A stretch of DNA of 64,000 bases from positions 124,001-188,000 of the forward strand of contig NZ_FNJL01000006.1 of NCBI RefSeq assembly GCF_900104515.1, given 5' to 3'. The notes under the pieces are model-generated. The model did no database searches. It was not told the origin of the DNA and worked only from the letters and a program-made list of their open reading frames with translations. This document shows, in pieces, positions 1 through 64,000 of this stretch. The DNA comes from Paracidovorax cattleyae. Lineage in GTDB: Bacteria; Pseudomonadota; Gammaproteobacteria; Burkholderiales; Burkholderiaceae_C. Every line of letters starts with the position of its first letter. Position 1 is the first letter of the stretch. The position numbers and the translations under genes were made by a program.

Positions 1-402
1 GATTCGGGCCACGTGGCCTACCTGCACGGCGGCTATGAGAACCTGTTCCCGAAGGTCGAGGCAGCGCTGGACGGCCAGGCCCCCGGCTTCGCGACCACGG
101 TCGAGCTGGCGGTGGCGGATGCCTTCGGCGAGCGCGACGAGAGCCTGGTGCGCACCATCCCCAAGGCCGAATTCCCGCCCGGCGTGAAAGTGGGCGGCCA
201 GCTGCGCGGTGTCGGCGACGATGGCCAGCCGCAGCTTTTCAATGTGGTGAAAATCAAGGGCCCCGTGGTGCACCTGGACGGCAACCACCCCCTGGCGGGC
301 CAGGCCCTGCGCTTTTCCTGCAAGGTGACCGAAGTGCGGCCCGCCACGGCCGACGAGGTCGCCCACCGCCATGTGCATGGAGGACACGGCCACCACCACT
401 GA
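1..402 (+). CDS. slyD: FKBP-type peptidyl-prolyl isomerase SlyD (5' end missing)
   Basis: The reading frame is open from the first base, so this is the C-terminal part (about 133 residues) of a SlyD-type FKBP prolyl isomerase and metallochaperone. SlyD acts in the cytoplasm on folding proteins and supplies nickel or other metals. Visible family marks are the YLHGGYENLFPKVEAAL stretch, an insert-in-flap (IF) region, then DGNHPLAGQALRF, which is a SlyD signature. The tail is a histidine cluster (HRHVHGGHGHHH) that fits metal binding. The stop lies only 6 bases from the convergent stop of the fimbrial tip gene. Confident family call; the start is outside the window. Confidence 0.93.
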   Translation, partial: DSGHVAYLHGGYENLFPKVEAALDGQAPGFATTVELAVADAFGERDESLVRTIPKAEFPPGVKVGGQLRGVGDDGQPQLFNVVKIKGPVVHLDGNHPLAGQALRFSCKVTEVRPATADEVAHRHVHGGHGHHH

Positions 403-408
403 TACGGC

Positions 409-1383
409 TCAGTACTCTACGTCCACCACCACGTTGTCCTGGTACACCCCGGGCGGCGGTGGTGTCTGGTCGCCATAGATGCGCGCCGTATAGGGCAGCA
501 CGATGGGCGTGGTGCCGTCCGTGAGGGCGGTTCCGGCCGTGCGCGTACCCGCGGCCGTGCCCCAGAGGCTGCCGTCGGCGCGGAACAGGTCGTAGGCCAG
601 CCGGTTGGCGCCGCTGGCCATCTGCCTGCGGCCGGCCGATGGATAGGTTCCCGGGCCGAATCCCACGGTCACGGACAATCCGCGCGTGCAGACCACCGAG
701 ACATTGCCCGATACCGTCGCGAAGGCCGCGGGCAGCGGGGCGGAGCCGAACTGCACGTTCGGCGCGGACAGCGTGCAGTCGTTCGTGACCACCAGCTGCA
801 CGGTGAGCAGGCGGTTCACGTTGCCGTTGCGCGGCGTGCCCACGCACAGGCCGCCCACCCCGAGCAGGCCTTCGCAGATGTTGGCGTAGGCCCAGTTCAC
901 GGTGATGGTGTCCGTATAGGTGCCGGAGGGCACGTTCGCGCCGACCGCGATGGCGATGCGCAGGGGCAGCGACGCGGTGTTGTTGCTCAGCAATGCGATC
1001 ACGTTCGCGCCGCTCGCATTGATCACCAGCACGCCCTGCGTATAGCTGGCGCCCGCGAGGTTGGTGATCTGGTAGGGAATCGCCGGCTTCGCTGCGTCCT
1101 TGAGCGTGAGCCCGGTCGTGGGGCTCACGAATTTCGCCTGCACCGTCGGCGTGCCCAGCGTGGACAGCACGATGCCGCCGCACCCCAGTGTGAACTGCGC
1201 TGTGGTGGTGACGGCGGGGCCGGAGAGCACGCGCTGCGACGGCACCGTGCCGAGGTTGCCGCCTGTCTCGCTGCTCACGCAATCGGCCGACGCCGTGCGG
1301 CAGAGGGCGGCCAGCAGGCCCACGGCCGCCAGCGGCAGGGCGGTGCCCCGCGGCGGCCGTGCCGGGCGTGGTACGCCGGTCAC
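409..1383 (-). CDS. spore coat protein U domain protein, CsuE-like fimbrial tip subunit
   Basis: This is the last gene of a five-gene chaperone-usher operon: 324 residues, starting at GTG and overlapping the usher stop by 4 bases (GTGA). An N-terminal signal peptide is followed by two spore-coat-U (SCPU) beta domains, roughly residues 35-175 and 190-324. Each has paired cysteines, and the protein ends in the strand motif VYQDNVVVDVEY. Two-domain SCPU proteins in last position are tip adhesins of archaic (Csu/sigma) pili, which bind abiotic surfaces in Acinetobacter; adhesin function here is inferred from length and position. An alternative ATG start is not available nearby. Confidence 0.85.
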   Translation of the reverse strand: MTGVPRPARPPRGTALPLAAVGLLAALCRTASADCVSSETGGNLGTVPSQRVLSGPAVTTTAQFTLGCGGIVLSTLGTPTVQAKFVSPTTGLTLKDAAKPAIPYQITNLAGASYTQGVLVINASGANVIALLSNNTASLPLRIAIAVGANVPSGTYTDTITVNWAYANICEGLLGVGGLCVGTPRNGNVNRLLTVQLVVTNDCTLSAPNVQFGSAPLPAAFATVSGNVSVVCTRGLSVTVGFGPGTYPSAGRRQMASGANRLAYDLFRADGSLWGTAAGTRTAGTALTDGTTPIVLPYTARIYGDQTPPPPGVYQDNVVVDVEY

Positions 1384-3803
1384 AGCGTCTCCTCCGCGGC
1401 CTTGGCGGTGGAGGGCGGCGCCCCGCCCTCGCGGCAGACCACGCGCAGGTCGCGCTGCGCCGCGTGCTCCGCGGCATCGAAGGTGGCCCGGCATTCCCGC
1501 CCGTCGGGCGTGCGGACTGCGAGCGTGTTGCGCGTGTGCAGCGCGGTCAGGTAGACCACGCCGTCCCACCCCACGACCGTGGGCACCTGCCCCTGCTCGT
1601 GCACGACGGCGCTGCCCGGCGGCAGCGGCATGCCATCCGCGTCCACCAGCGTCAGGGTGGCCGTGCGCATGCGCAGCACCGGCATGCGCACCAGCGTGCC
1701 CGTGCCCCGCGCCACGGCCACGCGGCGTTCCAGCGCGGGCGTGTGCACGTCCGGCGGAAGCGACAGCGGATCGATCGCGTAGCGCGCAGGGTAATAGGCC
1801 GGCACGTTGGGCACCAGCAGGTAGCCCTGGCCGTCGGTGCGTCCCGCGGGCTGGTGGTTGACCGTGATCGGCACGCCGGGCGCGCCGTCCGTCGATACGA
1901 GCGCGAAGCCGTCCGTGACGCGGTTGGCGGCGAACACGTAGCCATCCATGGCCCCCAGTGACCCGGAAACGCCCGCCCAGTGCGTGGTGTCCGCGGCCGC
2001 GCCGAAGAGGCCGCCCTGCACCATGCCGTGCCGGCCCTGGTATTGCGCGCTCGCAAGGCGGTAGTTGCCGCCCGTGCCGCCGGCGGGGCCGCCGGCGCGC
2101 GTCTGGGCGATGCGCCAGCCGAAGCCGCCGTCGCTCGGCAGGCTGCGCTGCAGTCCCAGTTCCCCCTGCGTCCGGCCGCCGGTGTGCGCCACGGCGGCCT
2201 GCGCGGTCAGCACGGGGTCGAGCAGGTACGTCAGCTGGGCGCGGACCTGGGTTTCCCCGGTCTCGACGGTGCGGCCCGCCGTCAGGGAGAAGAAGGCGTC
2301 GCGCCCGAGGGGTGTGCTGTAGCTGGCATAGGCGAGCCGGCTGCGCTCCGTGCCCGCGCCACGCAGATCGACCCATCCCGCGCCCAGCGACGCGGAGCCG
2401 ACGACCAGGCTCGCATTCACCTGTCGGCTGAGGCGCGATGGCTGCAGGCTGCCGCCATAGTCCGCGGCATCTCCGAAGCCGTGCAGGCGCCGCGTTTCCA
2501 GCAGCGAGACCCCGCCGTGTGGCGTGTTGTACTGGTAGCCCGCGCTCCACTGCCAGCCGCCGCGCCGGTCGGACAGGGGGGTGTCGCCAGGCACCGCGCG
2601 GCCGTAGGTGAGCGATGCATTGAACACGCCCAGGGTGCCCCAGCGCACGAGCCCGCCCGCGCCCAGCACGCCCAGGCCGCGGGCGGCCTGGGCCTGGGCC
2701 TCGACCGTGACCGCATCGGTCAAGCCGCGCCGCAGCACGCCTGCGGCCAGCGGCCGGCCGTAGGCGAAGCTGCGCAGGCCGTAGCCGCGCCGCAGCGCCC
2801 CGACCGAAACCGAATAGTCGGTCCACCCCGGCCGCAGCAACTGGCTGCTGACGTAGAACGGCACGGACGTCACCACCTGGCGGCCCAGTGCATCGGTGGT
2901 GACCGCAGACGCCATGCCGGCGCCATTCACGGCCGGCAGCTCGCCCAGCGTGAACGGTCCGGGCTGCACGGTGTGCCGGCCCGCACGGAAACCGTTGACG
3001 AAGACTTCCACCGCCGACGGCACGGTGGCCTGCCCTGCGAACTCGGGCATCGGGTACGTCACCAGATCGGGCCGCGCGGCGAAATTGCGCGCCCACTGCA
3101 CTCCGCCCAGGCGCACGGGCGTGGTCCAGGGCAGCGCGCCGGTGATCAGGTCCCCCGCCGTCCAGGCCGTGGCACTGCCGGCGTCGATATCCGTCCAGGC
3201 GGTGTCGTAGCGCAGGTAGCCGTTGCCGGTGCCGCCGTCCACGCGGCGCAGCACGCCGGTGTGGGAAACCACTCCGTGCAGGCCGAAAAAGCGCTGCTCC
3301 GACCACAGCGACGCGGCCGTGCGGCCCTGCGTGCGCGTGGCGTAGAACTCGTAGTTCATCAGCAGCCCCGTTCCGCGGGAGAGGGCCACGTCCTCCTGCA
3401 ATTCCCCGGCCAGCCGCTGCATCGGCAGCCACTGCGCCGGCACGTCGATGCGCAGGCGCTGCGCGAGGCTGTCGTAGGCCACGGAAACGCCCGGCAGCAT
3501 GTCCACGGCCACGGGCGTGCCGTCGGGCTGGTCGGTCTGCACGTGCAGGCGCCGCAGCGTGGCCGCATCGATCTCGAAATGCGATCCACGCTGGCGGACC
3601 GCAACGAGCCCTTCCCCAGGCCTGCCGTTCACTTCCACCTCCAGGTAGAGGGCGGTGGTCTCCGTGGACGCGCCCGCGGCGGATGGCGGCGGCGGCGGAA
3701 GGTCGCCTGCGGACAGCCATTGGGGCAGGCAGGCCAGCAGCGCCGCCAGCCCGCGGGCTCGCGTCGGGGCGGGGCGGTGGCCCGCGGTGTCATGGCTCGG
3801 CAC
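1380..3803 (-). CDS. fimbrial outer-membrane usher protein (archaic/Csu type)
   Basis: This 807-residue outer-membrane usher would form the pilus export and assembly pore. After a signal peptide it begins YLEVEVNGR, the usher N-domain strand that recruits chaperone-subunit complexes, then runs through a long beta-barrel rich in aromatic and glycine strands. The end carries the plug/C-terminal signature RNTLAVRTPDGRECRATFD. The GTG start at 3803 overlaps the chaperone end by 14 bases; no ATG lies in this frame near the signal peptide, so GTG is chosen. The length fits the shorter ushers of archaic systems. Flanking SCPU pilins and the chaperone make the assignment firm. Confidence 0.92.
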   Translation of the reverse strand: MPSHDTAGHRPAPTRARGLAALLACLPQWLSAGDLPPPPPSAAGASTETTALYLEVEVNGRPGEGLVAVRQRGSHFEIDAATLRRLHVQTDQPDGTPVAVDMLPGVSVAYDSLAQRLRIDVPAQWLPMQRLAGELQEDVALSRGTGLLMNYEFYATRTQGRTAASLWSEQRFFGLHGVVSHTGVLRRVDGGTGNGYLRYDTAWTDIDAGSATAWTAGDLITGALPWTTPVRLGGVQWARNFAARPDLVTYPMPEFAGQATVPSAVEVFVNGFRAGRHTVQPGPFTLGELPAVNGAGMASAVTTDALGRQVVTSVPFYVSSQLLRPGWTDYSVSVGALRRGYGLRSFAYGRPLAAGVLRRGLTDAVTVEAQAQAARGLGVLGAGGLVRWGTLGVFNASLTYGRAVPGDTPLSDRRGGWQWSAGYQYNTPHGGVSLLETRRLHGFGDAADYGGSLQPSRLSRQVNASLVVGSASLGAGWVDLRGAGTERSRLAYASYSTPLGRDAFFSLTAGRTVETGETQVRAQLTYLLDPVLTAQAAVAHTGGRTQGELGLQRSLPSDGGFGWRIAQTRAGGPAGGTGGNYRLASAQYQGRHGMVQGGLFGAAADTTHWAGVSGSLGAMDGYVFAANRVTDGFALVSTDGAPGVPITVNHQPAGRTDGQGYLLVPNVPAYYPARYAIDPLSLPPDVHTPALERRVAVARGTGTLVRMPVLRMRTATLTLVDADGMPLPPGSAVVHEQGQVPTVVGWDGVVYLTALHTRNTLAVRTPDGRECRATFDAAEHAAQRDLRVVCREGGAPPSTAKAAEETL

Positions 3804-4662
3804 GGGGCAGGGGCGCCTCGCGCCCGTTGATGGTGGCAAGCAGTTCCGGCTTCGCGGGGGGAGGCTGGTCCAGCAACCAGCGCCGCTGGCTGTGCGGCAG
3901 CACGTAGCCGAGCAGCCCCGGGGTGACGACCGGCCCGTCGCGGCCCGGGGCCTGCCAGCGCACTGCCGTGAGCCGCGCATGGCCGGCCCCCGTGTTGTGG
4001 ACCACGAGGTGCTGCGTGCCGTCCGGGTCGCGGTCCACGCTCCAGCGCAGGGCCGGCTCCAGCGTTTTGCCCGGCGACAGGGCGGACAGCAGGTCCGCAT
4101 GGGTGGCGGGCATGCGCGGGCCCAGGGTGCCGGGCGCATAGACGAACAGCGGGATCGCATACCGGATCTGCAGCCGCACGCCGAACTGCCCGGGCGGCGC
4201 TGCCGGGGATGCGCCCTGCGCAGTCCCGGGGGCGGCGGGGGGCGCCGGCAATTCGTCGAGCAACACGCGGAAGGCCTGTTCCTGCCCGGGCGGAACGGGC
4301 TGGGTCGCGATCAGCCGCACCATCTGCCGCGCCCCCGGTGGGATCTGGCTGATGGGCGGGCTCGCCACCACGGCCTGCTGGGGCGTGAAGCGGTCGTCGC
4401 CCTCTTCCTGGCGCCAGGCGAACACCCGGGCCTGCATGGCCACCGGCTCGGTGCCCCGGTTCTCGACCCACAGGGCGACGGCGCGTTGCTCGCCCGCGAT
4501 GACGGGATCTACGGGCCAGATCATCAGCGGGGCGGCCGCATGCGACGTTCCCTGCAGCCCCGGTAGCAGCGCCGGCAGCCATGCCGCCGCCGAGGCCGTC
4601 ATCCGCAGGCAGGCTCTCCGGGCAGGACTGCGCAGGGGGGAGGGTGGACCGGCACCTACCAT
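3790..4662 (-). CDS. periplasmic fimbrial chaperone (PapD-like, Csu type)
   Basis: This 290-residue periplasmic pilus chaperone has two immunoglobulin-like domains. A leader ending near TSHAAA precedes the G1 strand LMIWPVDPVIAGEQRAVALWVENRG, typical of PapD-fold chaperones of the SCPU type. QIPPGARQMVRLI matches the subunit-binding region. It should hold SCPU pilins unfolded and pass them to the usher encoded next. Its ATG overlaps the stop of the preceding pilin by 7 bases, which suggests translational coupling. A second ATG 20 codons in is possible. Function is established for the family; the exact partner set is inferred from the operon. Confidence 0.9.
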   Translation of the reverse strand: MVGAGPPSPLRSPARRACLRMTASAAAWLPALLPGLQGTSHAAAPLMIWPVDPVIAGEQRAVALWVENRGTEPVAMQARVFAWRQEEGDDRFTPQQAVVASPPISQIPPGARQMVRLIATQPVPPGQEQAFRVLLDELPAPPAAPGTAQGASPAAPPGQFGVRLQIRYAIPLFVYAPGTLGPRMPATHADLLSALSPGKTLEPALRWSVDRDPDGTQHLVVHNTGAGHARLTAVRWQAPGRDGPVVTPGLLGYVLPHSQRRWLLDQPPPAKPELLATINGREAPLPRAEP

Positions 4663-5243
4663 GACAGCGTCACCTGCACCGTATCGGTATAGGTGCCCGC
4701 CGGCAGGCCGAAACCGGGAAACGTGGCCGTGCCCTGGAACGGCAGGGCAGCGGCGCTGGCACCGAGCGTGAGTCCGGCAGGTACGTTCGGGACGAGCGCC
4801 GTGGCGGGGGCCGTGGCCAGCGCCAGCGTGTAGGGCACGTAGCCGCCTGCGCTGTTGGAGAGCCTGCGCTGGCTGCCCTGCGCGTTCTGCCCGGCATCCA
4901 CCTGCACCTGCACGGCCGTGCCCGGAGTGCACTGGATCAGGGCCTGCCCCCCGGCGCCCGAGCCGGCGAGCCGCGTCTCGCTGCCCGTGCGGACGGCAGA
5001 GTGCGTGCCGAAGTCGATCGTGCCGAAGTTCACGCCCGTGACCTGCCCCGGCGCGCCGGACACCAGGCAGCCGCGCACGATGGCGGCGTTCACCGTCAAG
5101 GTCGCCGTGGTCGGGATCGTGGCGGGTGCCGCTGGCAGCGGCAGCAGCGCGGCGAAGCACAGCAGTGGAGCGGCCGTGGGCAGTGCCGCCGGCCAGGCGG
5201 CGGCCTGCCCGCGCCGCGCCGCGGAGCGTATGGCGTGTCGCAT
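4656..5243 (-). CDS. spore coat protein U domain pilin subunit (second in operon)
   Basis: This 195-residue secreted single-domain SCPU protein is a pilin subunit of an archaic chaperone-usher fimbria. A signal peptide (about residues 1-40) is followed by TLTVNAAIVRGCLVSGAPG, the cysteine-bearing first strand, FGTIDFGTH, and the terminal strand PAGTYTDTVQVTLSW that complements the next subunit or chaperone. A strong Shine-Dalgarno GGAGGATC sits before the ATG. It lies 44 bases after the first pilin gene and overlaps the chaperone start. Which pilin is major and which minor cannot be told from sequence alone. Confidence 0.88.
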   Translation of the reverse strand: MRHAIRSAARRGQAAAWPAALPTAAPLLCFAALLPLPAAPATIPTTATLTVNAAIVRGCLVSGAPGQVTGVNFGTIDFGTHSAVRTGSETRLAGSGAGGQALIQCTPGTAVQVQVDAGQNAQGSQRRLSNSAGGYVPYTLALATAPATALVPNVPAGLTLGASAAALPFQGTATFPGFGLPAGTYTDTVQVTLSW

Positions 5244-5287
5244 GAAAGGATCCTCCCTCGCCGCCGGCGGCACCGGCGGCCCCTGTG

Positions 5288-5905
5288 TCAGAAGGTCAGC
5301 GTGACCTGCAACTGGTCGGTGTAGAGGCCGGCGGGGAGCGCCACCGCGTTGGTCTTGTTCACCAGGCCATAGATGGGCAGGGTGAACGGATTGCCCGCGG
5401 AAGGCACGGCGATGCCCGTCACGGCCGTGGATGCGGTGTAGGGCACCGTGTGGCCCGGATCGCGGTACACGTCGTACGGCAGAAACGCGCTGCCGTTCGA
5501 CATCGCCCGCGTGCCCGTGCCGATGCCCGCGCCCTGTCCGGCATGCGTGCCGCCATCGATGGTGATGCTGAATGCGGTGATTTCCGGGGAGCACACGATC
5601 TGCGTCGCTCCGGCGCCCCCTTCGCCGCCGCTGGCCGTGGCGGTGGCCGTGCCGACGAAGGTGGCCGGCCGCGAGCCGAAATCCAGCGTGCCGAAATCCG
5701 CGCCCGTCACCGTCCCCGGACCGCCGTTGATGACGCAGCCGGATGTGAGCATCATGCGCGCGCCGAGCACGCCGGACAGGGTGGCGGCACCGAGCGGCGC
5801 GGCGCCTGCGGCCAGTGCCAGCAGGCAGGCTGCGGCCAGATTGCGGGCCTTGCGCCCCGCAGCCCGGCGCCACGGTGGCGCCGGATGGGTGGAAGTCGCT
5901 TCCAT
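5288..5905 (-). CDS. spore coat protein U domain pilin subunit (first in operon)
   Basis: This is the first gene of the fimbrial operon, 205 residues, with a signal peptide ending near AAPLGAA. The SCPU domain follows: MMLTSGCVINGG, ADFGTLDFGS, and the C-terminal strand LPAGLYTDQLQVTLTF. Its first place in the operon, like CsuA/B, makes it the best candidate for the major shaft pilin (inference). The start is set by the Shine-Dalgarno GGAGGAG, 7 bases upstream of ATG. The protein contains a glycine- and alanine-rich loop (TATATASGGEGGAG). The frame extends upstream, but that part lacks signal-peptide character. Confidence 0.88.
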   Translation of the reverse strand: MEATSTHPAPPWRRAAGRKARNLAAACLLALAAGAAPLGAATLSGVLGARMMLTSGCVINGGPGTVTGADFGTLDFGSRPATFVGTATATASGGEGGAGATQIVCSPEITAFSITIDGGTHAGQGAGIGTGTRAMSNGSAFLPYDVYRDPGHTVPYTASTAVTGIAVPSAGNPFTLPIYGLVNKTNAVALPAGLYTDQLQVTLTF

Positions 5906-6000
5906 TGTTTTCTCCTCCACAGAAAAAAACCGGTGCGGAAGCTGCGGTGCGTATCGCCGAGCCGCCGTCCGTCGCGTTTTGTCCCTGCCCCCCGAAATAC

Positions 6001-6018
6001 CGCTCCCTGCAGGGAGCG
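6001..6018. promoter_or_regulatory. perfect 18-bp palindrome upstream of the fimbrial operon
   Basis: CGCTCCCTGCAGGGAGCG is self-complementary over all 18 bases and lies 96-113 bases upstream of the first pilin start. There is no loop and no T-run, so a protein-binding operator fits better than a terminator. The regulator is unknown. A second inverted repeat, TGCTGT-TGT-ACAGCA, lies at 6045-6059. Confidence 0.45.
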
Positions 6019-6163
6019 CCGGATGGATCAAGCCACCACTGATGTGCTGTTGTACAGCATGTTGGACGCGATGGGAATGCCTGTGTATAGGGGGAATTCC
6101 ATAGCAAGCGGCGGCCGCCGCCGACAGGCGGCGCCACGGCCGAGCTGCGGGGCGCGGCGCCAG

Positions 6164-7087
6164 CTAGCGCCGCAGGAGGGCCTGGCGCAGCAGCCGGGCC
6201 GCCCGGTCGCGGATGCGGAACGGGCTGTGTCCGGGCGCAGGCCGCGATTTTGCGCGGATGCAGGCTGCCAGGAAGTCATGCAGGATGGGCGCGTCGTCCA
6301 TGGTCTGCGAAGCGCCCGGCTTGAAGAACTCCGGGTGCCACTGCGTGGCGGCGATGTAGCCGCGCCCGGAGTGGGCGTTGCGGCGGATCGCCTCGGGCAC
6401 GCCGTCGGGATGGCTCCAGGCCTCGATCTCGAAGCCGGGTGCCAGGTTCTTGATGCCCTGGTGGTGGATGCTGTTGACCACCACGCGCGGCTGCTGCGGA
6501 TACAGCTGCGACAGCCGCGTGCCGGGCACGATCTCCACCTCGTGGAAGTGCTGGTCGTAGGTGACGGCGTTGCGGTGCTGCTGGGCTCCCGGATGTTGTG
6601 TCTCGATGTCCTGGTAGAGCGTGCCGCCGAAGGCGACGTTGATGAGCTGCAACCCCCTGCACACGCCGAAGATCGGCTTTCCGGCCTGCTCGAAGGCCTC
6701 CACCACGGCCAGATCGTACAGGTCGCGGATGCGGTCGCCGAGCCAGGCATCCTTCAACGGCTCCTCTCCATAGCTGCCGGGCCACACGTCGGCACCCCCG
6801 TGCATTACGACGCCGTCCAGCCATTCGGCGTAGTGGGCCAGGGTCACGTCGCCCCGGGCCGTTTCGCCGGTGGGGCAGGGCACCATGACGACCATGGCGC
6901 CGGCCGACATGATCCAGTGCGCGATGGACTGCTCGACGTATTGCAGCGTCTTGTTGGTGAACAGCGACCGGGCCGGATCGGCGTGCGAGAAACAGGCGGA
7001 CAGCCCGATCTTGAGGCGCTGGGCGGCGGGAAGGGCCGCGGAGCGCCGCGCGGGTGTCGAGCCGCGGAAGGGTGGAACATCGAGCAT
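6164..7087 (-). CDS. gamma-glutamyl-gamma-aminobutyrate hydrolase family protein (peptidase C26)
   Basis: This 307-residue cytoplasmic class-I glutamine-amidotransferase-fold hydrolase resembles PuuD, which splits gamma-glutamyl-GABA in putrescine breakdown. The nucleophile elbow FGVCRGLQLINVAFGGTL (catalytic Cys) and the late QWHPEF motif (catalytic His and Glu) are intact, and VMHGGADVWPGSY matches the family oxyanion region. No other puu genes are adjacent, so the substrate is uncertain; the peptidase C26 family also includes other gamma-glutamyl hydrolases. The ATG has no strong Shine-Dalgarno. It diverges from the hibernation-factor-like gene at 7304. The 258 bases between it and the fimbrial operon hold only the palindromes. 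Confidence 0.85.
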   Translation of the reverse strand: MLDVPPFRGSTPARRSAALPAAQRLKIGLSACFSHADPARSLFTNKTLQYVEQSIAHWIMSAGAMVVMVPCPTGETARGDVTLAHYAEWLDGVVMHGGADVWPGSYGEEPLKDAWLGDRIRDLYDLAVVEAFEQAGKPIFGVCRGLQLINVAFGGTLYQDIETQHPGAQQHRNAVTYDQHFHEVEIVPGTRLSQLYPQQPRVVVNSIHHQGIKNLAPGFEIEAWSHPDGVPEAIRRNAHSGRGYIAATQWHPEFFKPGASQTMDDAPILHDFLAACIRAKSRPAPGHSPFRIRDRAARLLRQALLRR

Positions 7088-7303
7088 GGAAGATTTTTAG
7101 CCCATCCCGCGCGACTCTGCTGTAGGAACCCGCCGCCCGCGCTCCTGAGCTTTGCGCCGTGTTCCACGGGTTCACCTCGGGAGCGATGGCGTGTTCCGTC
7201 ACCTTTGGAAGCACAGACGTGGAGGGCGGCTCTTGCATTTCCGGCAGGCGCCGCGACTCTCGGTACGACAGCACTTTTTTTCGTTCCCATCGAGGAGGCA
7301 TCC

Positions 7304-7651
7304 ATGCAAGTACAGGTCCAGCACGACGAATACATCCAGGGCGGCGAGTCGCTCGTCCAGTGGGTCCAGTCCGAAACCGCCAGCCGGCTGGCGCGCTTCC
7401 GGGACCATCTGACCCGGGTGGAAGTGCATCTTTCGGACCTCGATGCCGGCAAGTCCGGCGGAGGCGACAAGCGCTGCGTGGCCGAGGCGCGGCTCGCCGG
7501 CCGCCAGCCGATCGCCGTGAACGCCGATGCCGACAAGGTCGCCGATGCCTTCATGGCGGCCGTGGAAAAGCTGGCCCGCGCCATCGATACCGACCTGGGC
7601 CGGCTGAAGGACAAGAACGGGCGCGAGACCATCCGCACCGCCACGGAGTAA
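7304..7651 (+). CDS. HPF/RaiA family ribosome-associated protein
   Basis: This 115-residue protein of the S30AE/sigma-54-modulation family has the beta-alpha-beta-beta-beta-alpha pattern. VQHDEYIQGGESLVQWVQSETASRLARF forms the first half and AVNADADKVADAFMAAVEKLARAIDTDLGRL the last helix. Such proteins bind the 30S decoding region and silence or protect ribosomes in stationary phase. The start is fixed by the Shine-Dalgarno GAGGAGG, 5 bases before ATG. It is separate from the canonical hpf at 49407, so the window carries two such factors. It is a stand-alone gene, convergent with the DUF4130 gene. Its lower similarity to HPF makes ribosome binding an inference. Confidence 0.8.
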   Translation: MQVQVQHDEYIQGGESLVQWVQSETASRLARFRDHLTRVEVHLSDLDAGKSGGGDKRCVAEARLAGRQPIAVNADADKVADAFMAAVEKLARAIDTDLGRLKDKNGRETIRTATE

Positions 7652-7708
7652 GGGCCGGCGCGGCCCCTTCCCCCGCCGCAGCAGTGTGCGGGGCGGCGGC
7701 TGGCTGCG

Positions 7709-8614
7709 TCAGGTGCCGTGCCCGGAACGGCCGTGCGCGATGCGCCGGCGGGGTACCGTGGCCGGCGCCTCGACCATTCGCCCGCTGCGTTCGGCCGCGT
7801 CCTGCGCCAGTTCGCCGATCAGCGCAGCCTCCGGCAGATTCTTCCAGTAGCGCACCGGCATCTCGCGCCGCATCATGTCCAGCTTGAGGCGCGCGGGATT
7901 GAAAGTGTGCCGGTAATAGGTCAGCCAGAGTGCTTCGCCGGCATCGGCCGGGGGCGCATCCGCGCGCGTGGCGGCCGGTCCGGTCTGCAGCGTGGTGCCG
8001 TCCCAGTGCAGACTGCACTCGGGCGTGAGCAGCGCCCACCGCATCTGCGTGAAGCGTTGCACGAAGAAGGCGGCATTGGCCCGCACGATGAAATGGTCCG
8101 GCTCGAACCAGGCCACGTGCAGCGGGGCGGCGCCGCCATCGTCCACCGGGCGGAAGCGCACGAAGGCGCGCATCTTGTGCATGTCCCGCCGCACGGCGGC
8201 GGCCATGCGCTGCACGCGCGCGATGTCCGCATCCAGCGGGTCATGGCGCAGCGCTGGCTCGTGCGCCATGCGCCAGAGCGCGCGATAGAGCAGGGCGAAG
8301 CGGGCCGGGTCCTGGTGCAGGCACGCGCTCTCGCACAGCGCAACGAAGGCCCGCGGTATGTGCACCGGCGTGCCAACCGCACCCCCTGCACCGTCCGGCC
8401 CGGGGCATGGCGCGGCGCCATGCGTGCCGCCGGCTGCGGGCGGGCCATCCGCCGCACTGAAAAGATCGCCTTCCGCTGCGCCGGCGACCTGCCAGGCCAC
8501 CTGGTCCGGCGCCATCCCGGCTTGCAGGCAGGCGCGCGCGCCTGCCCGGAAACCCTGCCAGTCGGCAGGATGCTGCATGCAGATCACGGAATGCACTGCG
8601 CTGCCGGAGCTCAT
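7709..8614 (-). CDS. TIGR03915 family DNA metabolism protein (DUF4130)
   Basis: This 301-residue protein is the known companion of the radical SAM gene next to it. Its ATG overlaps that gene's stop by 4 bases (ATGA), indicating translational coupling. The C-terminal half carries DUF4130 marks: HKMRAFVRFRP, HVAWFEPDHFIVRANAAFFVQRF, WLTYYRHTFNPARLKLDMMRREMPVRYWKNLPE (positions about 150-275). The middle has a low-complexity insert (about residues 55-80). In other bacteria this domain is found beside, or fused to, UdgX-type uracil-DNA-binding proteins; no UdgX gene is in this window. The molecular function is unknown; a DNA repair role is inferred from context and the SOS box. Confidence 0.85.
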   Translation of the reverse strand: MSSGSAVHSVICMQHPADWQGFRAGARACLQAGMAPDQVAWQVAGAAEGDLFSAADGPPAAGGTHGAAPCPGPDGAGGAVGTPVHIPRAFVALCESACLHQDPARFALLYRALWRMAHEPALRHDPLDADIARVQRMAAAVRRDMHKMRAFVRFRPVDDGGAAPLHVAWFEPDHFIVRANAAFFVQRFTQMRWALLTPECSLHWDGTTLQTGPAATRADAPPADAGEALWLTYYRHTFNPARLKLDMMRREMPVRYWKNLPEAALIGELAQDAAERSGRMVEAPATVPRRRIAHGRSGHGT

Positions 8615-9915
8615 GCGAACAGGCGCGCCTGCGTGGGTTGCGGCGCCAGCCATGAACGCAGGCGCGCCGGGTCGCGCAGCCGGTCGGCAGGGCGGTGATC
8701 GGCCACGCAGACGAAGGGCAGCACGCGGGACAGCGGCACGTGCAGCCGTCCCAGATCGGCATGGCCCAGCCGGCGCACGCGGCGGGCAGCCAGCAGGCGC
8801 TCCACCGTGCGCACGCCCAGGCCGGGCACGCGCAGCAGCCGTTCGCGCGCGGCGGTGTTGAGGTCCACGGGGAAGTGCTCCGGGTGCGCCACGGCCCAGG
8901 CGAGCTTGGGGTCCATGTCCAGCGACAGCATGCCGCCCGTGCCGTCGCCTTGCGGCACCGGCGGAACGATCTCGTCGTGCGTGAACCCGTAGAAGCGCAT
9001 GAGCCAGTCGGCCTGGTAGAGCCGGTGTTCGCGCACCAGCGGCGGAGCGGACAGGGGCAGGGCGCGCGAGGCATCGGGAATGGGGCTGAAGGCGGAGTAG
9101 TACACGCGGCGCAGGCCGAAACCTCCGTAGAGCCGTGCGCTCGTGGCCAGGATGGTGCGGTCGTCCGCGCCGTCCGCGCCCACGATCATCTGCGTGCTTT
9201 GCCCGCCCGGCGCGAAGCGAGGCGCCTCGGCCCGCCGGGCGCGTCCGGGCAGGGAGACGATGCGCTCCGTGCCGGCGCGCGGCCCCTGCTGCTGCGCCCG
9301 TGCCTGCCGTGCTTCGTCGATGTGCACCGCCAGGCGGCCCATGGAGCGCTGGATGGCGGCACCGTCCTTCTCGGGCGCCAGCGTGGCCAGGCCCTCGGAC
9401 GTGGGCAGTTCGATGTTGATGCTCAGCCGGTCGGCGTAGCGGCCTGCGCGCTCCAGCAGTTCGGGGGCGGCGTCCGGAATGGTCTTGAGGTGGATGTATC
9501 CACGGAAATCGTGGTCTTCGCGCAGCGCCCGGGCCACTTCCACCACGCGCTCCATGGTGTAGTCGGGGTTCTGGATGATGCCGCTGGAGAGGAACAGCCC
9601 CTCGATGCAGTTGCGGCGATAGAAGTCCAGCGTGAGATCCACCACCTCCTGCACCGAGAAGCGGGCGCGGGCCACGTTGCTGCTCACGCGGTTCACGCAA
9701 TAGAGGCAGTCGTACTGGCAGTAATTGGTGAGCAGGATCTTGAGCAGCGAAATGCACCGCCCGTCGGGCGCGTAGCTGTGGCAGATGCCCATGCCCTCGG
9801 TCGACCCGATGCCCTTGCCGCCCACGGAGTTGCGCGCCGACGTGCCGCTGGAGGCGCACGATGCGTCGTATTTGGCGGCGTCCGCGAGGATGGCGAGCTT
9901 GGACAGGGTGGACAC
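8611..9915 (-). CDS. putative DNA modification/repair radical SAM protein (TIGR03916)
   Basis: This 434-residue radical SAM enzyme has its [4Fe-4S] cluster triad as CQYDCLYC (Cys66, 70, 73), with other cysteines at about 20, 45 and 54. KYDASCASSG at the N terminus is typical of TIGR03916. Towards the C terminus, LLRVPGLGVRTVERLLAARR is a helix-hairpin-helix DNA-binding element, which supports action on DNA. The reaction is not known. The start is GTG at 9915 because homology begins there, but there is no Shine-Dalgarno: the LexA box fills that place, so the message may be leaderless or nearly so. It is followed by the DUF4130 partner with a 4-base overlap. Confidence 0.88.
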   Translation of the reverse strand: MSTLSKLAILADAAKYDASCASSGTSARNSVGGKGIGSTEGMGICHSYAPDGRCISLLKILLTNYCQYDCLYCVNRVSSNVARARFSVQEVVDLTLDFYRRNCIEGLFLSSGIIQNPDYTMERVVEVARALREDHDFRGYIHLKTIPDAAPELLERAGRYADRLSINIELPTSEGLATLAPEKDGAAIQRSMGRLAVHIDEARQARAQQQGPRAGTERIVSLPGRARRAEAPRFAPGGQSTQMIVGADGADDRTILATSARLYGGFGLRRVYYSAFSPIPDASRALPLSAPPLVREHRLYQADWLMRFYGFTHDEIVPPVPQGDGTGGMLSLDMDPKLAWAVAHPEHFPVDLNTAARERLLRVPGLGVRTVERLLAARRVRRLGHADLGRLHVPLSRVLPFVCVADHRPADRLRDPARLRSWLAPQPTQARLFA

Positions 9916-9932
9916 TGTATTAATTTACAGTA
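9913..9932 (-). promoter_or_regulatory. LexA (SOS) box overlapping the start of the radical SAM gene
   Basis: CTGT at 9915-9918, eight AT-only bases, then ACAG at 9927-9930 match the proteobacterial LexA operator CTGT-N8-ACAG exactly. The 20-base context differs from the E. coli ideal TACTGTATATATATACAGTA only at the first base and inside the AT core. The outer base of one half-site is the first base of the GTG start codon. Binding of LexA here would block transcription start or early elongation. Site identity is seen in sequence; regulation is inferred. Confidence 0.8.
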
Positions 9933-10004
9933 TCTGCTGCAGAAATGCCCAAAGCCCATTTCGGGTGCGCGCCTTTTACCGCGGCGGCATACAGGGCCGG
10001 TGCG

Positions 10005-10544
10005 TCAGAAGGAGCTGCCGGGCTGCTGCAGGAACAGCGCTTCTTCCGCCGTGGTCTCGCGGCCCAGCACCGTGTTGCGGTGCGGAAACCGGCCGAAGCG
10101 ATCCACGATCGCCTGGTGCTGCAGCGCGAAGTCCAGGTTGTTCGGCTGCCCCAGCACGGTGAAGAGCCGCACGGATTCCGCCTGGATGCGCGCCGACTCG
10201 CTGTGCATGAACGGCATGTACAGGAATGCGCGCCGGGGCGGCGGCAGGTCGGCGTCCAGGCCCCGTGCAACGGCCTCCTGGGCGAGCGCCAGGGCCATGC
10301 CGTCCTGCGCGAACGACTCTGCCCTCCCGCGCAGCAGGTTGCGCGAGAACTGGTCGAGCACGATCACCTCGGACAGGCGCCCTGAGGCATCCGCGCGCCA
10401 TTCCCATAGCTCGCCCAGCGCCGCGCGGGCATGCAGGGCGCCGAAGCGCGCCCGGATGGCCGCATCGAAGGCGTCATCCTTGCGGAACCAGAGATCGGGA
10501 GTGGTTTCCTCAAACCAGAAATGCAGTACGTCCTGGGCAGTCAT
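10005..10544 (-). CDS. DUF924 family protein
   Basis: This 179-residue all-alpha cytoplasmic protein of the DUF924 family has TPR-like helical structure and no known reaction. Family marks are VLHFWFEE near the N terminus, VIVLDQFSRNLLRG in the middle, FLYMPFMHSE, and the closing DRFGRFPHRNTVLGRETTAEE. The length is usual for the family. It lies upstream of the radical SAM gene on the same strand, with an 89-base gap that contains the LexA box, so it is probably transcribed apart from it. Confident family call; function unknown. Confidence 0.9.
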   Translation of the reverse strand: MTAQDVLHFWFEETTPDLWFRKDDAFDAAIRARFGALHARAALGELWEWRADASGRLSEVIVLDQFSRNLLRGRAESFAQDGMALALAQEAVARGLDADLPPPRRAFLYMPFMHSESARIQAESVRLFTVLGQPNNLDFALQHQAIVDRFGRFPHRNTVLGRETTAEEALFLQQPGSSF

Positions 10545-10588
10545 GGAGACAGTATCGGGCAGCGCGGCGCCGCGCAGCGCCGCGCCGC

Positions 10589-10625
10589 AAAAAAAGCCCT
10601 GCCGGCGCGCAAGCGCCGGCAGGGC
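10589..10625 (-). terminator. intrinsic terminator after the OmpA-family gene
   Basis: On the minus strand a perfect 13-bp stem, GCCCTGCCGGCGC, with loop TTGC is followed by seven T residues. It lies 17 bases past the stop of the OmpA-family gene and ends the DUF4398-OmpA unit before the DUF924 gene. Confidence 0.92.
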
Positions 10626-10641
10626 CGGGACCGATCGGGGA

Positions 10642-11532
10642 TCAACGGCCCCGCAGGTTGCCCTTGTCGTCGGCGATGACGATTTCCACGCGCCGGTTCA
10701 TGGCGCGGCCTTCGGGCGAGCTGTTGTCGGCCACGGGATAGGTCTTGCCGTACCCGCGGGCGGCGATGCGGTCCGGTGCGACGCCGCGCTGCACCAGCGC
10801 ACTCTGCACGGCCTGCGCACGGCGCTCCGACAGGCTCTGGTTGTAGGCGTCGCCGCCCACGCTGTCGGTATGGCCTTCGATGATGAGCTTGCGGTCCGGG
10901 AACTGGCGCAGGAAGTTCGCCAGCTTGTCCAGCCGCGGTCCGGCCTGTGCGGACAGCTCGGCCTTGTTGAAGGCGAACAGCACATCGCCCAGCGTCACCA
11001 GCAGGCCGCGCTCGGTCTGCTGCGCCTCGATGTCGCGAAGTTGCGCTTCCAGCGCGCGGACGCGGGCGGCATTGTCCGCGGCGCGCTGTTCGGCGCTCGC
11101 GGCCTGCAGCTGCGCCTGCTGGGCGCTGCGGGCGTTGGCCTCGGCCTGCATGCGGGCCCGGTCGGCTTCGCTGGTCAGGCGCAGGCGCTCGGCATCGGTA
11201 CCTGCCTTCTTGATGTCGGCATCCAGCACCCGCGAACGGGCCACGTTGGAGGCGATGTCGGCGCGCTGGGTGGCGAGATAGGCGAGGTGGTTGGCTTCGG
11301 CTGCATCGTTCTTGTCGCTCCAGACGCGGTCCGCACGGGCCAGCGTGTCGGTCGCGGCCTTCAGTTCCAGCGGGGCGTTCTGCACGACGGCCGGGTCATT
11401 GGCGGCACGGTTGACGGCGATGCGGGCGGTTTCGACCGAATCGAGCGGGGCACGCGTCGCGCAGGCAGCCAGGAGTCCTGCGGAGACGAGCACAGCGGCG
11501 AGGGCGGTGGAGCGGCGGAGGGTATTGCGCAT
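10642..11532 (-). CDS. OmpA family lipoprotein with DUF4398 domain
   Basis: This 296-residue predicted lipoprotein has lipobox LLAAC near residue 24. A DUF4398 segment follows (ETARIAVNRAANDPAVVQNAPLELK), then a long alanine- and glutamine-rich coiled coil (about 90-165), and a C-terminal OmpA peptidoglycan-binding domain (LIIEGHTDSVGGDAYNQSLSERRA, RIAARGYGKTYPVADN, NRRVEIVI). It likely sits in the outer membrane with the OmpA domain gripping peptidoglycan. The ATG at 11532 is chosen over one 9 codons upstream because an AGGGAG site precedes it. It follows the DUF4398 gene by 40 bases and ends at a strong terminator. Confidence 0.9.
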   Translation of the reverse strand: MRNTLRRSTALAAVLVSAGLLAACATRAPLDSVETARIAVNRAANDPAVVQNAPLELKAATDTLARADRVWSDKNDAAEANHLAYLATQRADIASNVARSRVLDADIKKAGTDAERLRLTSEADRARMQAEANARSAQQAQLQAASAEQRAADNAARVRALEAQLRDIEAQQTERGLLVTLGDVLFAFNKAELSAQAGPRLDKLANFLRQFPDRKLIIEGHTDSVGGDAYNQSLSERRAQAVQSALVQRGVAPDRIAARGYGKTYPVADNSSPEGRAMNRRVEIVIADDKGNLRGR

Positions 11533-11572
11533 GGTTTGGTTCTCCCTGTCGGGTGTCAATTCGGGTCTGGGC

Positions 11573-12085
11573 TCAACGGGCGGGAGCCGGGGCAGGGGGC
11601 ACCGGCATGCCGGGCACGGCGGTGGGGTTGGCGGCCGGCCGGGGCGCGATCGCAGGCGCCGGCATGGGCGCAGGCATCGGGGCTGTCATGGCGCCGGGGG
11701 CGACTGCGGGTGCGGGATCGCGCCGCGTGATTTCCGACTGGAGCGACTGGATGCTGGTGCGCACCTGCTGCAGCGTGGCGGCGTTGTTGGCGGCGTCGGC
11801 CTTGGTCTCCGCGACGCGGGCATCCGCTTCCGCCTCGGCGGCGTAGCGGCGGGCCATGTCGTACTGTTTGTCGGTCATGGCCTTCTCGGCCGCCACCAGC
11901 TTGTCACGGGCCCGCTGGAGCTCCACGGGTGCATTGGCCGCGACCTGCGGCTCGCCGGCCACGCGGTTGACCGTGGTGCGGGTCACGGCCATCTGGTCGG
12001 TCGGGGGTGGCGTGGACGAGCATGCCGCAAGCGCTCCCAGAGCCAGAACGGCCGTGGCGGTGCGAAGAAGGGTGGCAGTCTGCAT
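11573..12085 (-). CDS. DUF4398 domain lipoprotein
   Basis: This 170-residue lipoprotein has signal peptide and lipobox LGALAAC (Cys about 22). A DUF4398 helical domain follows (VTRTTVNRVAGEPQVAANAPVELQRARDKLVAAEKA), then a coiled coil, and a proline/alanine/methionine-rich tail (PAPMPAPAIAPRP) that may span the periplasm. It precedes and resembles the first part of the OmpA-family gene, as if the two work together. AAGGAG lies 8 bases before the ATG. No enzymatic function is suggested. The family is known only as an envelope lipoprotein. Confidence 0.85.
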   Translation of the reverse strand: MQTATLLRTATAVLALGALAACSSTPPPTDQMAVTRTTVNRVAGEPQVAANAPVELQRARDKLVAAEKAMTDKQYDMARRYAAEAEADARVAETKADAANNAATLQQVRTSIQSLQSEITRRDPAPAVAPGAMTAPMPAPMPAPAIAPRPAANPTAVPGMPVPPAPAPAR

Positions 12086-12240
12086 GGCGGAACTCCTTTG
12101 AATGGGGGCGAATACCGGAGGCGGTGAGCGCGACGGTAAGGAAAGTTTCCAATTGTTGGCAGCTACCCCGGCCGGCTGCGTAGGTGTAGCGCAGCAGGCA
12201 CCGTGGGCCGTTTCTTACGGTCGCCTGCGCCCCTGGAGAT

Positions 12241-12270
12241 CGGAAAACGCTTTTGTTTATGCGTTTTCCG
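12241..12270. repeat. perfect 10-bp inverted repeat, possible operator
   Basis: CGGAAAACGC and GCGTTTTCCG are exact reverse complements separated by 10 bases, so half-site centres are 20 bases (two helical turns) apart. It lies in the divergent region between the DUF4398 lipoprotein and the M20 gene (12086-12378, otherwise without a gene), about 110 bases upstream of the chosen M20 start. No T-run follows on either strand, so a dimeric-regulator operator is likelier than a terminator. Confidence 0.5.
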
Positions 12271-12378
12271 CAGTTGGCCGGACGTCCGTGTCTTTCGAGA
12301 ATCAGGGGTTTTTCCCCGACGACACGCCGACCCTGCGCTGCGCGGTCGCCGAGCATGCGCGCAGCCGGTCCTTCGCGC

Positions 12379-13623
12379 ATGGCGGCGTGTCCCGGACCGG
12401 AGACGCCCGCCTTGCCGATCCCCCTCGATGAAAGTTTTGCCGACATGGCCGCGTTCGTGGCCTTGCGGCGCGACCTGCACGCCCATCCCGAACTGGGCTT
12501 CGAAGAACACCGCACCGCGGCGGTCGTGGCTGCGCGGCTGCGCGAATGGGGCGCCGACGAGGTGCACGAGGGCATCGCCGGCACCGGCGTGGTGGGGGTG
12601 CTGCGCGGCCGCCACGCGAACTCGCGCACCATCGGGCTGCGCGCCGACATGGATGCGCTGCCGCTGGACGAGGAGAACCGCTTCGCCCACCGCTCGGTCC
12701 ATGCCGGTCGCATGCACGCCTGCGGGCACGACGGCCACACCACCATGCTGCTGGCGGCCGCCTGGCACCTGGCCCGCACGCGCGATTTCGCGGGCACCGT
12801 CCACCTGGTCTTCCAGCCCGCCGAGGAGATGGGCAAGGCCGGCGCGCGCCGCATGATCGAGGAAGGCCTCTTCGAGCGCTTTCCGTGCGACGCCGTCTTC
12901 GCGCTGCACAACTTCGCGCTCGAGCGCGTGGGCGCGTTCGCCCTCAACGGCGGCGCGCTCATGGCGTCGAGCAACACCTGGCGCGTCACCGTCGCGGGGC
13001 GCGGGGCCCATGCCTCGCAGCCGCACACCGGCATCGACCCGGTGGCCGCCACCATCGATCTCGCCCAGCAACTGCAGACCCTGGTGGCGCGGCACGTGGA
13101 CGGGCGCGACCGGGCGCTGCTCGCGGTCACGCAGATCCAGGGCTCCGATGCCCCCAACGTCATTCCCGACACGGCCTGGGTCGGCGGCACGGTGCGTACC
13201 TTCTCGGTCGAAGCGCTCGACCGCATCGAGGCGGCGCTGCGCCGCCAGGCGGAGCACACGGCGCTGGCGCACGGCTGCACGGCCGAGGTGCGGTTCACGC
13301 GTGCGTCGCCTCCGCTCGTCAACCACCCGGCAGAGGCCGCCTTCGCTGCGGAGGTGATGCGCGAGATCGCGGGACCGGATGCGGTGGACGACGCGTTCCC
13401 GCCCGTGCTGGCCGCCGAGGACTTCGCCCACATGCTGCGCGTGCGCCCCGGCTGCTACGCGTTCATCGGCAACGGCCCCGGCGACCACCGCCTGCCGGGG
13501 CATGGCGACGGGCCGTGCCTGATCCACAACCGCTCGTTCGATTTCAACGACGGCATCCTCGCCACCGGCGCCCGCTACTTCGTGCGGCTGGCCGAACGGT
13601 GGCTCCATCCCGACCGGACCTGA
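12379..13623 (+). CDS. M20 family metallo-amidohydrolase (hippurate/aminoacylase-like)
   Basis: This 414-residue di-zinc amidohydrolase has LRRDLHAHPELGFEEHRT at the N terminus, MHACGHDGHTTML (metal-binding Cys/His, about 113-123), QPAEEMGKAGARRMI (general-base Glu, about 147-158) and a late EDFAHML metal-ligand motif. A dimerisation domain lies in the middle (GRGAHASQPHTGIDP). Relatives hydrolyse N-acyl amino acids such as hippurate or indole-acetyl conjugates; the substrate here is unknown. The start is uncertain: in-frame ATGs also lie at 12355 and 12445, none with a good ribosome site. It ends 5 bases before a Bug-type binding-protein gene, suggesting a shared substrate route. Confidence 0.88.
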   Translation: MAACPGPETPALPIPLDESFADMAAFVALRRDLHAHPELGFEEHRTAAVVAARLREWGADEVHEGIAGTGVVGVLRGRHANSRTIGLRADMDALPLDEENRFAHRSVHAGRMHACGHDGHTTMLLAAAWHLARTRDFAGTVHLVFQPAEEMGKAGARRMIEEGLFERFPCDAVFALHNFALERVGAFALNGGALMASSNTWRVTVAGRGAHASQPHTGIDPVAATIDLAQQLQTLVARHVDGRDRALLAVTQIQGSDAPNVIPDTAWVGGTVRTFSVEALDRIEAALRRQAEHTALAHGCTAEVRFTRASPPLVNHPAEAAFAAEVMREIAGPDAVDDAFPPVLAAEDFAHMLRVRPGCYAFIGNGPGDHRLPGHGDGPCLIHNRSFDFNDGILATGARYFVRLAERWLHPDRT

Positions 13624-13628
13624 ACGCC

Positions 13629-14615
13629 ATGGCCTTTCTCTTCTGCTTTCCTTCGCAACGCCGCCGCCTGCTGGCCGCGGCGGCCGCCGCCACCGCGCTG
13701 GCGGCCCTGTCCGGCACCGCACATGCCGAGCGCGTGATCCGCATCGTCGTGCCCTTCGGCGCCGGCGCCACGCAGGACACGGTGGCCCGCACCTTCAGCA
13801 ACGAACTCGGCCAGGCGCTCGGCGCCACCGTGATCGTGGACAACCGCGCGGGCGCGGGCGGCACCGTGGGCACGGCCCAGGTCGCCCGGGCAGCGCCGGA
13901 CGGCAACACCCTGGTGCTCGCAGCCGCGAGCCACCACCTGGCCAGCCATCTCTATGCCCGGCTGCCCTACGATCCGGTGAAGGACTTCGTGGGCGTGTCG
14001 TTCCTGGGCCGCACCGGCTACGTGGTGGGAGTGCCGGCATCCTCGGGCATCACCTCCATCGCGGATCTGATCGCGAAGGCCCGGGCGCAGCCCGGCGTAC
14101 TGAACTACGCATCGGCCGGCAACGGCAGCGCATCGCACCTCGCCACCGCATCGCTGGCGGCGCAGGCGGGCGTGCAACTGCAGCACATTCCGTTCAAGTC
14201 CACGGGCGACGCCACCACCGAACTGCTGGCCGGCCGCGTGCAGGTGGTGACGGGCGCGACCATCGGCATGCTGCCCCTGCGCAGCGATCCGCGCGTGAAG
14301 CTGCTGGCCTATTCCGGCACGGCCCGCTCGCGCTTCTTGCCCGACCTGCCCACCGTGGCCGAGTCCGGCCTGCCGGGGTATGCGTTCGACTCCTGGCTCG
14401 GCCTGCTGGCGCCGGCCGGCACGCCGACGGCCGAAGTGGAGCGCATCAATGCCGCCGTGCGCAAGGTGCTGGCCGATCCGGTCGTGCAGGAGCGCCTGGC
14501 GCGCGTGGGCGTGGAGGCCGGCACCCTGCCCGCCGCCGACTTCCAGCAACTGCTCCGGGACGACGCTGCGGCCGCCGGGCGCATCGTGCAGGCGGCGGGC
14601 GTGCGCATCGAGTAG
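13629..14615 (+). CDS. Bug family tripartite tricarboxylate transporter substrate-binding protein
   Basis: This 328-residue periplasmic solute-binding protein of the Bug/TctC family has a signal peptide ending near GTAHA. The binding-site motif IRIVVPFGAGATQDTVAR, then VIVDNRAGAGGTVGT and PDGNTLVLAA follow, with the late LPDLPTVAESGLPGYAFDSWLGLLAPAGTP. Such proteins bind carboxylates or amino-acid-like ligands with high affinity. No TctA/TctB membrane genes are adjacent, which is common for the large Bug families of Burkholderiales. It starts 5 bases after the M20 stop, so the two are co-transcribed and the ligand may be the M20 substrate or product (inference). Confidence 0.93.
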   Translation: MAFLFCFPSQRRRLLAAAAAATALAALSGTAHAERVIRIVVPFGAGATQDTVARTFSNELGQALGATVIVDNRAGAGGTVGTAQVARAAPDGNTLVLAAASHHLASHLYARLPYDPVKDFVGVSFLGRTGYVVGVPASSGITSIADLIAKARAQPGVLNYASAGNGSASHLATASLAAQAGVQLQHIPFKSTGDATTELLAGRVQVVTGATIGMLPLRSDPRVKLLAYSGTARSRFLPDLPTVAESGLPGYAFDSWLGLLAPAGTPTAEVERINAAVRKVLADPVVQERLARVGVEAGTLPAADFQQLLRDDAAAAGRIVQAAGVRIE

Positions 14616-14648
14616 TCGCGCAGGGCCCGCGCTGCCGCCGCGGCCCGG

Positions 14649-15020
14649 TCAGAACAGCCGTGCCCCCAGGGGCACCTCCTGCGCGGGCGTGCACAGCACC
14701 ACGTGGCCATCGGCATCGGGAAAGCCGGTGACCAGGCATTCCGAGCGGATCGGACCGATCTGCCTGGGCGGGAAGTTCAGCACCGCCACGACCTGCCGGC
14801 CGACCAGCGTCTCGGGCGTGTAGAGCGCCGTGATCTGGGCGCTCGATTTGCGCACGCCCAGCGCGGGGCCGAAATCGACGTGCAGGATGTAGGCCGGCTT
14901 GCGGGCCTGGGGGAACGGCTCGGCAGCCACGATGCGGCCGGCGCGCAGTTCCACCCGGGCAAAGTCGTCCCAGGCGATCGGAGGCAGGGGGGTGTCGGGG
15001 GCGTCGTCGAAATCGGTCAT
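14649..15020 (-). CDS. csaA: tRNA-binding protein, CsaA-like
   Basis: This 123-residue protein is a single OB-fold tRNA-binding domain. FARVELRAGRIVAAEPFPQARKPAYILHVDFGPALG begins the domain, followed by SSAQITALYTPETLVGRQVVAVLNFPPRQIGPIRSECLVTGF. This pattern and length match CsaA, a homodimeric tRNA-binding protein once named for secretion-chaperone activity. It is transcribed alone, after the gap terminator, and converges with the Bug gene, leaving 33 bases. Binding to tRNA is established for the family; its cellular role here is not known. Confidence 0.92.
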   Translation of the reverse strand: MTDFDDAPDTPLPPIAWDDFARVELRAGRIVAAEPFPQARKPAYILHVDFGPALGVRKSSAQITALYTPETLVGRQVVAVLNFPPRQIGPIRSECLVTGFPDADGHVVLCTPAQEVPLGARLF

Positions 15021-15097
15021 GCCGGCATGGTGCCCTGCCGGGTGCGCGGGAAATGTCGCGCAACGCCTGTGCTGCGGCCACCCGCTGCCGCAGGCGC

Positions 15098-15129
15098 AAA
15101 AAAAGCCAGAACCGGCAGCGGCTCTGGCT
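15098..15129 (-). terminator. intrinsic terminator downstream of gap
   Basis: On the minus strand AGCCAGA and TCTGGCT pair around an inner CCG/CGG stem with loop CTGC, followed by a run of seven T. It lies about 28 bases after the gap stop and separates gap from csaA. Confidence 0.85.
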
Positions 15130-15156
15130 TTGTCGTCGTCCCGTGCGGGAGGCGAA

Positions 15157-16939
<1,783 letters not shown>

Positions 16940-17005
16940 AATCTTTGGCTATGGCTTCTTCGCCATCAATTACATGCCTGCGTTCACTCATTGCATTCAA
17001 TAGAT

Positions 17006-17473
17006 TCAGTAGTTCTCGATGAAGTCAATGGAGACTTCTCTGCAAGCAGCCACTTTGTCCACAAAGACCTTAACCGAGAGGAATTCTGAGTTCTTGCAAC
17101 TCATGCTAAGAAGATTCTTCGATGCCGGAGCAGTGGCTGAATAGTCAGGTTCGCATAAATTTTTCTCAAAGGCTGTGCGGTAAAAATGCAATATCTCGTC
17201 GGCAGATAACGAGCTTCCGTATGTCAGGGAGCTGAACGGACTGCTTTCGCCATCCCGGCCCTTCCAGTGGACCTTTGGTTGTCTGCACTCGCCGACCAAC
17301 TCCACCGACTGCAGAGATTGAGGAGCGGCGAGTCGATAAGTGATGGATGCGCGGTCGATGTCGTTAACTTCGAAGGTTGACCATGCAAAAATAAAGAACA
17401 GCACAGCGATACAGCCTCCCCCCGCCGCGATGAAAAACAGCGACTTGATCACTTGGCTGGATTCCATTTTCAT
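17006..17473 (-). CDS. hypothetical membrane-anchored protein, AT-rich
   Basis: This 155-residue protein has one N-terminal hydrophobic segment (about 10-31, SLFFIAAGGGCIAVLFFIFAW) and a presumably periplasmic domain with four cysteines (ECRQ, LCEP, SCKN, ACRE) that could form two disulfides. No family recognised. It follows the tkt stop by 30 bases on the same strand, and its composition is lower in GC than the surrounding genes. A second ATG two codons downstream is an alternative start. Together with the next gene it forms a small insert between tkt and gap. A membrane-anchored small protein beside an unknown soluble one could be an immunity-type pair, but nothing in sequence proves this. 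Confidence 0.6.
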   Translation of the reverse strand: MKMESSQVIKSLFFIAAGGGCIAVLFFIFAWSTFEVNDIDRASITYRLAAPQSLQSVELVGECRQPKVHWKGRDGESSPFSSLTYGSSLSADEILHFYRTAFEKNLCEPDYSATAPASKNLLSMSCKNSEFLSVKVFVDKVAACREVSIDFIENY

Positions 17474-17484
17474 CGGGGGATTCT

Positions 17485-17507
17485 TTGACGCTGTGCTGTA
17501 GCGTCAA
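17485..17507. repeat. 8-bp inverted repeat at the tkt stop
   Basis: TTGACGCT and AGCGTCAA are exact reverse complements with a 7-base loop, overlapping the tkt stop codon. No T-run follows, so it is not a standard terminator. It may dampen read-through into the two unknown genes. Confidence 0.4.
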
Positions 17508-19594
17508 CGGGCCGACTTCTTCAGTCGCGCTGCGCCGATCGCCACCATCACGGAATTGGCCACGTTCTCCGGCGTGAAGCCGAAGTGCCTGAACAGCACC
17601 GGGGCCGGGGCCGACTCGCCGAAGGTGTCGATGCCGACCACGGCGGCGCAGCCGTACTTCCACCAGCCGTCGGTCACGCCCATTTCCACGGCGATGCGCG
17701 GCACGCCGGCCGGCAGCACGCTGGTCTTGTATTTTGCGTCTTCGCGGTCGAAGGTGGTGGTGCTGGGCATGGAGACCACGCGCACGGCGATCTTCTTCTC
17801 GGCCAGCAGCTTCTGCGCGGCCAGGGCCAGCTGCACTTCGGAGCCGGTGGCGATGATGACCGCCTGGGCCTTTTTCTTGATGCCTGCGTCGGCCGGCTCG
17901 CTTAGCACGTAGGCGCCGCGCGAGATGTCGCCCAGGTCGCGCTTGGCCGCATAGGCGAGGTTCTGGCGCGACAGCAGCAGGGCGGTGGGACTGTTGCGGT
18001 TGGACAGGGCCACGCTCCAGGCCACGGCGGTCTCGGCCGTGTCGGCGGGGCGCCAGACGTCCAGGCCCGGGATCAGGCGCAGGCTGGCGGCATGCTCGAT
18101 CGACTGGTGGGTGGGGCCGTCCTCGCCCAGGCCGATGGAATCGTGCGTGAACACGTGCACCACGCGCAGCTTCATGAGCGCGGCCATGCGGATGGCGTTG
18201 CGGCTGTAGTCGCTGAACGTGAGGAAGGTGCCGCCGTAGGGGATGAAGCCGCCGTGTAGCGCGATGCCGTTCATGATCGCGGCCATGCCGAACTCGCGCA
18301 CGCCGTAGTTGATGTGGCGGCCGCCCAGCTTGGCGGTTTCCGCGCCGCCGGTGTTGACTTCCACCTGCACCACGTCGCCCTGCTCGTCGAAGCGCAGCGC
18401 GGGCGTGCTCTTGGTGTTGGTGAGGTTGGAGCCCGTCAGGTCGGCGCTGCCGCCGAGCAGCTCGGGCAGTGCGGCCGTGAACGCTTCCAGCGCGAGCTGG
18501 CTGGCCTTGCGGCTCGCCACGGTCTCGGCCTTGGTGTGGGCGTTCACCACGGTGTCCACCGCGGTCTGGGCGAAATGCTTGGGCAGGTCGCCCGCCATGC
18601 GGCGCAGGAATTCGGCGGCCAGCTCGGGGTACGCGGCGGCGTAGGCGTCGAAGCGCTGCTGCCAGTCGGACTCGGCCTGTGCGCCGGCGTCCTTGGCGTT
18701 CCAGTCGGCATACACCTCGGCCGGGATCTCGAACGGCACGTGGCTCCAGCCGATGGCGTTGCGCGTCAGCGTGATCTCGTCGGCGCCCAGCGGTTCGCCG
18801 TGGGCCTTGGAGGTGCCCGCGCGGTTGGGCGAGCCCTTGCCGATGGCGGTCTTGCAGACGATCAGGGTGGGCTTGTCGATGCTGGTCTTGGCGCTCTGCA
18901 CGGCGGCGGCCACGGCCTCCACGTCATGGCCGTCGACCGGGCCGATCACGTTCCAGCCGCTCGCGCGGAAGCGGCCCGGCGTGTCGTCCAGGAACCAGGG
19001 CGCGACCTGGCCGTCGATCGAGATGCCGTTGTCGTCGTAGAGCGCGATCAGCTTGCCCAGCTTCCAGGCGCCGGCCAGCGAGATCGCCTCCTGGCTGATG
19101 CCTTCCATGAGGCAGCCGTCGCCGAGGAACACGTAGGTGTGGTGGTCCACGATGGTGTGGTCCACGTCGCCGTTCTTGCGGTTGAACTCGCGGGCCAGCA
19201 GCTTCTCGGCCAGCGCGAAGCCCACGGCGTTGGTGATGCCCTGGCCCAGCGGGCCGGTGGTCGTCTCGACGCCGGGGGTGATGCCGTATTCGGGGTGGCC
19301 GGCCGTCTTGCTGTGCAGCTGGCGGAAGTTCTTCAGCTCTTCGATCGGCAGGTCGTAGCCCGTGAGGTGCAGCAGCGCGTACAGCAGCATGGAGCCGTGG
19401 CCGTTGGAGAGCACGAAGCGGTCGCGGTCGGCCCACTGCGGGTTGGCGGGGTTGTGGCGGAGGTGGCGGGACCACAGCGCGACGGCCATGTCGGCCATGC
19501 CCATCGGGGCGCCGGGATGGCCGGAATTGGCCTGTTGAACTGCATCCATTGCGAGTGCGCGGATCGCATTCGCCATCTGTTGAGAATTGGCCAT
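17504..19594 (-). CDS. tkt: transketolase
   Basis: This 696-residue thiamine-diphosphate enzyme of the pentose phosphate pathway moves two-carbon units between sugar phosphates. The N-terminal domain begins with the family pattern [34 protein letters not shown]. The cofactor motif [32 protein letters not shown] is complete (about 155-190). The central domain has [18 protein letters not shown] and [14 protein letters not shown] with the catalytic His. The length is slightly above the usual 660-680. It diverges from the S-adenosylmethionine decarboxylase gene. gap follows it on the same strand after two inserted unknown genes. Confidence 0.98.
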
Positions 19595-19700
19595 CAGGGG
19601 CGGCTCCGGAAGGGGCTGGGGAGGGGAAAACCGCGCATTTTACCGGGCCACCCCCGGCCTTGCCCACGGGAAGTCCGAGCCCTGCACTACAGTGCGGGCC

Positions 19701-20114
19701 ATGCAAGGCCTGCACCTCACCGCCGATCTCCATGGCTGCCGCTGCGCACGGCGCTGGCTGCTCGATGCCGATGCGCTGGGCGAAGCCTGCCTGCAGGCCG
19801 TGCGCGCCGCCGGCCTGCAGGCGGTGGGCCGGCTGTTCCATTCCTTCCCTGCCACCGCGCACGGGCCGGGCGGCGTCACCGCCACCGTGCTGCTGGCCGA
19901 GTCGCACCTGTGTATCCACACCTGGCCCGAGCAAGCCGCCGTCACGCTCGACGTGTACGTGTGCAATTTCGGTGCCGACCATTCCGCCCAGGCCCGGACG
20001 CTGCTGGACGCGTTGCTCGCCCTGTTCGAGCCCGCCGCGGTGCATCGGCACGCGCTGCACCGCGGAGCGGCCACCGATGATGATGGTGATGGCGCGCGGG
20101 CTTCCGCTCCATGA
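19701..20114 (+). CDS. speD: S-adenosylmethionine decarboxylase proenzyme, SpeH type
   Basis: This 137-residue short (class 1B) AdoMet decarboxylase makes the aminopropyl donor for spermidine. The self-cleavage site is intact: in LLAESHLCIHTWPE the Glu67-Ser68 bond would split and Ser68 become the pyruvoyl group. His73 and Cys88 (in VYVCNFGA) fit the proton donor roles, with the same spacing as in the Thermotoga enzyme. LHLTADLHGC starts the fold and sets the ATG. No spermidine synthase gene is adjacent. It precedes murU by 7 bases, so the two are probably co-transcribed. Confidence 0.88.
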   Translation: MQGLHLTADLHGCRCARRWLLDADALGEACLQAVRAAGLQAVGRLFHSFPATAHGPGGVTATVLLAESHLCIHTWPEQAAVTLDVYVCNFGADHSAQARTLLDALLALFEPAAVHRHALHRGAATDDDGDGARASAP

Positions 20115-20121
20115 TTCCTGC

Positions 20122-20922
20122 ATGATGCCTTTCTCGACCTCCACAGGCTCCTTTGCCTCCACTTCCCATGTGCAGCCCCCGGCCATGCTGCTGGCTGCCG
20201 GCCGGGGCGAGCGCATGCGCCCGCTGACCGACGCCACCCCGAAGCCGCTGCTTGCCGTGCGCGGTCGCCCGCTGCTGCAGTGGCACCTGGAGGCCCTGGC
20301 TGCGGCCGGCGTGCGCTCGGCCGTGGTCAATACGGCCTGGCTGGGCGAGCAGATCGGCGAGCGGCTTGGAGACCGGTTCACCGCAGGGGCGGGCACGGGG
20401 GGCTCCGCGGGCACCGGGGCGGTGGCGATCACCTATTCCCATGAGGGCCGCGACTTCGGCGGCGCGCTCGAGACGGCGGGCGGCATCGCACGGGCCCTGC
20501 CGCAGCTCGGTCAGGTCTTCTGGCTGGCGGCGGGCGATGTGTTCGCACCCGATTTCCGGTTCGCGGCAGAGGATGCGGCGGCCTTCACGGCCGGCGACGC
20601 GCTGGCCCACCTGTGGCTGGTGCCCAATCCACCGCACCATCCGCGCGGGGATTTCGGCCTTGCGCCCGATGGCCGAGCGCTCGACCTGCCGGCGCACGAT
20701 CCCGGGCCGCGCTACACCTACAGCACGCTCGCGTTGCTACGGGCGGAACTCTTTGCCGAGCCCTGGTGCGACATCCCCGCTGGCAACCCCGGCGGCGTGG
20801 CCGCGCCGCTCGCGCCGCTGCTGCGCCGGGCGATGGCACAGGGGCGCGTCACGGCGTCGCTCTACACCGGGCGGTGGACCGACGTGGGGACGCCGGAGCG
20901 GCTCGCGGAACTCAACCGCTGA
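20122..20922 (+). CDS. murU: sugar nucleotidyltransferase, MurU-like
   Basis: This 266-residue nucleotidyltransferase has the pyrophosphorylase signature LLAAGRGERMRPLTDATPKPLL (about 22-43), AAGDVFAPDF (metal-binding Asp) and GRWTDVGTPERLAELN at the end. It resembles MurU, which makes UDP-MurNAc from MurNAc 1-phosphate in cell-wall recycling. The usual kinase partner AmgK is not seen next to it. The start is taken at 20122 of a double ATG; 20185 is another in-frame ATG just before the signature. Specificity for MurNAc is inferred from family resemblance and the pepP neighbour seen in related genomes. Confidence 0.75.
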   Translation: MMPFSTSTGSFASTSHVQPPAMLLAAGRGERMRPLTDATPKPLLAVRGRPLLQWHLEALAAAGVRSAVVNTAWLGEQIGERLGDRFTAGAGTGGSAGTGAVAITYSHEGRDFGGALETAGGIARALPQLGQVFWLAAGDVFAPDFRFAAEDAAAFTAGDALAHLWLVPNPPHHPRGDFGLAPDGRALDLPAHDPGPRYTYSTLALLRAELFAEPWCDIPAGNPGGVAAPLAPLLRRAMAQGRVTASLYTGRWTDVGTPERLAELNR

Positions 20923-21048
20923 GCGCCCTTGGCGCGGCGCCGCGGCCGTGTCGGTGGTAGAACCCTGGTCTGTGCGAAGCCATGTGGAACGCTGCCCCGC
21001 ATCCGCTGGCATTTTCCGATCCGCATCCAGAACCAGGCATACCGACCG

Positions 21049-22440
21049 ATGACCGCCCTTTCCTCCCCCCATGCACGCCGCCGCGCCCACCTCGCCTCCC
21101 TGCTGGGTGAGGGCGGCATCGCCATCATCCCCACGGCGCCCGAGCACCTGCGCAACCGCGATACCGATTACCTCTACCGGCACGACAGCTACTTCTACTA
21201 CCTGACCGGATTCACGGAACCCCAGGCGTGGCTGGTGCTCACCGCGGAAGGGCGCTCCACGCTCTTCTGCCAGCCCAAGGACCTGGAGCGCGAAATCTGG
21301 GACGGCTACCGCCTGGGCCCCGACGCGGCCGTGGAGGCTCTGGGCGTGGATGCCGCCCATCCGGCCACGCAGCTGGAGGTGCTGCTGCCGCGGCTGCTGG
21401 AGAACCGCGACCGGGTGTGGTTCCCGTTCGCCACGCACGAGGGCCTGGCCGCGCGCGTGGAGGGCTGGCTGCAGAAGGTGCGGGCCCGCGTGCGTTTCGG
21501 CGCGCTGTGCCCGGCGCAGCAGGGCGATCTCTGCACGCTGCTCGACGAGATGCGGCTCGTGAAGGATGCGCACGAGCAGGACGTGATGCGCCGGGCCGCC
21601 CTCATCAGCGCAGGCGCCCACGTCCGCGCCATGCAGTGCAGCGCACGCATGCTGCGTGCCGGCGAGGACGTGCGCGAGTACCACCTCGACGCCGAGCTGC
21701 TGCACGAATTCCGCCGCCACGGTTCGCAGGCGGTGGCGTACAACTCCATCGTCGCGGCCGGCGCCAACGCCTGCGTGCTGCACTACCGTGCCGATGCGGC
21801 ACCCGTGCGGGCGGGAGAACTGGTGCTGATCGATGCGGGCTGCGAGCTCGACGGCTACGCCAGCGACATCACGCGCACCTTCCCGGCCGATGGCCGCTTC
21901 ACGGGGCCGCAGCGCGACGTGTACGACCTCGTGCTCGCGAGCCAGCATGCGGCCGTGGCCGCCACCAAGGCGGGCGCGCGCTTCAACGACCCGCACGATG
22001 CCACCGTGGCGGTGCTGGCGCAGGGCCTGCTGGACCTGGGGTTGCTCGACAAGGGCAAGTTCGGCTCGGCGCAGGACGTGATCGAGCAGCGCGCGTATTT
22101 CCCGTTCTACATGCACCGCACGGGCCACTGGCTGGGCATGGACGTGCACGATTGCGGCAGCTACGTGGAGCCGTCGGAAGTGGGCGACAGCAGCGAGCGC
22201 CGCGACCCGCTGTCGGGCGAGACCATCACCAACCGCCCCAGCCGCATCCTGCGCCCGGGCATGGTGCTGACCATCGAGCCAGGGCTCTACATCCGGCCGG
22301 CGCCCGGAGTGCCCGAGGCGTTCCACCACATCGGCATACGCATCGAAGACGATGCGATCGTGACCGAGCAAGGCTGCGAGCTGATCACGCGCGATGTGCC
22401 GGTGGAGGCGGGCGAGATCGAGGCGTTGATGCGCGGCTGA
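21049..22440 (+). CDS. pepP: Xaa-Pro aminopeptidase P
   Basis: This 463-residue M24 metallopeptidase removes N-terminal residues before proline. The N-terminal creatinase-like domain carries RNRDTDYLYRHDSYFYYLTGF, typical of PepP. The di-manganese ligands are visible as VLIDAGCELDGYASDITRTF (two Asp), HRTGHWLGMDVHD (His), TIEPGLYI (Glu) and HIGIRIEDD (Glu). The ATG at 21049 is chosen because family similarity starts there; an upstream in-frame start would add a non-conserved leader. It follows murU by 126 bases and ends 63 bases before the convergent EF-hand gene. Confidence 0.95.
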   Translation: MTALSSPHARRRAHLASLLGEGGIAIIPTAPEHLRNRDTDYLYRHDSYFYYLTGFTEPQAWLVLTAEGRSTLFCQPKDLEREIWDGYRLGPDAAVEALGVDAAHPATQLEVLLPRLLENRDRVWFPFATHEGLAARVEGWLQKVRARVRFGALCPAQQGDLCTLLDEMRLVKDAHEQDVMRRAALISAGAHVRAMQCSARMLRAGEDVREYHLDAELLHEFRRHGSQAVAYNSIVAAGANACVLHYRADAAPVRAGELVLIDAGCELDGYASDITRTFPADGRFTGPQRDVYDLVLASQHAAVAATKAGARFNDPHDATVAVLAQGLLDLGLLDKGKFGSAQDVIEQRAYFPFYMHRTGHWLGMDVHDCGSYVEPSEVGDSSERRDPLSGETITNRPSRILRPGMVLTIEPGLYIRPAPGVPEAFHHIGIRIEDDAIVTEQGCELITRDVPVEAGEIEALMRG

Positions 22441-22503
22441 TTGCCATGGATCCGGAAGCGCCCGGACCTGCGCCCGCGCCAGGCGCGGGGGGCCGGGGCG
22501 GGC

Positions 22504-23013
22504 TCATGGCTTCTTCGCGTCGGCTGCGTCCACCACACCGTCGCCGTTGGTATCCGCGTTCTGAAAGGTGCGGTCGGCAATGGCCTGCTCTTCGTCCGCG
22601 GTCAGGCGGCCGTCCTTGTTCCTGTCCAGGATGCCGAAGCGCACGTGCGCCTGCCTGATGGCATTCGCGTAGGCGTCGTCAGGCGGGCGCTGCTTGCCGG
22701 CGTACTGCTGCTGGAGGCGGCCCTGGAATTCGGCCACGTACTCTGCCTCGCTCAGCCAGCCGTTGCCATTGGTGTCGGCCGCCGTGTAGCGCTGCTTGCG
22801 CACCGCGTCGTATTCGGCGCGGGTCACCCTGCCGTCGTTGTCGGCGTCGTACCCGCCGATGAAGGCGGCGTTTCCGTGGCCGCCCGCGGGGCGCGGAGGG
22901 GCCATGCGCTCGGGCGCGGAGGGGGCGGCGGCGCAGGCGCAGAGCAGGGCGGCGGCGGCCGCGGCGGCAGCCAGTCGGCCCGGACGGGCAGGCAGGAGGT
23001 GGGGGTGCGTCAT
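22504..23013 (-). CDS. EF-hand calcium-binding lipoprotein
   Basis: This 169-residue exported protein has an alanine-rich signal peptide and possible lipobox LLCAC. Four EF-hand loops follow: DADNDGRVTRAE, DTNGNGWLSEAE, DRNKDGRLTADE and DTNGDGVVDAAD, each with acidic or amide residues at the calcium positions. AAGGAC precedes the ATG. It starts 59 bases after the TonB receptor on the same strand, so it is likely in the same iron-regulated transcript, an uncommon pairing. It may be a periplasmic or outer-membrane calcium sensor; the role is unknown. Confidence 0.85.
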   Translation of the reverse strand: MTHPHLLPARPGRLAAAAAAAALLCACAAAPSAPERMAPPRPAGGHGNAAFIGGYDADNDGRVTRAEYDAVRKQRYTAADTNGNGWLSEAEYVAEFQGRLQQQYAGKQRPPDDAYANAIRQAHVRFGILDRNKDGRLTADEEQAIADRTFQNADTNGDGVVDAADAKKP

Positions 23014-23072
23014 GGAAGGTGTCCTTGCGGTCGAGGTACGGTGGAGAAAAAGGACCGAAGCGGTGCGGGCCG

Positions 23073-25490
23073 TCAAAAAGCGATGGACATCGACACCGCC
23101 ACGGTGCGTCCGGCACTGGTCAGCAACTCGATGTCGCGCCGGTCGCGGACCAGCGCGGGCTGCAGGCTGCGGGCGCTGGCATAGTCCCAGTAGCGCTTGT
23201 CGCCCAGGTTGTAGATGCCGGCCTGCAGGCGCACGCCCGGCTGAACCTGCCAGTAGCCGCTCAGGTCGAACGTGGCGTAGCCGGGCACTCGGAAGAGTGA
23301 GGTGGTGGCGTCCGCCAGTGTTGCGCCGGGGTTGTTGGTGAAACTGTCGCGGTTGGTGGCCTCGGCCTGCTTGCCGGCGACGAAGGTGCCGGTGAGGTTC
23401 ATGCCCCAGCGGCGCATGGGTGCGTCGTAGCCCACGCCGATGATGGCCTTGCGCGGCAGCACGGAGTCGAGGCCGACCTTGCGGTCGCCCGCGTAGTTCG
23501 ACCGGGACGTGCCCCGGCTCAAGCCCAGCGCCCAGGTCGTGTACAGCCCCTGGGCGGAGGGGCTCCACTGGCCGTGCTCCAGCCGTGCGCTGAGCTCGAA
23601 CCCGTAGATCGTGGCCTCATCGCGGTTCTCGGCCTGGTAGATGGTGCCGATGTGGGCCGGCACGTTGGTGAACAGGCCCGGTGCGCTGGCACGCGTGTAG
23701 CGTGTGTAGGCGATGAAGTCGCTGTAGCGGGTGTAGAACAGCGCGCTGTGGAGCGCCACGCCCGGGGCGGGGTGACCGGTCAAGCCGACTTCGAAGGCGT
23801 TGCTCGACTCTTCCTTCAGGTCGCGGTTGCCCACGAGGGCGTACTGGTTGCCCGTGGCGTAGTTGCTCGCCATGTTCCAGGAGCCGAAGATCTCGCCGGG
23901 CGAGGGGGCCCGTCCGCCGCGCTTGTACTGCGCATAGCTGCGCAGGCGCGGCGTGAGGTCGTAGGTGACGGCCAGGCTCGGGCTGACGATGGTGGTGGCC
24001 GGCGGGCTGCCGTAGAGCCGCTGCACGTCCTGCTCGGTGAGCACGCCGCCGACGAAGTTGGACAGGTCGCGCGTCCTGATCTTCACGCGGTCCACGCGCA
24101 GGGCGGGGATCACGGCCAGCCGCCTGCCGCCAGCGTCGGCAACGATCTCGTCCTGCACGAAAGCGCCCACGCGGCGGGTGGTGGTGTCGGGTTGGGGCTT
24201 CATGTAATCCTGCGGATAGGTGACGCTCCATGGGCGGTCCACGTCCTGCGTGGAGACGTTGGCGCCGAAGCTCAGCTCGTGGCGCCCGATGCGCTTGCCG
24301 GCCGTGGTGGACAAACCCCAGGTGCGCGTCTGGTTCTCGGACAGGTTGCTCCCGGTGGCGCCAGTGGCCAGCGTGGTGGTGTCGGTCACATCCCGGGTGG
24401 CCGTGTCCTGGTGGAACAGGCGCGTCTCCGCCTGGTCGATCCAGGCGTCTCGCGGTGCCCACTGGTGCGTGAGCTGCAGCGTGTTGCGCTCTGTGTCGCT
24501 GGCCTGGCGGGACGCCTCGGAGAGGGCCGTGCCGGCGTTGTTCCAGCCATGGAAGAAGGTGTCGTTCTTGCGGCGGTACAGGTCGGCGGACAGCTCCAGA
24601 CGGTGGCTGCCGTCCACCCGCAGGCCGCCCTTGAGCAGCATCGCGTCGGAGTGCCAGTCGTTGGGATAGCTGTCCACGATGGGGCTGTGGTTGCGGCTGG
24701 CGTGGCCGTCGCGGCGGGAGTAGGCGATGAGCCCGTCGGCATCGCCGCGGCGCAGCGCACCGGTGAAACTCTCGTTCCACGACCGGTCGGCGGAGTCGTA
24801 GCCGATCCTGGCGCCCAGGTACGAGGGCTTGTCGTCGCGCAGGTAATCGCTGGCCGCCTTGGTGCGGAAGCTCACCGCACCGCCGATGCCGCCGGCCGTG
24901 CGCCGTGCCGGTGTGGTGCCCGACAGGATCTGTGCGGACGAGAACATCTCGGGGTCGATGAAGTCGCGCCCGGCGCCGAAAGTGTTGACACCCGTGCGAC
25001 TCACATAGGGGCGCGTGGTGGCGTCGGGCAGCTCCACGCCGTCCACGTCCAGACCGACGCGGTTGCCCTCGATGCCGCGGATGTTGTAGCCCGTGGTGCC
25101 GGACCGGTCGAAGCTGCTGCGGTTGCGGCTGGTGCCGGCCACCGTGCCGGGCGCGGCGACCAGCGGCTGGTTGCGCACGACATCCTTGATGCCATTCGCC
25201 CGCTCCAGCGCATCGCCCTCGACCGTGGTGACGGTGCCGGGCTGGCGCTCGGCCTCTCCCACGACGTCCACCTGCGGCAACTGTGCGACCTGTGCCACCG
25301 CAGCTTTTTCGGCGGCGGGTGCCTGGGCCCATGAGGGCGAGCCCAGCACGGCAAGGCAGGCGGCCCACGCAGCGGGCCGCAGGGGCTGTGGACGGGGGAA
25401 AGGAGCGGCTGCCGGAAGTGCGGCGGGCAGAGGGTGCAGACGGTGGACCATGGGCGTGTCGAAAGGGTTGTCTGCTGGATACCCCTGCAC
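23073..25490 (-). CDS. TonB-dependent haemoglobin/transferrin/lactoferrin-type receptor
   Basis: This 805-residue outer-membrane receptor has a signal peptide (ending PSWAQA), a TonB-box region, and a plug domain with ANGIKDVVRNQPLVAAPGT and YNIRGIEGNRVGLDVDGVELPD, which is the mark of the haemoglobin-type receptors (TIGR01786). A 22-strand barrel follows, ending SMSIAF with terminal Phe; NLGDKRYWDYASAR is typical of haem/haemoglobin receptors. It would import haem or protein-bound iron with energy from TonB-ExbB-ExbD. A strong Fur box lies 73 bases upstream. An alternative start is ATG at 25451. The exact ligand is not certain; no haem-transport genes are adjacent. Confidence 0.9.
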   Translation of the reverse strand: MQGYPADNPFDTPMVHRLHPLPAALPAAAPFPRPQPLRPAAWAACLAVLGSPSWAQAPAAEKAAVAQVAQLPQVDVVGEAERQPGTVTTVEGDALERANGIKDVVRNQPLVAAPGTVAGTSRNRSSFDRSGTTGYNIRGIEGNRVGLDVDGVELPDATTRPYVSRTGVNTFGAGRDFIDPEMFSSAQILSGTTPARRTAGGIGGAVSFRTKAASDYLRDDKPSYLGARIGYDSADRSWNESFTGALRRGDADGLIAYSRRDGHASRNHSPIVDSYPNDWHSDAMLLKGGLRVDGSHRLELSADLYRRKNDTFFHGWNNAGTALSEASRQASDTERNTLQLTHQWAPRDAWIDQAETRLFHQDTATRDVTDTTTLATGATGSNLSENQTRTWGLSTTAGKRIGRHELSFGANVSTQDVDRPWSVTYPQDYMKPQPDTTTRRVGAFVQDEIVADAGGRRLAVIPALRVDRVKIRTRDLSNFVGGVLTEQDVQRLYGSPPATTIVSPSLAVTYDLTPRLRSYAQYKRGGRAPSPGEIFGSWNMASNYATGNQYALVGNRDLKEESSNAFEVGLTGHPAPGVALHSALFYTRYSDFIAYTRYTRASAPGLFTNVPAHIGTIYQAENRDEATIYGFELSARLEHGQWSPSAQGLYTTWALGLSRGTSRSNYAGDRKVGLDSVLPRKAIIGVGYDAPMRRWGMNLTGTFVAGKQAEATNRDSFTNNPGATLADATTSLFRVPGYATFDLSGYWQVQPGVRLQAGIYNLGDKRYWDYASARSLQPALVRDRRDIELLTSAGRTVAVSMSIAF

Positions 25491-25562
25491 TGCGACGGCG
25501 CGGCGGCCCCGGTCGGCAGCGCCATGCCGGGTTGGTTCTCTGGCTCACCTGCCGATTGTGAT

Positions 25563-25581
25563 GAGAATGAGAACAATTCTC
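25563..25581 (-). promoter_or_regulatory. Fur box upstream of the TonB receptor
   Basis: The 19 bases match the Fur consensus GATAATGATAATCATTATC at 14 positions and contain the inverted repeat TGAGAA-CAA-TTCTCA. They lie 73 bases upstream of the receptor start, in the 308-base divergent region between the receptor and pyk. Repression by Fur (gene at 51413) under iron-replete conditions is inferred. Confidence 0.85.
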
Positions 25582-25727
25582 AATAATACCTTTGCAAAAA
25601 TCCGGGTCATGGTTCAGGCCGGTGGCACCCATGCCCGCCCGCTCCGGTCCCGCCCGGTGGGAGTGGATGGCCTTCAACGCCTGGCCGGTTGCAGCGGACA
25701 AGGCCCTGGCACGGGGCCCTCCTCGCG

Positions 25728-25740
25728 GTAACCGGTTTTC
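25728..25740. promoter_or_regulatory. AACCGGTT-centred palindrome upstream of pyk
   Basis: GTAACCGGTTTTC has the self-complementary core AACCGGTT, as in LacI-family operators with a central CG. It lies 59-71 bases before the pyk start. A similar CGGTTAC element is repeated upstream of fba. The regulator is unknown; the site is an inference. The pyk start itself has the Shine-Dalgarno AGGAGA at 25785-25790. Confidence 0.35.
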
Positions 25741-25798
25741 ATGCAAAATTGAAACCCGATTACATTCCGTTCGCCCATCCCTATAGGAGACAACCCCC

Positions 25799-27235
25799 AT
25801 GCGCATCCGCCGAGCCACCAAGATCGTCGCCACCCTGGGGCCCGCGTCGAGCGATCCGGTCCTGCTGGAGCGCATGATCGCCATGGGCGTGAACGTGGTG
25901 CGGCTCAACTTCAGCCACGGCACGGCGCAGGACCACATCGACCGGGCGGAGAAAGTGCGGGCGGCGGCCCAGCGCGCCGGCCGCGAAGTGGCGATCATGG
26001 CGGACCTGCAGGGCCCCAAGATCCGCGTGGGCAGGTTCGCCGAGGGCAAGGTGTGGCTGGAGCCCGGCGCGGCCTTCGTGCTCGATGCATCGCGCATCGA
26101 GCTGGGCGACGGGGCCGGCGTGGGCCTGGACTACAAGGAGCTGCCCCGCGACGTGAAGCCCGGCGACATCCTGCTGCTCAACGACGGGCTCATCGTGCTC
26201 AACGTGAACGCGGTGCGCGGCGAACAGGTCCACACCACCGTGCGCGTGGGCGGAGAGCTGTCGAACAACAAGGGCATCAACAAGCAGGGCGGGGGCCTCA
26301 CGGCGCCGGCACTCACGGGCAAGGACATGGAGGACATCAAGACCGCCATGAGCTTCCAGGCCGACTACGTGGCCGTCAGCTTCCCCAAGAACGCCACCGA
26401 CATGGAAATGGCGCGCCAGCTCTGCAACGTGGCCGCTGCCGAATTCCGCCACAAGCCGGGCCTGATCGCGAAGATCGAGCGTGCCGAGGCGGTGCCGCGG
26501 CTGGAGGAGATACTGCGCGTGTCCGACGGCATCATGGTCGCGCGCGGCGACCTGGCCGTGGAGGTGGGCAATGCCGCCGTGCCCGCGCTGCAGAAGAAGA
26601 TGATCCGCATGGCGCGCGACATGGACAAGGTCGTCATCACCGCCACGCAGATGATGGAGAGCATGATCACCAACCCGGTGCCCACGCGTGCCGAAGTGAG
26701 CGACGTGGCCAACGCGGTGCTCGATGGCACCGATGCGGTGATGCTCAGCGCCGAGACGGCCGCCGGCCGCTATCCGCTGGAGACGGTGGAAGAGATGGCC
26801 AAGATCTGCGCGGCCGCCGAGGCCGCCGAGGACCCCGAGCGCGATTCGGATTTCACGGGCCAGACGCTGGGCCGCATCGACCAGTCCATCGCCATGGGCG
26901 CGCTCTTCACCGCCCACCACCTCGGCGCCAAGGCCCTCGTGGCCCTGACGGACAGCGGCTCCACGGCGCTCTGGATGAGCCGCCACCGCATCCACATCCC
27001 GATCTACGCACTCACCCCCAAGGTGGCCACCCAGCGCAAGATGGCCATGTACCGCAACGTGCGGCCCCTGCTCATGGATACCAGCGTGGACCGCGACACG
27101 GCGCTGGAACAGGCCGAGGGCCACCTCAAGAGCCGCAACATCGTGCAGCAGGGCGACCTTTACGTGATCACCTGCGGAGAGCCGATGGGCGCACCCGGCG
27201 GAACCAATATGCTGAAGATCTGCCGCGCCGGCTGA
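25799..27235 (+). CDS. pyk: pyruvate kinase
   Basis: This 478-residue pyruvate kinase makes pyruvate and ATP from phosphoenolpyruvate and ADP. RRATKIVATLGPASSDP and VRLNFSHG start the barrel. MADLQGPKIRVG, then GLIAKIERAEAV with the catalytic Lys, and ATQMMESMITNPVPTRAEVSDVANAVLDGTDAVMLSAETAAGRYP form the active site. The C-terminal domain (about 350-478) is present and carries the usual allosteric fold. AGGAGA precedes the ATG. The 3' end overlaps the convergent PAP2 gene by 68 bases, so no separate terminator is visible. Confidence 0.98.
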   Translation: MRIRRATKIVATLGPASSDPVLLERMIAMGVNVVRLNFSHGTAQDHIDRAEKVRAAAQRAGREVAIMADLQGPKIRVGRFAEGKVWLEPGAAFVLDASRIELGDGAGVGLDYKELPRDVKPGDILLLNDGLIVLNVNAVRGEQVHTTVRVGGELSNNKGINKQGGGLTAPALTGKDMEDIKTAMSFQADYVAVSFPKNATDMEMARQLCNVAAAEFRHKPGLIAKIERAEAVPRLEEILRVSDGIMVARGDLAVEVGNAAVPALQKKMIRMARDMDKVVITATQMMESMITNPVPTRAEVSDVANAVLDGTDAVMLSAETAAGRYPLETVEEMAKICAAAEAAEDPERDSDFTGQTLGRIDQSIAMGALFTAHHLGAKALVALTDSGSTALWMSRHRIHIPIYALTPKVATQRKMAMYRNVRPLLMDTSVDRDTALEQAEGHLKSRNIVQQGDLYVITCGEPMGAPGGTNMLKICRAG

Positions 27236-27767
27236 CCCAGGTCCGCAGCACCTGGCGGGCCAGCCATGCGCTGGCCAGGCCCACCAGGGCGCCGGCGACC
27301 ACGTCCGAGGGCATGTGCACGCCCAGGCAGACTCGGCTCCAGGCCACAGCGGCGGCCACGCCGTAGGCGAGCCACCGCCAGGCCGGATGCGTTCCGCGTC
27401 CCAGGCCGGCCATCAGCCCGCGCACCAGGGCGAACGCCGCCGCCGCATGCATGCTGGGAAATCCCGCGCGCGCGCCCTGCTCGATCCACTGCGTTCCCAG
27501 CCCCAGTTCGGCCGGGCGCGGAATCGGCACCAGGGACCGGAAGCCGCGCACGGTGCACCAGGCGATCAGCATCGAGAGCAACGCCAGGACGACGGCGCGC
27601 CGCGTGGAAGGCAGCCCCCGGGCGAGTTCTAGCAGCAGCATCAGGCCGGCGAACACCGGCAGATCCTGCGACAGCCAGCGGGACGTGGCGATGACGGCCT
27701 CGGGCGTCGCGGCGTTCGCGTTCAGCGCGAAGAAGAGGGGCACGTCAAAGATGGGCATGGGACGCAT
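27168..27767 (-). CDS. PAP2 superfamily phosphatase (undecaprenyl-pyrophosphatase-like)
   Basis: This 199-residue inner-membrane phosphatase has about five hydrophobic segments. The three PAP2 motifs are present: RGFRSLVPIPRP (with the RP end), PSMHA (for PSGH) and SRVCLGVHMPSDVVAG (SR-x5-H-x3-D). Members of this group act on undecaprenyl pyrophosphate or other lipid phosphates. The start overlaps the end of the upstream PAP2 gene by 23 bases, so the two are coupled; ATG at 27758 is an alternative. The 3' end overlaps pyk on the other strand. The substrate is unknown. Confidence 0.85.
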   Translation of the reverse strand: MRPMPIFDVPLFFALNANAATPEAVIATSRWLSQDLPVFAGLMLLLELARGLPSTRRAVVLALLSMLIAWCTVRGFRSLVPIPRPAELGLGTQWIEQGARAGFPSMHAAAAFALVRGLMAGLGRGTHPAWRWLAYGVAAAVAWSRVCLGVHMPSDVVAGALVGLASAWLARQVLRTWVSRRGRSSAYWFRRVRPSALRR

Positions 27768-28527
27768 TGCTTTCCGTGGGCAGGAGGCTGTCGGGCTGCG
27801 GATGGAAGCGGCGCAGCGCCGCCACGGCCAGATCGCAGACCCATCCCGTGGTCCAGCAGAGCCAGCCGGTCCACAGCGTGTGGCTCATGAAATGCGCACC
27901 GCGCGCCTGTTGCGCGAAGCCCAGCACGAAGCCCGCGGCGAGCGATGCGGCCAGCCACCACCGCGCGGCGCGCGGCAGGTGGCGGCGCAGCACGAAATAG
28001 CCGCCCAGGAAGGCAAAGCCGGCCGCAGCATGGCCCGCGGGAAAGCAGTGGCCGCTGCCGCCGTCGAAGAGTCCGTGCGACCAGTGCGAGACATACCTTG
28101 CAACGCCGCCGAAATCGGCCAGGTCCCAGGGGCAGCTGGTGGCGCTCGCCCGCTTGAACACGGCGATCACGGCCAGGGCGAGCAGCGCGCTGACCGCCAT
28201 CTGCAGCCGGCCGGCGGTGGGCACCCGGCGAAGCCAACCCGCGGGCCACCACACCGTCGCGGCCAGCAGCACCATGATCACCCAGCCTGCGCGCCGCGCG
28301 CCCTCATGCATCACCGAGACGAAGACCCAGTCGTCGCGCAGGGGAAATCCTTCGGCATTGCCGAAGACGTGCGCCAGCACCATGTCGAAGGACGTGCTGT
28401 CCCATGCGGCCAGCAGGCACAGGCTGGCCAATGTCCAGAAGAAGGGCCTGGCCGCGAACCGGCCCGGGGCGAAGCCGGTCCGCGGGGCCAGGGCCGGCAG
28501 GGAATCGGCGGAAGTCGTTGGATGCAT
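27745..28527 (-). CDS. PAP2 family membrane phosphatase (lipid A/PmrAB-associated subtype)
   Basis: This 260-residue multi-pass membrane protein is a variant PAP2 phosphatase. Motif 1 is KRASATSCPWDLADFGG, where the usual RP is CP. Motif 2 is FPAGHAAAGF. Motif 3 is RGAHFMSHTLWTGWL, the form seen in the subgroup often encoded beside PmrAB-like systems. It likely removes phosphate from a lipid head group such as lipid A or undecaprenyl phosphate (inference). It diverges from the response regulator, and the shared 92-base region contains a QseB/PmrA-like site. A second PAP2 gene follows with overlap. Confidence 0.82.
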   Translation of the reverse strand: MHPTTSADSLPALAPRTGFAPGRFAARPFFWTLASLCLLAAWDSTSFDMVLAHVFGNAEGFPLRDDWVFVSVMHEGARRAGWVIMVLLAATVWWPAGWLRRVPTAGRLQMAVSALLALAVIAVFKRASATSCPWDLADFGGVARYVSHWSHGLFDGGSGHCFPAGHAAAGFAFLGGYFVLRRHLPRAARWWLAASLAAGFVLGFAQQARGAHFMSHTLWTGWLCWTTGWVCDLAVAALRRFHPQPDSLLPTESNASHAHL

Positions 28528-28551
28528 GGGCCGCGACGTTAGGGGGCGCCC

Positions 28552-28568
28552 ATTAACGCCGTCTTAAT
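28552..28568. promoter_or_regulatory. QseB/PmrA-type direct repeat in the divergent promoter
   Basis: ATTAAC and CTTAAT are tandem half-sites separated by 5 bases, fitting the PmrA pattern HTTAA-K-N5-HTTAA-K with one deviation and the QseB pattern CTTAA-N6-CTTAA with one mismatch. The site lies between the PAP2 pair and the response-regulator gene, so the regulator could control both and itself. Confidence 0.55.
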
Positions 28569-28619
28569 AACCCCGCGCCCCGTTCGGTCGCGGCGTTCCG
28601 GTCGCGCCACAATGGCGGC

Positions 28620-29318
28620 ATGAGAATCCTCGTAGTCGAAGACGATGCCGGCATCGCCGCCGGCCTGCGGAACAATCTGCAGCAGCGGGGCTATGCCGTG
28701 GACATCTGCGGCAGCGTGGCCGCGGCCTGGAGCGCGCTGCGGTCCGAGCGGTTCGATGCCGTGCTGCTGGATCTGGGCCTGCCCGACGGCGACGGCGGCG
28801 AACTGCTCACCCGGCTGCGCGGCGCACCCGAGGCGCCGCCGGGCACCCAGCCGCTGCGGCTGCCGGACCCGGCCACTCCGGTGCTGATCCTCACGGCGCG
28901 CGACCAGGTCCACCAGCGCATCGCGGGCCTGGACCAGGGAGCGGACGACTACCTGGCCAAGCCCTTCGACGTGGATGAACTGGAAGCCCGCCTGCGGGCC
29001 CTGCTGCGCCGCGCCGCCGGCCGGGCCTCCCCGGTGATCCGCGTGCACGACATCGAGCTGGATCCGGCGGCGCGGACCGTACGTCGGGCCGGCCAGCCCG
29101 TGGAGATGTCTCCGCGCGAATTCTCCGTGCTGCTCGTGCTGCTCGACGCCCGCGGGCGGGTGCTGTCGCGCCAGCAGATCGAGGAGCGCCTCTACAACTG
29201 GCAGAGCGGCGTGGAAAGCAATGCCATCGAAGTGCATATCCACCACCTGCGCAAGAAGCTGGGCAGCGAGCGCATCCAGACCATGCGCGGCGTCGGCTAC
29301 TTCGTCCCCTGGGAGTGA
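28620..29318 (+). CDS. OmpR-family response regulator, QseB/PmrA-like
   Basis: This 232-residue two-component transcription regulator has a receiver domain at 1-120 with acidic pocket EDD (7-9), phosphorylation site Asp51, Thr92 and Lys114. A C-terminal winged-helix domain follows (ELDPAARTVRRAGQPVEMSPREFSVLLVLLDARGRVLSRQQIEERLY; NAIEVHIHHLRKKLG). Between helix 3 and strand 4 there is an unusual proline-rich insertion (about 69-86). It is co-transcribed with the kinase at 29327. Targets probably include the divergent PAP2 genes, given the half-sites between them (inference). Confidence 0.93.
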   Translation: MRILVVEDDAGIAAGLRNNLQQRGYAVDICGSVAAAWSALRSERFDAVLLDLGLPDGDGGELLTRLRGAPEAPPGTQPLRLPDPATPVLILTARDQVHQRIAGLDQGADDYLAKPFDVDELEARLRALLRRAAGRASPVIRVHDIELDPAARTVRRAGQPVEMSPREFSVLLVLLDARGRVLSRQQIEERLYNWQSGVESNAIEVHIHHLRKKLGSERIQTMRGVGYFVPWE

Positions 29319-29326
29319 CGACATCC

Positions 29327-30712
29327 ATGGCTGCCGTGACCCTGGCTTTCGCCCATATCCCGTCCCTCACCCGGCGCCTGCTGCTCTGGACGTTGGGCGT
29401 GCTCCTGGTGGTGTGGGCCACCTTCGTCGGCATGGCCTACCTCACGGGCATCGAGGAAGCCGACGAACTGACCGATGGCCACCTGGCCAGCGTGGCCGCC
29501 CTGCTGCTCAACCTGCGGCCCGGCGAGACGGTCACCCCCGAGGAGGCCACGCGGCGCGCGCCGACGCCATGGCTGCGGGCGCACGACTATCAGCAATCGC
29601 TCAATGTGGTGCAGTGGGACACCTCCGGCCGCCTGCTCTCGCACAGCGGCGATGCCCCGCTGCCGCCTTTCGACGTCCCGGAGGGGTTCGCCACCCTGCA
29701 TCTGGGCAAGCAGTCCACGCCGTGGCGCAGTTTTTCCCAGTGGGACGGCACGCACTCGCGCAAGGTGGCCGTGCTGCTCGATCTCCAGGAGCGCGACGAT
29801 CTCGCCGAGGACATCGCCGCGCAGATGGTGCAGCCCGGCCTGTGGCTGCTGCCCGTCGTGATGCTCGTCCTGGGCTTCGCGGTGCGGCGCGGCCTGCGGC
29901 CGCTCTATTCCCTCTCGGAGGACGTGGCGGCGCTGGACGTGGCCGGCGCCGGGCGCCTGTCCACCGGCGGGACGCTGCGCGAGTTCGAATCCGTCGTGGC
30001 TTCCATCAATACGCTGCTGGACCGGCAGCAGGCCGCGCTCGTGCGGGAGCGTCGCCTTGCCAACGAGGTGGCGCACGAACTGCGCACGCCCCTGTCGTCC
30101 ATCGTGCTGCAGGCGCGTGCGCTGGACGGCGGCCTGGAAGGCCCGGCCCAGGCCGAAGCGCTGGCCCGCATCGGCCAGGACGCGCTGCGCGCCGGCCATG
30201 TGCTCAACCAGCTGCTGGCCCTGGCGCGGGCCAGCCGCACCCGGTTGCATGAGCTGGAAGCCGAGGTCGATCTGGCGGCGCTGGCGCGCAGCGTGGCCGC
30301 GGATCATGCCCAGGCGGCGTGGCAGCACGGGTCCGCACTGGGCGTGGCGGTGGAGGGGCCGGTGGCGGTGCGCGGCAATGCCGTGCTGCTGGAGATGGCG
30401 CTGCGCAACCTCGTGGAGAACGCGCTGCGCCACACGCCTGCCGGGACGCGGGTGGAAATCCAGGCCGGCCCGGCGGGCGGAGGCGGAGCGTGGCTGCAGG
30501 TGTGCGACGACGGCCGCCGCGCACCGTCGGGCGGACCGGAGGCGCCTGCCGGGCGCGCCCCGGTGGACAGCCTGCACCTCGGGCACGAAATCATCGCCCG
30601 GGTGGCCGAGGCGCACGGAGGGCGTTTCGCGGAGGAGCCCGCGCCCGCGCCTTTCACCACGTGTTACCGGGTGGAACTGCGGACGGCCCCCGGAGCGGGA
30701 GCCCCCGGCTAA
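29327..30712 (+). CDS. two-component sensor histidine kinase, QseC/PmrB-like, with reduced ATP lid
   Basis: This 461-residue inner-membrane kinase has two membrane helices (about 15-38 and 168-187), a periplasmic sensor loop of about 130 residues, a HAMP-like linker, and the H-box [14 protein letters not shown] (His250). The N-box [13 protein letters not shown] (Asn361, Asn365) is normal. The G1 box is CDDGRRA instead of DxGxG, and the G2 region is LHLGHEI instead of GLGL. ATP binding may thus be altered. The ATG at 29327, with GGGAG upstream, is preferred to a GTG at 29315 that overlaps the regulator stop. Cognate regulator: the gene just upstream. Confidence 0.9.
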
Positions 30713-30719
30713 AATGTTC

Positions 30720-30737
30720 CGGTTACGAAGCGGTTAC
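30720..30737 (+). promoter_or_regulatory. tandem CGGTTAC repeat in the fba leader
   Basis: CGGTTAC occurs twice with GAAG between (11-base period), directly after TAAAAT (30713-30717 region), a plausible -10 element. The same heptamer is present in reverse upstream of pyk. One helical turn between copies fits two adjacent protein contacts. No regulator is known to me for this motif. Confidence 0.35.
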
Positions 30738-30828
30738 CACCGCTGGGCGCCGCCGACAATGCACCGACCCCGCACGTGCCTGCGCACGGTCCGGGCGCTC
30801 CATCCCCACACTTGAATGGAACCACCCC

Positions 30829-31893
30829 ATGCCACTCGTCTCGATGCGCGAAATGCTCGACCATGCCGCCGAAAACCTCTACGGCATCCCCGCCTTCAAC
30901 GTCAACAACCTGGAGCAGGTGCAGGCGGTGATGTCGGCGGCCGACGAGGTCGGCGCCCCGGTGATCCTCCAGGCCAGCGCCGGCGCCCGCAAGTACGCGG
31001 GCGAGCCCTTCATCAAGCACCTGATCCAGGCCGCCGCCGAGATGTACCCCCACATCCCGCTGGTGATGCACCAGGACCACGGCACCAGCCCCGAGGTGTG
31101 CCAGGGCGCGCTGGACCTGGGCTTCGGCTCGGTGATGATGGACGGCTCCCTCATGTCCGACGGCAAGACGCCGTCCTCGTTCGACTACAACGTCGATGTC
31201 ACCCAGAAGGTCGTGGCCATGGCCCACAAGGTCGGCGCGACGGTGGAGGGCGAACTGGGCTGCCTGGGCAACCTGGAAACCGGCGATGCCGGCGAGGAAG
31301 ACGGCATCGGCGCCGAGGGCAAGCTGGACCACAGCCAGATGCTGACCGACCCCGAAGAGGCCGCGCAGTTCGTCCAGGCCACCCAGCTCGACGCGCTGGC
31401 CATTGCCATCGGCACCAGCCATGGCGCCTACAAGTTCAGCCGTCCCCCCACGGGAGACATCCTGGCCATCAGCCGCGTCAAGGAAATCCACGCCCGCATC
31501 CCCAACACCCACCTGGTGATGCACGGCTCGTCCTCCGTGCCGCAGGAACTGCTGGCCGTCATCAACCAGTACGGCGGCAAGATGAAGGAAACCTACGGCG
31601 TGCCCGTGAAGGAAATCCAGGAAGCCATCAAGTACGGTGTGCGCAAGATCAACATCGACACCGACATCCGCCTGGCGATGACCGGGGCCGTGCGCAAATT
31701 CCTGGCCGAGAACCCCGACAAGTTCGATGCCCGCGAGTGGCTCAAGCCCGCCCGCGAAGCCGCCAAGCAGATCTGCAAGCAGCGCTACATCGAGTTCGGC
31801 TGCGAAGGCCAGGGCGCGAAGATCAAGGGCCGCACCCTGCAGGAGATGGCCGGCCTGTACGCCTCGGGCGCGCTGGCCCAGGTGGTGAACTGA
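30829..31893 (+). CDS. fba: fructose-bisphosphate aldolase, class II
   Basis: This 354-residue zinc-dependent aldolase splits fructose 1,6-bisphosphate. Near the start [18 protein letters not shown] is typical. LVMHQDHG holds the zinc-binding His and catalytic Asp; [30 protein letters not shown] and [10 protein letters not shown] follow, and [11 protein letters not shown] binds phosphate. This matches the Calvin-cycle-type subgroup common in proteobacteria (also called cbbA). The ATG has no strong Shine-Dalgarno. It belongs to the regional cluster of central carbon genes with pyk, gap and tkt. A CGGTTAC tandem repeat precedes it. Confidence 0.97.
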
Positions 31894-32023
31894 CGCGCCG
31901 GGGCGGGCTGGCGGGTTCGGGTTAAGCTCGGACCCCGCCTTCCGGCCCGGCCGCGTCCATCGCCCGCTGCCCGTCCGGATGTCCGCGGGATTCTTCCGCA
32001 TTCCTTTCGAGGCGCCCAGTTCC

Positions 32024-32806
32024 GTGAAAAAGCCGCCCCTGTCGTTCCTGCCCGCGCGCGCGGGCCTGTACTTGTCCCTTGCCGGGGCCGTCCTGCTGTC
32101 CCTCGCGGCCTGCGCTCCGGTGCAGCCGTCGCTGCCGCACGTCGGCCGGGCCCAGGTCGAGCTGCCCCCGGGCGACTGGGAGGTGCTGCAGCGCGGCAAG
32201 CAGACGGTCGTGGACGTGCTGCCCGACGACACGGCCGACGACCTGCCGATGGAGACCACCGTCATGGGCCTGCGCGGCCCGGGCAAGGACCGTCCGCTCC
32301 TGGCCCTGGTCTTCGTCCAGACCAACGCCACCAACTATCCGCGCGACACCACGCTGTGGACGCTGCCCTGCCCGCAGCAGGACGGCGTGTTCGTGGAGGA
32401 CCGCACCCGCGGCAGCCCGGCACGCGCCGACTGCCTGCGCTATCGTCGCCGCGCCGATACGGGCAACTACCTCGCGCTCAGCCGTCCCGGGGTGTCCCGG
32501 TGGATGGCGGAACAGCGCCTGGCGCCCGGCGTGCCCTACTCGCACGTGATGTACCGCTACGCGAACAATGGCGGCGGCTTCATCTCGGTGGACGTGGTCG
32601 CGGCCCAGAGCCTGCTGCGGCCCGTCACCCACACCAACGACGAATTCCTCGTGGCGGGGCGGCCCGCCTTCCGCTGGAGCGAGAAGCTCGCCGACGCGGC
32701 GCGCCTGAGCGTCTCGATGATGGACGGGCGGATGGTCTTCCCGCCGTTCCCCATCCCGCCCGCGATTTCCCCCGCAGTTCCCCCCGCAATTGCCCCCGCG
32801 CAGTGA
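32024..32806 (+). CDS. putative lipoprotein of unknown function
   Basis: This 260-residue exported protein has a charged start VKKPPLSF, a hydrophobic core and lipobox SLAAC (Cys about 30), then a soluble domain with a conserved-looking EVLQRGKQTVVDVLPDD start and two cysteines. The tail is proline- and alanine-rich (PPAISPAVPPAIAPA). I do not recognise the domain. The GTG at 32024 gives a normal lipoprotein signal; ATG at 31979 would add 15 residues. It stands between fba and the acyl-CoA ligase with gaps of about 130 bases each side. Confidence 0.65.
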   Translation: MKKPPLSFLPARAGLYLSLAGAVLLSLAACAPVQPSLPHVGRAQVELPPGDWEVLQRGKQTVVDVLPDDTADDLPMETTVMGLRGPGKDRPLLALVFVQTNATNYPRDTTLWTLPCPQQDGVFVEDRTRGSPARADCLRYRRRADTGNYLALSRPGVSRWMAEQRLAPGVPYSHVMYRYANNGGGFISVDVVAAQSLLRPVTHTNDEFLVAGRPAFRWSEKLADAARLSVSMMDGRMVFPPFPIPPAISPAVPPAIAPAQ

Positions 32807-32932
32807 CGGCCCGGCGGTTCCGGGCTTTCGTTCCTGCGGGGCGGGCGCTAGGGTAAGCCCAGACACGCACCCGGGGCCGGTACCGCGAGAATGCGGATTT
32901 CTTTGTAACAGCAGGTTCTGGAGACATACAGC

Positions 32933-34618
32933 ATGAACGACCGTCCGTGGCTTGCCGCGTACCCCGAAGGGGTGCCGGCCGACATCGATCCGGCGCAGTA
33001 TCCGTCGCTCGTCGCCCTGATGGAGGAGGCCTTCCAGAAGCATGCGGACCGCACGGCCTACAGTTTCATGGGCAAGGACATCAGCTTCGCCGACACCGAA
33101 GTGCAGAGCCGCCACCTGGCGGCGTACCTGCAGGGCCTGGGCCTCGTCCGTGGCGACCGCGTGGCGGTCATGATGCCCAACGTGCCGCAGTACCCGGTCG
33201 CCATCGCGGCCATCCTGCGTGCGGGCTTCGTGGCCGTGAACGTGAATCCGCTCTACACGCCGCGCGAACTCGAGCACCAGCTCAAGGACTCGGGTGCGAA
33301 GGCGATCATCATCGTCGAGAACTTCGCCGCCACGCTGCAGGCCTGCATCGGCGCGACGCAGGTGCAGCACGTGGTGCTCTGCGCCATGGGCGACCAGCTG
33401 GGCCTGCTCAAGGGCCTGGTCGTGAACTACGTGGTACGCAAGGTCAAGAAGCTGGTGCCGGCCTTCTCGCTGCCGGGCGCCGTGCGCTTCAACGACGCGG
33501 TCGCGAAGGGCGCGCGGGCCACCCTGCAGAAGCCCGACCTGCGGCCCGACGACGTCGCGCTGCTGCAATACACGGGCGGCACCACCGGGGTATCGAAGGG
33601 CGCCGTGCTGCTGCACCGCAACCTGATCGCCAACGTGCTGCAGTCGGAGGCCTGGAACGAGCCGGCGATGCGCAAGATCCCGGCCGGCGTGCAGCCCGCG
33701 AGCGTCTGCGCGCTGCCGCTCTACCATATCTTCGCGTTCACCGCGAACATGATGCTGGCCATGCGCACCGGCGCCAAGACCATCCTGATCCCCAACCCGC
33801 GCGACCTCGCCGCGGTGCTGAAGGAGCTCTCCAAGCACACCTTCCACAGCTTCCCGGCCGTGAACACGCTCTTCAACGGCCTGGCCAACCACCCGGACTT
33901 CAACACGGTGGACTGGAAGAACCTCAAGGTGTCCGTCGGCGGCGGCATGGCCGTGCAGAGCGCGGTGGCGCGCCTGTGGCTCGAAAGGACCGGCTGCCCC
34001 ATCTGCGAGGGCTACGGCCTGTCGGAGACCAGTCCCTCGGCGAGCTGCAATCCCGTCACCACGAAGGAATACACAGGCACCATCGGCGTCCCCCTGCCCA
34101 GCACGCGCATGAAGCTCATCGACGACGAAGGCCGCGCGGTGACCGAACCCGGCCGCGCCGGCGAGATCGTCATCCACGGCCCGCAGGTCATGGCCGGCTA
34201 CTGGCAGCGCCCGGACGAGACGGCCAAGGTCATGACCGAGGACGGCTACTTCAAGACCGGCGACATCGGCACCATGGACGAGCGCGGCTTCTTCAAGATC
34301 GTGGACCGCAAGAAGGACATGGTGCTGGTCAGCGGCTTCAACGTCTACCCGAACGAAGTGGAAGACGTGGTGGCCGCGCTGCCGGGCGTGATGGAGTGCG
34401 CCGTGGTGGGCGTGCCCGACGAGAAGACCGGCGAGGCCGTGAAGCTCGTCATCGTCCGGAAGGACCCGGAGCTGACCGAAGCCCACGTGCGTGAGTTCTG
34501 CAAGTCCAACCTCACCGGCTACAAGCAGCCGCGCGTGATCGAGTTCCGCGAGTCGCTGCCCAAGACGCCCGTGGGCAAGATCCTGCGCCGCGAACTGCGC
34601 GACAGCAAGAAGGCCTGA
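32933..34618 (+). CDS. fadD: long-chain fatty acid-CoA ligase
   Basis: This 561-residue AMP-forming acyl-CoA synthetase activates fatty acids for beta-oxidation or lipid synthesis. The ATP-binding P-loop YTGGTTGVSKGAV (about 206-218), CEGYGLSETSP (A4/A5), YFKTGDIG and the FACS signature region DRKKDMVLVSGFNVYPNEVEDV are all present. The C-terminal catalytic Lys lies in PKTPVGKILRRELR. Length and motifs match FadD. It is a single gene with its own 126-base upstream region. Chain-length preference cannot be read from sequence. Confidence 0.95.
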   Translation: MNDRPWLAAYPEGVPADIDPAQYPSLVALMEEAFQKHADRTAYSFMGKDISFADTEVQSRHLAAYLQGLGLVRGDRVAVMMPNVPQYPVAIAAILRAGFVAVNVNPLYTPRELEHQLKDSGAKAIIIVENFAATLQACIGATQVQHVVLCAMGDQLGLLKGLVVNYVVRKVKKLVPAFSLPGAVRFNDAVAKGARATLQKPDLRPDDVALLQYTGGTTGVSKGAVLLHRNLIANVLQSEAWNEPAMRKIPAGVQPASVCALPLYHIFAFTANMMLAMRTGAKTILIPNPRDLAAVLKELSKHTFHSFPAVNTLFNGLANHPDFNTVDWKNLKVSVGGGMAVQSAVARLWLERTGCPICEGYGLSETSPSASCNPVTTKEYTGTIGVPLPSTRMKLIDDEGRAVTEPGRAGEIVIHGPQVMAGYWQRPDETAKVMTEDGYFKTGDIGTMDERGFFKIVDRKKDMVLVSGFNVYPNEVEDVVAALPGVMECAVVGVPDEKTGEAVKLVIVRKDPELTEAHVREFCKSNLTGYKQPRVIEFRESLPKTPVGKILRRELRDSKKA

Positions 34619-34630
34619 GCGGCCGTTCGC

Positions 34631-34651
34631 CCGGCGGCTCGGTGCCGCCGG
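34631..34651 (+). terminator. possible weak terminator after the acyl-CoA ligase gene
   Basis: CCGGCGGC and GCCGCCGG pair perfectly over 8 bases around loop TCGGT, followed by CTTTCCCC. The short T-run makes it a weak candidate; it lies 12 bases past the stop and 14 before the nucleosidase start. Confidence 0.4.
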
Positions 34652-34665
34652 CTTTCCCCAGCCCC

Positions 34666-35439
34666 ATGCTCCGAACCGCCATCCTCAGTGCCCTGCCCGA
34701 AGAGCAGGCTGGCCTGTCCTCCGCGCTCCAGGGGGGCGAACGCATCGTGCACGCCGGCAGGGCCTTCTTCTGCGGCACGCTGGAGGGGCAGGACGTGGTG
34801 CTGGCGCTGTCCGGCATCGGCAAGGTGGCGGCGGCCACCACCGCCGCGGCACTCGTCGAGCGCTTCGGCGCCGCGCGCATCGTGTTCACGGGCGTGGCGG
34901 GCGGCCTGGGTGACGGCGTGCAGGTGGGCGACGTGGTGGTCGCGCACGACTACCTGCAGCACGACATGGACGCCTCGCCCCTGTTCCCGCGTTGGGAGCT
35001 GCCCGGCTACGGGCGCGCCCGGCTGGCGTGCGATCCGCACCTGACGAGCCTGCTTTCGGCGGCGGTGGACAGTTGTCTTCAGGAGTTGGACCTGGACACG
35101 GGCCTGGGAACGCCGGCCGGCAGTACGGAGAGTGCGGCGCGTGCGCCCCGGCGCCGCACCGGCCTCGTCGCCAGCGGCGACCTGTTCGTTTCCACCGCCA
35201 CGGGCGCCCAGGCCCTGTGCGATGCGCTGCGCGCGGCGAGCCACGATGTGCTGGCCATCGAGATGGAAGGCGCCGCGGTCGCCCAGGTCTGCGCGGACTA
35301 TCGGCTTGCCTTCGCCGCCGTGCGCACCATCTCCGACCGCGCCGACGACACCGCCCATGTGGACTTCGCCCGCTTCGTGGAGACCGTGGCCGCACGCTAC
35401 GCGGACCGCATCATCCGCCGCTTCCTGCGGATGCTGTGA
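34666..35439 (+). CDS. 5'-methylthioadenosine/S-adenosylhomocysteine nucleosidase family protein
   Basis: This 257-residue purine nucleoside phosphorylase-fold hydrolase would split methylthioadenosine or S-adenosylhomocysteine to adenine and sugar. Seen motifs are TAILSALPEEQAGL at the start, LSGIGKVAAATT, VFTGVAGGLGDGVQVGDVVVA, the ribose-binding IEMEGAAVAQVC, and RTISDRADD with the catalytic Asp. A small proline/arginine-rich insert near 150-165 lengthens it relative to the usual 230 residues. ATG at 34666 is preferred to 34642. A weak hairpin separates it from the ligase. The exact substrate is inferred. Confidence 0.88.
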   Translation: MLRTAILSALPEEQAGLSSALQGGERIVHAGRAFFCGTLEGQDVVLALSGIGKVAAATTAAALVERFGAARIVFTGVAGGLGDGVQVGDVVVAHDYLQHDMDASPLFPRWELPGYGRARLACDPHLTSLLSAAVDSCLQELDLDTGLGTPAGSTESAARAPRRRTGLVASGDLFVSTATGAQALCDALRAASHDVLAIEMEGAAVAQVCADYRLAFAAVRTISDRADDTAHVDFARFVETVAARYADRIIRRFLRML

Positions 35440-35449
35440 GGAGGGGGGG

Positions 35450-36436
35450 TTACTTCAGCCAGCCGCGCTTGCGGAAGTACCACATGGGCCCCACGGCGCT
35501 CGCCACCATCAGCGCGATGCCGTAGGCGTAGCCGTAGCTCCACTGCAGCTCCGGCATGAACTGGAAGTTCATCCCGTACACGCTCGCGATGAGCGTCGGA
35601 GGCAGCAACGCCACGCTCGCCACCGAGAAGATCTTGATGATCTTGTTCTGGTTGATGTTGATGAAGCCGACCGTGGCGTCCATCAGGAAGTTGATCTTGT
35701 CGAACAGGAACGCCGTGTGATTGTCCAGCGACTCGATGTCGCGCAGGATCTGCCGCGCGTCCTCGAACTGCTCGGCGTTCAGCATCTTGCTGCGCATCAT
35801 GAAGCTCACGGCGCGGCGCGTATCCATCACGTTGCGGCGGATGCGGCCGTTCAGGTCCTCCTGGCGCGCGATGGCGGCCAGCACCTCGCCGGCGCGCGCG
35901 TCGGTCACGTCGCCCGAGAGCACCTGGGTGCTGACTTCCTTGAGCGAGTCGTAGATGCCTTCGAGTGTGTCGGCGGAGTATTCCGCGTCCAGGTCGAAGA
36001 GCTTGAGCAGCACTTCCTTGGCATCCTCGATGAGGCCCGGCGCCCGGCGCGCACGCATGCGCAGCAGCCGGAAGACGGGCAGGTCCTCATCGTGGATGGA
36101 AAACAGCACGCCCTTGCTCTTGAGCGTGTCGTTGACCAGATTGAGGATGAAGGCCACGCGCACCGAGCGGGGGTTGTCCTCGTCGTCGATCAGGAAGTCG
36201 CTGCGGATGTGCAGTTCGCCGTTGTCTTCCTCGTAGAAGCGGGCCGACTCCTCGATGTCCTCGTCCATCGCGTCCGCGGGGATCTGCAGCCCGTAATGCT
36301 GCTTGATCCAGCGCTTCTCTTCGAGCGTGGGCGATTCCAGGTCCACCCAGATCGGCTGGAAGCGTGCGAGTTCTTCCAGGGATTCGATCTCTTCCTGGAC
36401 GAGGCGGCCGTTGGCGAGCGTGAAGATGTTGAGCAT
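35450..36436 (-). CDS. corA: magnesium/cobalt transporter CorA
   Basis: This 328-residue pentameric inner-membrane Mg2+ channel has a large cytoplasmic N-terminal domain rich in acidic residues (about 1-265) and two C-terminal membrane helices (about 270-290 and 303-322). The selectivity motif YGMNF lies in SVYGMNFQFMPEL, and a basic tail FRKRGWLK closes the protein. Length is near standard. It converges with the nucleosidase gene, with 10 bases between stops. The 233 bases upstream (36437-36669) hold no gene; I saw no Mg2+ riboswitch there. Confidence 0.96.
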   Translation of the reverse strand: MLNIFTLANGRLVQEEIESLEELARFQPIWVDLESPTLEEKRWIKQHYGLQIPADAMDEDIEESARFYEEDNGELHIRSDFLIDDEDNPRSVRVAFILNLVNDTLKSKGVLFSIHDEDLPVFRLLRMRARRAPGLIEDAKEVLLKLFDLDAEYSADTLEGIYDSLKEVSTQVLSGDVTDARAGEVLAAIARQEDLNGRIRRNVMDTRRAVSFMMRSKMLNAEQFEDARQILRDIESLDNHTAFLFDKINFLMDATVGFININQNKIIKIFSVASVALLPPTLIASVYGMNFQFMPELQWSYGYAYGIALMVASAVGPMWYFRKRGWLK

Positions 36437-36669
36437 GGGCTCGTTCCCGGTGGTTGGCGCTGCGGCGCCGTTGGCGAAGGGGTGCAGGGGGAGGTGCTTT
36501 CAATCCCCCGAAGGCCCTGGGCATGCCGGGAGTTGAAAGCTACCGACTGGGGTAGGTTTCCACGGAGCTTTCTCCAAAAAAGCAAGCTGCGAATTATCGC
36601 ATTGCGCAAGAGTGGCCGTATGACGGCCGCGTGTCAGGCAGGGCGGCCTGGATGGGCGCTGCGCGGGAC

Positions 36670-37479
36670 TCAGTGCCCGGCGGCCGGGGACGCCGGTGCC
36701 GCCGCCCGCACGTGCGCGAGCGCCCGGCACAGGTCGGCCCAGGCGGCGGCCTTGGCTTCGGGCGCGCGCAGAAGATAGGCCGGGTCGTAGGTGACGACGG
36801 CAGGCGTGCCGTCCGGCAACTGGTGCGCGGTGGCGCGCAGCCTGCCGAGCGGTTCGCGGCTGCCCAGCACGGCGCGGGCGGCTGGCAGGCCCAGCACCAG
36901 CACCATCGCCGGGCGCAGCGTGGCGATGGCGGCCTGCAGCGCCGCCGCGGCATCTTCCGGACCGTCCACCGCCCCGGGGGCGGCCCGCTCCACGGCGGAG
37001 AAATGCGCGCGCGGATGGCGGTGCAGGCGCATCGCGCGCAGCATGTTGTCCAGCAGCTTGCCCGTGTCTCCTGACAGCGGGCCTTCCGGTGATGGACTTT
37101 CGCCGATCACGAGCCAGCCACTTCCGAGCTCGGCGGGCGTGGCGGCCGGGTCGGCCTGCGGATAGAGGGGCTGCGGTGCATGGAGCCGCAGTACCGGCCC
37201 GGTGGCCTCCGGCATGCGCGCCCCGCCTGCGGGGGCTGCCGCGGTGGGCTGCACGGGGGCGGCGGGTCGTGGCGCGGCCGGCGCGGTCGTCTGCGGTACG
37301 CCTGCGGCTCCGGGCGGCGGCGGAGCGTGGACGGCGGCGGCGCGGACGGGTGCGGCCGGCTGCGCCGCCGGTGCCGGGGCTGCCTGCACTGCGGCCGGGG
37401 CCACGGGGGCGGGCGCCCATACGGTGATGCCCATTTCGGTCAGCATGGCACGCTGGCGGGCGTCGAGGTCGAGGCTCAT
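36670..37479 (-). CDS. uracil-DNA-glycosylase-fold protein lacking iron-sulfur cysteines
   Basis: This 269-residue protein ends in a family-4-like uracil-DNA glycosylase fold: WLVIGESPSPEGPLSGDTGKLLDNML (about 122-147), LRPAMVLVLGLPAARAVLG (about 189-206) and VVTYDPAYLLRAPEAKAAAWADL (about 228-250). Only one Cys (251) is present, so the usual four-cysteine [4Fe-4S] site is gone, and the expected HP of the second motif is DP (Asp232). The first 115 residues are a proline/alanine-rich linker. It overlaps rimI by 4 bases (ATGA), a conserved neighbour in the order. Enzymatic activity is doubtful; it may be a structural relic or have a new role. Confidence 0.78.
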   Translation of the reverse strand: MSLDLDARQRAMLTEMGITVWAPAPVAPAAVQAAPAPAAQPAAPVRAAAVHAPPPPGAAGVPQTTAPAAPRPAAPVQPTAAAPAGGARMPEATGPVLRLHAPQPLYPQADPAATPAELGSGWLVIGESPSPEGPLSGDTGKLLDNMLRAMRLHRHPRAHFSAVERAAPGAVDGPEDAAAALQAAIATLRPAMVLVLGLPAARAVLGSREPLGRLRATAHQLPDGTPAVVTYDPAYLLRAPEAKAAAWADLCRALAHVRAAAPASPAAGH

Positions 37480-37949
37480 AGGGGTCGGCTCATCACGATG
37501 GCGTCTTCGCGGCCCCCGTCCGCCGCGGGGTAATAGCGCTTGCGTTCCCCCACGGTGCGGAAGCCGTGGGCCAGGTAGATGTCGCGGGCGCGCTGGTTGC
37601 TCACGCGCACCTCCAGCCAGAGCCACTGGGCCCGCTGGCCGCGGGCCCAGAGCACGAGCGCATCGAGCAGCACGCGTGCCCAGCCCTGGCGCTGGTGCAC
37701 GGGCGCGACGGTGAGGTTGAGCAGGTGGACTTCGTCCACGCCGCGCATCGCCACGAAATAGCCGATCAGTTCCCCGTTGCCGGCCACCAGCAGCGGCGCC
37801 TCGTAGCCCGCTGCCAGTGCGTCCGTGAAATTGCCGCGCGTCCAGGGATGGGAATAGGCCTGCCGCTCGATCTCCAGCAATGCGTCCATGCGTCCGGGCG
37901 TGAGCGGCTCGAAGCGGACTTCGTCCGGATCGGGGAGGTGGGCGCTCAT
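37476..37949 (-). CDS. rimI: ribosomal protein S18-alanine N-acetyltransferase
   Basis: This 157-residue GNAT acetyltransferase modifies the N-terminal alanine of S18. EIERQAYSHPWTRGNFTDAL at the start, then LLNLTVAPVHQRQGWARVLLDALVLWAR (acetyl-CoA-binding motif A, about 75-102) and WLEVRVSNQRARDIYLAHGFRTVGERKRYY form the core. It overlaps tsaB upstream and the UDG-like gene downstream by 4 bases each, so the three are translationally coupled. The tsaB-rimI pair is widespread. S18 as substrate is established for the family. Confidence 0.92.
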   Translation of the reverse strand: MSAHLPDPDEVRFEPLTPGRMDALLEIERQAYSHPWTRGNFTDALAAGYEAPLLVAGNGELIGYFVAMRGVDEVHLLNLTVAPVHQRQGWARVLLDALVLWARGQRAQWLWLEVRVSNQRARDIYLAHGFRTVGERKRYYPAADGGREDAIVMSRPL

Positions 37950-38731
37950 GGCCGAGGGGATGCGCCAGCAGCGCGCGTGGCGTTGGATGGGGTGCCGGCG
38001 GCGGATGCCGCCTCGCGGGCTGCGGCCCGCTCGGCCGTGGTCTGCGCCACCTTGTCGCGGACATAGCGCGGCAGCGCGCCCGAAGCCGGCACCGCCTGGC
38101 CGGCGGACAGCAGCGCGGGCGCGAGGCGCAGCAGGGCTGCCGCCGTGGGCAGTGCGGCCACGTGCGCCGTGGGGGGGGCTGCGGGCGCGAGGCGCTCCCC
38201 ATAGGCGGCACGGGCATTGCCGGCCACGGCATGGCCTTCCGGCACCTGGACGGCTTCCGGAGCGCAGAGGCCGAAGGCGTCGCCGTCCGCTCCCTGCCAT
38301 CCTCCCTCCGCATGCCATGCGTAGCGGGCCGCATAGACCTCGTCCATCCGCGCGTCGAGCACTGCCACCACCTGCGTGCAGCCGTGGACGGCTCGGGCCT
38401 CTTCGGCGACCGCGAGCAGGGTGTCCACCGGCAGCACGGGCACACCCGTGCCGCCGCGGGCGCCGAACGCCAGGCCCTGGGCCACGGCGCAGGCCGTCCG
38501 CAACCCGGTGAAGGAGCCGGGCCCGCGGCCGAAGACGATGGCGTCCAGCGTATCGAACGACAGTCCGGCCTCCGACAGCAGTTCCCGGATCGCCGGCAGC
38601 AGCCCTGCCGACGCATGGGCTCCGCCCGGGGCGCTGCGCTGCCAGAGGCGCACCGGCCCGCCACCGGCCACCGGCCGCTGGACGGCGATGGACAGGGTGT
38701 CGGTGCTGGTGTCGAAGGCGAGCAGGTGCAT
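37946..38731 (-). CDS. tsaB: tRNA threonylcarbamoyladenosine biosynthesis protein TsaB
   Basis: This 261-residue ASKHA-fold partner of TsaD and TsaE is needed for t6A37 in tRNAs reading ANN codons. LLAFDTSTDTLSIAVQ starts the fold; VFGRGPGSFTGLRTACAVAQGLAFG is the TsaB signature (about 88-112) and DARMDEVYAARY follows. The C-terminal 40 residues are an alanine-rich extension beyond the usual length. ATG at 38731 is chosen because similarity starts at MHLLAFD. The TsaC/Sua5 gene that makes the precursor is at 43589. It diverges from dacB. Confidence 0.94.
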   Translation of the reverse strand: MHLLAFDTSTDTLSIAVQRPVAGGGPVRLWQRSAPGGAHASAGLLPAIRELLSEAGLSFDTLDAIVFGRGPGSFTGLRTACAVAQGLAFGARGGTGVPVLPVDTLLAVAEEARAVHGCTQVVAVLDARMDEVYAARYAWHAEGGWQGADGDAFGLCAPEAVQVPEGHAVAGNARAAYGERLAPAAPPTAHVAALPTAAALLRLAPALLSAGQAVPASGALPRYVRDKVAQTTAERAAAREAASAAGTPSNATRAAGASPRP

Positions 38732-38854
38732 GGTGCGATGGGGCGGCGGACCCGCGGCCGCGGTGTGCCGGACGGGTGGGGCGTGCAAGAGGGTGGATTA
38801 TCCGCGCTGCGTCCCGGGCTGGGCGCTCCAGGGGCATCGCTAGACTCCCGGGCC

Positions 38855-40372
38855 ATGCCCGCAAAAACCCATTCTCCGACCCGCCGCCCCTCCGCAGCCC
38901 TGCGTCGCCTGCTGGTCCTGGCGGCCTGCATGGCCTGCGGGGTACTTTCTCCGCCCCTGGCGCTCGCCCAGCCGCAGAAAGCCGTTCCGGCCGCCGCCGG
39001 GCGTCCCGCGGCGACCACCCTGCCGGCCGCGGTGGAGGCCGCCCTGCAGCGCGCCAGGGTGCCCTCCGATGCCGTCGCCTTCGTGGTGGCCGATGCCGAC
39101 GGCCGCCAGGCACCGCGCCTGTCCTGGCGCGCGCAGGAGCCCATGAACCCGGCATCGGTGATGAAGCTCGTCACCACCTACGCCGCGCTGGAACTGCTGG
39201 GGCCGGCCTACACCTGGGACACCCCGGTCTATCTGGACGCCATGCCGCAGGGCGGCAGCCTGCGCGGCAATGTGTACATCAAGGGCGTGGGCGACCCGCA
39301 ACTGGTGATGGAGCGGCTCTGGCTGATGCTGCGGCGCCTGCAGGCACAGGGCGTGCAGGTCATCGTCGGGGACATCGTGCTCGACCGTTCCGCCTTCGAT
39401 CTGCCCTCCCATGACGCCGGGCTGTTCGACGGTGAGCCGCTGCGCCCCTACAACGCCGCACCGGATGCGCTGCTGGTCAATTTCAAATCCGTCACGCTGA
39501 CCTTCGTGCCCGACGTGGCGGCCGGCCTGGCGCGCGTGGCGGCCGAGCCGCCGATGGCCGGGGCGCCCTGGCCCGCCACGGTGCCGCTCGCGGCCCCGGG
39601 CACGGAGTGCGGTGACTGGCGCGCTGCGCTGCGGCCCGAGACGGCGGCAGGCGATGCCGCGGGCAGCGTCTCTTTCCAGGGCGTGTTCTCCGCAGCCTGC
39701 GGCGAGCGCGTCTGGTTCGTGGCGCCGCCCGATCCGCAGGGGTTCGCGGCCCGCGCGGTGGAAGGCATGTGGCGCGAACTGGGCGGCAAGCTCACCGGCA
39801 GCGTGCGGGAAGGAAAGGTGCCCGCGGGGCTCGCGCCATCGTTCACCGTATCGTCCCCGCCCCTGGCCGACGCGGTGCGCGCCATCAACAAATACAGCAA
39901 CAACGTGATGACGCAGCAGGTCTTCCTGACCATCGCGCTTCAGAAGAATGGCACGGCCACTTTCGACGGCGCGCGCAACGCGGTGGCCCAGTGGTGGCGC
40001 CAGCGCGTGCCGGGGGCGGAGCCGCCCGTGCTGGACAACGGCGCGGGCCTGAGCCGCGAGGCGCGCGTGAGCGCGGCGTCGCTCGCGCGCATGCTGCAGG
40101 CGGCATGGGCCTCGCCGGTCATGCCGGAGCTGTTGTCCTCCCTGCCCATCGCCGGAACGGATGGCACCCTGCGCCGCTCCGCGATGGGCCGAGCTGTCCG
40201 TGCCGCGCACCTCAAGACCGGTACGCTGCGCGACGTGTCCGCGCTCGCCGGCATCGTGCACGCTGCGGGAGGGCGCCGCTACGTGGTCGTGGCGCTGGCC
40301 AACCACCCCAACGCCGCCGCGGCCCGCCCGGCCATGGAGGCGCTGGTGGACTGGGCCGCGTCGGAGCGCTGA
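38855..40372 (+). CDS. dacB: D-alanyl-D-alanine carboxypeptidase/endopeptidase (PBP4)
   Basis: This 505-residue periplasmic class C penicillin-binding protein trims peptidoglycan peptides. A signal peptide ends near LALAQ. The three active-site motifs are present: SVMK (Ser101, Lys104), SNN (about 348-350) and KTG in HLKTGTLRDVSALAG. GDPQLVMERLW and LFDGEPLRPYNAAPDALLVNF are typical of the large insertion domain of PBP4. It diverges from tsaB. Whether it acts as carboxypeptidase, endopeptidase or both is not shown by sequence. Length is normal for the family. Confidence 0.95.
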   Translation: MPAKTHSPTRRPSAALRRLLVLAACMACGVLSPPLALAQPQKAVPAAAGRPAATTLPAAVEAALQRARVPSDAVAFVVADADGRQAPRLSWRAQEPMNPASVMKLVTTYAALELLGPAYTWDTPVYLDAMPQGGSLRGNVYIKGVGDPQLVMERLWLMLRRLQAQGVQVIVGDIVLDRSAFDLPSHDAGLFDGEPLRPYNAAPDALLVNFKSVTLTFVPDVAAGLARVAAEPPMAGAPWPATVPLAAPGTECGDWRAALRPETAAGDAAGSVSFQGVFSAACGERVWFVAPPDPQGFAARAVEGMWRELGGKLTGSVREGKVPAGLAPSFTVSSPPLADAVRAINKYSNNVMTQQVFLTIALQKNGTATFDGARNAVAQWWRQRVPGAEPPVLDNGAGLSREARVSAASLARMLQAAWASPVMPELLSSLPIAGTDGTLRRSAMGRAVRAAHLKTGTLRDVSALAGIVHAAGGRRYVVVALANHPNAAAARPAMEALVDWAASER

Positions 40373-40564
40373 GGCCGGGGCGCAACACGCAGGACGACCA
40401 GGCGGGGTAGCATCCCAATGGTTGAGTGGGGCGCACGACTTATCTTGCAGACCCGGCGGGGAGGGTATCGGTGATTCCCCTGCCCTGCGTGGAATGTCTG
40501 CGGGATTACGATGGGTTCCGGTAAAGCGCACGATCGTGCTTTTTTCATTCCATACGGAGCAAAC

Positions 40565-41722
40565 GTGATCTCTAAAACCATCTACAACAGAGCGTCCTGG
40601 TCCGTGGTGGCCGCCGCCTGCATGCTCGCGGCCTGCGGCGGAGGCGGTTCCGACACCACGCCGGCAGCGCGGGTGACGTCCGTGAAGGTCATGGGCGACA
40701 GCCTGGCCGACAGCGGCACCTTCGGCTTCAAGTTCACCGTGCAGGGCACGGCAGCCACCGGCGCGGGCTCCACGCAGATCTGGCCCGAACGCGTCGCGGC
40801 CAACTACGGCCAGACGCTGTGCGCGCACTACCTCTCCAATGGCAGTGGCACCGCCTTCAACACCAGCTCCAGCTGCACCAACTATGCGGTGGCTGGCAGC
40901 CGCATCAACAACCCCACGGCGCCGAATGCGCCCGCCTCGATTCTCCAGCAGATCAGGGACGCCGGCGCGGCCGGATTCTCCGACGGCGATCTCGTCCTGA
41001 TCGATGGCGGCGGCAATGACGCCGCGGACATCATCGGCGCCTACCTGCGCGTATCCCGCGACGGCGGCGCCACCTACCGCGCGCTGCTGCTCACGCAGCT
41101 CGACGCAGCCACCGTTTCCAGCGCCTTCGCGGGTGGTGCCGCCGGGCTTGCCCAGGCGGGCGGCCTGTACATGCAGGCGGTGGCCACGCAGTTCGCAGCC
41201 ACCATCCGCGCCAACGTCCTGGACAAGGGCGCCAAGCGGGTCGCCGTGCTCAACGCGCCGGGCGTGACGCTCACGCCGCGCTTCCGCTTCGTGCTGGCCG
41301 GCATCGCCGCGGCCAATGGCTCCGCCGCGGCCACCCAGGCCGCCACGGTGTTCGATGGCTGGGTGCAGGCCTTCAACGCCAAGCTCGGCGCCTCGCTGAG
41401 CGGCGACAGCCGCGTGACGGTGGTGGACTTCTACAGCAATTTCAAAGACCAGGCCGTCAATCCCGCCCAGTACCAGCTGACCAACGTCACCACCCCGGCC
41501 TGCCCCGTCGCGGGCACGGACAGCGATGGCCTGCCCACCTACAACTTCCCCACCTGCACCGCGGCCGCCCTCTCGGCCTCCACTCCGCCTGCGGGTGCCA
41601 CCGGCGGCGCCGACTGGTGGAAGAGCTACGGCTTTGCCGACAGCTTCCATCCCACCCCCTATGGACATCAGCTGATCGGCCAGCTGGTGGCTCGTTCGCT
41701 CGCCCAGGCCGGCTGGCTCTGA
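40565..41722 (+). CDS. SGNH/GDSL hydrolase family lipoprotein (catalytic residues intact)
   Basis: This 385-residue predicted lipoprotein has lipobox MLAACGGGG (Cys 24). SGNH blocks are complete: VMGDSLADSG (Ser46), LVLIDGGGNDAADI (Asn), and FADSFHPTPYGH (Asp-x-x-His). Such esterases/lipases cleave acyl esters on the cell surface or outside. The GTG at 40565 is chosen because GGAG lies 7 bases upstream. It ends 20 bases before ompW, likely one transcript. A related but catalytically degenerate protein is encoded at 42542 on the other strand. The substrate is unknown. Confidence 0.85.
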   Translation: MISKTIYNRASWSVVAAACMLAACGGGGSDTTPAARVTSVKVMGDSLADSGTFGFKFTVQGTAATGAGSTQIWPERVAANYGQTLCAHYLSNGSGTAFNTSSSCTNYAVAGSRINNPTAPNAPASILQQIRDAGAAGFSDGDLVLIDGGGNDAADIIGAYLRVSRDGGATYRALLLTQLDAATVSSAFAGGAAGLAQAGGLYMQAVATQFAATIRANVLDKGAKRVAVLNAPGVTLTPRFRFVLAGIAAANGSAAATQAATVFDGWVQAFNAKLGASLSGDSRVTVVDFYSNFKDQAVNPAQYQLTNVTTPACPVAGTDSDGLPTYNFPTCTAAALSASTPPAGATGGADWWKSYGFADSFHPTPYGHQLIGQLVARSLAQAGWL

Positions 41723-41742
41723 TGCGGACAGGAGTATTCGCC

Positions 41743-42435
41743 ATGGCTCGATTCCTCTCTCTCCGTCCTTCATCCACCGCGCTGACCGCCGGCGTACTGG
41801 CGCTGCTCGCCTGCTCCGGCGCGTCGGCGCAGGTCGCCGGCACCTGGAGCGTGCGCCTGGGCGCCACGCACATCTCGCCCCAGGTCAAGAGCGGCAACCT
41901 GTCTGCTCCTGCCTTCCCCAACACGCAGGTGGATGTGGGCTCGGACACCACTCTCACCGGCGGCATCAACTACATGGTGACCGACAACTGGGCGGTCGAC
42001 GTGCCGTTCGGCCTGCCGTTCAAGCATGAATTCCGGGGCGCCGGCGCCATTGCCGGCGTGGGCAAGGTCGGCGAGACCAAGGTGCTGCCTGCCACCGTGT
42101 TCGCGCAATACCGCTTCGGCGAGGCGAAGTCCGCTTTCCGGCCCTACGTGGGGCTGGGCGTGACCTATGCCAAGTTCTTCAAGGAGCGCACCACCGCCAC
42201 GCTGAACGGCCTGACGGGTGGCACGCTTGCCAACCCCACCACGGCTTCCATCGACGACAAGTGGGGCATCACGCCGCAGATCGGCTTCGTCTGGAACATC
42301 GACGAGAAGTGGTTCGTCGATGCGTCCTACTACAAGAGCTTCCTGAAGACCAAGACGCATCTGTCCAGCGGGCAGACCATCGACATCCGCCTGAACCCCA
42401 ACGTCTTCGCCGTGGGCATCGGCTACCGGTTCTGA
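41743..42435 (+). CDS. ompW: OmpW family outer-membrane protein
   Basis: This 230-residue outer-membrane protein forms an eight-stranded barrel with a hydrophobic channel. A signal peptide ends at SGASAQ; WSVRLGATHISPQVKSGNL, NYMVTDNWAVDVPFGLPFKHEF, FRPYVGLGVTYAKFF and the last strand PNVFAVGIGYRF with terminal Phe are characteristic. The start is ATG at 41743, with ACAGGAG 8 bases upstream; an ATG at 41722 overlaps the previous stop. A two-way terminator follows at 42457. OmpW proteins are linked to small hydrophobic molecules and stress, but the role here is not shown. Confidence 0.93.
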   Translation: MARFLSLRPSSTALTAGVLALLACSGASAQVAGTWSVRLGATHISPQVKSGNLSAPAFPNTQVDVGSDTTLTGGINYMVTDNWAVDVPFGLPFKHEFRGAGAIAGVGKVGETKVLPATVFAQYRFGEAKSAFRPYVGLGVTYAKFFKERTTATLNGLTGGTLANPTTASIDDKWGITPQIGFVWNIDEKWFVDASYYKSFLKTKTHLSSGQTIDIRLNPNVFAVGIGYRF

Positions 42436-42456
42436 ACCGCGAAGCGATGGCGCATG

Positions 42457-42485
42457 AAAAAGCCGACCCTCGGGTCGGCTTTTTC
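42457..42485. terminator. bidirectional intrinsic terminator between ompW and the second SGNH gene
   Basis: AGCCGACCC and GGGTCGGCT form a perfect 9-bp stem with a two-base loop, flanked by A-run and T-run, so it can end transcription of ompW on the plus strand and of the SGNH gene on the minus strand. Confidence 0.9.
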
Positions 42486-42541
42486 CTTGGCGCCTCGATG
42501 GGGCCGGACCGCACCGGCGCGCGCCGGTGCGGCAGGGCGCA

Positions 42542-43492
42542 TCACCAGCGGGCGCGCAGGCGGTCGTAGGCGTAGGTGCCGAACTGGCGGTGGGCCGAAG
42601 GCGTCATGTAGATGCTGTCGGCGAACACGTAGCGGTTCTGGTCCGCGCCGCTCACCAGGGTGGATGCATTGCAGCGCAGCGAGCTCACCTGGCCCGTGCC
42701 GATGCCGATGTCGTTGCCCGGGGCAACCGACGTGCACACGGGGTTGTCCTTGTTGTCGAAGTTGTATCCGCTCGGGGAGCCGATGAACAGGTTGCCGTAG
42801 TACTCCAGGTCCACGTAGAGCACGGTCTTGCCCAGGTCCTCGATGTTCACGAGCAGGGACTGGTTGAAGCGCGTGCTCGCGGTGCTCAGCAGGCTCTGCT
42901 GGCCCAGCGCCACGGCCCAGGGGCTCTTGCCGAGGTCGTAGGTGCCGGTCACCACCACGTGCTTGGCGCCTGCGTTCGACAGGCGGCGCACCTGGGCGGC
43001 CATATCGCTTCCGGCGGTGGCCGCCGCCGCGAGGAACTGGTCGTTCGTCATCGTGCCGGCATTGACGGCCGACATGCCGGCGATGAGGTCGCTGATACCG
43101 CCGTTCATGAGCACGAGGTTGCTGTCGCCCAGCGTGTTGGACGCCAGGAACGTGGTGATCTGCTGGGTGATGGAAGGCGCAGAGCCGCCTGCGGCATCGG
43201 TGGAGGCCGTCACCCGGGCGTTGCCCTGGGCGTAGGCCGTGCCGCCCGCCGAGGAGGGCCTGAGCGTGCCCCCGTAATTGTTGGCGATCTGCAGCGTCCA
43301 GTTGTTGGTGGAGCTGTCATTCACGGTGTAGAGGGCACCGTTCTGGCCTACGTCGGTGAAGGCATCGCCGAAGGTGACGATGCGGTCGGGCGAGAGCGCC
43401 GACTCCGTGGTGCTGGAACCGCAGGCTGCCACGAGCGCCGCCGATGCACAGGCGGCGATCAGGAATGAGCGGCGCATCCAATTTGCTGCCAT
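42542..43492 (-). CDS. SGNH-fold lipoprotein with lost catalytic residues
   Basis: This 316-residue predicted lipoprotein (lipobox ALVAACG, Cys 24) has the SGNH/GDSL fold, but all catalytic blocks have changed. GDSL is GDAF (Ala44 for the nucleophilic Ser), the Asn block is NGGISDL (Ser for Asn), and the final Asp-x-x-His is ADSIYMTPSAH (Tyr where the paralogue at 40565 has His). Length and block spacing are kept, so the fold seems maintained. GGAG lies 8 bases before the ATG at 43492. It is likely not an esterase; a binding or structural role is possible. Confidence 0.82.
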   Translation of the reverse strand: MAANWMRRSFLIAACASAALVAACGSSTTESALSPDRIVTFGDAFTDVGQNGALYTVNDSSTNNWTLQIANNYGGTLRPSSAGGTAYAQGNARVTASTDAAGGSAPSITQQITTFLASNTLGDSNLVLMNGGISDLIAGMSAVNAGTMTNDQFLAAAATAGSDMAAQVRRLSNAGAKHVVVTGTYDLGKSPWAVALGQQSLLSTASTRFNQSLLVNIEDLGKTVLYVDLEYYGNLFIGSPSGYNFDNKDNPVCTSVAPGNDIGIGTGQVSSLRCNASTLVSGADQNRYVFADSIYMTPSAHRQFGTYAYDRLRARW

Positions 43493-43588
43493 ATGTTGTT
43501 CTCCAGAAAAATTGAGCAAGAGTGTAACGACTGGCGCTGTAAGGCTTTGCAACCGGGCGTGTCGCCGAGGCGTCGCAGTGAATGCGGT

Positions 43589-44599
43589 TCAGGCGGCGGC
43601 TGCCCGCTGCAGGCGGTCTCTCACGCCTTCCCAGTCCGGTGTCTCCGGTGGAGTTTCCACCCAGATGAGTTTCACACCCGCGTCATCGAAGTCGCGCAGG
43701 GCGGCGAAAAGTTCCTGGGCGGCAGCCGCGGCGTCTTCCGGCATGCGGCGCAGCACCACGCTAGGCGATGGCGAACGCAGACGGGCGCGGGCGTACACCG
43801 CCAGGTGGCGTGCCTCCGCGCCCAGCAGCTCCAGCCCGGCCCGCAGGGCCTTGGCGTCCATCAGCCGTACCTTGGCACTGGGTGCATAGTGCGCTTCCAG
43901 TGTGCCGGACGCCCGCGGCGTGTGCGACGGCAGTTCGTCCTTCGACAGCGGAGTGAGACCGCAGGCCGCGGCGATCTCGGCCCGGGTGATGGCGCCCGGG
44001 CGCAGCAGCACCGGCACGCCGCGCGTGCAGTCGATGATGGTCGATTCGATGCCCACCTCGCACGGCCCTCCGTCGAGGACCAGCAGGTCGTCCCCGAACT
44101 CGCCCTGCACATGCTGCGCGGTGGTGGGGCTGACCCGGCCGAAGCGGTTGGCGCTGGGCGCCGCCACGCCATGTACCGGCTGGCCGCCCAGGGCCGGATC
44201 GTCCGATGCGCAGGCCTTGAGCACGGCCTGCGCCACCGGGTGCGCCGGGCTGCGCAGGCCCACGCTGTCCTGGCCGCCGGCAGCCGCGGCGGCCCTGTCC
44301 GGCCTGCGCGGGAGGATCAATGTCAGCGGTCCGGGCCAGAAGGCCCGCACCAGGGCCTCGGCGAAGGGCGGAACGGATGCGGCGAAGTGCGGGATGCCTT
44401 CCGGGCCCGCCACGTGCACGATCAGGGGATGGTCGCTAGGGCGGCCCTTGGCCTCGAAAATCTGCGCCACGGCGGCATCGCTGGCGGCATCCGCCGCCAG
44501 TCCGTACACGGTTTCCGTGGGCAGGCCCAGCAGCCTGCCGGTCCGCAGTGCCCGGGCCGCCGCGTCGATGGAGGAGGGGAGCCGGCCGTCGAGGATCAT
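43589..44599 (-). CDS. tsaC: L-threonylcarbamoyladenylate synthase (TsaC/Sua5 type)
   Basis: This 336-residue enzyme makes threonylcarbamoyl-AMP from threonine, bicarbonate and ATP for tRNA t6A. The YrdC domain fills residues 1-205: GLPTETVYGLAADA, FEAKGRPSDHPLIVHV, WPGPLTLIL, APSANRFGRVSPTTA and IESTIIDC. A C-terminal Sua5 domain (about 235-335) starts SGTLEAHYAPSAKV, so it is the long Sua5 form. It follows purK by 11 bases on the same strand. The partner gene tsaB is at 37946. Confidence 0.95.
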   Translation of the reverse strand: MILDGRLPSSIDAAARALRTGRLLGLPTETVYGLAADAASDAAVAQIFEAKGRPSDHPLIVHVAGPEGIPHFAASVPPFAEALVRAFWPGPLTLILPRRPDRAAAAAGGQDSVGLRSPAHPVAQAVLKACASDDPALGGQPVHGVAAPSANRFGRVSPTTAQHVQGEFGDDLLVLDGGPCEVGIESTIIDCTRGVPVLLRPGAITRAEIAAACGLTPLSKDELPSHTPRASGTLEAHYAPSAKVRLMDAKALRAGLELLGAEARHLAVYARARLRSPSPSVVLRRMPEDAAAAAQELFAALRDFDDAGVKLIWVETPPETPDWEGVRDRLQRAAAA

Positions 44600-44610
44600 G
44601 TCGGCGGGCC

Positions 44611-45789
44611 TCAGAAGGCAGCGATGCCCAGCAGCGCGGCTGCCTGCAGTGCCGTGGCACGTGCGGCGTCCGCGGTGGGCGCGGTGACGTTCAGGTGGCC
44701 CATCTTGCGGCCCGGCTTGGCATCGGTCTTGCCGTACAGGTGCAGGTGGGTGCCCGGAAGGGCCAGCACGGCGGCCCAGTCGGGCGTGGTGGCGGACGCC
44801 CCGCGGGTGAACCAGAGATCGCCCAGCAGGTTCAGCATCACGGCGGCGCTGTGCTGGCGCGGCGGCACCAGCGGCAGCCCGGCCATGGCGCGCACCTGCA
44901 GTTCGAACTGCGACACGTCGCAGGCATTCTGGCTATAGTGACCGCTGTTGTGGGGCCGCGGGGCGATCTCGTTGACCACCAGCGAGCCGTCTTCGAGGAC
45001 GAAGAACTCCACGCACAGCACACCGGTATAGCCCAGCCCCTCCGCGACGGACCGGGCTGCCGCGACGGCCTGCCGCGCGACCGGCTCCGGCACGTTGCCC
45101 GCATGCACTTCGGTCACCGCCAGGATGCCGTCGCGGTGCAGGTTGCGCTGCACCGGCAGGTGGACACACGCACCGTCATGGCCGCGCGCCACGATCACCG
45201 AGCACTCGAAAGCCAGCGGCAGGCGTTGTTCCAGCACGCAGGGCACGCGGCCCATCGCCTCCCACGCGACTGCGAGCTCCCCGGCGGTGGCCACCCGGGC
45301 CTGGCCCTTGCCGTCATAGCCGAGGCGGGCGGTCTTGAGGATGCCCGGCAACAGCCCTGCCGGCACATCTTCCAGTTGCTCCGGTGTCTCGATCACGGCG
45401 TAGGGCGCGCACGGCACGCCGCACTGCACGAAGTGCGCCTTCTCCCGCGCGCGGTCCTGGGCGATCGCCACCGCGTCGGCCGCGGGCGCTACGGGGCGCT
45501 CGGCACCGAGCATGCGCAGCGCCTGCGCAGGCACGTTCTCGAACTCCGTGGTGACGGCGTCCGACAGGGCGGCCAGGCGCGCCAGTCCGTCCGGGTCCTC
45601 ATACGCCGTCCGGATGTGGTGGTGGCTGATGCGGCCGGCGGGGCTTTCGGCGTCGGGGTCGAGGACCGCCGTGAAATAGCCCATGGCCTGGGCAGCATGC
45701 GCGAACATGCGGCCCAGCTGGCCACCGCCCAGCACGCCGAGGGTGGCGCCGGGAAGGATGGGGTGCTGCGTGGAGGCGGGCATCGTCAT
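44611..45789 (-). CDS. purK: N5-carboxyaminoimidazole ribonucleotide synthase
   Basis: This 392-residue ATP-grasp enzyme of purine synthesis carboxylates [24 protein letters not shown] opens the first domain, [11 protein letters not shown] is typical, [14 protein letters not shown] and [14 protein letters not shown] are ATP-grasp and PurK marks, and MLNLLGDLW follows. The start overlaps the purE stop by 4 bases, so both are coupled. Length is normal. tsaC follows. The third usual member of this cluster, purC, lies 1.9 kb upstream beyond two genes on the other strand. Confidence 0.97.
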
Positions 45790-46283
45790 GCCGCTTCGGT
45801 GGGAAGCGCCATCGCGCGGGCCGCCGCGGTCTGCTCCTGGCGGAAGGCCTCCAGCCGCTCGCGCAGGGCCGGATTCTCGTTGGCCAGCAGGGCGACGGCG
45901 AAAAGCGCCGCGTTGGCCGCACCGGCCGTGCCGATCGCGAACGTGGCCACGGGAATGCCCTTGGGCATCTGCACGATGCTGTGCAGCGAATCGACGCCCT
46001 GCAGGTGCCGGCTGGCCACCGGCACGCCCAGCACGGGCACCGGGGTCTTGGCCGCCAGCATGCCCGGCAGATGGGCCGCGCCCCCCGCGCCGGCGATGAT
46101 CGCCTTCAGGCCACGCTGCGCCGCCGACTCGGCATAGGCGAACATGTCGTCAGGCATCCGGTGCGCCGAGACCACGCGTGCTTCGTGGGCGATATCGAAT
46201 TGCTGGAGAATCTGCACTGCGTGCTGCATGGTCTCCCAGTCGCTGCTGGAGCCCATGACCACGCCGATCTGGATGGGTTTCAT
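45786..46283 (-). CDS. purE: N5-carboxyaminoimidazole ribonucleotide mutase
   Basis: This 165-residue octameric mutase converts N5-CAIR to [18 protein letters not shown]-type start ([17 protein letters not shown]), [16 protein letters not shown] with the catalytic His, [17 protein letters not shown] and [34 protein letters not shown] define the family. It overlaps purK by 4 bases. It diverges from the CnoX-like gene, with 102 bases between. The last 15 residues are a poorly conserved tail. Confidence 0.97.
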
Positions 46284-46385
46284 GTGGAGTGGGGCTGCGC
46301 GATGCGCGCATCCGCCTGAGTGGAACCCGGGATTTTACTTTTGGTGCGCCCCGCCCGCGGGGCAAGCCTCCGCCTGCTGCACACA

Positions 46386-47294
46386 ATGATCGACGTCACC
46401 GTAGAGAATTTCGAAGCCGAGGTCATCGCCGCCTCGATGGAAGTGCCCGTCCTGGTGGACTTCTGGGCCCCCTGGTGCGGGCCCTGCAAATCGCTCGGCC
46501 CCATCCTCGAGAAGCTGGAAACCGAGTATGCGGGCCGCTTCAAGCTCGTGAAGATCGACTCCGATCAGGAGCAGCAGATCGCCGGCATGTTCGGCATCCG
46601 CAGCATTCCCACCTGCGTGCTGATGATGAACGGCCAGCCCGTGGACGGCTTCATGGGGGCGCAGCCCGAGGGGCAGGTCCGCGCTTTTCTGGACAAGCAT
46701 GTGCCCAGCGCCGATGAACTGCTGGCCGAGGCCGAGGAAGAAGCGGCCCAGGAGGCGCTGGAAGACGGCGACACCGACACCGCCCTCGAAAAGCTCCAGC
46801 ACGCCATCGCCACCGACCCTGCGAACGACGAGGCGCGCTTCGATTACGTGAAGCTGCTGCTGCAGCTCGGGCACGTGGACGATGCGAAGGTCGCCTTCGC
46901 GCCCGTCATCGCCAAGGCCCCCGGCTCGCGCCGGCTCGGCGCGCTGAAGGTGTGGATGGACGCTATCGACGCCACCGGAGGCGCCGGGGACGACACCGCC
47001 GCGGAAGCCGCGTTCGCGCAGAAGATCGGCACCGACAAGCGGGACTTCGACGCGCGCTTCGAGCGCGCCCGCCGGCTCATCGCCAGGCAGCGGTGGACGG
47101 ACGCCATGGACGAGCTGCTCGAAATCCTCATGCGCGACAAGGCCTGGAACGACGAGGCCGCGCGCAAGACCTACGTCGCCGTCCTCGAGATCATCGAGCC
47201 TCCCCGCATGAAGGTCGCCGAAGGGCAGATCCCCCCGGAGGACCCGGTCGTGGCCACTTACCGGCGCCGCCTCTCGAGCGTGGTGCTGAGCTGA
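46386..47294 (+). CDS. CnoX/YbbN-like thioredoxin with TPR domain
   Basis: This 302-residue cytoplasmic protein joins an N-terminal thioredoxin domain (1-110; redox site WCGPC, Cys31 and Cys34) to a C-terminal TPR-like helical domain (about 115-300). That layout matches CnoX/YbbN, a holdase that also guards substrates against over-oxidation and passes them to GroEL. In E. coli YbbN the site is SxxC; here the CGPC pair is complete, so disulfide reductase activity is expected. It is followed by the YbaY-META lipoprotein gene 10 bases downstream. It splits purE from purC on the opposite strand. Confidence 0.9.
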   Translation: MIDVTVENFEAEVIAASMEVPVLVDFWAPWCGPCKSLGPILEKLETEYAGRFKLVKIDSDQEQQIAGMFGIRSIPTCVLMMNGQPVDGFMGAQPEGQVRAFLDKHVPSADELLAEAEEEAAQEALEDGDTDTALEKLQHAIATDPANDEARFDYVKLLLQLGHVDDAKVAFAPVIAKAPGSRRLGALKVWMDAIDATGGAGDDTAAEAAFAQKIGTDKRDFDARFERARRLIARQRWTDAMDELLEILMRDKAWNDEAARKTYVAVLEIIEPPRMKVAEGQIPPEDPVVATYRRRLSSVVLS

Positions 47295-47304
47295 TGTGAC
47301 GGGC

Positions 47305-48159
47305 ATGGCGCGCACCATGCGCGCACCGCGGAATCTCCGTGCCGGCACGCCGCGGGCACCCCGCTGTCTGGCATGGCTTGCGGTGGCCATGCTGGCGATA
47401 TGCGCCACGGGCTGCGGCATCCTGCCCCCGCCGCCCGACGCCGTGGTGACGGGCATGGCCTATGCCCGGCAGCGTTTCTTCATCCCGTCGGGCGGTGCGT
47501 TCGAGGTGGCCATCCTGGACGTGACCGATGCGGATGCGCCGCCTGTCATCATCGGACGCCAGACCCTGGAAGAGTTCGAGCGGCTTCCGGTGGCGCTCCG
47601 CATTCCCTACCGCTCCGCGCAGGTGGTGCCCGAACGGCGGTACGTCGTCCGGGCCACGGTGTCGGTGAACGGCATCGCCTGGATGGCGAGCGAAGGGATG
47701 AATCCACTGCAGCGCGACCCCGCCTACCGCCACGTGGACGTGTTGCTGCAGCCGCTGCCGCGCAGTGCCGCCACCGAACAGGCCGCGGTACCGCTCGCGC
47801 AGACCTACTGGAAGCTCACGGAAGTGGACGGAATGGTGGTCCCGCCCGCCCCGGCCGGCCGGCCGCAGGCGCATCTGGTCGTGCAGCCCCAGGAAGGGCG
47901 GATCGCTGGATCCGGCGGCTGCAATCCCTTCATCGGCACCTACGAGATGTCCGGGGGCGAGCTGCGCATCGGCTCCATCGATGCCGGGCTGCAGCTGTGC
48001 TTCGATACCGGGCTGGCCGAAGGGCTGTACCTCGAGGCGCTGCGCACCGCCGAACACTACCGCATCGAGGGGCGGCAGCTCGTGCTCGCCCGGGCCGACG
48101 GGCCGGGCAAGGAGAAAGTCCTGCTGCGCTTCGAGGCCCCGGAACTGCGCTTGAAGTGA
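47305..48159 (+). CDS. lipoprotein with YbaY and META domains
   Basis: This 284-residue exported protein has a signal peptide with possible lipobox ATGCG. Residues about 45-155 form a YbaY-like beta domain (VVTGMAYARQRFFIPSGGAFEVAILDVTDAD; IPYRSAQVVPERRYVVRATV). Residues about 165-284 form a META/HslJ domain (YWKLTEVDGMVV; IAGSGGCNPFIGTYEMSGGELRIG). Both are linked to envelope stress or heat resistance in other species. Several ATGs (47305, 47317) and a GTG (47296) could start it. It follows the CnoX gene closely and is likely co-transcribed. Confidence 0.85.
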   Translation: MARTMRAPRNLRAGTPRAPRCLAWLAVAMLAICATGCGILPPPPDAVVTGMAYARQRFFIPSGGAFEVAILDVTDADAPPVIIGRQTLEEFERLPVALRIPYRSAQVVPERRYVVRATVSVNGIAWMASEGMNPLQRDPAYRHVDVLLQPLPRSAATEQAAVPLAQTYWKLTEVDGMVVPPAPAGRPQAHLVVQPQEGRIAGSGGCNPFIGTYEMSGGELRIGSIDAGLQLCFDTGLAEGLYLEALRTAEHYRIEGRQLVLARADGPGKEKVLLRFEAPELRLK

Positions 48160-48190
48160 GGCCGCAGGCGCGCGAAGGCGGACCCTCGGG

Positions 48191-49117
48191 TCACTGGCCG
48201 CCGGTAAGGCGTTCCAGGGCCTCGCGGTACTTCGCGGCCGTCTTCTCGATCACCTCGCGGGGCAGGCGTGGCGCAGGCGCGGACTTGTTCCAGGGGGCGC
48301 CGTTCACCTGGGCCTGCTCCAGCCAGTCGCGCACGAACTGCTTGTCGTAGCTCGGCGGGTTCTCCCCGGCCGCCAGGGCCGCCTCGTAGCCTTCCACGGG
48401 CCAGTAGCGGGAGCTGTCGGGGGTGAGCACCTCGTCCATCAGCACCAGCGTGCCGTCGGGGGCGAGGCCGAATTCGAACTTGGTGTCGGCAATGATCATG
48501 CCCTTTTCCAGGGCGATCGCGGCCGCGGCCTCGTACAGCGCGATGCTCGTGTCGCGGATTTTCGTGGCGAGGTCGATGCCGACCATCTCCACGGTGCGTT
48601 CGAAAGTGATGTTCTCGTCGTGCTCGCCTACGGCGGCCTTGGCGGCCGGCGTGTAGATGGGCTGCGGCAGTCGCGAAGCGTTCGTCAGTCCGTCGGGCAG
48701 CTGCACGCCGCAGACCGAGCGGCTGGCCTGGTACTCCTTCCAGCCGCTGCCCGCGAGATAGCCGCGCACCACGGCCTCCACGGGAATCGGGCGCAGCCGC
48801 TGCACGAGCATGGAGCGGCCTCGCACCTGCGGGACATCCTCGGGCGACACCACGCTTTCCGGCGTTTCGCCGGTCAGGTGGTTGGGGCAGAGGCAGCCGA
48901 GCTTGTCGAACCAGAACAGAGCCATCTTCGTCAGCAGTTCGCCCTTGCCCGGGATCGGCTCGCCCATGATGACGTCGAAGGCCGAGATCCGGTCGCTTGC
49001 CACCATCAGGATGCGGTCGTCGCCCACGGCGTAGTTGTCGCGGACCTTGCCGCGTGCGAGCAGCGGCAGCGAAGCCAGGGACGAGGTGTGCAGGGCGGAA
49101 GGGCTGGGCAGGGTCAT
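48191..49117 (-). CDS. purC: phosphoribosylaminoimidazole-succinocarboxamide synthase
   Basis: This 308-residue SAICAR synthase joins CAIR and aspartate in purine synthesis. [33 protein letters not shown] is the hallmark start; [18 protein letters not shown] and [33 protein letters not shown] follow, with the last binding aspartate and metal. ATG at 49117 gives the usual length; an upstream in-frame ATG at 49135 adds six residues. A long stem-loop sits in its leader at 49142-49182. It converges with the META-lipoprotein gene. Confidence 0.97.
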
Positions 49118-49141
49118 GGTGTGAAAGGGTTGCAAGCGGTA

Positions 49142-49182
49142 ATCCGGCCCCGCGCCGAGAAGCGCGCCGGGGCTGCCCGGAT
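49142..49182 (-). repeat. large stem-loop in the purC leader
   Basis: ATCCGG at 49142-49147 pairs with CCGGAT at 49177-49182, and inside it CCCC with GGGG and GCGC with GCGC pair around loop CGAGAA, with small bulges. It ends 25 bases before the purC start. No T-run follows on the minus strand, so it is not an intrinsic terminator there. It may be an RNA structure affecting translation. Confidence 0.4.
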
Positions 49183-49280
49183 TCTAGGGCGCGCCCGGCA
49201 GTACAGCCTGTGCATTGTGCGCCCGTACCGCAGCCCGGTCACCTGTAACAGCAGTATCCCCGGCCGTGCCGCGGTCAGGA

Positions 49281-49309
49281 TTGCATTTCCCGGCAGTGGC
49301 GCGCATAGT
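49281..49309 (+). promoter_or_regulatory. possible promoter of hpf
   Basis: TTGCAT and CATAGT stand 17 bases apart, as -35 and -10 elements of a weak sigma-70 promoter, with hpf starting 98 bases downstream. The -10 matches TATAAT at 4 of 6. No sigma-54 site was found. The 289 bases between purC and hpf hold no gene. Confidence 0.35.
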
Positions 49310-49406
49310 GGATTCGACAGCGCATGCATGAGCTCCCTTCCGTCGGGCCGCCACCTCGGTCGCCGAGGCGACGGCGTTTACTTCAACGTCCCAAGGAGAC
49401 TTGTTT

Positions 49407-49739
49407 ATGAATCTGACGATCAGCGGCCACCATCTCGAGGTCACCCCTGCTCTGCGCAGCTATGTGACGGGCAAGCTGGACCGGATCAGCCGGCACTTCG
49501 ACCAGGTGGTTGACGTGAAGGTGCTTCTCACCGTCGAAAAGCAGAAGGAGAAGGAGAAGCGCCAGCGCGCTGAATGCAATGTGCATGTCAAGGGCAACGA
49601 CCTGTTTGCTGAGAGTTCGCATTCCGACCTCTATGCGGCGGTGGACGAACTGGTGGACAAGCTCGACCGGCAGGTCGTGCGCCACAAGGATCGCCTCCAG
49701 GACCACCACTGCGCCATCAAGCGGGCCCAGCCGGCGTGA
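49407..49739 (+). CDS. hpf: ribosome hibernation-promoting factor
   Basis: This 110-residue short HPF binds the 30S subunit and promotes 100S dimer formation or stasis. [32 protein letters not shown] is the family start; [30 protein letters not shown] forms the last part. AAGGAG lies 8 bases before the ATG. It heads hpf-ptsN-hprK, the same order as downstream of rpoN in many proteobacteria, though rpoN is not here. A terminator separates it from ptsN. A second S30AE protein is at 7304. Confidence 0.96.
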
Positions 49740-49812
49740 CCGCGAACACGAAGTGAGCGTCAAGGATTCCATTCAGCGGGATTGACCGGCCTTCGCCCCC
49801 GGTATCACCCGC

Positions 49813-49837
49813 AAAGCCGCCACAAAGGCGGCTTTTT
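49813..49837 (+). terminator. intrinsic terminator after hpf
   Basis: AAAGCCGCC and GGCGGCTTT form a 9-bp stem with loop ACAAA followed by five T in total. It lies about 75 bases past hpf and before the ptsN promoter region, so hpf can be transcribed alone. Confidence 0.9.
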
Positions 49838-49904
49838 CATGCCCCTTTCCGGGGCCTCAGGGTTTATGCTAAGGGGTGCATAATCGCAATCGCAACCCTT
49901 CACC

Positions 49905-50375
49905 ATGAACCGTCTAGCTTCCATATTGCCGGCCGCTCAAGTGCTCGTGAGCGTCGATGCCACCAGCAAAAAGCGTGCTTTCGAGGAGGCGGGGCTGTTG
50001 TTCGAGAGCCAGCACGGTCTCTCTCGCGCACTCATCACCGACAGTCTCTTCGCCCGGGAGCGCCTGGGTTCGACCGGGCTGGGCCACGGTGTTGCGATTC
50101 CCCACGGACGCATCAAGGGGCTGAAGGCACCCATGGCGGCCGTTTTTCAGCTGGCGCATCCCATCGGCTTCGACGCGCCCGACGAGCAGCCCGTGGGCCT
50201 GCTCATCTTCCTGCTCGTGCCGGAGGCCGCCACGCAGAAGCATCTGGAAATCCTTTCGGAAATCGCGGAGCTGCTGAGCGACGGCCCGCTGCGGGAGCGC
50301 ATCAAGGCCTCCACCGACGCGGCCGAGCTCCACGGTCTCATCGCCGGCTGGCAATCCGCACAGGCCACCGCGTGA
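49905..50375 (+). CDS. ptsN: nitrogen-regulatory PTS protein EIIA-Ntr
   Basis: This 156-residue cytoplasmic regulator of the nitrogen PTS has the phosphorylation site [10 protein letters not shown] (His67). [27 protein letters not shown] and the closing [14 protein letters not shown] are typical. It controls potassium uptake, stress and carbon/nitrogen balance in other species by its phosphorylation state. The gene lies 34 bases upstream of hprK, and a CATAAT element (49879-49884) may be its -10. EI-Ntr and HPr genes are not in the window. Confidence 0.95.
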
Positions 50376-50409
50376 TCCCATCCCTCACCGCTGCAACGGC
50401 GCGCAACAC

Positions 50410-51366
50410 GTGAAACCCAACGTCGTCAGTGCCGATGTCCTCTTCGAGGCCTTCCGCTCTGCATTGAAGTGGGAATGGGTGGCCGGCCTGGGGGCCTCCG
50501 AGCGCCGGTTCGACGAGGTCGCCGTGCGGTCCGCCCGCTCCGGTGCCGATCTGGTCGGCTACCTGAACTACATCCATCCCTACCGGGTGCAGATCCTGGG
50601 CGAGCGCGAGATCGCCTACCTCGTCAACGCCACGCCCGAGGATTGCAAGCGCCGCATCGCGCGCATCGTCACGCTGGAGCCGCCGGTGCTCGTGCTGGCC
50701 GACAGCCAGATGGCGCCCGATGCGCTGCTGTCCATGTGCGAGCGCGCGCAGATCCCGATGTTCGCCACGCACGAATCGTCGGCCTTCGTCATCGACGTGC
50801 TCCGGGCCTACCTGTCCAAGCACTTCGCCGACCGGATCACCATGCACGGCGTGTTCATGGACATCCTGGGGCTGGGCGTGCTCATCACGGGCGAGTCGGG
50901 CCTGGGCAAGAGCGAACTCGGGCTGGAGCTCATCTCGCGCGGCAACGGGCTGGTCGCGGACGACGCGGTGGATTTCTTCCGCATCAACCAAACCACCATC
51001 GAGGGCAAATGCCCCGACCTGCTGCAGAACCTGCTGGAAGTGCGCGGCATCGGCCTGCTCGACATCCGGGCCATCTTCGGCGAGACGGCGGTGCGCCGGA
51101 AGATGCGCCTGCGCCTCATCGTGCACCTCGTGCGCAAGGAAACGCTGGAGCGCGAATACGAACGCCTGCCCTACGAGCCCCTGACCCAGGACGTGCTGGG
51201 CGTGCCCGTGCTCAAGGTGGTGATCCAGGTCGTGGCGGGGCGCAACATCGCCGTGCTGGTGGAAGCGGCGGTGCGCAACACCATCCTCAACCTGCGCGGC
51301 ATCGATACCTACCAGGAATTCGTCGAGCGCCACCGCCGCGCCATGGAGCAGCGGGACGGCGCCTGA
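50410..51366 (+). CDS. hprK: HPr kinase/phosphorylase
   Basis: This 318-residue hexameric enzyme phosphorylates a serine of HPr and reverses this by phosphorolysis. The P-loop GESGLGKS is at 161-168, the catalytic His146 lies in HGVFMDI, and [22 protein letters not shown] is the HprK signature. The start is GTG at 50410. The neighbours ptsN and hpf are typical. In many betaproteobacteria HprK is linked to regulation rather than sugar uptake. The gene ends 46 bases from the convergent fur gene. Confidence 0.96.
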
Positions 51367-51412
51367 GACGCTGCCTGTCCCGGCGCGAAGCGGCGGGAGG
51401 CGGCTGAATCGG

Positions 51413-51850
51413 TCAGCGGCCGTTGCCGGAGGAGGTCTTCGCCGCGCAGGTGGCGCACTGGCCGTAGAGCGCCATGGAGTGGTCCTGCACCACCCAGCCC
51501 TTGGCCTTGGCCACGAGCTGCTGGCGCTTCTCGATCTCGGGATCGAAGAATTCCTCTACCTTGCCGCAGACCATGCAGATGAAGTGGTCGTGGTGCTGGC
51601 CCTCGTTGAGCTCGTACACCGCCTTGCCGCTCTCGAAATTGCTGCGGATCAGGATGCCCGCCTGCTCGAACTGGGTGAGCACGCGATAGACGGTGGCCAG
51701 GCCGATGTCGGAGCGCTCGTCCAGCAGCACGCGGAACACGTCTTCGGCCGTCATGTGGCGCTGGGCACCCTTCTGGAAGATCTCCAGGATCTTCAGGCGG
51801 GGCAGCGTGGCCTTGAGCCCGGTGCTCTTGAGTTCGTCGATGTTCGTCAT
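51413..51850 (-). CDS. fur: ferric uptake regulator Fur
   Basis: This 145-residue iron-sensing repressor has a winged-helix N-terminal domain ([40 protein letters not shown]), the metal-binding [16 protein letters not shown], and a second pair CATC near the end for zinc. ATG at 51850 is chosen; an upstream start would add 12 non-conserved residues. It diverges from bamE over 91 bases. A strong target site is the Fur box at 25563 before the TonB receptor. No clear Fur box is seen at its own promoter. Confidence 0.96.
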
Positions 51851-51941
51851 GACAGGGTCCTTCGGGGTGCCAGGGGCGCGCGCCAAGGCCTGGAAGACCA
51901 GCCGCTACAATGGTCCGATCATATCGTCTATGCCTATTTCC

Positions 51942-52499
51942 ATGTCCGTCCACGCCCATCGCAGCGCCCGCATGGGCCTGATCCTGTTGCTCGGCACGGG
52001 CCTTTCGGCCTGCGGCAGCTTCGACAGCGCCAGCAACCGCATCGCGAGCATGGTCACGCCCTACAAGGTCGAGGTGGTGCAGGGCAATTTCGTCTCCCGC
52101 GAGCAGGTCGAGGCGCTCCAGCCCGGCATGTCGCGCCAGCAGGTGAAGGAGATCCTGGGCACGCCTCTGGTGACCAGCCTGTTCCATGCCGACCGCTGGG
52201 ACTACGTCTTCACCCTCAAGCGCCCCGGGGTCGAGGCCCAGTCCCGCAAGCTGACGGTGTTCTTCAAGAACGACGCCTTCGAGCGCGTCGAGGGCGACGA
52301 AATGCCCACCGAGGCCGAATTCGTCGCCACGCTCGGCACGTCGCGCAAGACCAAGCCCAAGGTGCCGCAGCTCGAGGCCACGCCCGAGCAGCTCGCCAAG
52401 TACCCCAAGGCCGCCACCGCCACGCTGCCGGAGCCGGCCGACTCCGCGGTGCCGCCTCCGCCGTCGAGCTACCCCCCGCTCGAATCCACCACCCGCTGA
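51942..52499 (+). CDS. bamE: outer-membrane assembly lipoprotein BamE
   Basis: This 185-residue lipoprotein of the BAM complex inserts outer-membrane proteins. The lipobox is GLSAC (Cys about 24). [37 protein letters not shown] is the BamE (SmpA/OmlA) domain, with [13 protein letters not shown] and [19 protein letters not shown]. The C-terminal 60 residues are a long proline-rich extension, common in this order. An ATG at 51930 is an alternative start. The divergent fur and downstream dapB are usual neighbours. Confidence 0.94.
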
Positions 52500-52543
52500 G
52501 CAGCCGGCGGAAGCCGCCCCTTCGAACCTTTTCCTTGCGCGCA

Positions 52544-53398
52544 ATGACCGTATCCGCTGCTTCGACCCCGTCTTCTTCCGGTACTCCGGCGCCGATCCGT
52601 GTCGCGATCGCGGGCGCGTCCGGCCGCATGGGCCGCATGCTGATCGAGGCGCTGCGCGGCAGCGGCAACGACCTGGTCCTCGCGGGTGCTCTGGACGTGC
52701 CGGGCAGTCCGTCCCTGGGGACTGACGCCTCGGCCTTCCTGGGCCATGCCAGCGGCGTGGCCATCACGGCCGACCTGCACGAAGGCCTGGCCGGCTGCGA
52801 CGTGCTGATCGACTTCACCCGGCCAGAAGGCACGCTGGCCCATCTGGCCGCATGCGCGGATCGCGGCGTCAAGGCGGTGATCGGGACCACCGGCTTCACC
52901 GACGCCCAGAAGGCCGAGATCGACGCCTTCGCGCAGCGCACCGCCATCGTCATGGCGCCCAACATGAGCGTGGGCGTGAACGTCACCTTCAAGCTGCTGG
53001 AGATGGCGGCCCGGGCCCTGTCCACGGGCTACGACATCGAGATCATCGAGGCACATCACCGGCACAAGGTGGATGCCCCCTCCGGCACGGCGCTCAAGAT
53101 GGGCGAGGTCATCGCCCATGCCCTGGGCCGCGACCTCAAGGACTGCGCCGTGTACGGCCGCGAAGGCCTGACCGGCGAGCGCGATCCGTCCACCATCGGC
53201 TTCGCCGCGGTGCGCGGCGGCGACATCGTGGGCGACCATACGGTGCTGTTCGCGGGCACGGGCGAGCGCATCGAAATCTCCCACAAGTCCTCCAGCCGCT
53301 CCGGGTATGCCCAGGGCAGCCTGCGCGCGGCCCGCTTCCTGGCGGCGCACCGCACGGGCCTGTTCGACATGTTCGACGTGCTCGGCCTGCACGGCTGA
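52544..53398 (+). CDS. dapB: 4-hydroxy-tetrahydrodipicolinate reductase
   Basis: This 284-residue reductase of the lysine/diaminopimelate pathway starts with [19 protein letters not shown] (nucleotide-binding), followed by [25 protein letters not shown] and the catalytic [20 protein letters not shown] (His and Lys). Length is slightly above the usual 270 because of a serine/proline-rich N-terminus of about 17 residues. It follows bamE by 44 bases and precedes exbB by 52, so the three are probably one transcription unit. Confidence 0.97.
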
Positions 53399-53450
53399 GC
53401 GTCTCCTTTCCGGCACCGGCCCGGCATCGGCTCCTCTGGGTGGCGTATCC

Positions 53451-54119
53451 ATGAACGCGTGGCACTGGTGGCATCAGGGGGACATGGTCACCCGCATCTC
53501 GGCACTGCTGCTGCTGGCCATGTCCATCGCCAGCTGGGTGGTCATCCTATGGAAGGCGCGCCTGCTGCGGCGCGCCGTGGCCGGGGTGGAACGGAGCACC
53601 GCGGAGTTCTGGCGTTCGCCCACGCTGGAATCGGCGCGCCAGCGCCTGGTGCCCTCCGATCCGGACGGCCTGGTACGGCCCCTGGTGGACGCTGCCGCCG
53701 GCCTGGCGGACCACGCCCAGGCCGGCTCGCTCGCCGCGAGCGGACAGCGCGCCCAGCAGCTCACGCGCGTCCTGCGTGATGCATTGCACCGAGTGCTGGC
53801 ACGCCTGCAGTTCGGACAGGTGCTGCTGGCCACCGTGGGCTCCACGGCGCCGTTCGTCGGCCTGCTCGGTACGGTCTGGGGCATCTACCATGCGCTCACG
53901 GCGCTGGCCGGTGGCGGTGCGGTATCGATCGACCGCGTCGCCGGTCCGGTCGGCGAGGCGCTGGTGATGACGGCGGCCGGCCTGGCCGTGGCCATTCCCG
54001 CCGTGCTGGCCTACAACCTGTTCGGCCGCTGGATCGGCCGCGTGGAAGCCGACCTCGAAGGCTTCGCCCTCGACCTGCGCGAACTGCTCCTGGACGAACC
54101 GCCGTCCCGCGGCGGCTGA
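53451..54119 (+). CDS. exbB: MotA/TolQ/ExbB proton channel family protein
   Basis: This 222-residue inner-membrane proton-channel subunit has three hydrophobic helices (about 15-35, 125-150 and 165-188). FGQVLLATVGSTAPFVGLLGTVWGIYHAL and VGEALVMTAAGLAVAIPAVLAYN are the family marks. With the ExbD gene 28 bases downstream it should energise TonB (or a Tol-like partner). No tonB gene is adjacent, so ExbB versus TolQ is decided by the short length and the ExbD neighbour. It could serve the receptor at 23073. Confidence 0.9.
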   Translation: MNAWHWWHQGDMVTRISALLLLAMSIASWVVILWKARLLRRAVAGVERSTAEFWRSPTLESARQRLVPSDPDGLVRPLVDAAAGLADHAQAGSLAASGQRAQQLTRVLRDALHRVLARLQFGQVLLATVGSTAPFVGLLGTVWGIYHALTALAGGGAVSIDRVAGPVGEALVMTAAGLAVAIPAVLAYNLFGRWIGRVEADLEGFALDLRELLLDEPPSRGG

Positions 54120-54147
54120 GCCCGCCGCCTCCACCCGCCCGCGACCC

Positions 54148-54597
54148 ATGGCATTCGGCCGCCTCGAACGCACATCCGCCCCGAAGCCGATGAGCGACAT
54201 CAACATGACGCCGCTGGTGGATGTCATGCTCGTGCTCGTGGTCATCTTCATCCTGGCCGCGCCGCTGCTGGCCAACGCCATCCGGCTCGACCTGCCCCGC
54301 GCGGAGGGCGCCACGCAGGGAGCCGCCGGCGACTCGGTCGAGGTCGCGATCGATGCCAGGGGCCAGGTTTTCGTCGGCGGCGCACCCGTGGATGGTGCCG
54401 CGCTGGCCGAACGGCTGCGCGGCGTGGCGCAGGCGCATCCGCAGGCCGAGGTGCAGTTGCGCGCCGATGCCGGCGTGCCGTATGGCCGGGTGGTCGAGGT
54501 GATGGGCGCCGCCCACGCCGCGGGCCTGCACCGCATCGGATTCGTGGCCGAGCCCGGGGCCTCCCCGCCGGCCGCTGCCGCCGCTGCGCGCCCCTGA
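54148..54597 (+). CDS. exbD: biopolymer transporter ExbD
   Basis: This 149-residue protein has one membrane helix (about 23-43) with the functional Asp in MSDINMTPLVDVMLVLVVIFILAAPLL, and a periplasmic domain that contains DARGQVFVGGAPVDGAALAERL and the VPYGRVVEVMGAAHAAGL region typical of ExbD/TolR. It partners the ExbB-like protein upstream. The alanine- and proline-rich tail is not conserved. It ends 41 bases from the convergent diguanylate cyclase gene. Confidence 0.92.
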   Translation: MAFGRLERTSAPKPMSDINMTPLVDVMLVLVVIFILAAPLLANAIRLDLPRAEGATQGAAGDSVEVAIDARGQVFVGGAPVDGAALAERLRGVAQAHPQAEVQLRADAGVPYGRVVEVMGAAHAAGLHRIGFVAEPGASPPAAAAAARP

Positions 54598-54638
54598 GCC
54601 GCCTGCCGGGCGCTCCTCGCCGGCGGTGGCCACCGCTC

Positions 54639-56120
54639 TTACCCTTCCAGGGTCTCGCGCACCACGGCAGCGCCCGGTGCCTTGCCCCTGAAGACGCTCA
54701 GGCGCCGGCCGCCGGCCCGCTTGGCGGCGTACATGGCCAGGTCCGCATGGTGCAGTAGCGTGGCGGCGTTAGTGCCGTCGCGGGGGTACTGGGCGATGCC
54801 GATGCTGGCGCCCAGGTTCCAGCACCTGCCATGGAGCATCACCGGACGCACCGCGGCCGCCAGCAGCCTGCGGGCGGCCGCGGCTGCTTCGCGGCTGCCG
54901 CAATGGGGCAGTACCGCTGCGAATTCGTCGCCCCCGATGCGGGCCACGATGTCGGCCCTGCGCGAGGCTCCCTGGAGCCGCTGCGCCACCTCGCGCAGCA
55001 GGTCGTCACCGGCCCGATGGCCCAACTGGTCATTCACCTGCTTGAACCGGTCCAGATCGATGAAGGCGATCGCCAGCGAGTGGCCCTCCCGGCGCGCCTC
55101 GCGGATCAGGCGCTCCGTGGCCTCCAGCAGGAATGCCCGGTTGGGCAGCCCGGTGACGGCATCCTGGTAGGCCAGCCGGCGGAAGCTCTGCTGCGTGCGC
55201 TCGCGCTCCAGCAGCAGGGCGCACAGCTGTGCTCCTGCCTCCAGTGCGTGCAGGGGCAGACCGTCGCAGCCCAGGGCACTCCGGCCATGCAGCGTGAAGG
55301 CGCCCAGGAGTCGGCCGTCACGCCCCAGGACCGGGGCCGACCAGCAGGCCGTGAAGCCCCGCGCCGCCAGCGGCTCCCGCCAGGGTGCCCAGCGCGGGTC
55401 CGCGGCGACGTCCGCACAGGCCGCCGAGGCGGACCGCCAGGCGGCCGCGCCGTAGGTGTCCCCGTCCCGTCCGGCGGGCTGGCCATCGATGTGCGCGGCC
55501 AGCATGTCCTCCAGCCGGGGGGCCGCCAGGCACCTAAGGCGGTTCTGGACGTCCAGTTCCAGCACCGACACGGCGACGCCCGGCAGCATGGCCTCGATGT
55601 CCTCGCACAGGCCGGCGGCGATTTCAGGCAGCGGCAGATCGTGCGCCATCGCGTCGAGAACCCGGTGCTGCAGCCGTTCGCGCACCTTCATGGACGTGAT
55701 GTCGGTCAGCATGACGGTCAGCAGCCCGGCCGCCGGCTGAAGCACCGCCTGCACCCAGAGCGGCGAGCCGTCTGCGGGATGCAGCAGCGTTTCGCAGCGG
55801 TAGCCGGACGCCGCCGCGGGCAGGGTGCCCCCGAGCAGCAACCGGTGCAGGTGCGCGTCGGAAGGGGGCCGGGCCAGCAGGTCCGCCATCCGTTGCCCGG
55901 GCAGGGATTCGGCCGGCCTTCCCAGCAGCAGGCCGGTGCCGCCGCTGGCGCACGTGAACCGGCCCTGCGTATCCAGGGCGAAGACCGCACCGCCGCCATG
56001 GCCCACGCCGCGCAGCAGCGCCGGCCAGGGGGCGTCAGGACACGGCAGGGGCCGGGCCTCGCTTCCGGGAGGGCCAGCCGCCGGTGCAGCAGCGGATTCC
56101 ATTTTTGCGATGTCTTCCAT
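54639..56120 (-). CDS. diguanylate cyclase with PAS and GAF domains
   Basis: This 493-residue cytoplasmic signalling enzyme would make cyclic di-GMP. A PAS-like domain (about 40-150) is followed by a GAF domain (about 160-305) and a GGDEF domain (about 325-490). The active-site motif is RIGGDEFAAVL, and an RRAD sequence five residues before GGDEF is a product-inhibition (I) site. The ATG at 56120 is chosen because GGAGG lies 9 bases upstream. It is divergent from an S24-type repressor, which may control it. The input signal is unknown. The pair sits between exbD and leuS. Confidence 0.92.
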   Translation of the reverse strand: MEDIAKMESAAAPAAGPPGSEARPLPCPDAPWPALLRGVGHGGGAVFALDTQGRFTCASGGTGLLLGRPAESLPGQRMADLLARPPSDAHLHRLLLGGTLPAAASGYRCETLLHPADGSPLWVQAVLQPAAGLLTVMLTDITSMKVRERLQHRVLDAMAHDLPLPEIAAGLCEDIEAMLPGVAVSVLELDVQNRLRCLAAPRLEDMLAAHIDGQPAGRDGDTYGAAAWRSASAACADVAADPRWAPWREPLAARGFTACWSAPVLGRDGRLLGAFTLHGRSALGCDGLPLHALEAGAQLCALLLERERTQQSFRRLAYQDAVTGLPNRAFLLEATERLIREARREGHSLAIAFIDLDRFKQVNDQLGHRAGDDLLREVAQRLQGASRRADIVARIGGDEFAAVLPHCGSREAAAAARRLLAAAVRPVMLHGRCWNLGASIGIAQYPRDGTNAATLLHHADLAMYAAKRAGGRRLSVFRGKAPGAAVVRETLEG

Positions 56121-56238
56121 GCTGCGCTCGCCTCCCACGAGAGTCGTGCCGTCGTGCGTGCGGATCGGCTACTATTGTCAGCAATTGGTATGAAATCATC
56201 ATAGCAAATGGTTCCATCCGGCATGCTAACTTGGATTG
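56121..56238. promoter_or_regulatory. divergent promoter region between diguanylate cyclase and S24 repressor
   Basis: This AT-richer 118-base region holds TTGTCA (56175-56180) on the plus strand and TATGAT (56203-56198, minus strand), which resemble -35 and -10 elements, and short palindromic pieces ATTG-N4-CAAT and ATGA-AA-TCAT that could be repressor contacts. No element is strong enough to be certain. Confidence 0.3.
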
Positions 56239-56934
56239 ATGGACGAGCGTCGGATTCAGGAGCAGCGGCGGGCACGGCTCGCCGATGCCGTGCGCCGTCT
56301 GTCGGAAGGCAACGTGGCGGCTTTCGGGCGCCTGCTGGGCTATCGTGGTGGCGCCTTCGTGCGCCAGATGCTCTGCGGCAACCGTGCCGTGTCGGACAAG
56401 ACGGTGCGCCACATCGAGTCCCTGCGGGGCATGCATGCCTGGTTCTCGCAGCCGCCGGCAGCGCCCGGCACCCGGGAATCCTCCGTCGCTTACGACTTCG
56501 ACGCAGGACCTGAGATGTACGAGCTCTTCCCGGTCTCCCTGCATTTGCGGCCCGGCATCGCGGACTACGCGATCTGGCCCGACGAGACCGACGAGGATGC
56601 CCCCATCACCTTCCACCGCCACTGGCTGGAGCGGCGCGGCTACATTCCCCAGTGCCTGCTGGCCATCCGCGTGCGCGGCTGCGGCATGGAGCCTTCCATC
56701 CAGGCAGGCGACATCGTGGTCGTGAACACGTCCGACACCACGCTGCGCGACGGGCATGTCTTCGCCATCAACGGTTTCGGCGAAGTGCTGCTGCGGCGCG
56801 TCCAGCGCGATGGCGGGCGCTGGTGGCTCTCGTGCGACAACCCCGACCAGGCCCGCTATCCACGCAGGGCCTGGGCAGAGCCGGACTGCATTCCCATCGG
56901 CCGGCTGGTGTTCAAGCAAAGCGAGTCCATCTGA
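56239..56934 (+). CDS. S24/LexA-fold transcription regulator without catalytic dyad
   Basis: This 231-residue protein has an N-terminal lambda-repressor-like helix-turn-helix (about 22-65) and a C-terminal S24 peptidase-like domain (about 140-225). In LexA and CI the domain cuts itself by a Ser-Lys dyad. Here the serine of GxSM is Gly149 ([18 protein letters not shown]) and the lysine is Arg (GEVLLRRV, about 186), so self-cleavage is unlikely. It is divergent from the diguanylate cyclase gene and probably binds the region between them. It is followed by leuS, with its own leader. Whether it senses anything is unknown. Confidence 0.82.
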
Positions 56935-57059
56935 GGCTCCCGCGGCTGCCTGCCGCGGCCTTCGGACGGGCAATGCCCGCATCGCGCCTAAAATCCCGCG
57001 AACCCCTCCCCCGCGAAAACGCCGGCGGCCGCCAGCGCGGCCCGGTCCCCTTTTTTTCC

Positions 57060-59753
57060 ATGCAAGACAAATACACCCCCGCCGAGGTCGAGCGCGCAGC
57101 GCACAGCCACTGGAACGCCCGAGATGCCTACCGCGTGACCGAAGACGCCGGCGAGAAGAAGTTCTATGCCTGCTCCATGCTGCCTTATCCCAGCGGCAAG
57201 CTGCACATGGGGCACGTGCGCAACTACACGATCAACGACATGCTCACGCGCTACCTGCGCATGAACGGCCACAACGTGCTGATGCCCATGGGCTGGGACG
57301 CCTTCGGACTGCCGGCGGAGAACGCGGCGCTCAAGAACGGCGTGCCGCCCGCGCAGTGGACCTACGACAACATCGCCTACATGAAGAAGCAGATGCAGGC
57401 GATGGGTCTGGCCATCGACTGGTCGCGCGAGGTCGCCACCTGCGACCCGGACTACTACCGGTGGAACCAGTGGCTTTTCCTCAAGATGCTGGAGAAGGGC
57501 ATCGCCTACCGCAAGACCCAGGTCGTCAACTGGGACCCTGTGGACCAGACCGTGCTGGCCAACGAGCAGGTCATCGACGGCCGCGGCTGGCGCACCGGCG
57601 CCCCGGTCGAGAAGCGCGAGATCCCGGGCTACTACCTGAAGATCACCGACTACGCCCAGGAACTGCTGGACCACGTGCAGGTGGGCAACCCGAATGCCAC
57701 GCTCACCGGCTGGCCCGACAAGGTGCGCCTGATGCAGGAGAACTGGATCGGCAAGAGCGAGGGCGTGCGTTTCGCCTTCACGCACGACATCCGCGGGGAG
57801 GACGGCCAGCCCGTCGGCGGTGGCCGCATGTACGTGTTCACCACGCGTGCCGACACCATCATGGGCGTCACCTTCTGCGCCGTGGCGCCCGAGCATCCGC
57901 TGGCGGCCCATGCCGCTCGCTCCAACCCCGAGGTCGCCGCGTTCATCGAGGAATGCAAGACCGGCGGCACCACCGAGGCCGAACTGGCCACGCAGGAGAA
58001 GAAGGGCGTGCGCACGGGCCTGACCGTGATCCATCCGCTCACGGACGAGCCGGTGGAGGTCTGGGTGGGCAACTACGTGCTCATGGGCTACGGCGACGGC
58101 GCCGTCATGGGAGTGCCCGCCCACGACGAGCGCGATTTCGCCTTCGCGCTCAAGTACGGCATCGAGATCAAGCAGGTGGTGCTCGTCGATGGCGAGACCT
58201 TCGACTACCACCGCTGGCAGGACTGGTACGGCGACAAGCAGAACGGCGTCACCATCAATTCCGACAACTTCAGCGGCCTGTCGTATCAGGAGGCCGTCTC
58301 CGCCGTGGCGCACGCGCTGCAGGAAAAGGGGCTGGGAGAGAAAAAGACCACTTGGCGCCTGCGCGACTGGGGCGTCTCCCGCCAGCGCTACTGGGGCACG
58401 CCGATTCCGATCATCCACTGCGACGAGCACGGCGCGGTGCCGGTGCCCGAGAAGGACCTGCCCGTGGTTCTGCCGCAGGACTGCATCCCGGACGGCTCGG
58501 GCAACCCGCTGCACAGGCACGAGGGCTTCCACGCCGGCGTGACCTGTCCGGTCTGCGGCAAGGCGGCGCGGCGCGAGACGGACACCATGGACACCTTCGT
58601 GGATTCCTCGTGGTACTTCATGCGCTACTGCGACCCGAAGAACGCGGACGCCATGGTGGCCGGCGGCGCCGACTACTGGATGCCCATGGACCAGTACATC
58701 GGCGGCATCGAGCATGCCATCCTGCACCTGCTCTACGCGCGCTTCTGGACCAAGGTCATGCGGGACCTGGGCCTGGTGAAGGTGGACGAACCCTTCACCA
58801 AGCTGCTCACGCAGGGCATGGTGCTCAACCACATCTACTCGCGCCGCACCGACAAGGGCGGCAAGGAGTATTTCTGGCCGCACGACGTGGAGCACATCCA
58901 GGACGAGGGCGGCAAGATCACCGGAGCCCGCCTGAAGAACCCGGTGGGCGACCTGCCCGCCGGCACGCCGATCGACTACGAGGGCGTGGGCACCATGTCC
59001 AAGTCCAAGAACAACGGCGTCGATCCGCAGGAACTGATCGAGAAGTACGGCGCCGACACGGCGCGCCTCTACACCATGTTCACCGCGCCGCCCGAGGCCA
59101 CGCTGGAGTGGAACGACGCCGCCGTCGAGGGCAGCTACCGCTTCCTGCGCCGCGTGTGGAATTTCGGCGTGAAGCTCACGGGCATCGATGCCGCTGCCAC
59201 CGAGGCAGCCATCCACGGCGCCCAGAGCCTGCAGGACGTGCAGTTCGGCAAGGAGGCCAAGGCGCTGCGGCTGGAGATCCATACCGTGCTCAAGCAGGTG
59301 GACTACGACTACCAGCGCATGCAGTACAACACCGTGGTCTCCGGCGCGATGAAGATGCTCAACGCCCTGGAGGACTTCAAGTCCACGGACGCGCCCGGCG
59401 GCCTGGTCGCGCTCATCGAAGGCTTCGGCATCCTGCTGCGCGTGCTCTATCCCGCCACGCCCCACGTCGCCCACGGCCTCTGGAGCGGACTGGGCTATGC
59501 GAGCACCCTGGGAGACCTCCTGGACGCACCGTGGCCCCAGGTGGATGCCGGCGCGCTGGTGCAGGACGAGATCGAACTGGTGCTGCAGATCAACGGCAAG
59601 CTGCGTGGCGCGATCCGCGTGCCGTCCGGTGCGGACAAGGCCGAGATCGAGCGCATCGCCCTGGCGAGCGAGGATTTCCAGAAGCACGCCGCCGGCGCCG
59701 CACCCAAGAAGGTCGTGGTCGTGCCGGGCCGGCTGGTCAACGTGGTCGTCTGA
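57060..59753 (+). CDS. leuS: leucine-tRNA ligase
   Basis: This 897-residue class I aminoacyl-tRNA synthetase charges tRNA-Leu. The HIGH-type motif is [13 protein letters not shown] (about 44-55), followed by [19 protein letters not shown]. The CP1 editing domain (about 230-430) has [12 protein letters not shown] and [13 protein letters not shown] with the editing Asp. The KMSKS-type motif TMSKSKNNG lies near 645. The Zn1 region TCPVCGKAA and the anticodon-binding end are present. The start at 57060 matches family N termini. lptE and holA follow, a conserved order. Confidence 0.98.
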
Positions 59754-59799
59754 GCGATCGCCCGCCGCCCCTGAAACACTGCATCGGAGAGCCCGCTTC

Positions 59800-60318
59800 A
59801 TGCTGAAGAGCAAACGCTCGTTCCTGACCCTGCTGGCCGCAGCCCCCCTGGGGGCCAGCCTCACGGCCTGTGGCTTCCACCTGCGCCGCGCGCCGGAGTT
59901 CCAGTTCCGCACCCTCTACATCCAGGCCGGTGCCGGCTCGGCCCTGGGCCGTGAACTCGAGCGCACCCTCAAGGGCTCGGGCGGCAACCTCACGGTGCTG
60001 CGCGATCCCGCCGACCTGCCCAGGGCCGACGCCGTGTTCGAACTGCTGTCCGAGCAGCGCGAACGCGTGGTGGTGGGCTACAACGCGTCCGGCCAGGTGC
60101 GTGAACTGCAGCTGCGCCTGCGCATCCGCTTCAGGCTGCGCAACCAGCAGGGCACGGAGCTGATCGCTCCGACGGAGCTCTTGCAGCAACGCGACGTGAG
60201 CTACAACGAGAGCATCGCCCTGGCCAAGGAAGCCGAAGAGGCGCTGCTCTATCGCAACATGCAGACCGACCTCGTGCAGCAACTGCTGCGGCGCCTGGCC
60301 GCCGCGCGCCCGCAATGA
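59800..60318 (+). CDS. lptE: LPS assembly lipoprotein LptE
   Basis: This 172-residue outer-membrane lipoprotein plugs the LptD barrel and helps place LPS on the surface. The lipobox is SLTACGFHLR (Cys about 23), with the family signature CGFHLR. The rest has the alpha-beta fold: QFRTLYIQAG, ELERTLKGSGGNLTVL, LQLRLRIRFRLRNQQGTELIAPTELLQQRDVSYNES. GGAGA precedes the ATG. leuS-lptE-holA is a usual order; lptD is elsewhere. Confidence 0.93.
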   Translation: MLKSKRSFLTLLAAAPLGASLTACGFHLRRAPEFQFRTLYIQAGAGSALGRELERTLKGSGGNLTVLRDPADLPRADAVFELLSEQRERVVVGYNASGQVRELQLRLRIRFRLRNQQGTELIAPTELLQQRDVSYNESIALAKEAEEALLYRNMQTDLVQQLLRRLAAARPQ

Positions 60319-60361
60319 GGATGGTCTGGCCGGCCCCGGGCGGGCCCGGTGGTGCATCGCC

Positions 60362-61408
60362 ATGCAGATTGCGCTGAACCAGCTGGGTGCGCACCTCCAG
60401 AAAGGGGTGCGCCCGCTCTATGTGATCCACGGCGATGAGCCGCTGCTGCAGCAGGAGGCCGCGGATGCCATCCGTGCCGTCGCGCGCGGGCAGGGCTATA
60501 CCGAGCGCAGCAGCCACACGGTGGCCGGTGCGCACTTCGACTGGAGCTCGGTGCTGGCTGCGGGCGGCTCGCTGTCGCTTTTCGCGGACAAGCAGATCGT
60601 GGAAATCCGCATTCCCTCGGGCAAGCCGGGAAAGGACGGCGGCGCAGCCCTGCAGCAGATCGCCGCGGCTGCCGCAGGCAACGAGGGCACGTTGACGCTC
60701 GTCATGCTGCCGCGGCTGGACAAGGCCACGCGCACCGGCGCCTGGTTCTCGGCCCTGGACCGCGAGGGCGTGAGCGTGCAGATCGACCCGGTGGAGCGCG
60801 GCGCACTGCCGCAGTGGATCGCGCAGCGGCTGGCGGCGCAGGGCCAGCGCGTGGCCCCGGGGGAGGAGGGCCAGCGCACGCTGCAGTTCTTCGCCGACCG
60901 GGTGGAGGGCAACCTGCTGGCCGCCCACCAGGAGATCCAGAAGCTCGCCCTGCTGCACCCGCCCGGCGAGCTCTCCTGGAGCCAGGTAGAGGCCGCCGTA
61001 CTCAACGTGGCACGCTACGACGTCTTCAAGCTTTCCGAGGCCGTGCTGTCCGGCCAGGTGGCGCGCATGCAGCGCATGCTCGACGGCCTGCAGGCCGAAG
61101 GCGAGGCCGAGGTACTGGTCCACTGGACCCTCGCCGAGGACATCCGCTCCCTGAAACGCGTGAAGGATGCGGTGAATGCCGGCAAGCCACTGCCCATGGC
61201 CCTGCGCGAAAACCGCGTCTGGGGGACGAAGGAGCGGCTCTTCGAGCGCATCGTTCCCCGTTTTTCCGACGCCGCCGCCTCGCGCCTGCTGCAGTCTGCC
61301 CACATCGTGGATGGCATCGTCAAGGGCCTCAAGGTGCCCGACTGGCCTGTCGATGGCTGGCAGGCACTGCACCGGCTGGCGCTGCAGCTGTGCAAGGCTG
61401 TCAGGTGA
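60362..61408 (+). CDS. holA: DNA polymerase III subunit delta
   Basis: This 348-residue delta subunit opens the beta clamp in the clamp loader. VRPLYVIHGDEPLLQQEAADAIRAVAR starts the AAA-like domain, SLSLFADKQIVEIRI follows, and LQFFADRVEGNLLAAHQEIQKLALL is typical of delta. The C-terminal helical collar region is present, and length is normal. It is 43 bases from lptE and converges with the small gene at 61424. Confidence 0.94.
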   Translation: MQIALNQLGAHLQKGVRPLYVIHGDEPLLQQEAADAIRAVARGQGYTERSSHTVAGAHFDWSSVLAAGGSLSLFADKQIVEIRIPSGKPGKDGGAALQQIAAAAAGNEGTLTLVMLPRLDKATRTGAWFSALDREGVSVQIDPVERGALPQWIAQRLAAQGQRVAPGEEGQRTLQFFADRVEGNLLAAHQEIQKLALLHPPGELSWSQVEAAVLNVARYDVFKLSEAVLSGQVARMQRMLDGLQAEGEAEVLVHWTLAEDIRSLKRVKDAVNAGKPLPMALRENRVWGTKERLFERIVPRFSDAAASRLLQSAHIVDGIVKGLKVPDWPVDGWQALHRLALQLCKAVR

Positions 61409-61423
61409 ACACCCCTGAGTCGC

Positions 61424-61723
61424 CTACTGGGCGTTGACCTGGATCCGCGCCTTGTCCACCCAGGCCTGCAGGCTGTCGATCAGGCTGCCCTGGCTGAACG
61501 AGCAGCTTTCCTCCGAGAACAGCGCCGAGGATTCGAGCCGGTCCAGCAGGTCCGCCAGCACCTGGGCATAGCGCGACGGCAGGGCCTCCAGCAGCGCCGT
61601 CTGTGCGCGTGCCACCTCGCTGAAGGCGTGCGGCGCCATGCGGGCAGCGCGAAGGTCCTCCAGGGCCGTGGCGAGGGCGGTGAGCTGGGTGGCTGGCAAC
61701 GGTGTGGTCGGGGTGGTCGTCAT
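61424..61723 (-). CDS. small hypothetical protein
   Basis: This 99-residue protein, mostly helical, has the sequence pattern LTALATALEDLRAARMAPHAFSEVARAQTALLEALPSRYAQVLADLLDRLESSALFSEESCSFSQGSLIDSLQAWVDKARIQ. It is predicted soluble, with one cysteine. I do not recognise a family. It lies between holA and proA on the opposite strand, which looks like a conserved small gene because codon use resembles neighbours and the reading frame has a plausible ATG. No function can be given. Confidence 0.65.
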   Translation of the reverse strand: MTTTPTTPLPATQLTALATALEDLRAARMAPHAFSEVARAQTALLEALPSRYAQVLADLLDRLESSALFSEESCSFSQGSLIDSLQAWVDKARIQVNAQ

Positions 61724-61813
61724 GGCGCGCGAGGGTAGCAAACCCGGGACGTACCGCCCGGCGGGGAGACCCGTGCCGGGCAGGCAGCGCAGCGATGCGT
61801 CAAAATCACGTCC

Positions 61814-63094
61814 ATGAACGCGCAGCACATCGCCGAAACCCTCCACGCCCTCGGATCCCAGGCCAAGGCCGCCTCCGCGCTGATGGCCCGGGCGCCATCG
61901 GCCGTCAAGAACCGGGCGCTGCTGGCGCTGGCCCGCCGCCTGCGCGACAACACCGCCGCCCTGCAGGCGGACAACGCCCGCGATCTCGAGCGTGCCCGGG
62001 CTGCCGGTCTCGCCGAGCCCATGGTGGACCGGCTCAAGCTCACCCCCAAGGTCCTGGAGACCTGCGCCCTGGGTTGCGAACAGCTCGCGGCGATGGGCGA
62101 TGTGATCGGCGAGATCTCCGGCATGCGCCAGCAGCCCAGCGGCATCCGCGTGGGGCAGATGCGCGTGCCGATCGGCGTCTTCGGCATGATCTACGAAAGC
62201 CGACCCAACGTGACCATCGAGGCCGCCTCGCTGAGCATCAAGAGCGGCAACGCCTGCATCCTGCGGGGAGGTTCCGAGGCCATCGATTCCAATCGCGCCC
62301 TCGCGCGCCTCGTGCAGGAGGCGCTGGAAGAGGCCGGCCTGCCCGGCGATGCCGTGCAGCTCGTGCAGACCACCGACCGCGAGGCCGTGGGGCACCTCAT
62401 CGCCATGCCGCAGTACGTGGACGTCATCATCCCCCGCGGCGGCAAGGGCCTGATCGAGCGCATCAGCCGCGATGCCAAGGTGCCCGTCATCAAGCACCTG
62501 GACGGCAACTGCCACACCTACGTGGACGACCCCTGCGATGTCGCCATGGCCGTGAAGGTGGCCGACAACGCCAAGACGCAGAAGTACAGCCCGTGCAATG
62601 CCAGCGAAGGGCTGCTCGTCGCGCGTGGCGTGGCCGCTGAGTTCCTCCCGCGGATCGGCGCCGTCTATGCGGCCAAGGGCGTGGAAATGCGCGGCTGCCC
62701 GGAAGCCCTGGCCTTGCTGGCCGGCGTGCCGGGCGCCACGCTCGTGCCCGCCACCGAGCAGGACTGGTCCGAGGAATACCTCGCGCCCATCATCAGCATC
62801 AAGGTGGTGGACGGCCTGGATGAGGCGATCGGCCACATCAACCGCTACGGCAGCCACCACACCGACGCCATCCTCACGCGGGACCACACGCATGCCCAGC
62901 GCTTCCTGCGCGAAGTGGATTCGGCCAGCGTGATGGTGAATGCCAGCACCCGTTTCGCCGACGGCTTCGAATACGGCCTGGGCGCCGAGATCGGCATCAG
63001 CACCGACAAATTCCATGCGCGCGGCCCGGTGGGCATCGAGGGCCTCACCTCGCTCAAATGGGTGGTGCTCGGCGAGGGCGACATCCGCGCATGA
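61814..63094 (+). CDS. proA: glutamate-5-semialdehyde dehydrogenase (gamma-glutamyl phosphate reductase)
   Basis: This 426-residue NADPH enzyme is the second step of proline synthesis. It has the aldehyde-dehydrogenase fold: [75 protein letters not shown], and the active-site Cys in [42 protein letters not shown] is the ProA end signature. Length is standard. proB is not in the window. trkA starts 48 bases later on the same strand. Confidence 0.97.
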
Positions 63095-63142
63095 GCGGCC
63101 CGCCGCCGGCGGACTTCCATCCCCTTCAGCCGTTCCTGCCGC

Positions 63143-64000
63143 ATGAAGATCATCATCCTGGGCGCGGGCCGCGTGGGCGAGAGCGTGGCCGACAGCCTGG
63201 TGTCGGAGAGGAACGACATCACCGTCATCGACACGGATGCCCGGCGTCTGCGAGACCTGGAGTCGCGCTTCGACCTGCGCGGCGTCGTCGGCAGCGGCAT
63301 CGACCCTGAAGTGCTGGCCGAGGCCGGAGCCGCGGATACCGACCTGCTCATCGCCTGCGCCGCGCTCGACGAGACCAACCTGGTCTGCTGCAAGATCGCC
63401 CAGCTGCTCTTCAATGTGCCCACGCGCATCGCCCGCGTCCGCTCCTCGGGCTTCGGCACCGGCGACGAACGGGGCCGCACCCTGCTCGGCAAGGAGGGCT
63501 TCGCGGTGGACCGCATCATCTGCCCGGAAGAGTCCCTGACGCGCTACATCGGCAAGCTCGTGCAGTACCCCGAGGCCCTGCAGGTGCGTGAATTCGCGGG
63601 CGGGCGGGCGTGCCTGACTTCCGTACGGGCGCGGGCCGGCGCGCCGGTCGTGGGCATGCGCATCGCCGACATGCGTGCCAGTGCTCCCGATGTCGCCATG
63701 CGCGTGGTCGCGATTTACCGCCGTTTTTCGGAAGAGCCCGACCGGTTCGTGGCCTGCGACGGCACCACCCGCATCGAGGCCGGTGACGAAGTCTTCGTGC
63801 TCGCTGCCCGTGAGCAGGTCCCGCGGGTGCTCGCTGCGCTGCACCCGCGCGGCGGTGTGCCGCCGCGGCCGGTGCGCCGCGTCATGATCGCAGGCGGCGG
63901 CCGGGTGGGGCTGCGGCTCGCGCGCCAGTTGGCGGAGCAAGGCGGCTTCCACATCAAGATCCTGGAAGCGAATGCCGATCGCTGCACGGAACTGGCCTCG
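63143..64000 (+). CDS. trkA: Trk system potassium uptake protein TrkA (3' end missing)
   Basis: The window ends inside this gene, with 286 codons present. The first RCK domain begins MKIIILGAGRVGESVADSLV with the GxGxxG nucleotide site and VIDTD acidic end. A TrkA-C domain follows (about 140-220; VRARAGAPVVGMRIADM, ETRIEAGDEVFVLAA-like region), then a second RCK domain starts MIAGGGRVGLRLARQLAEQGGFHIKILEAN. This duplication is typical of proteobacterial TrkA, which gates K+ uptake through TrkH in response to NAD(H)/ATP. trkH is not visible and may follow. Confidence 0.95.
   Translation, partial: MKIIILGAGRVGESVADSLVSERNDITVIDTDARRLRDLESRFDLRGVVGSGIDPEVLAEAGAADTDLLIACAALDETNLVCCKIAQLLFNVPTRIARVRSSGFGTGDERGRTLLGKEGFAVDRIICPEESLTRYIGKLVQYPEALQVREFAGGRACLTSVRARAGAPVVGMRIADMRASAPDVAMRVVAIYRRFSEEPDRFVACDGTTRIEAGDEVFVLAAREQVPRVLAALHPRGGVPPRPVRRVMIAGGGRVGLRLARQLAEQGGFHIKILEANADRCTELAS

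Follow-up and report, generated by a model that had tools for sequence, protein, structure and literature searches.

A gene pair in the Paracidovorax cattleyae genome, encoding a radical SAM protein of the TIGR03916 family and a DUF4130 protein, lies behind a LexA operator that reaches into the first start codon. Judging from the operators of relatives, SOS control of the pair by LexA is strongly supported, to the point that we regard it as nearly certain, and a part for the pair in coping with DNA damage is very probable. These findings firmly link a widespread enzyme pair to the DNA-damage response (TIGR03916 exceeds its cut-off in 84 of 398 genomes drawn evenly from the phylum), and a clamp-like tail suggests the site of action of the radical SAM enzyme. 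The features are listed in Table 1, where the window is the whole stretch of 64,000 nucleotides that was analysed.

Table 1. Features of the gene pair and its operator in the window
Feature	Position	Strand	Basis
LexA operator CTGTAAATTAATACAG (perfect)	9915..9930	-	sequence; conserved in relatives
Candidate -10 element TAAATT inside the operator, 6 nt upstream of GTG	9922..9927	-	sequence; same spacing in relatives
TIGR03916 radical SAM protein, 434 aa	8611..9915	-	GTG start; profile match
TIGR03915/DUF4130 protein, 301 aa, stand-alone, without UdgX domain	7709..8614	-	profile match

The gene pair and its operator

Profile searches bore out the two families named by a sequence-only reading of this DNA. 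The product of the first gene scored 540.2 bits against TIGR03916 (rSAM_link_UDG; curated cut-off 343.5) and carries the expected CxxxCxxC triad as C66, C70 and C73. The second gene product, as the 7709-8617 query, scored 220.8 bits against TIGR03915 (cut-off 112.25) and 123.5 bits against Pfam DUF4130 (cut-off 27); the DUF4130 queries and structural model started at 8617, one Arg codon before the ATG at 8614, and the matches were unaffected. The ATGA at 8614-8611 is an overlap of the radical SAM stop codon with the DUF4130 start codon, by which, as had been read from the sequence, the DUF4130 gene is predicted to be translationally coupled to the radical SAM gene.

The CTGT-N8-ACAG operator with an A/T core had been described as abutting the GTG. 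It is real and in fact closer: the two overlap by a single base, 9915, with which the operator ends and the start codon begins. An in-frame TAA stop inside the operator means that the radical SAM reading frame starts no further upstream. The site is the sole CTGTN8ACAG of the window, in which 0.43 are expected, and at least one appeared in 35 of 100 shuffles, such that a bare match is by itself within chance. An operator with an all-A/T core exceeds chance, occurring in 0 of 100 window shuffles. The whole genome holds 27 CTGTN8ACAG sites and 14 of a reversed control pattern, indicating that many of the 27, about half, may be chance matches. Others among them precede lexA (C41; the same operator type, L056), recA (L015) and dinG (L005; a fragment scoring under the dinG cut-off), and perfect boxes precede imuA (L045) and a PA0069-family radical SAM gene (L003). 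Two further genomic sites, L010 and L043, likewise have A/T-rich cores.

Operator conservation and the state of LexA

The sequence-only reading had drawn SOS control from one box and proposed looking for LexA sites before TIGR03916 genes elsewhere in the order. Such sites are present, and across the phylum nearly all relatives examined carry an operator of their own lineage. TIGR03916 was matched in 21 of 300 genomes of the order, 18 of them above the cut-off; one of these 18 genes (G073) is split over two frames (L033, L037) without a box upstream and was left out. The 17 full-length loci include 11 in which a perfect box lies 24 to 65 nt ahead of the start of the match and three from family f26 (L019, L020, L022) with a variant box at the same place, and in the remaining three (L017 and L018 of f45, L021 of f10) a box was not found.

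More distant relatives were compared in a named set of 80 loci, the best of at least 590 confirmed candidates and therefore biased toward similarity. An alphaproteobacterial box, defined as GAACN7GAAC or GTTCN7GTTC within 200 nt, preceded the gene in 57 of the 61 named alphas (all but L132, L141, L155 and L188) versus 20 of 2238 control windows. It was also present in both loci of uncertain class, and in 0 of the 17 beta, gamma, xanthomonad or verrucomicrobial loci. CTGTN8ACAG was found in 6 of 11 named betas versus 1 of 447 control windows, and four others (L118, L122, L129, L131) have a one-mismatch box (CCAG). The relaxed CTGN10CAG matched all 11 betas but also 34 of 447 control windows, and so the relaxed match at L120 (Acidovorax temperans), where the site is degraded, is probably due to chance. 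Spongiibacter (L164) has a box with one mismatch, none was found in Salinisphaera (L192) by the patterns used, and the verrucomicrobial locus L189 carries, by eye, TGTTC-AATA-GAACA, which we take to be the operator form of Verrucomicrobia.

An even draw of the phylum gave the same picture. Some TIGR03916 match was present in 99 of 398 genomes, 84 of them above the cut-off and all full-length, and each of these 84 genes was examined for boxes. All 54 from outside the class of the window (taken for alphas) had the alpha box. In the order of the window, 10 of 11 had CTGTN8ACAG and the eleventh had the f26 variant; family f55 had 7 perfect boxes among 12, with CTGN10CAG in the other 5, and f60 had 3 in 3. 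No LexA box was found in the three genomes of f57 (taken for xanthomonads), nor in f52, represented by G375. As far as the available text of PMC9578287 goes, tabulated LexA boxes are GTTCN7GTTC for Caulobacter and CTGN2TN7CAG for E. coli and Pseudomonas aeruginosa. Caulobacter vibrioides, used as a control, also matches TIGR03916.

We searched for LexA itself in 18 genomes and then 16 more. Nothing matched in G262, the match in G292 was a mere piece of 21.6 bits, and in G375 it covered the peptidase half alone (model positions 83-202, 62.8 bits); all three genomes, which lack an intact LexA, also lack the box, although they represent two lineages because G262 and G292 belong to one genus. In f26, LexA reached 97.7 to 99.9 bits, under the curated cut-off, and the lexA promoter carries TGTACATTCGTACA or TGTACGTTCGTACA while the radical SAM genes carry TGTACGAACGTACA, TGAACGAACGTACA or TGAACGATCGTACA; the TGWACGWWCGTACA of the radical SAM genes is close to TGTACRTTCGTACA before the divergent lexA. 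These sequences suggest that the operator changed along with its repressor in f26. The box-less or variant loci of the order thus mostly appear to fit the state of LexA, the exception being G058, in which LexA is present and a box was not found.

A different element was observed in xanthomonads, where we looked for a LexA box before the gene and found it in neither the named nor the f57 loci. The three named loci share GTCTCA-N5-TGAGAC just upstream. This palindrome occurs 2, 1 and 3 times in the three genomes (reversed control, 0), and of the six sites 3 lie before the radical SAM gene, 2 before a DEAH-type helicase (its fragment fits TIGR03817 best, below the cut-off of that model) and 1 before uvrA. 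Among 25 f57 genomes, 14 have 28 sites and 11 have none (control, 0): 9 sites lie before the helicase, 6 before the radical SAM gene (including L249), one each before uvrA and recA, and one 150 nt before dnaB, with the remaining 10 of the 28 having no gene assignment. Allowing one mismatch gave 25 sites in the three genomes (control, 0). Nine further loci of this kind include L205 before the helicase and L207 before an rmuC-like gene (by eye; no NCBIfam match), and the other seven have no clear repair gene. In three f57 genomes the lexA promoter has TTAGTAGTAATACTACTAA instead, suggesting that the palindrome is probably bound by a regulator other than LexA. The radical SAM gene keeps the company of repair genes despite a change of regulator, which supports its role independently of LexA. 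The palindrome points to another damage regulon, of which we found no description in the titles and abstract openings of the literature searched.

Start codon spacing, UdgX-less loci and protein features

The position of the start codon relative to the operator was compared in 94 rows, comprising the 80 named loci and 14 of the 17 order loci (the box-less L017, L018 and L021 were omitted); 82 had a box, non-alphas being scored with the relaxed CTGN10CAG. In 50 of these 82, no more than 5 nt separate the operator from the nearest in-frame start, bearing in mind that picking the start nearest the box biases toward small gaps. Start codon and operator overlap by one base, the last of the operator, in 11 rows, all from betas, and the gap is 2 nt in 24. 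Only 8 of the 50 close-gap rows have a Shine-Dalgarno-like tetramer upstream. Among the close-gap rows, a TANNNT ending exactly 6 nt before the start was present in 11 of 13 non-alphas and 9 of 37 alphas. In both of these groups the 6-nt spacing gave the smallest mean distance to TATAAT, which was not so in the 32 wider-gap rows. In the window, a canonical sigma-70 -35/-10 pair was not found at 9850-10060. The closeness of start and operator, together with the -10 spacing, fits a leaderless mRNA, suggesting that many of these genes may be transcribed in this way.

The sequence-only reading had also proposed a two-component version without UdgX, and this was right and recurs. By a motif check, 22 of 95 assessable rows have a free-standing DUF4130 protein, and in the other 73 a UDG-type stretch continues the reading frame; among the assessable named loci, the fusion is present in 65 of 78. 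L150 and L182 were excluded as truncated, and L026 was scored as fused from the longer locus L113. A quick maximum-likelihood tree built from 97 radical SAM rows calls for at least 12 changes between fusion and no fusion, with their direction not proved; of the 94 inner branches, 31 reach a support of 95 and 27 fall below 80. The closest rows to the window, L032 and three from Acidovorax, are all UdgX-less, and G171, from the same family as the window genome, has the fused form (UdgX at 232.7 bits). Exact boxes precede 10 of the 22 UdgX-less rows, the f26 variant 3, and one-mismatch boxes 3. Of the others, L120 has a degraded site, L127 carries the xanthomonad palindrome, an exact box is missing from L155 and L188, and L017 and L018, whose genomes lack an intact LexA, are without a box.

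We considered whether UdgX is encoded elsewhere in the window genome. Four UDG-fold matches were found, none above the UdgX cut-off over the matched stretches scanned: UNG, a deoxyinosine glycosylase, a weak family-4-like domain in the window, and one without an NCBIfam match at E ≤0.001. A strong UDG in f26 was likewise rejected as UdgX, scoring 184 to 192 bits as family 4 and 121 to 124 bits as UdgX (cut-off 189.95). The UdgX-less form suggests that the core of the system is radical SAM plus DUF4130, and its function can be tested there without confusion from a uracil-binding protein.

The triad cysteines of the radical SAM protein are invariant in 45 of 45 rows, as are C20, C45, H46 and C54. 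Most of residues 20-54 were modelled at pLDDT <50, and this segment might be a metal site left out of the model. The C-terminal helix-hairpin-helix of the sequence-only reading remains tentative: an HhH-like segment lies near residues 350-380, and the best PDB match of the profile is a weak one to a ComEA-related protein (E 0.0079). The protein ends in QARLF, agreeing with the clamp consensus at 4 of 5 positions; the available text of PMC4549789 gives Q-L-x-L-F as the beta-binding consensus, often C-terminal. A motif of the form Q[LMIAF]x[LM][FL] occurs in the last 20 residues of 62 of 80 named relatives (18 failed this relaxed test) versus 3 of 430 mechanical ORFs from the same loci, and a stricter version in 53 of 80 versus 1 of 430; in the order set, 11 of 17 have a clamp-type motif. 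On the strength of this tail, we hypothesize that the radical SAM enzyme docks on the clamp through its C-terminus.

Foldseek matches to the radical SAM model were generic folds, the first ten being MiaB, MgmA, HydE and HydG (best E 4.9e-7; TM 0.34 to 0.39 by query length), with no DNA repair enzyme in particular. Kinship with spore photoproduct lyase was considered and gained no support from structure; this enzyme was absent among the best 50 of 1188 matches. The DUF4130 model had no solved structural neighbour (best E 0.069).

Proposed function and comparison with known systems

The reading that we favour, with somewhat better than even confidence, is of a LexA-repressed damage operon that repairs DNA by radical chemistry on the DNA itself. 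LexA would occupy an operator that covers the -10-like region and touches the start codon, and its cleavage, prompted by RecA on single-stranded DNA, would induce a bicistronic mRNA with a short leader or none. The radical SAM enzyme would bind DNA via its HhH-like region and be held at replication or repair sites by the C-terminal beta-clamp peptide, and SAM-derived radical chemistry would act on a damaged base with DUF4130 as the constant partner. UdgX, which most of the examined relatives carry as a fusion to DUF4130, would be a dispensable accessory. A more general version is possible but doubtful, namely that TIGR03916-DUF4130 is a clamp-docked radical-SAM machine for the repair of DNA lesions, switched by the damage repressor of each lineage (LexA of several operator types, or the GTCTCA-N5-TGAGAC regulator in xanthomonads) and expressed in many lineages from a leaderless mRNA, with operator and start codon touching and UdgX optional. 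SOS control had been offered as direct evidence of a damage-response role; the damage-response setting stands, whereas repair by the two proteins is not implied by the operator.

Other readings of the pair have to be weighed. An SOS-induced role in tolerance or mutagenesis, whereby the enzyme alters bases such as thymines so that the error-prone ImuB and DnaE2 act differently, is rather unlikely. The imuA gene of the window genome is likewise under a perfect LexA box, but the scanned neighbours of the pair (DUF924, an S30AE/HPF-like protein and a C26 peptidase) are not mutagenesis genes. The predominance of the UDG fusion in the named loci, and the available text of PMC8565304, which describes the operon as UDG-based base excision repair, would instead favour uracil base excision in which the pair merely assists a uracil-DNA glycosylase. 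We consider this distinctly improbable given that, in the 22 rows that lack the UDG part, the other genes and mostly the operator persist through at least 12 changes, and that the window genome has no UdgX above the cut-off.

The MiaB, MgmA, HydE and HydG neighbours could also indicate that the radical SAM enzyme modifies protein or RNA, and not DNA, during the damage response, as relatives of MiaB, RimO or HydE do. This is improbable: the matches reflect the common radical SAM core at low TM values, and the clamp-like tail and HhH-like segment point to DNA. A chance origin of the box, with the genes outside LexA control, would agree with the shuffles of the bare pattern and with the genomic sites that may be chance; the control windows, the A/T-core shuffles and the lineage-specific conservation in the even draw led us to reject this explanation, which we find barely credible.

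We take COG4277 to be the family of the TIGR03916 radical SAM/HhH protein. A putative SOS-regulated COG1573-COG4277 operon has been described in Bacteroidetes, and SOS regulation of the UDG-based repair system was already reported in Verrucomicrobia and Alphaproteobacteria, according to the available text of PMC8565304; the corresponding part of PMC3765255 calls DUF4130 a predicted mutagenesis-related enzyme. In the literature searched, COG4277 appeared only in the former and DUF4130 only in the latter, TIGR03916 and TIGR03915 were not found, nor was UdgX together with radical SAM, and titles and abstract openings held nothing on the TIGR03916 family besides PMC8565304. The SOS control noted by the sequence-only reading is therefore less new than it seemed, as that of a UDG-bearing relative is published. 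In broad terms the SOS control of this family is known, and the present extension lies in its reach into betaproteobacteria and the UdgX-less form. The present analysis adds the recurrent UdgX-less pair, the clamp-type tail, the start codon near the operator and the xanthomonad palindrome.

Systems that combine TIGR03916 with a TIGR03915-UdgX fusion have both core genes in the same order, while the UdgX domain is absent in the window, L032 and the three nearest Acidovorax rows. For the COG1573-COG4277 operon, the likeness is in damage control predicted by comparative genomics (PMC8565304, available text); that operon has a UDG, whereas the window pair has neither UDG nor UdgX and has a betaproteobacterial type of operator. 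The clamp motif and an operator touching the start codon, which the available text of PMC8565304 does not mention, are features of the window side. SplB/PA0069-type proteins (COG1533) are radical SAM enzymes too, and the PA0069-family gene of the window genome has its own LexA-type box, yet the window protein matched TIGR03916 alone in NCBIfam (E ≤0.001) and no SPL/PA0069 family model. Finally, clamp-docked proteins often end in QLxLF, whereas the window copy reads QARLF, and the protein is a possible clamp client.

LexA-type boxes and a UDG domain in the P. cattleyae genome

A second radical SAM gene, of the PA0069 family (417.9 bits), lies on contig C24 of the same genome (L003), and a perfect LexA-type box, CTGTN8ACAG, stands 7 nt upstream of its start. 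Two further loci (L010 and L043) carry LexA-like boxes with A/T-rich cores. The UDG domain in the window scored 50.5 bits against the UdgX model and 48.5 bits against family 4, both below the cut-off; its upstream neighbour was judged by eye to be rimI-like.

Features located in the window and in relatives
Feature	Position or loci	Strand	Basis	Genomes
Degenerate family-4-like UDG domain	36730-37119	-	profile scores	P. cattleyae
GTCTCA-N5-TGAGAC palindrome	L198-L203, L205, L249, L317-L343			xanthomonads and family f57

Variation among relatives

The TIGR03916 gene of genome G073, a fragmented assembly of 480 contigs, was broken across two frames (L033, L037), and no box was found upstream of this split gene. 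In family f26 (L062-L064, L019, L020, L022), LexA was divergent, scoring 97.7-99.9 bits, below the cut-off, and the operator was altered, reading TGTACRTTCGTACA at lexA vs TGWACGWWCGTACA at the radical SAM gene.

A palindrome in xanthomonads

In xanthomonads and family f57, a different palindrome, GTCTCA-N5-TGAGAC, was observed upstream of the TIGR03916 gene, a DEAH-type helicase, uvrA and recA. Within f57 it occurred at 28 sites in 14 of 25 genomes (reversed control, 0); 17 sites preceded one of these four genes and 10 had no assigned gene. This gene set looks like a DNA-damage regulon independent of LexA.
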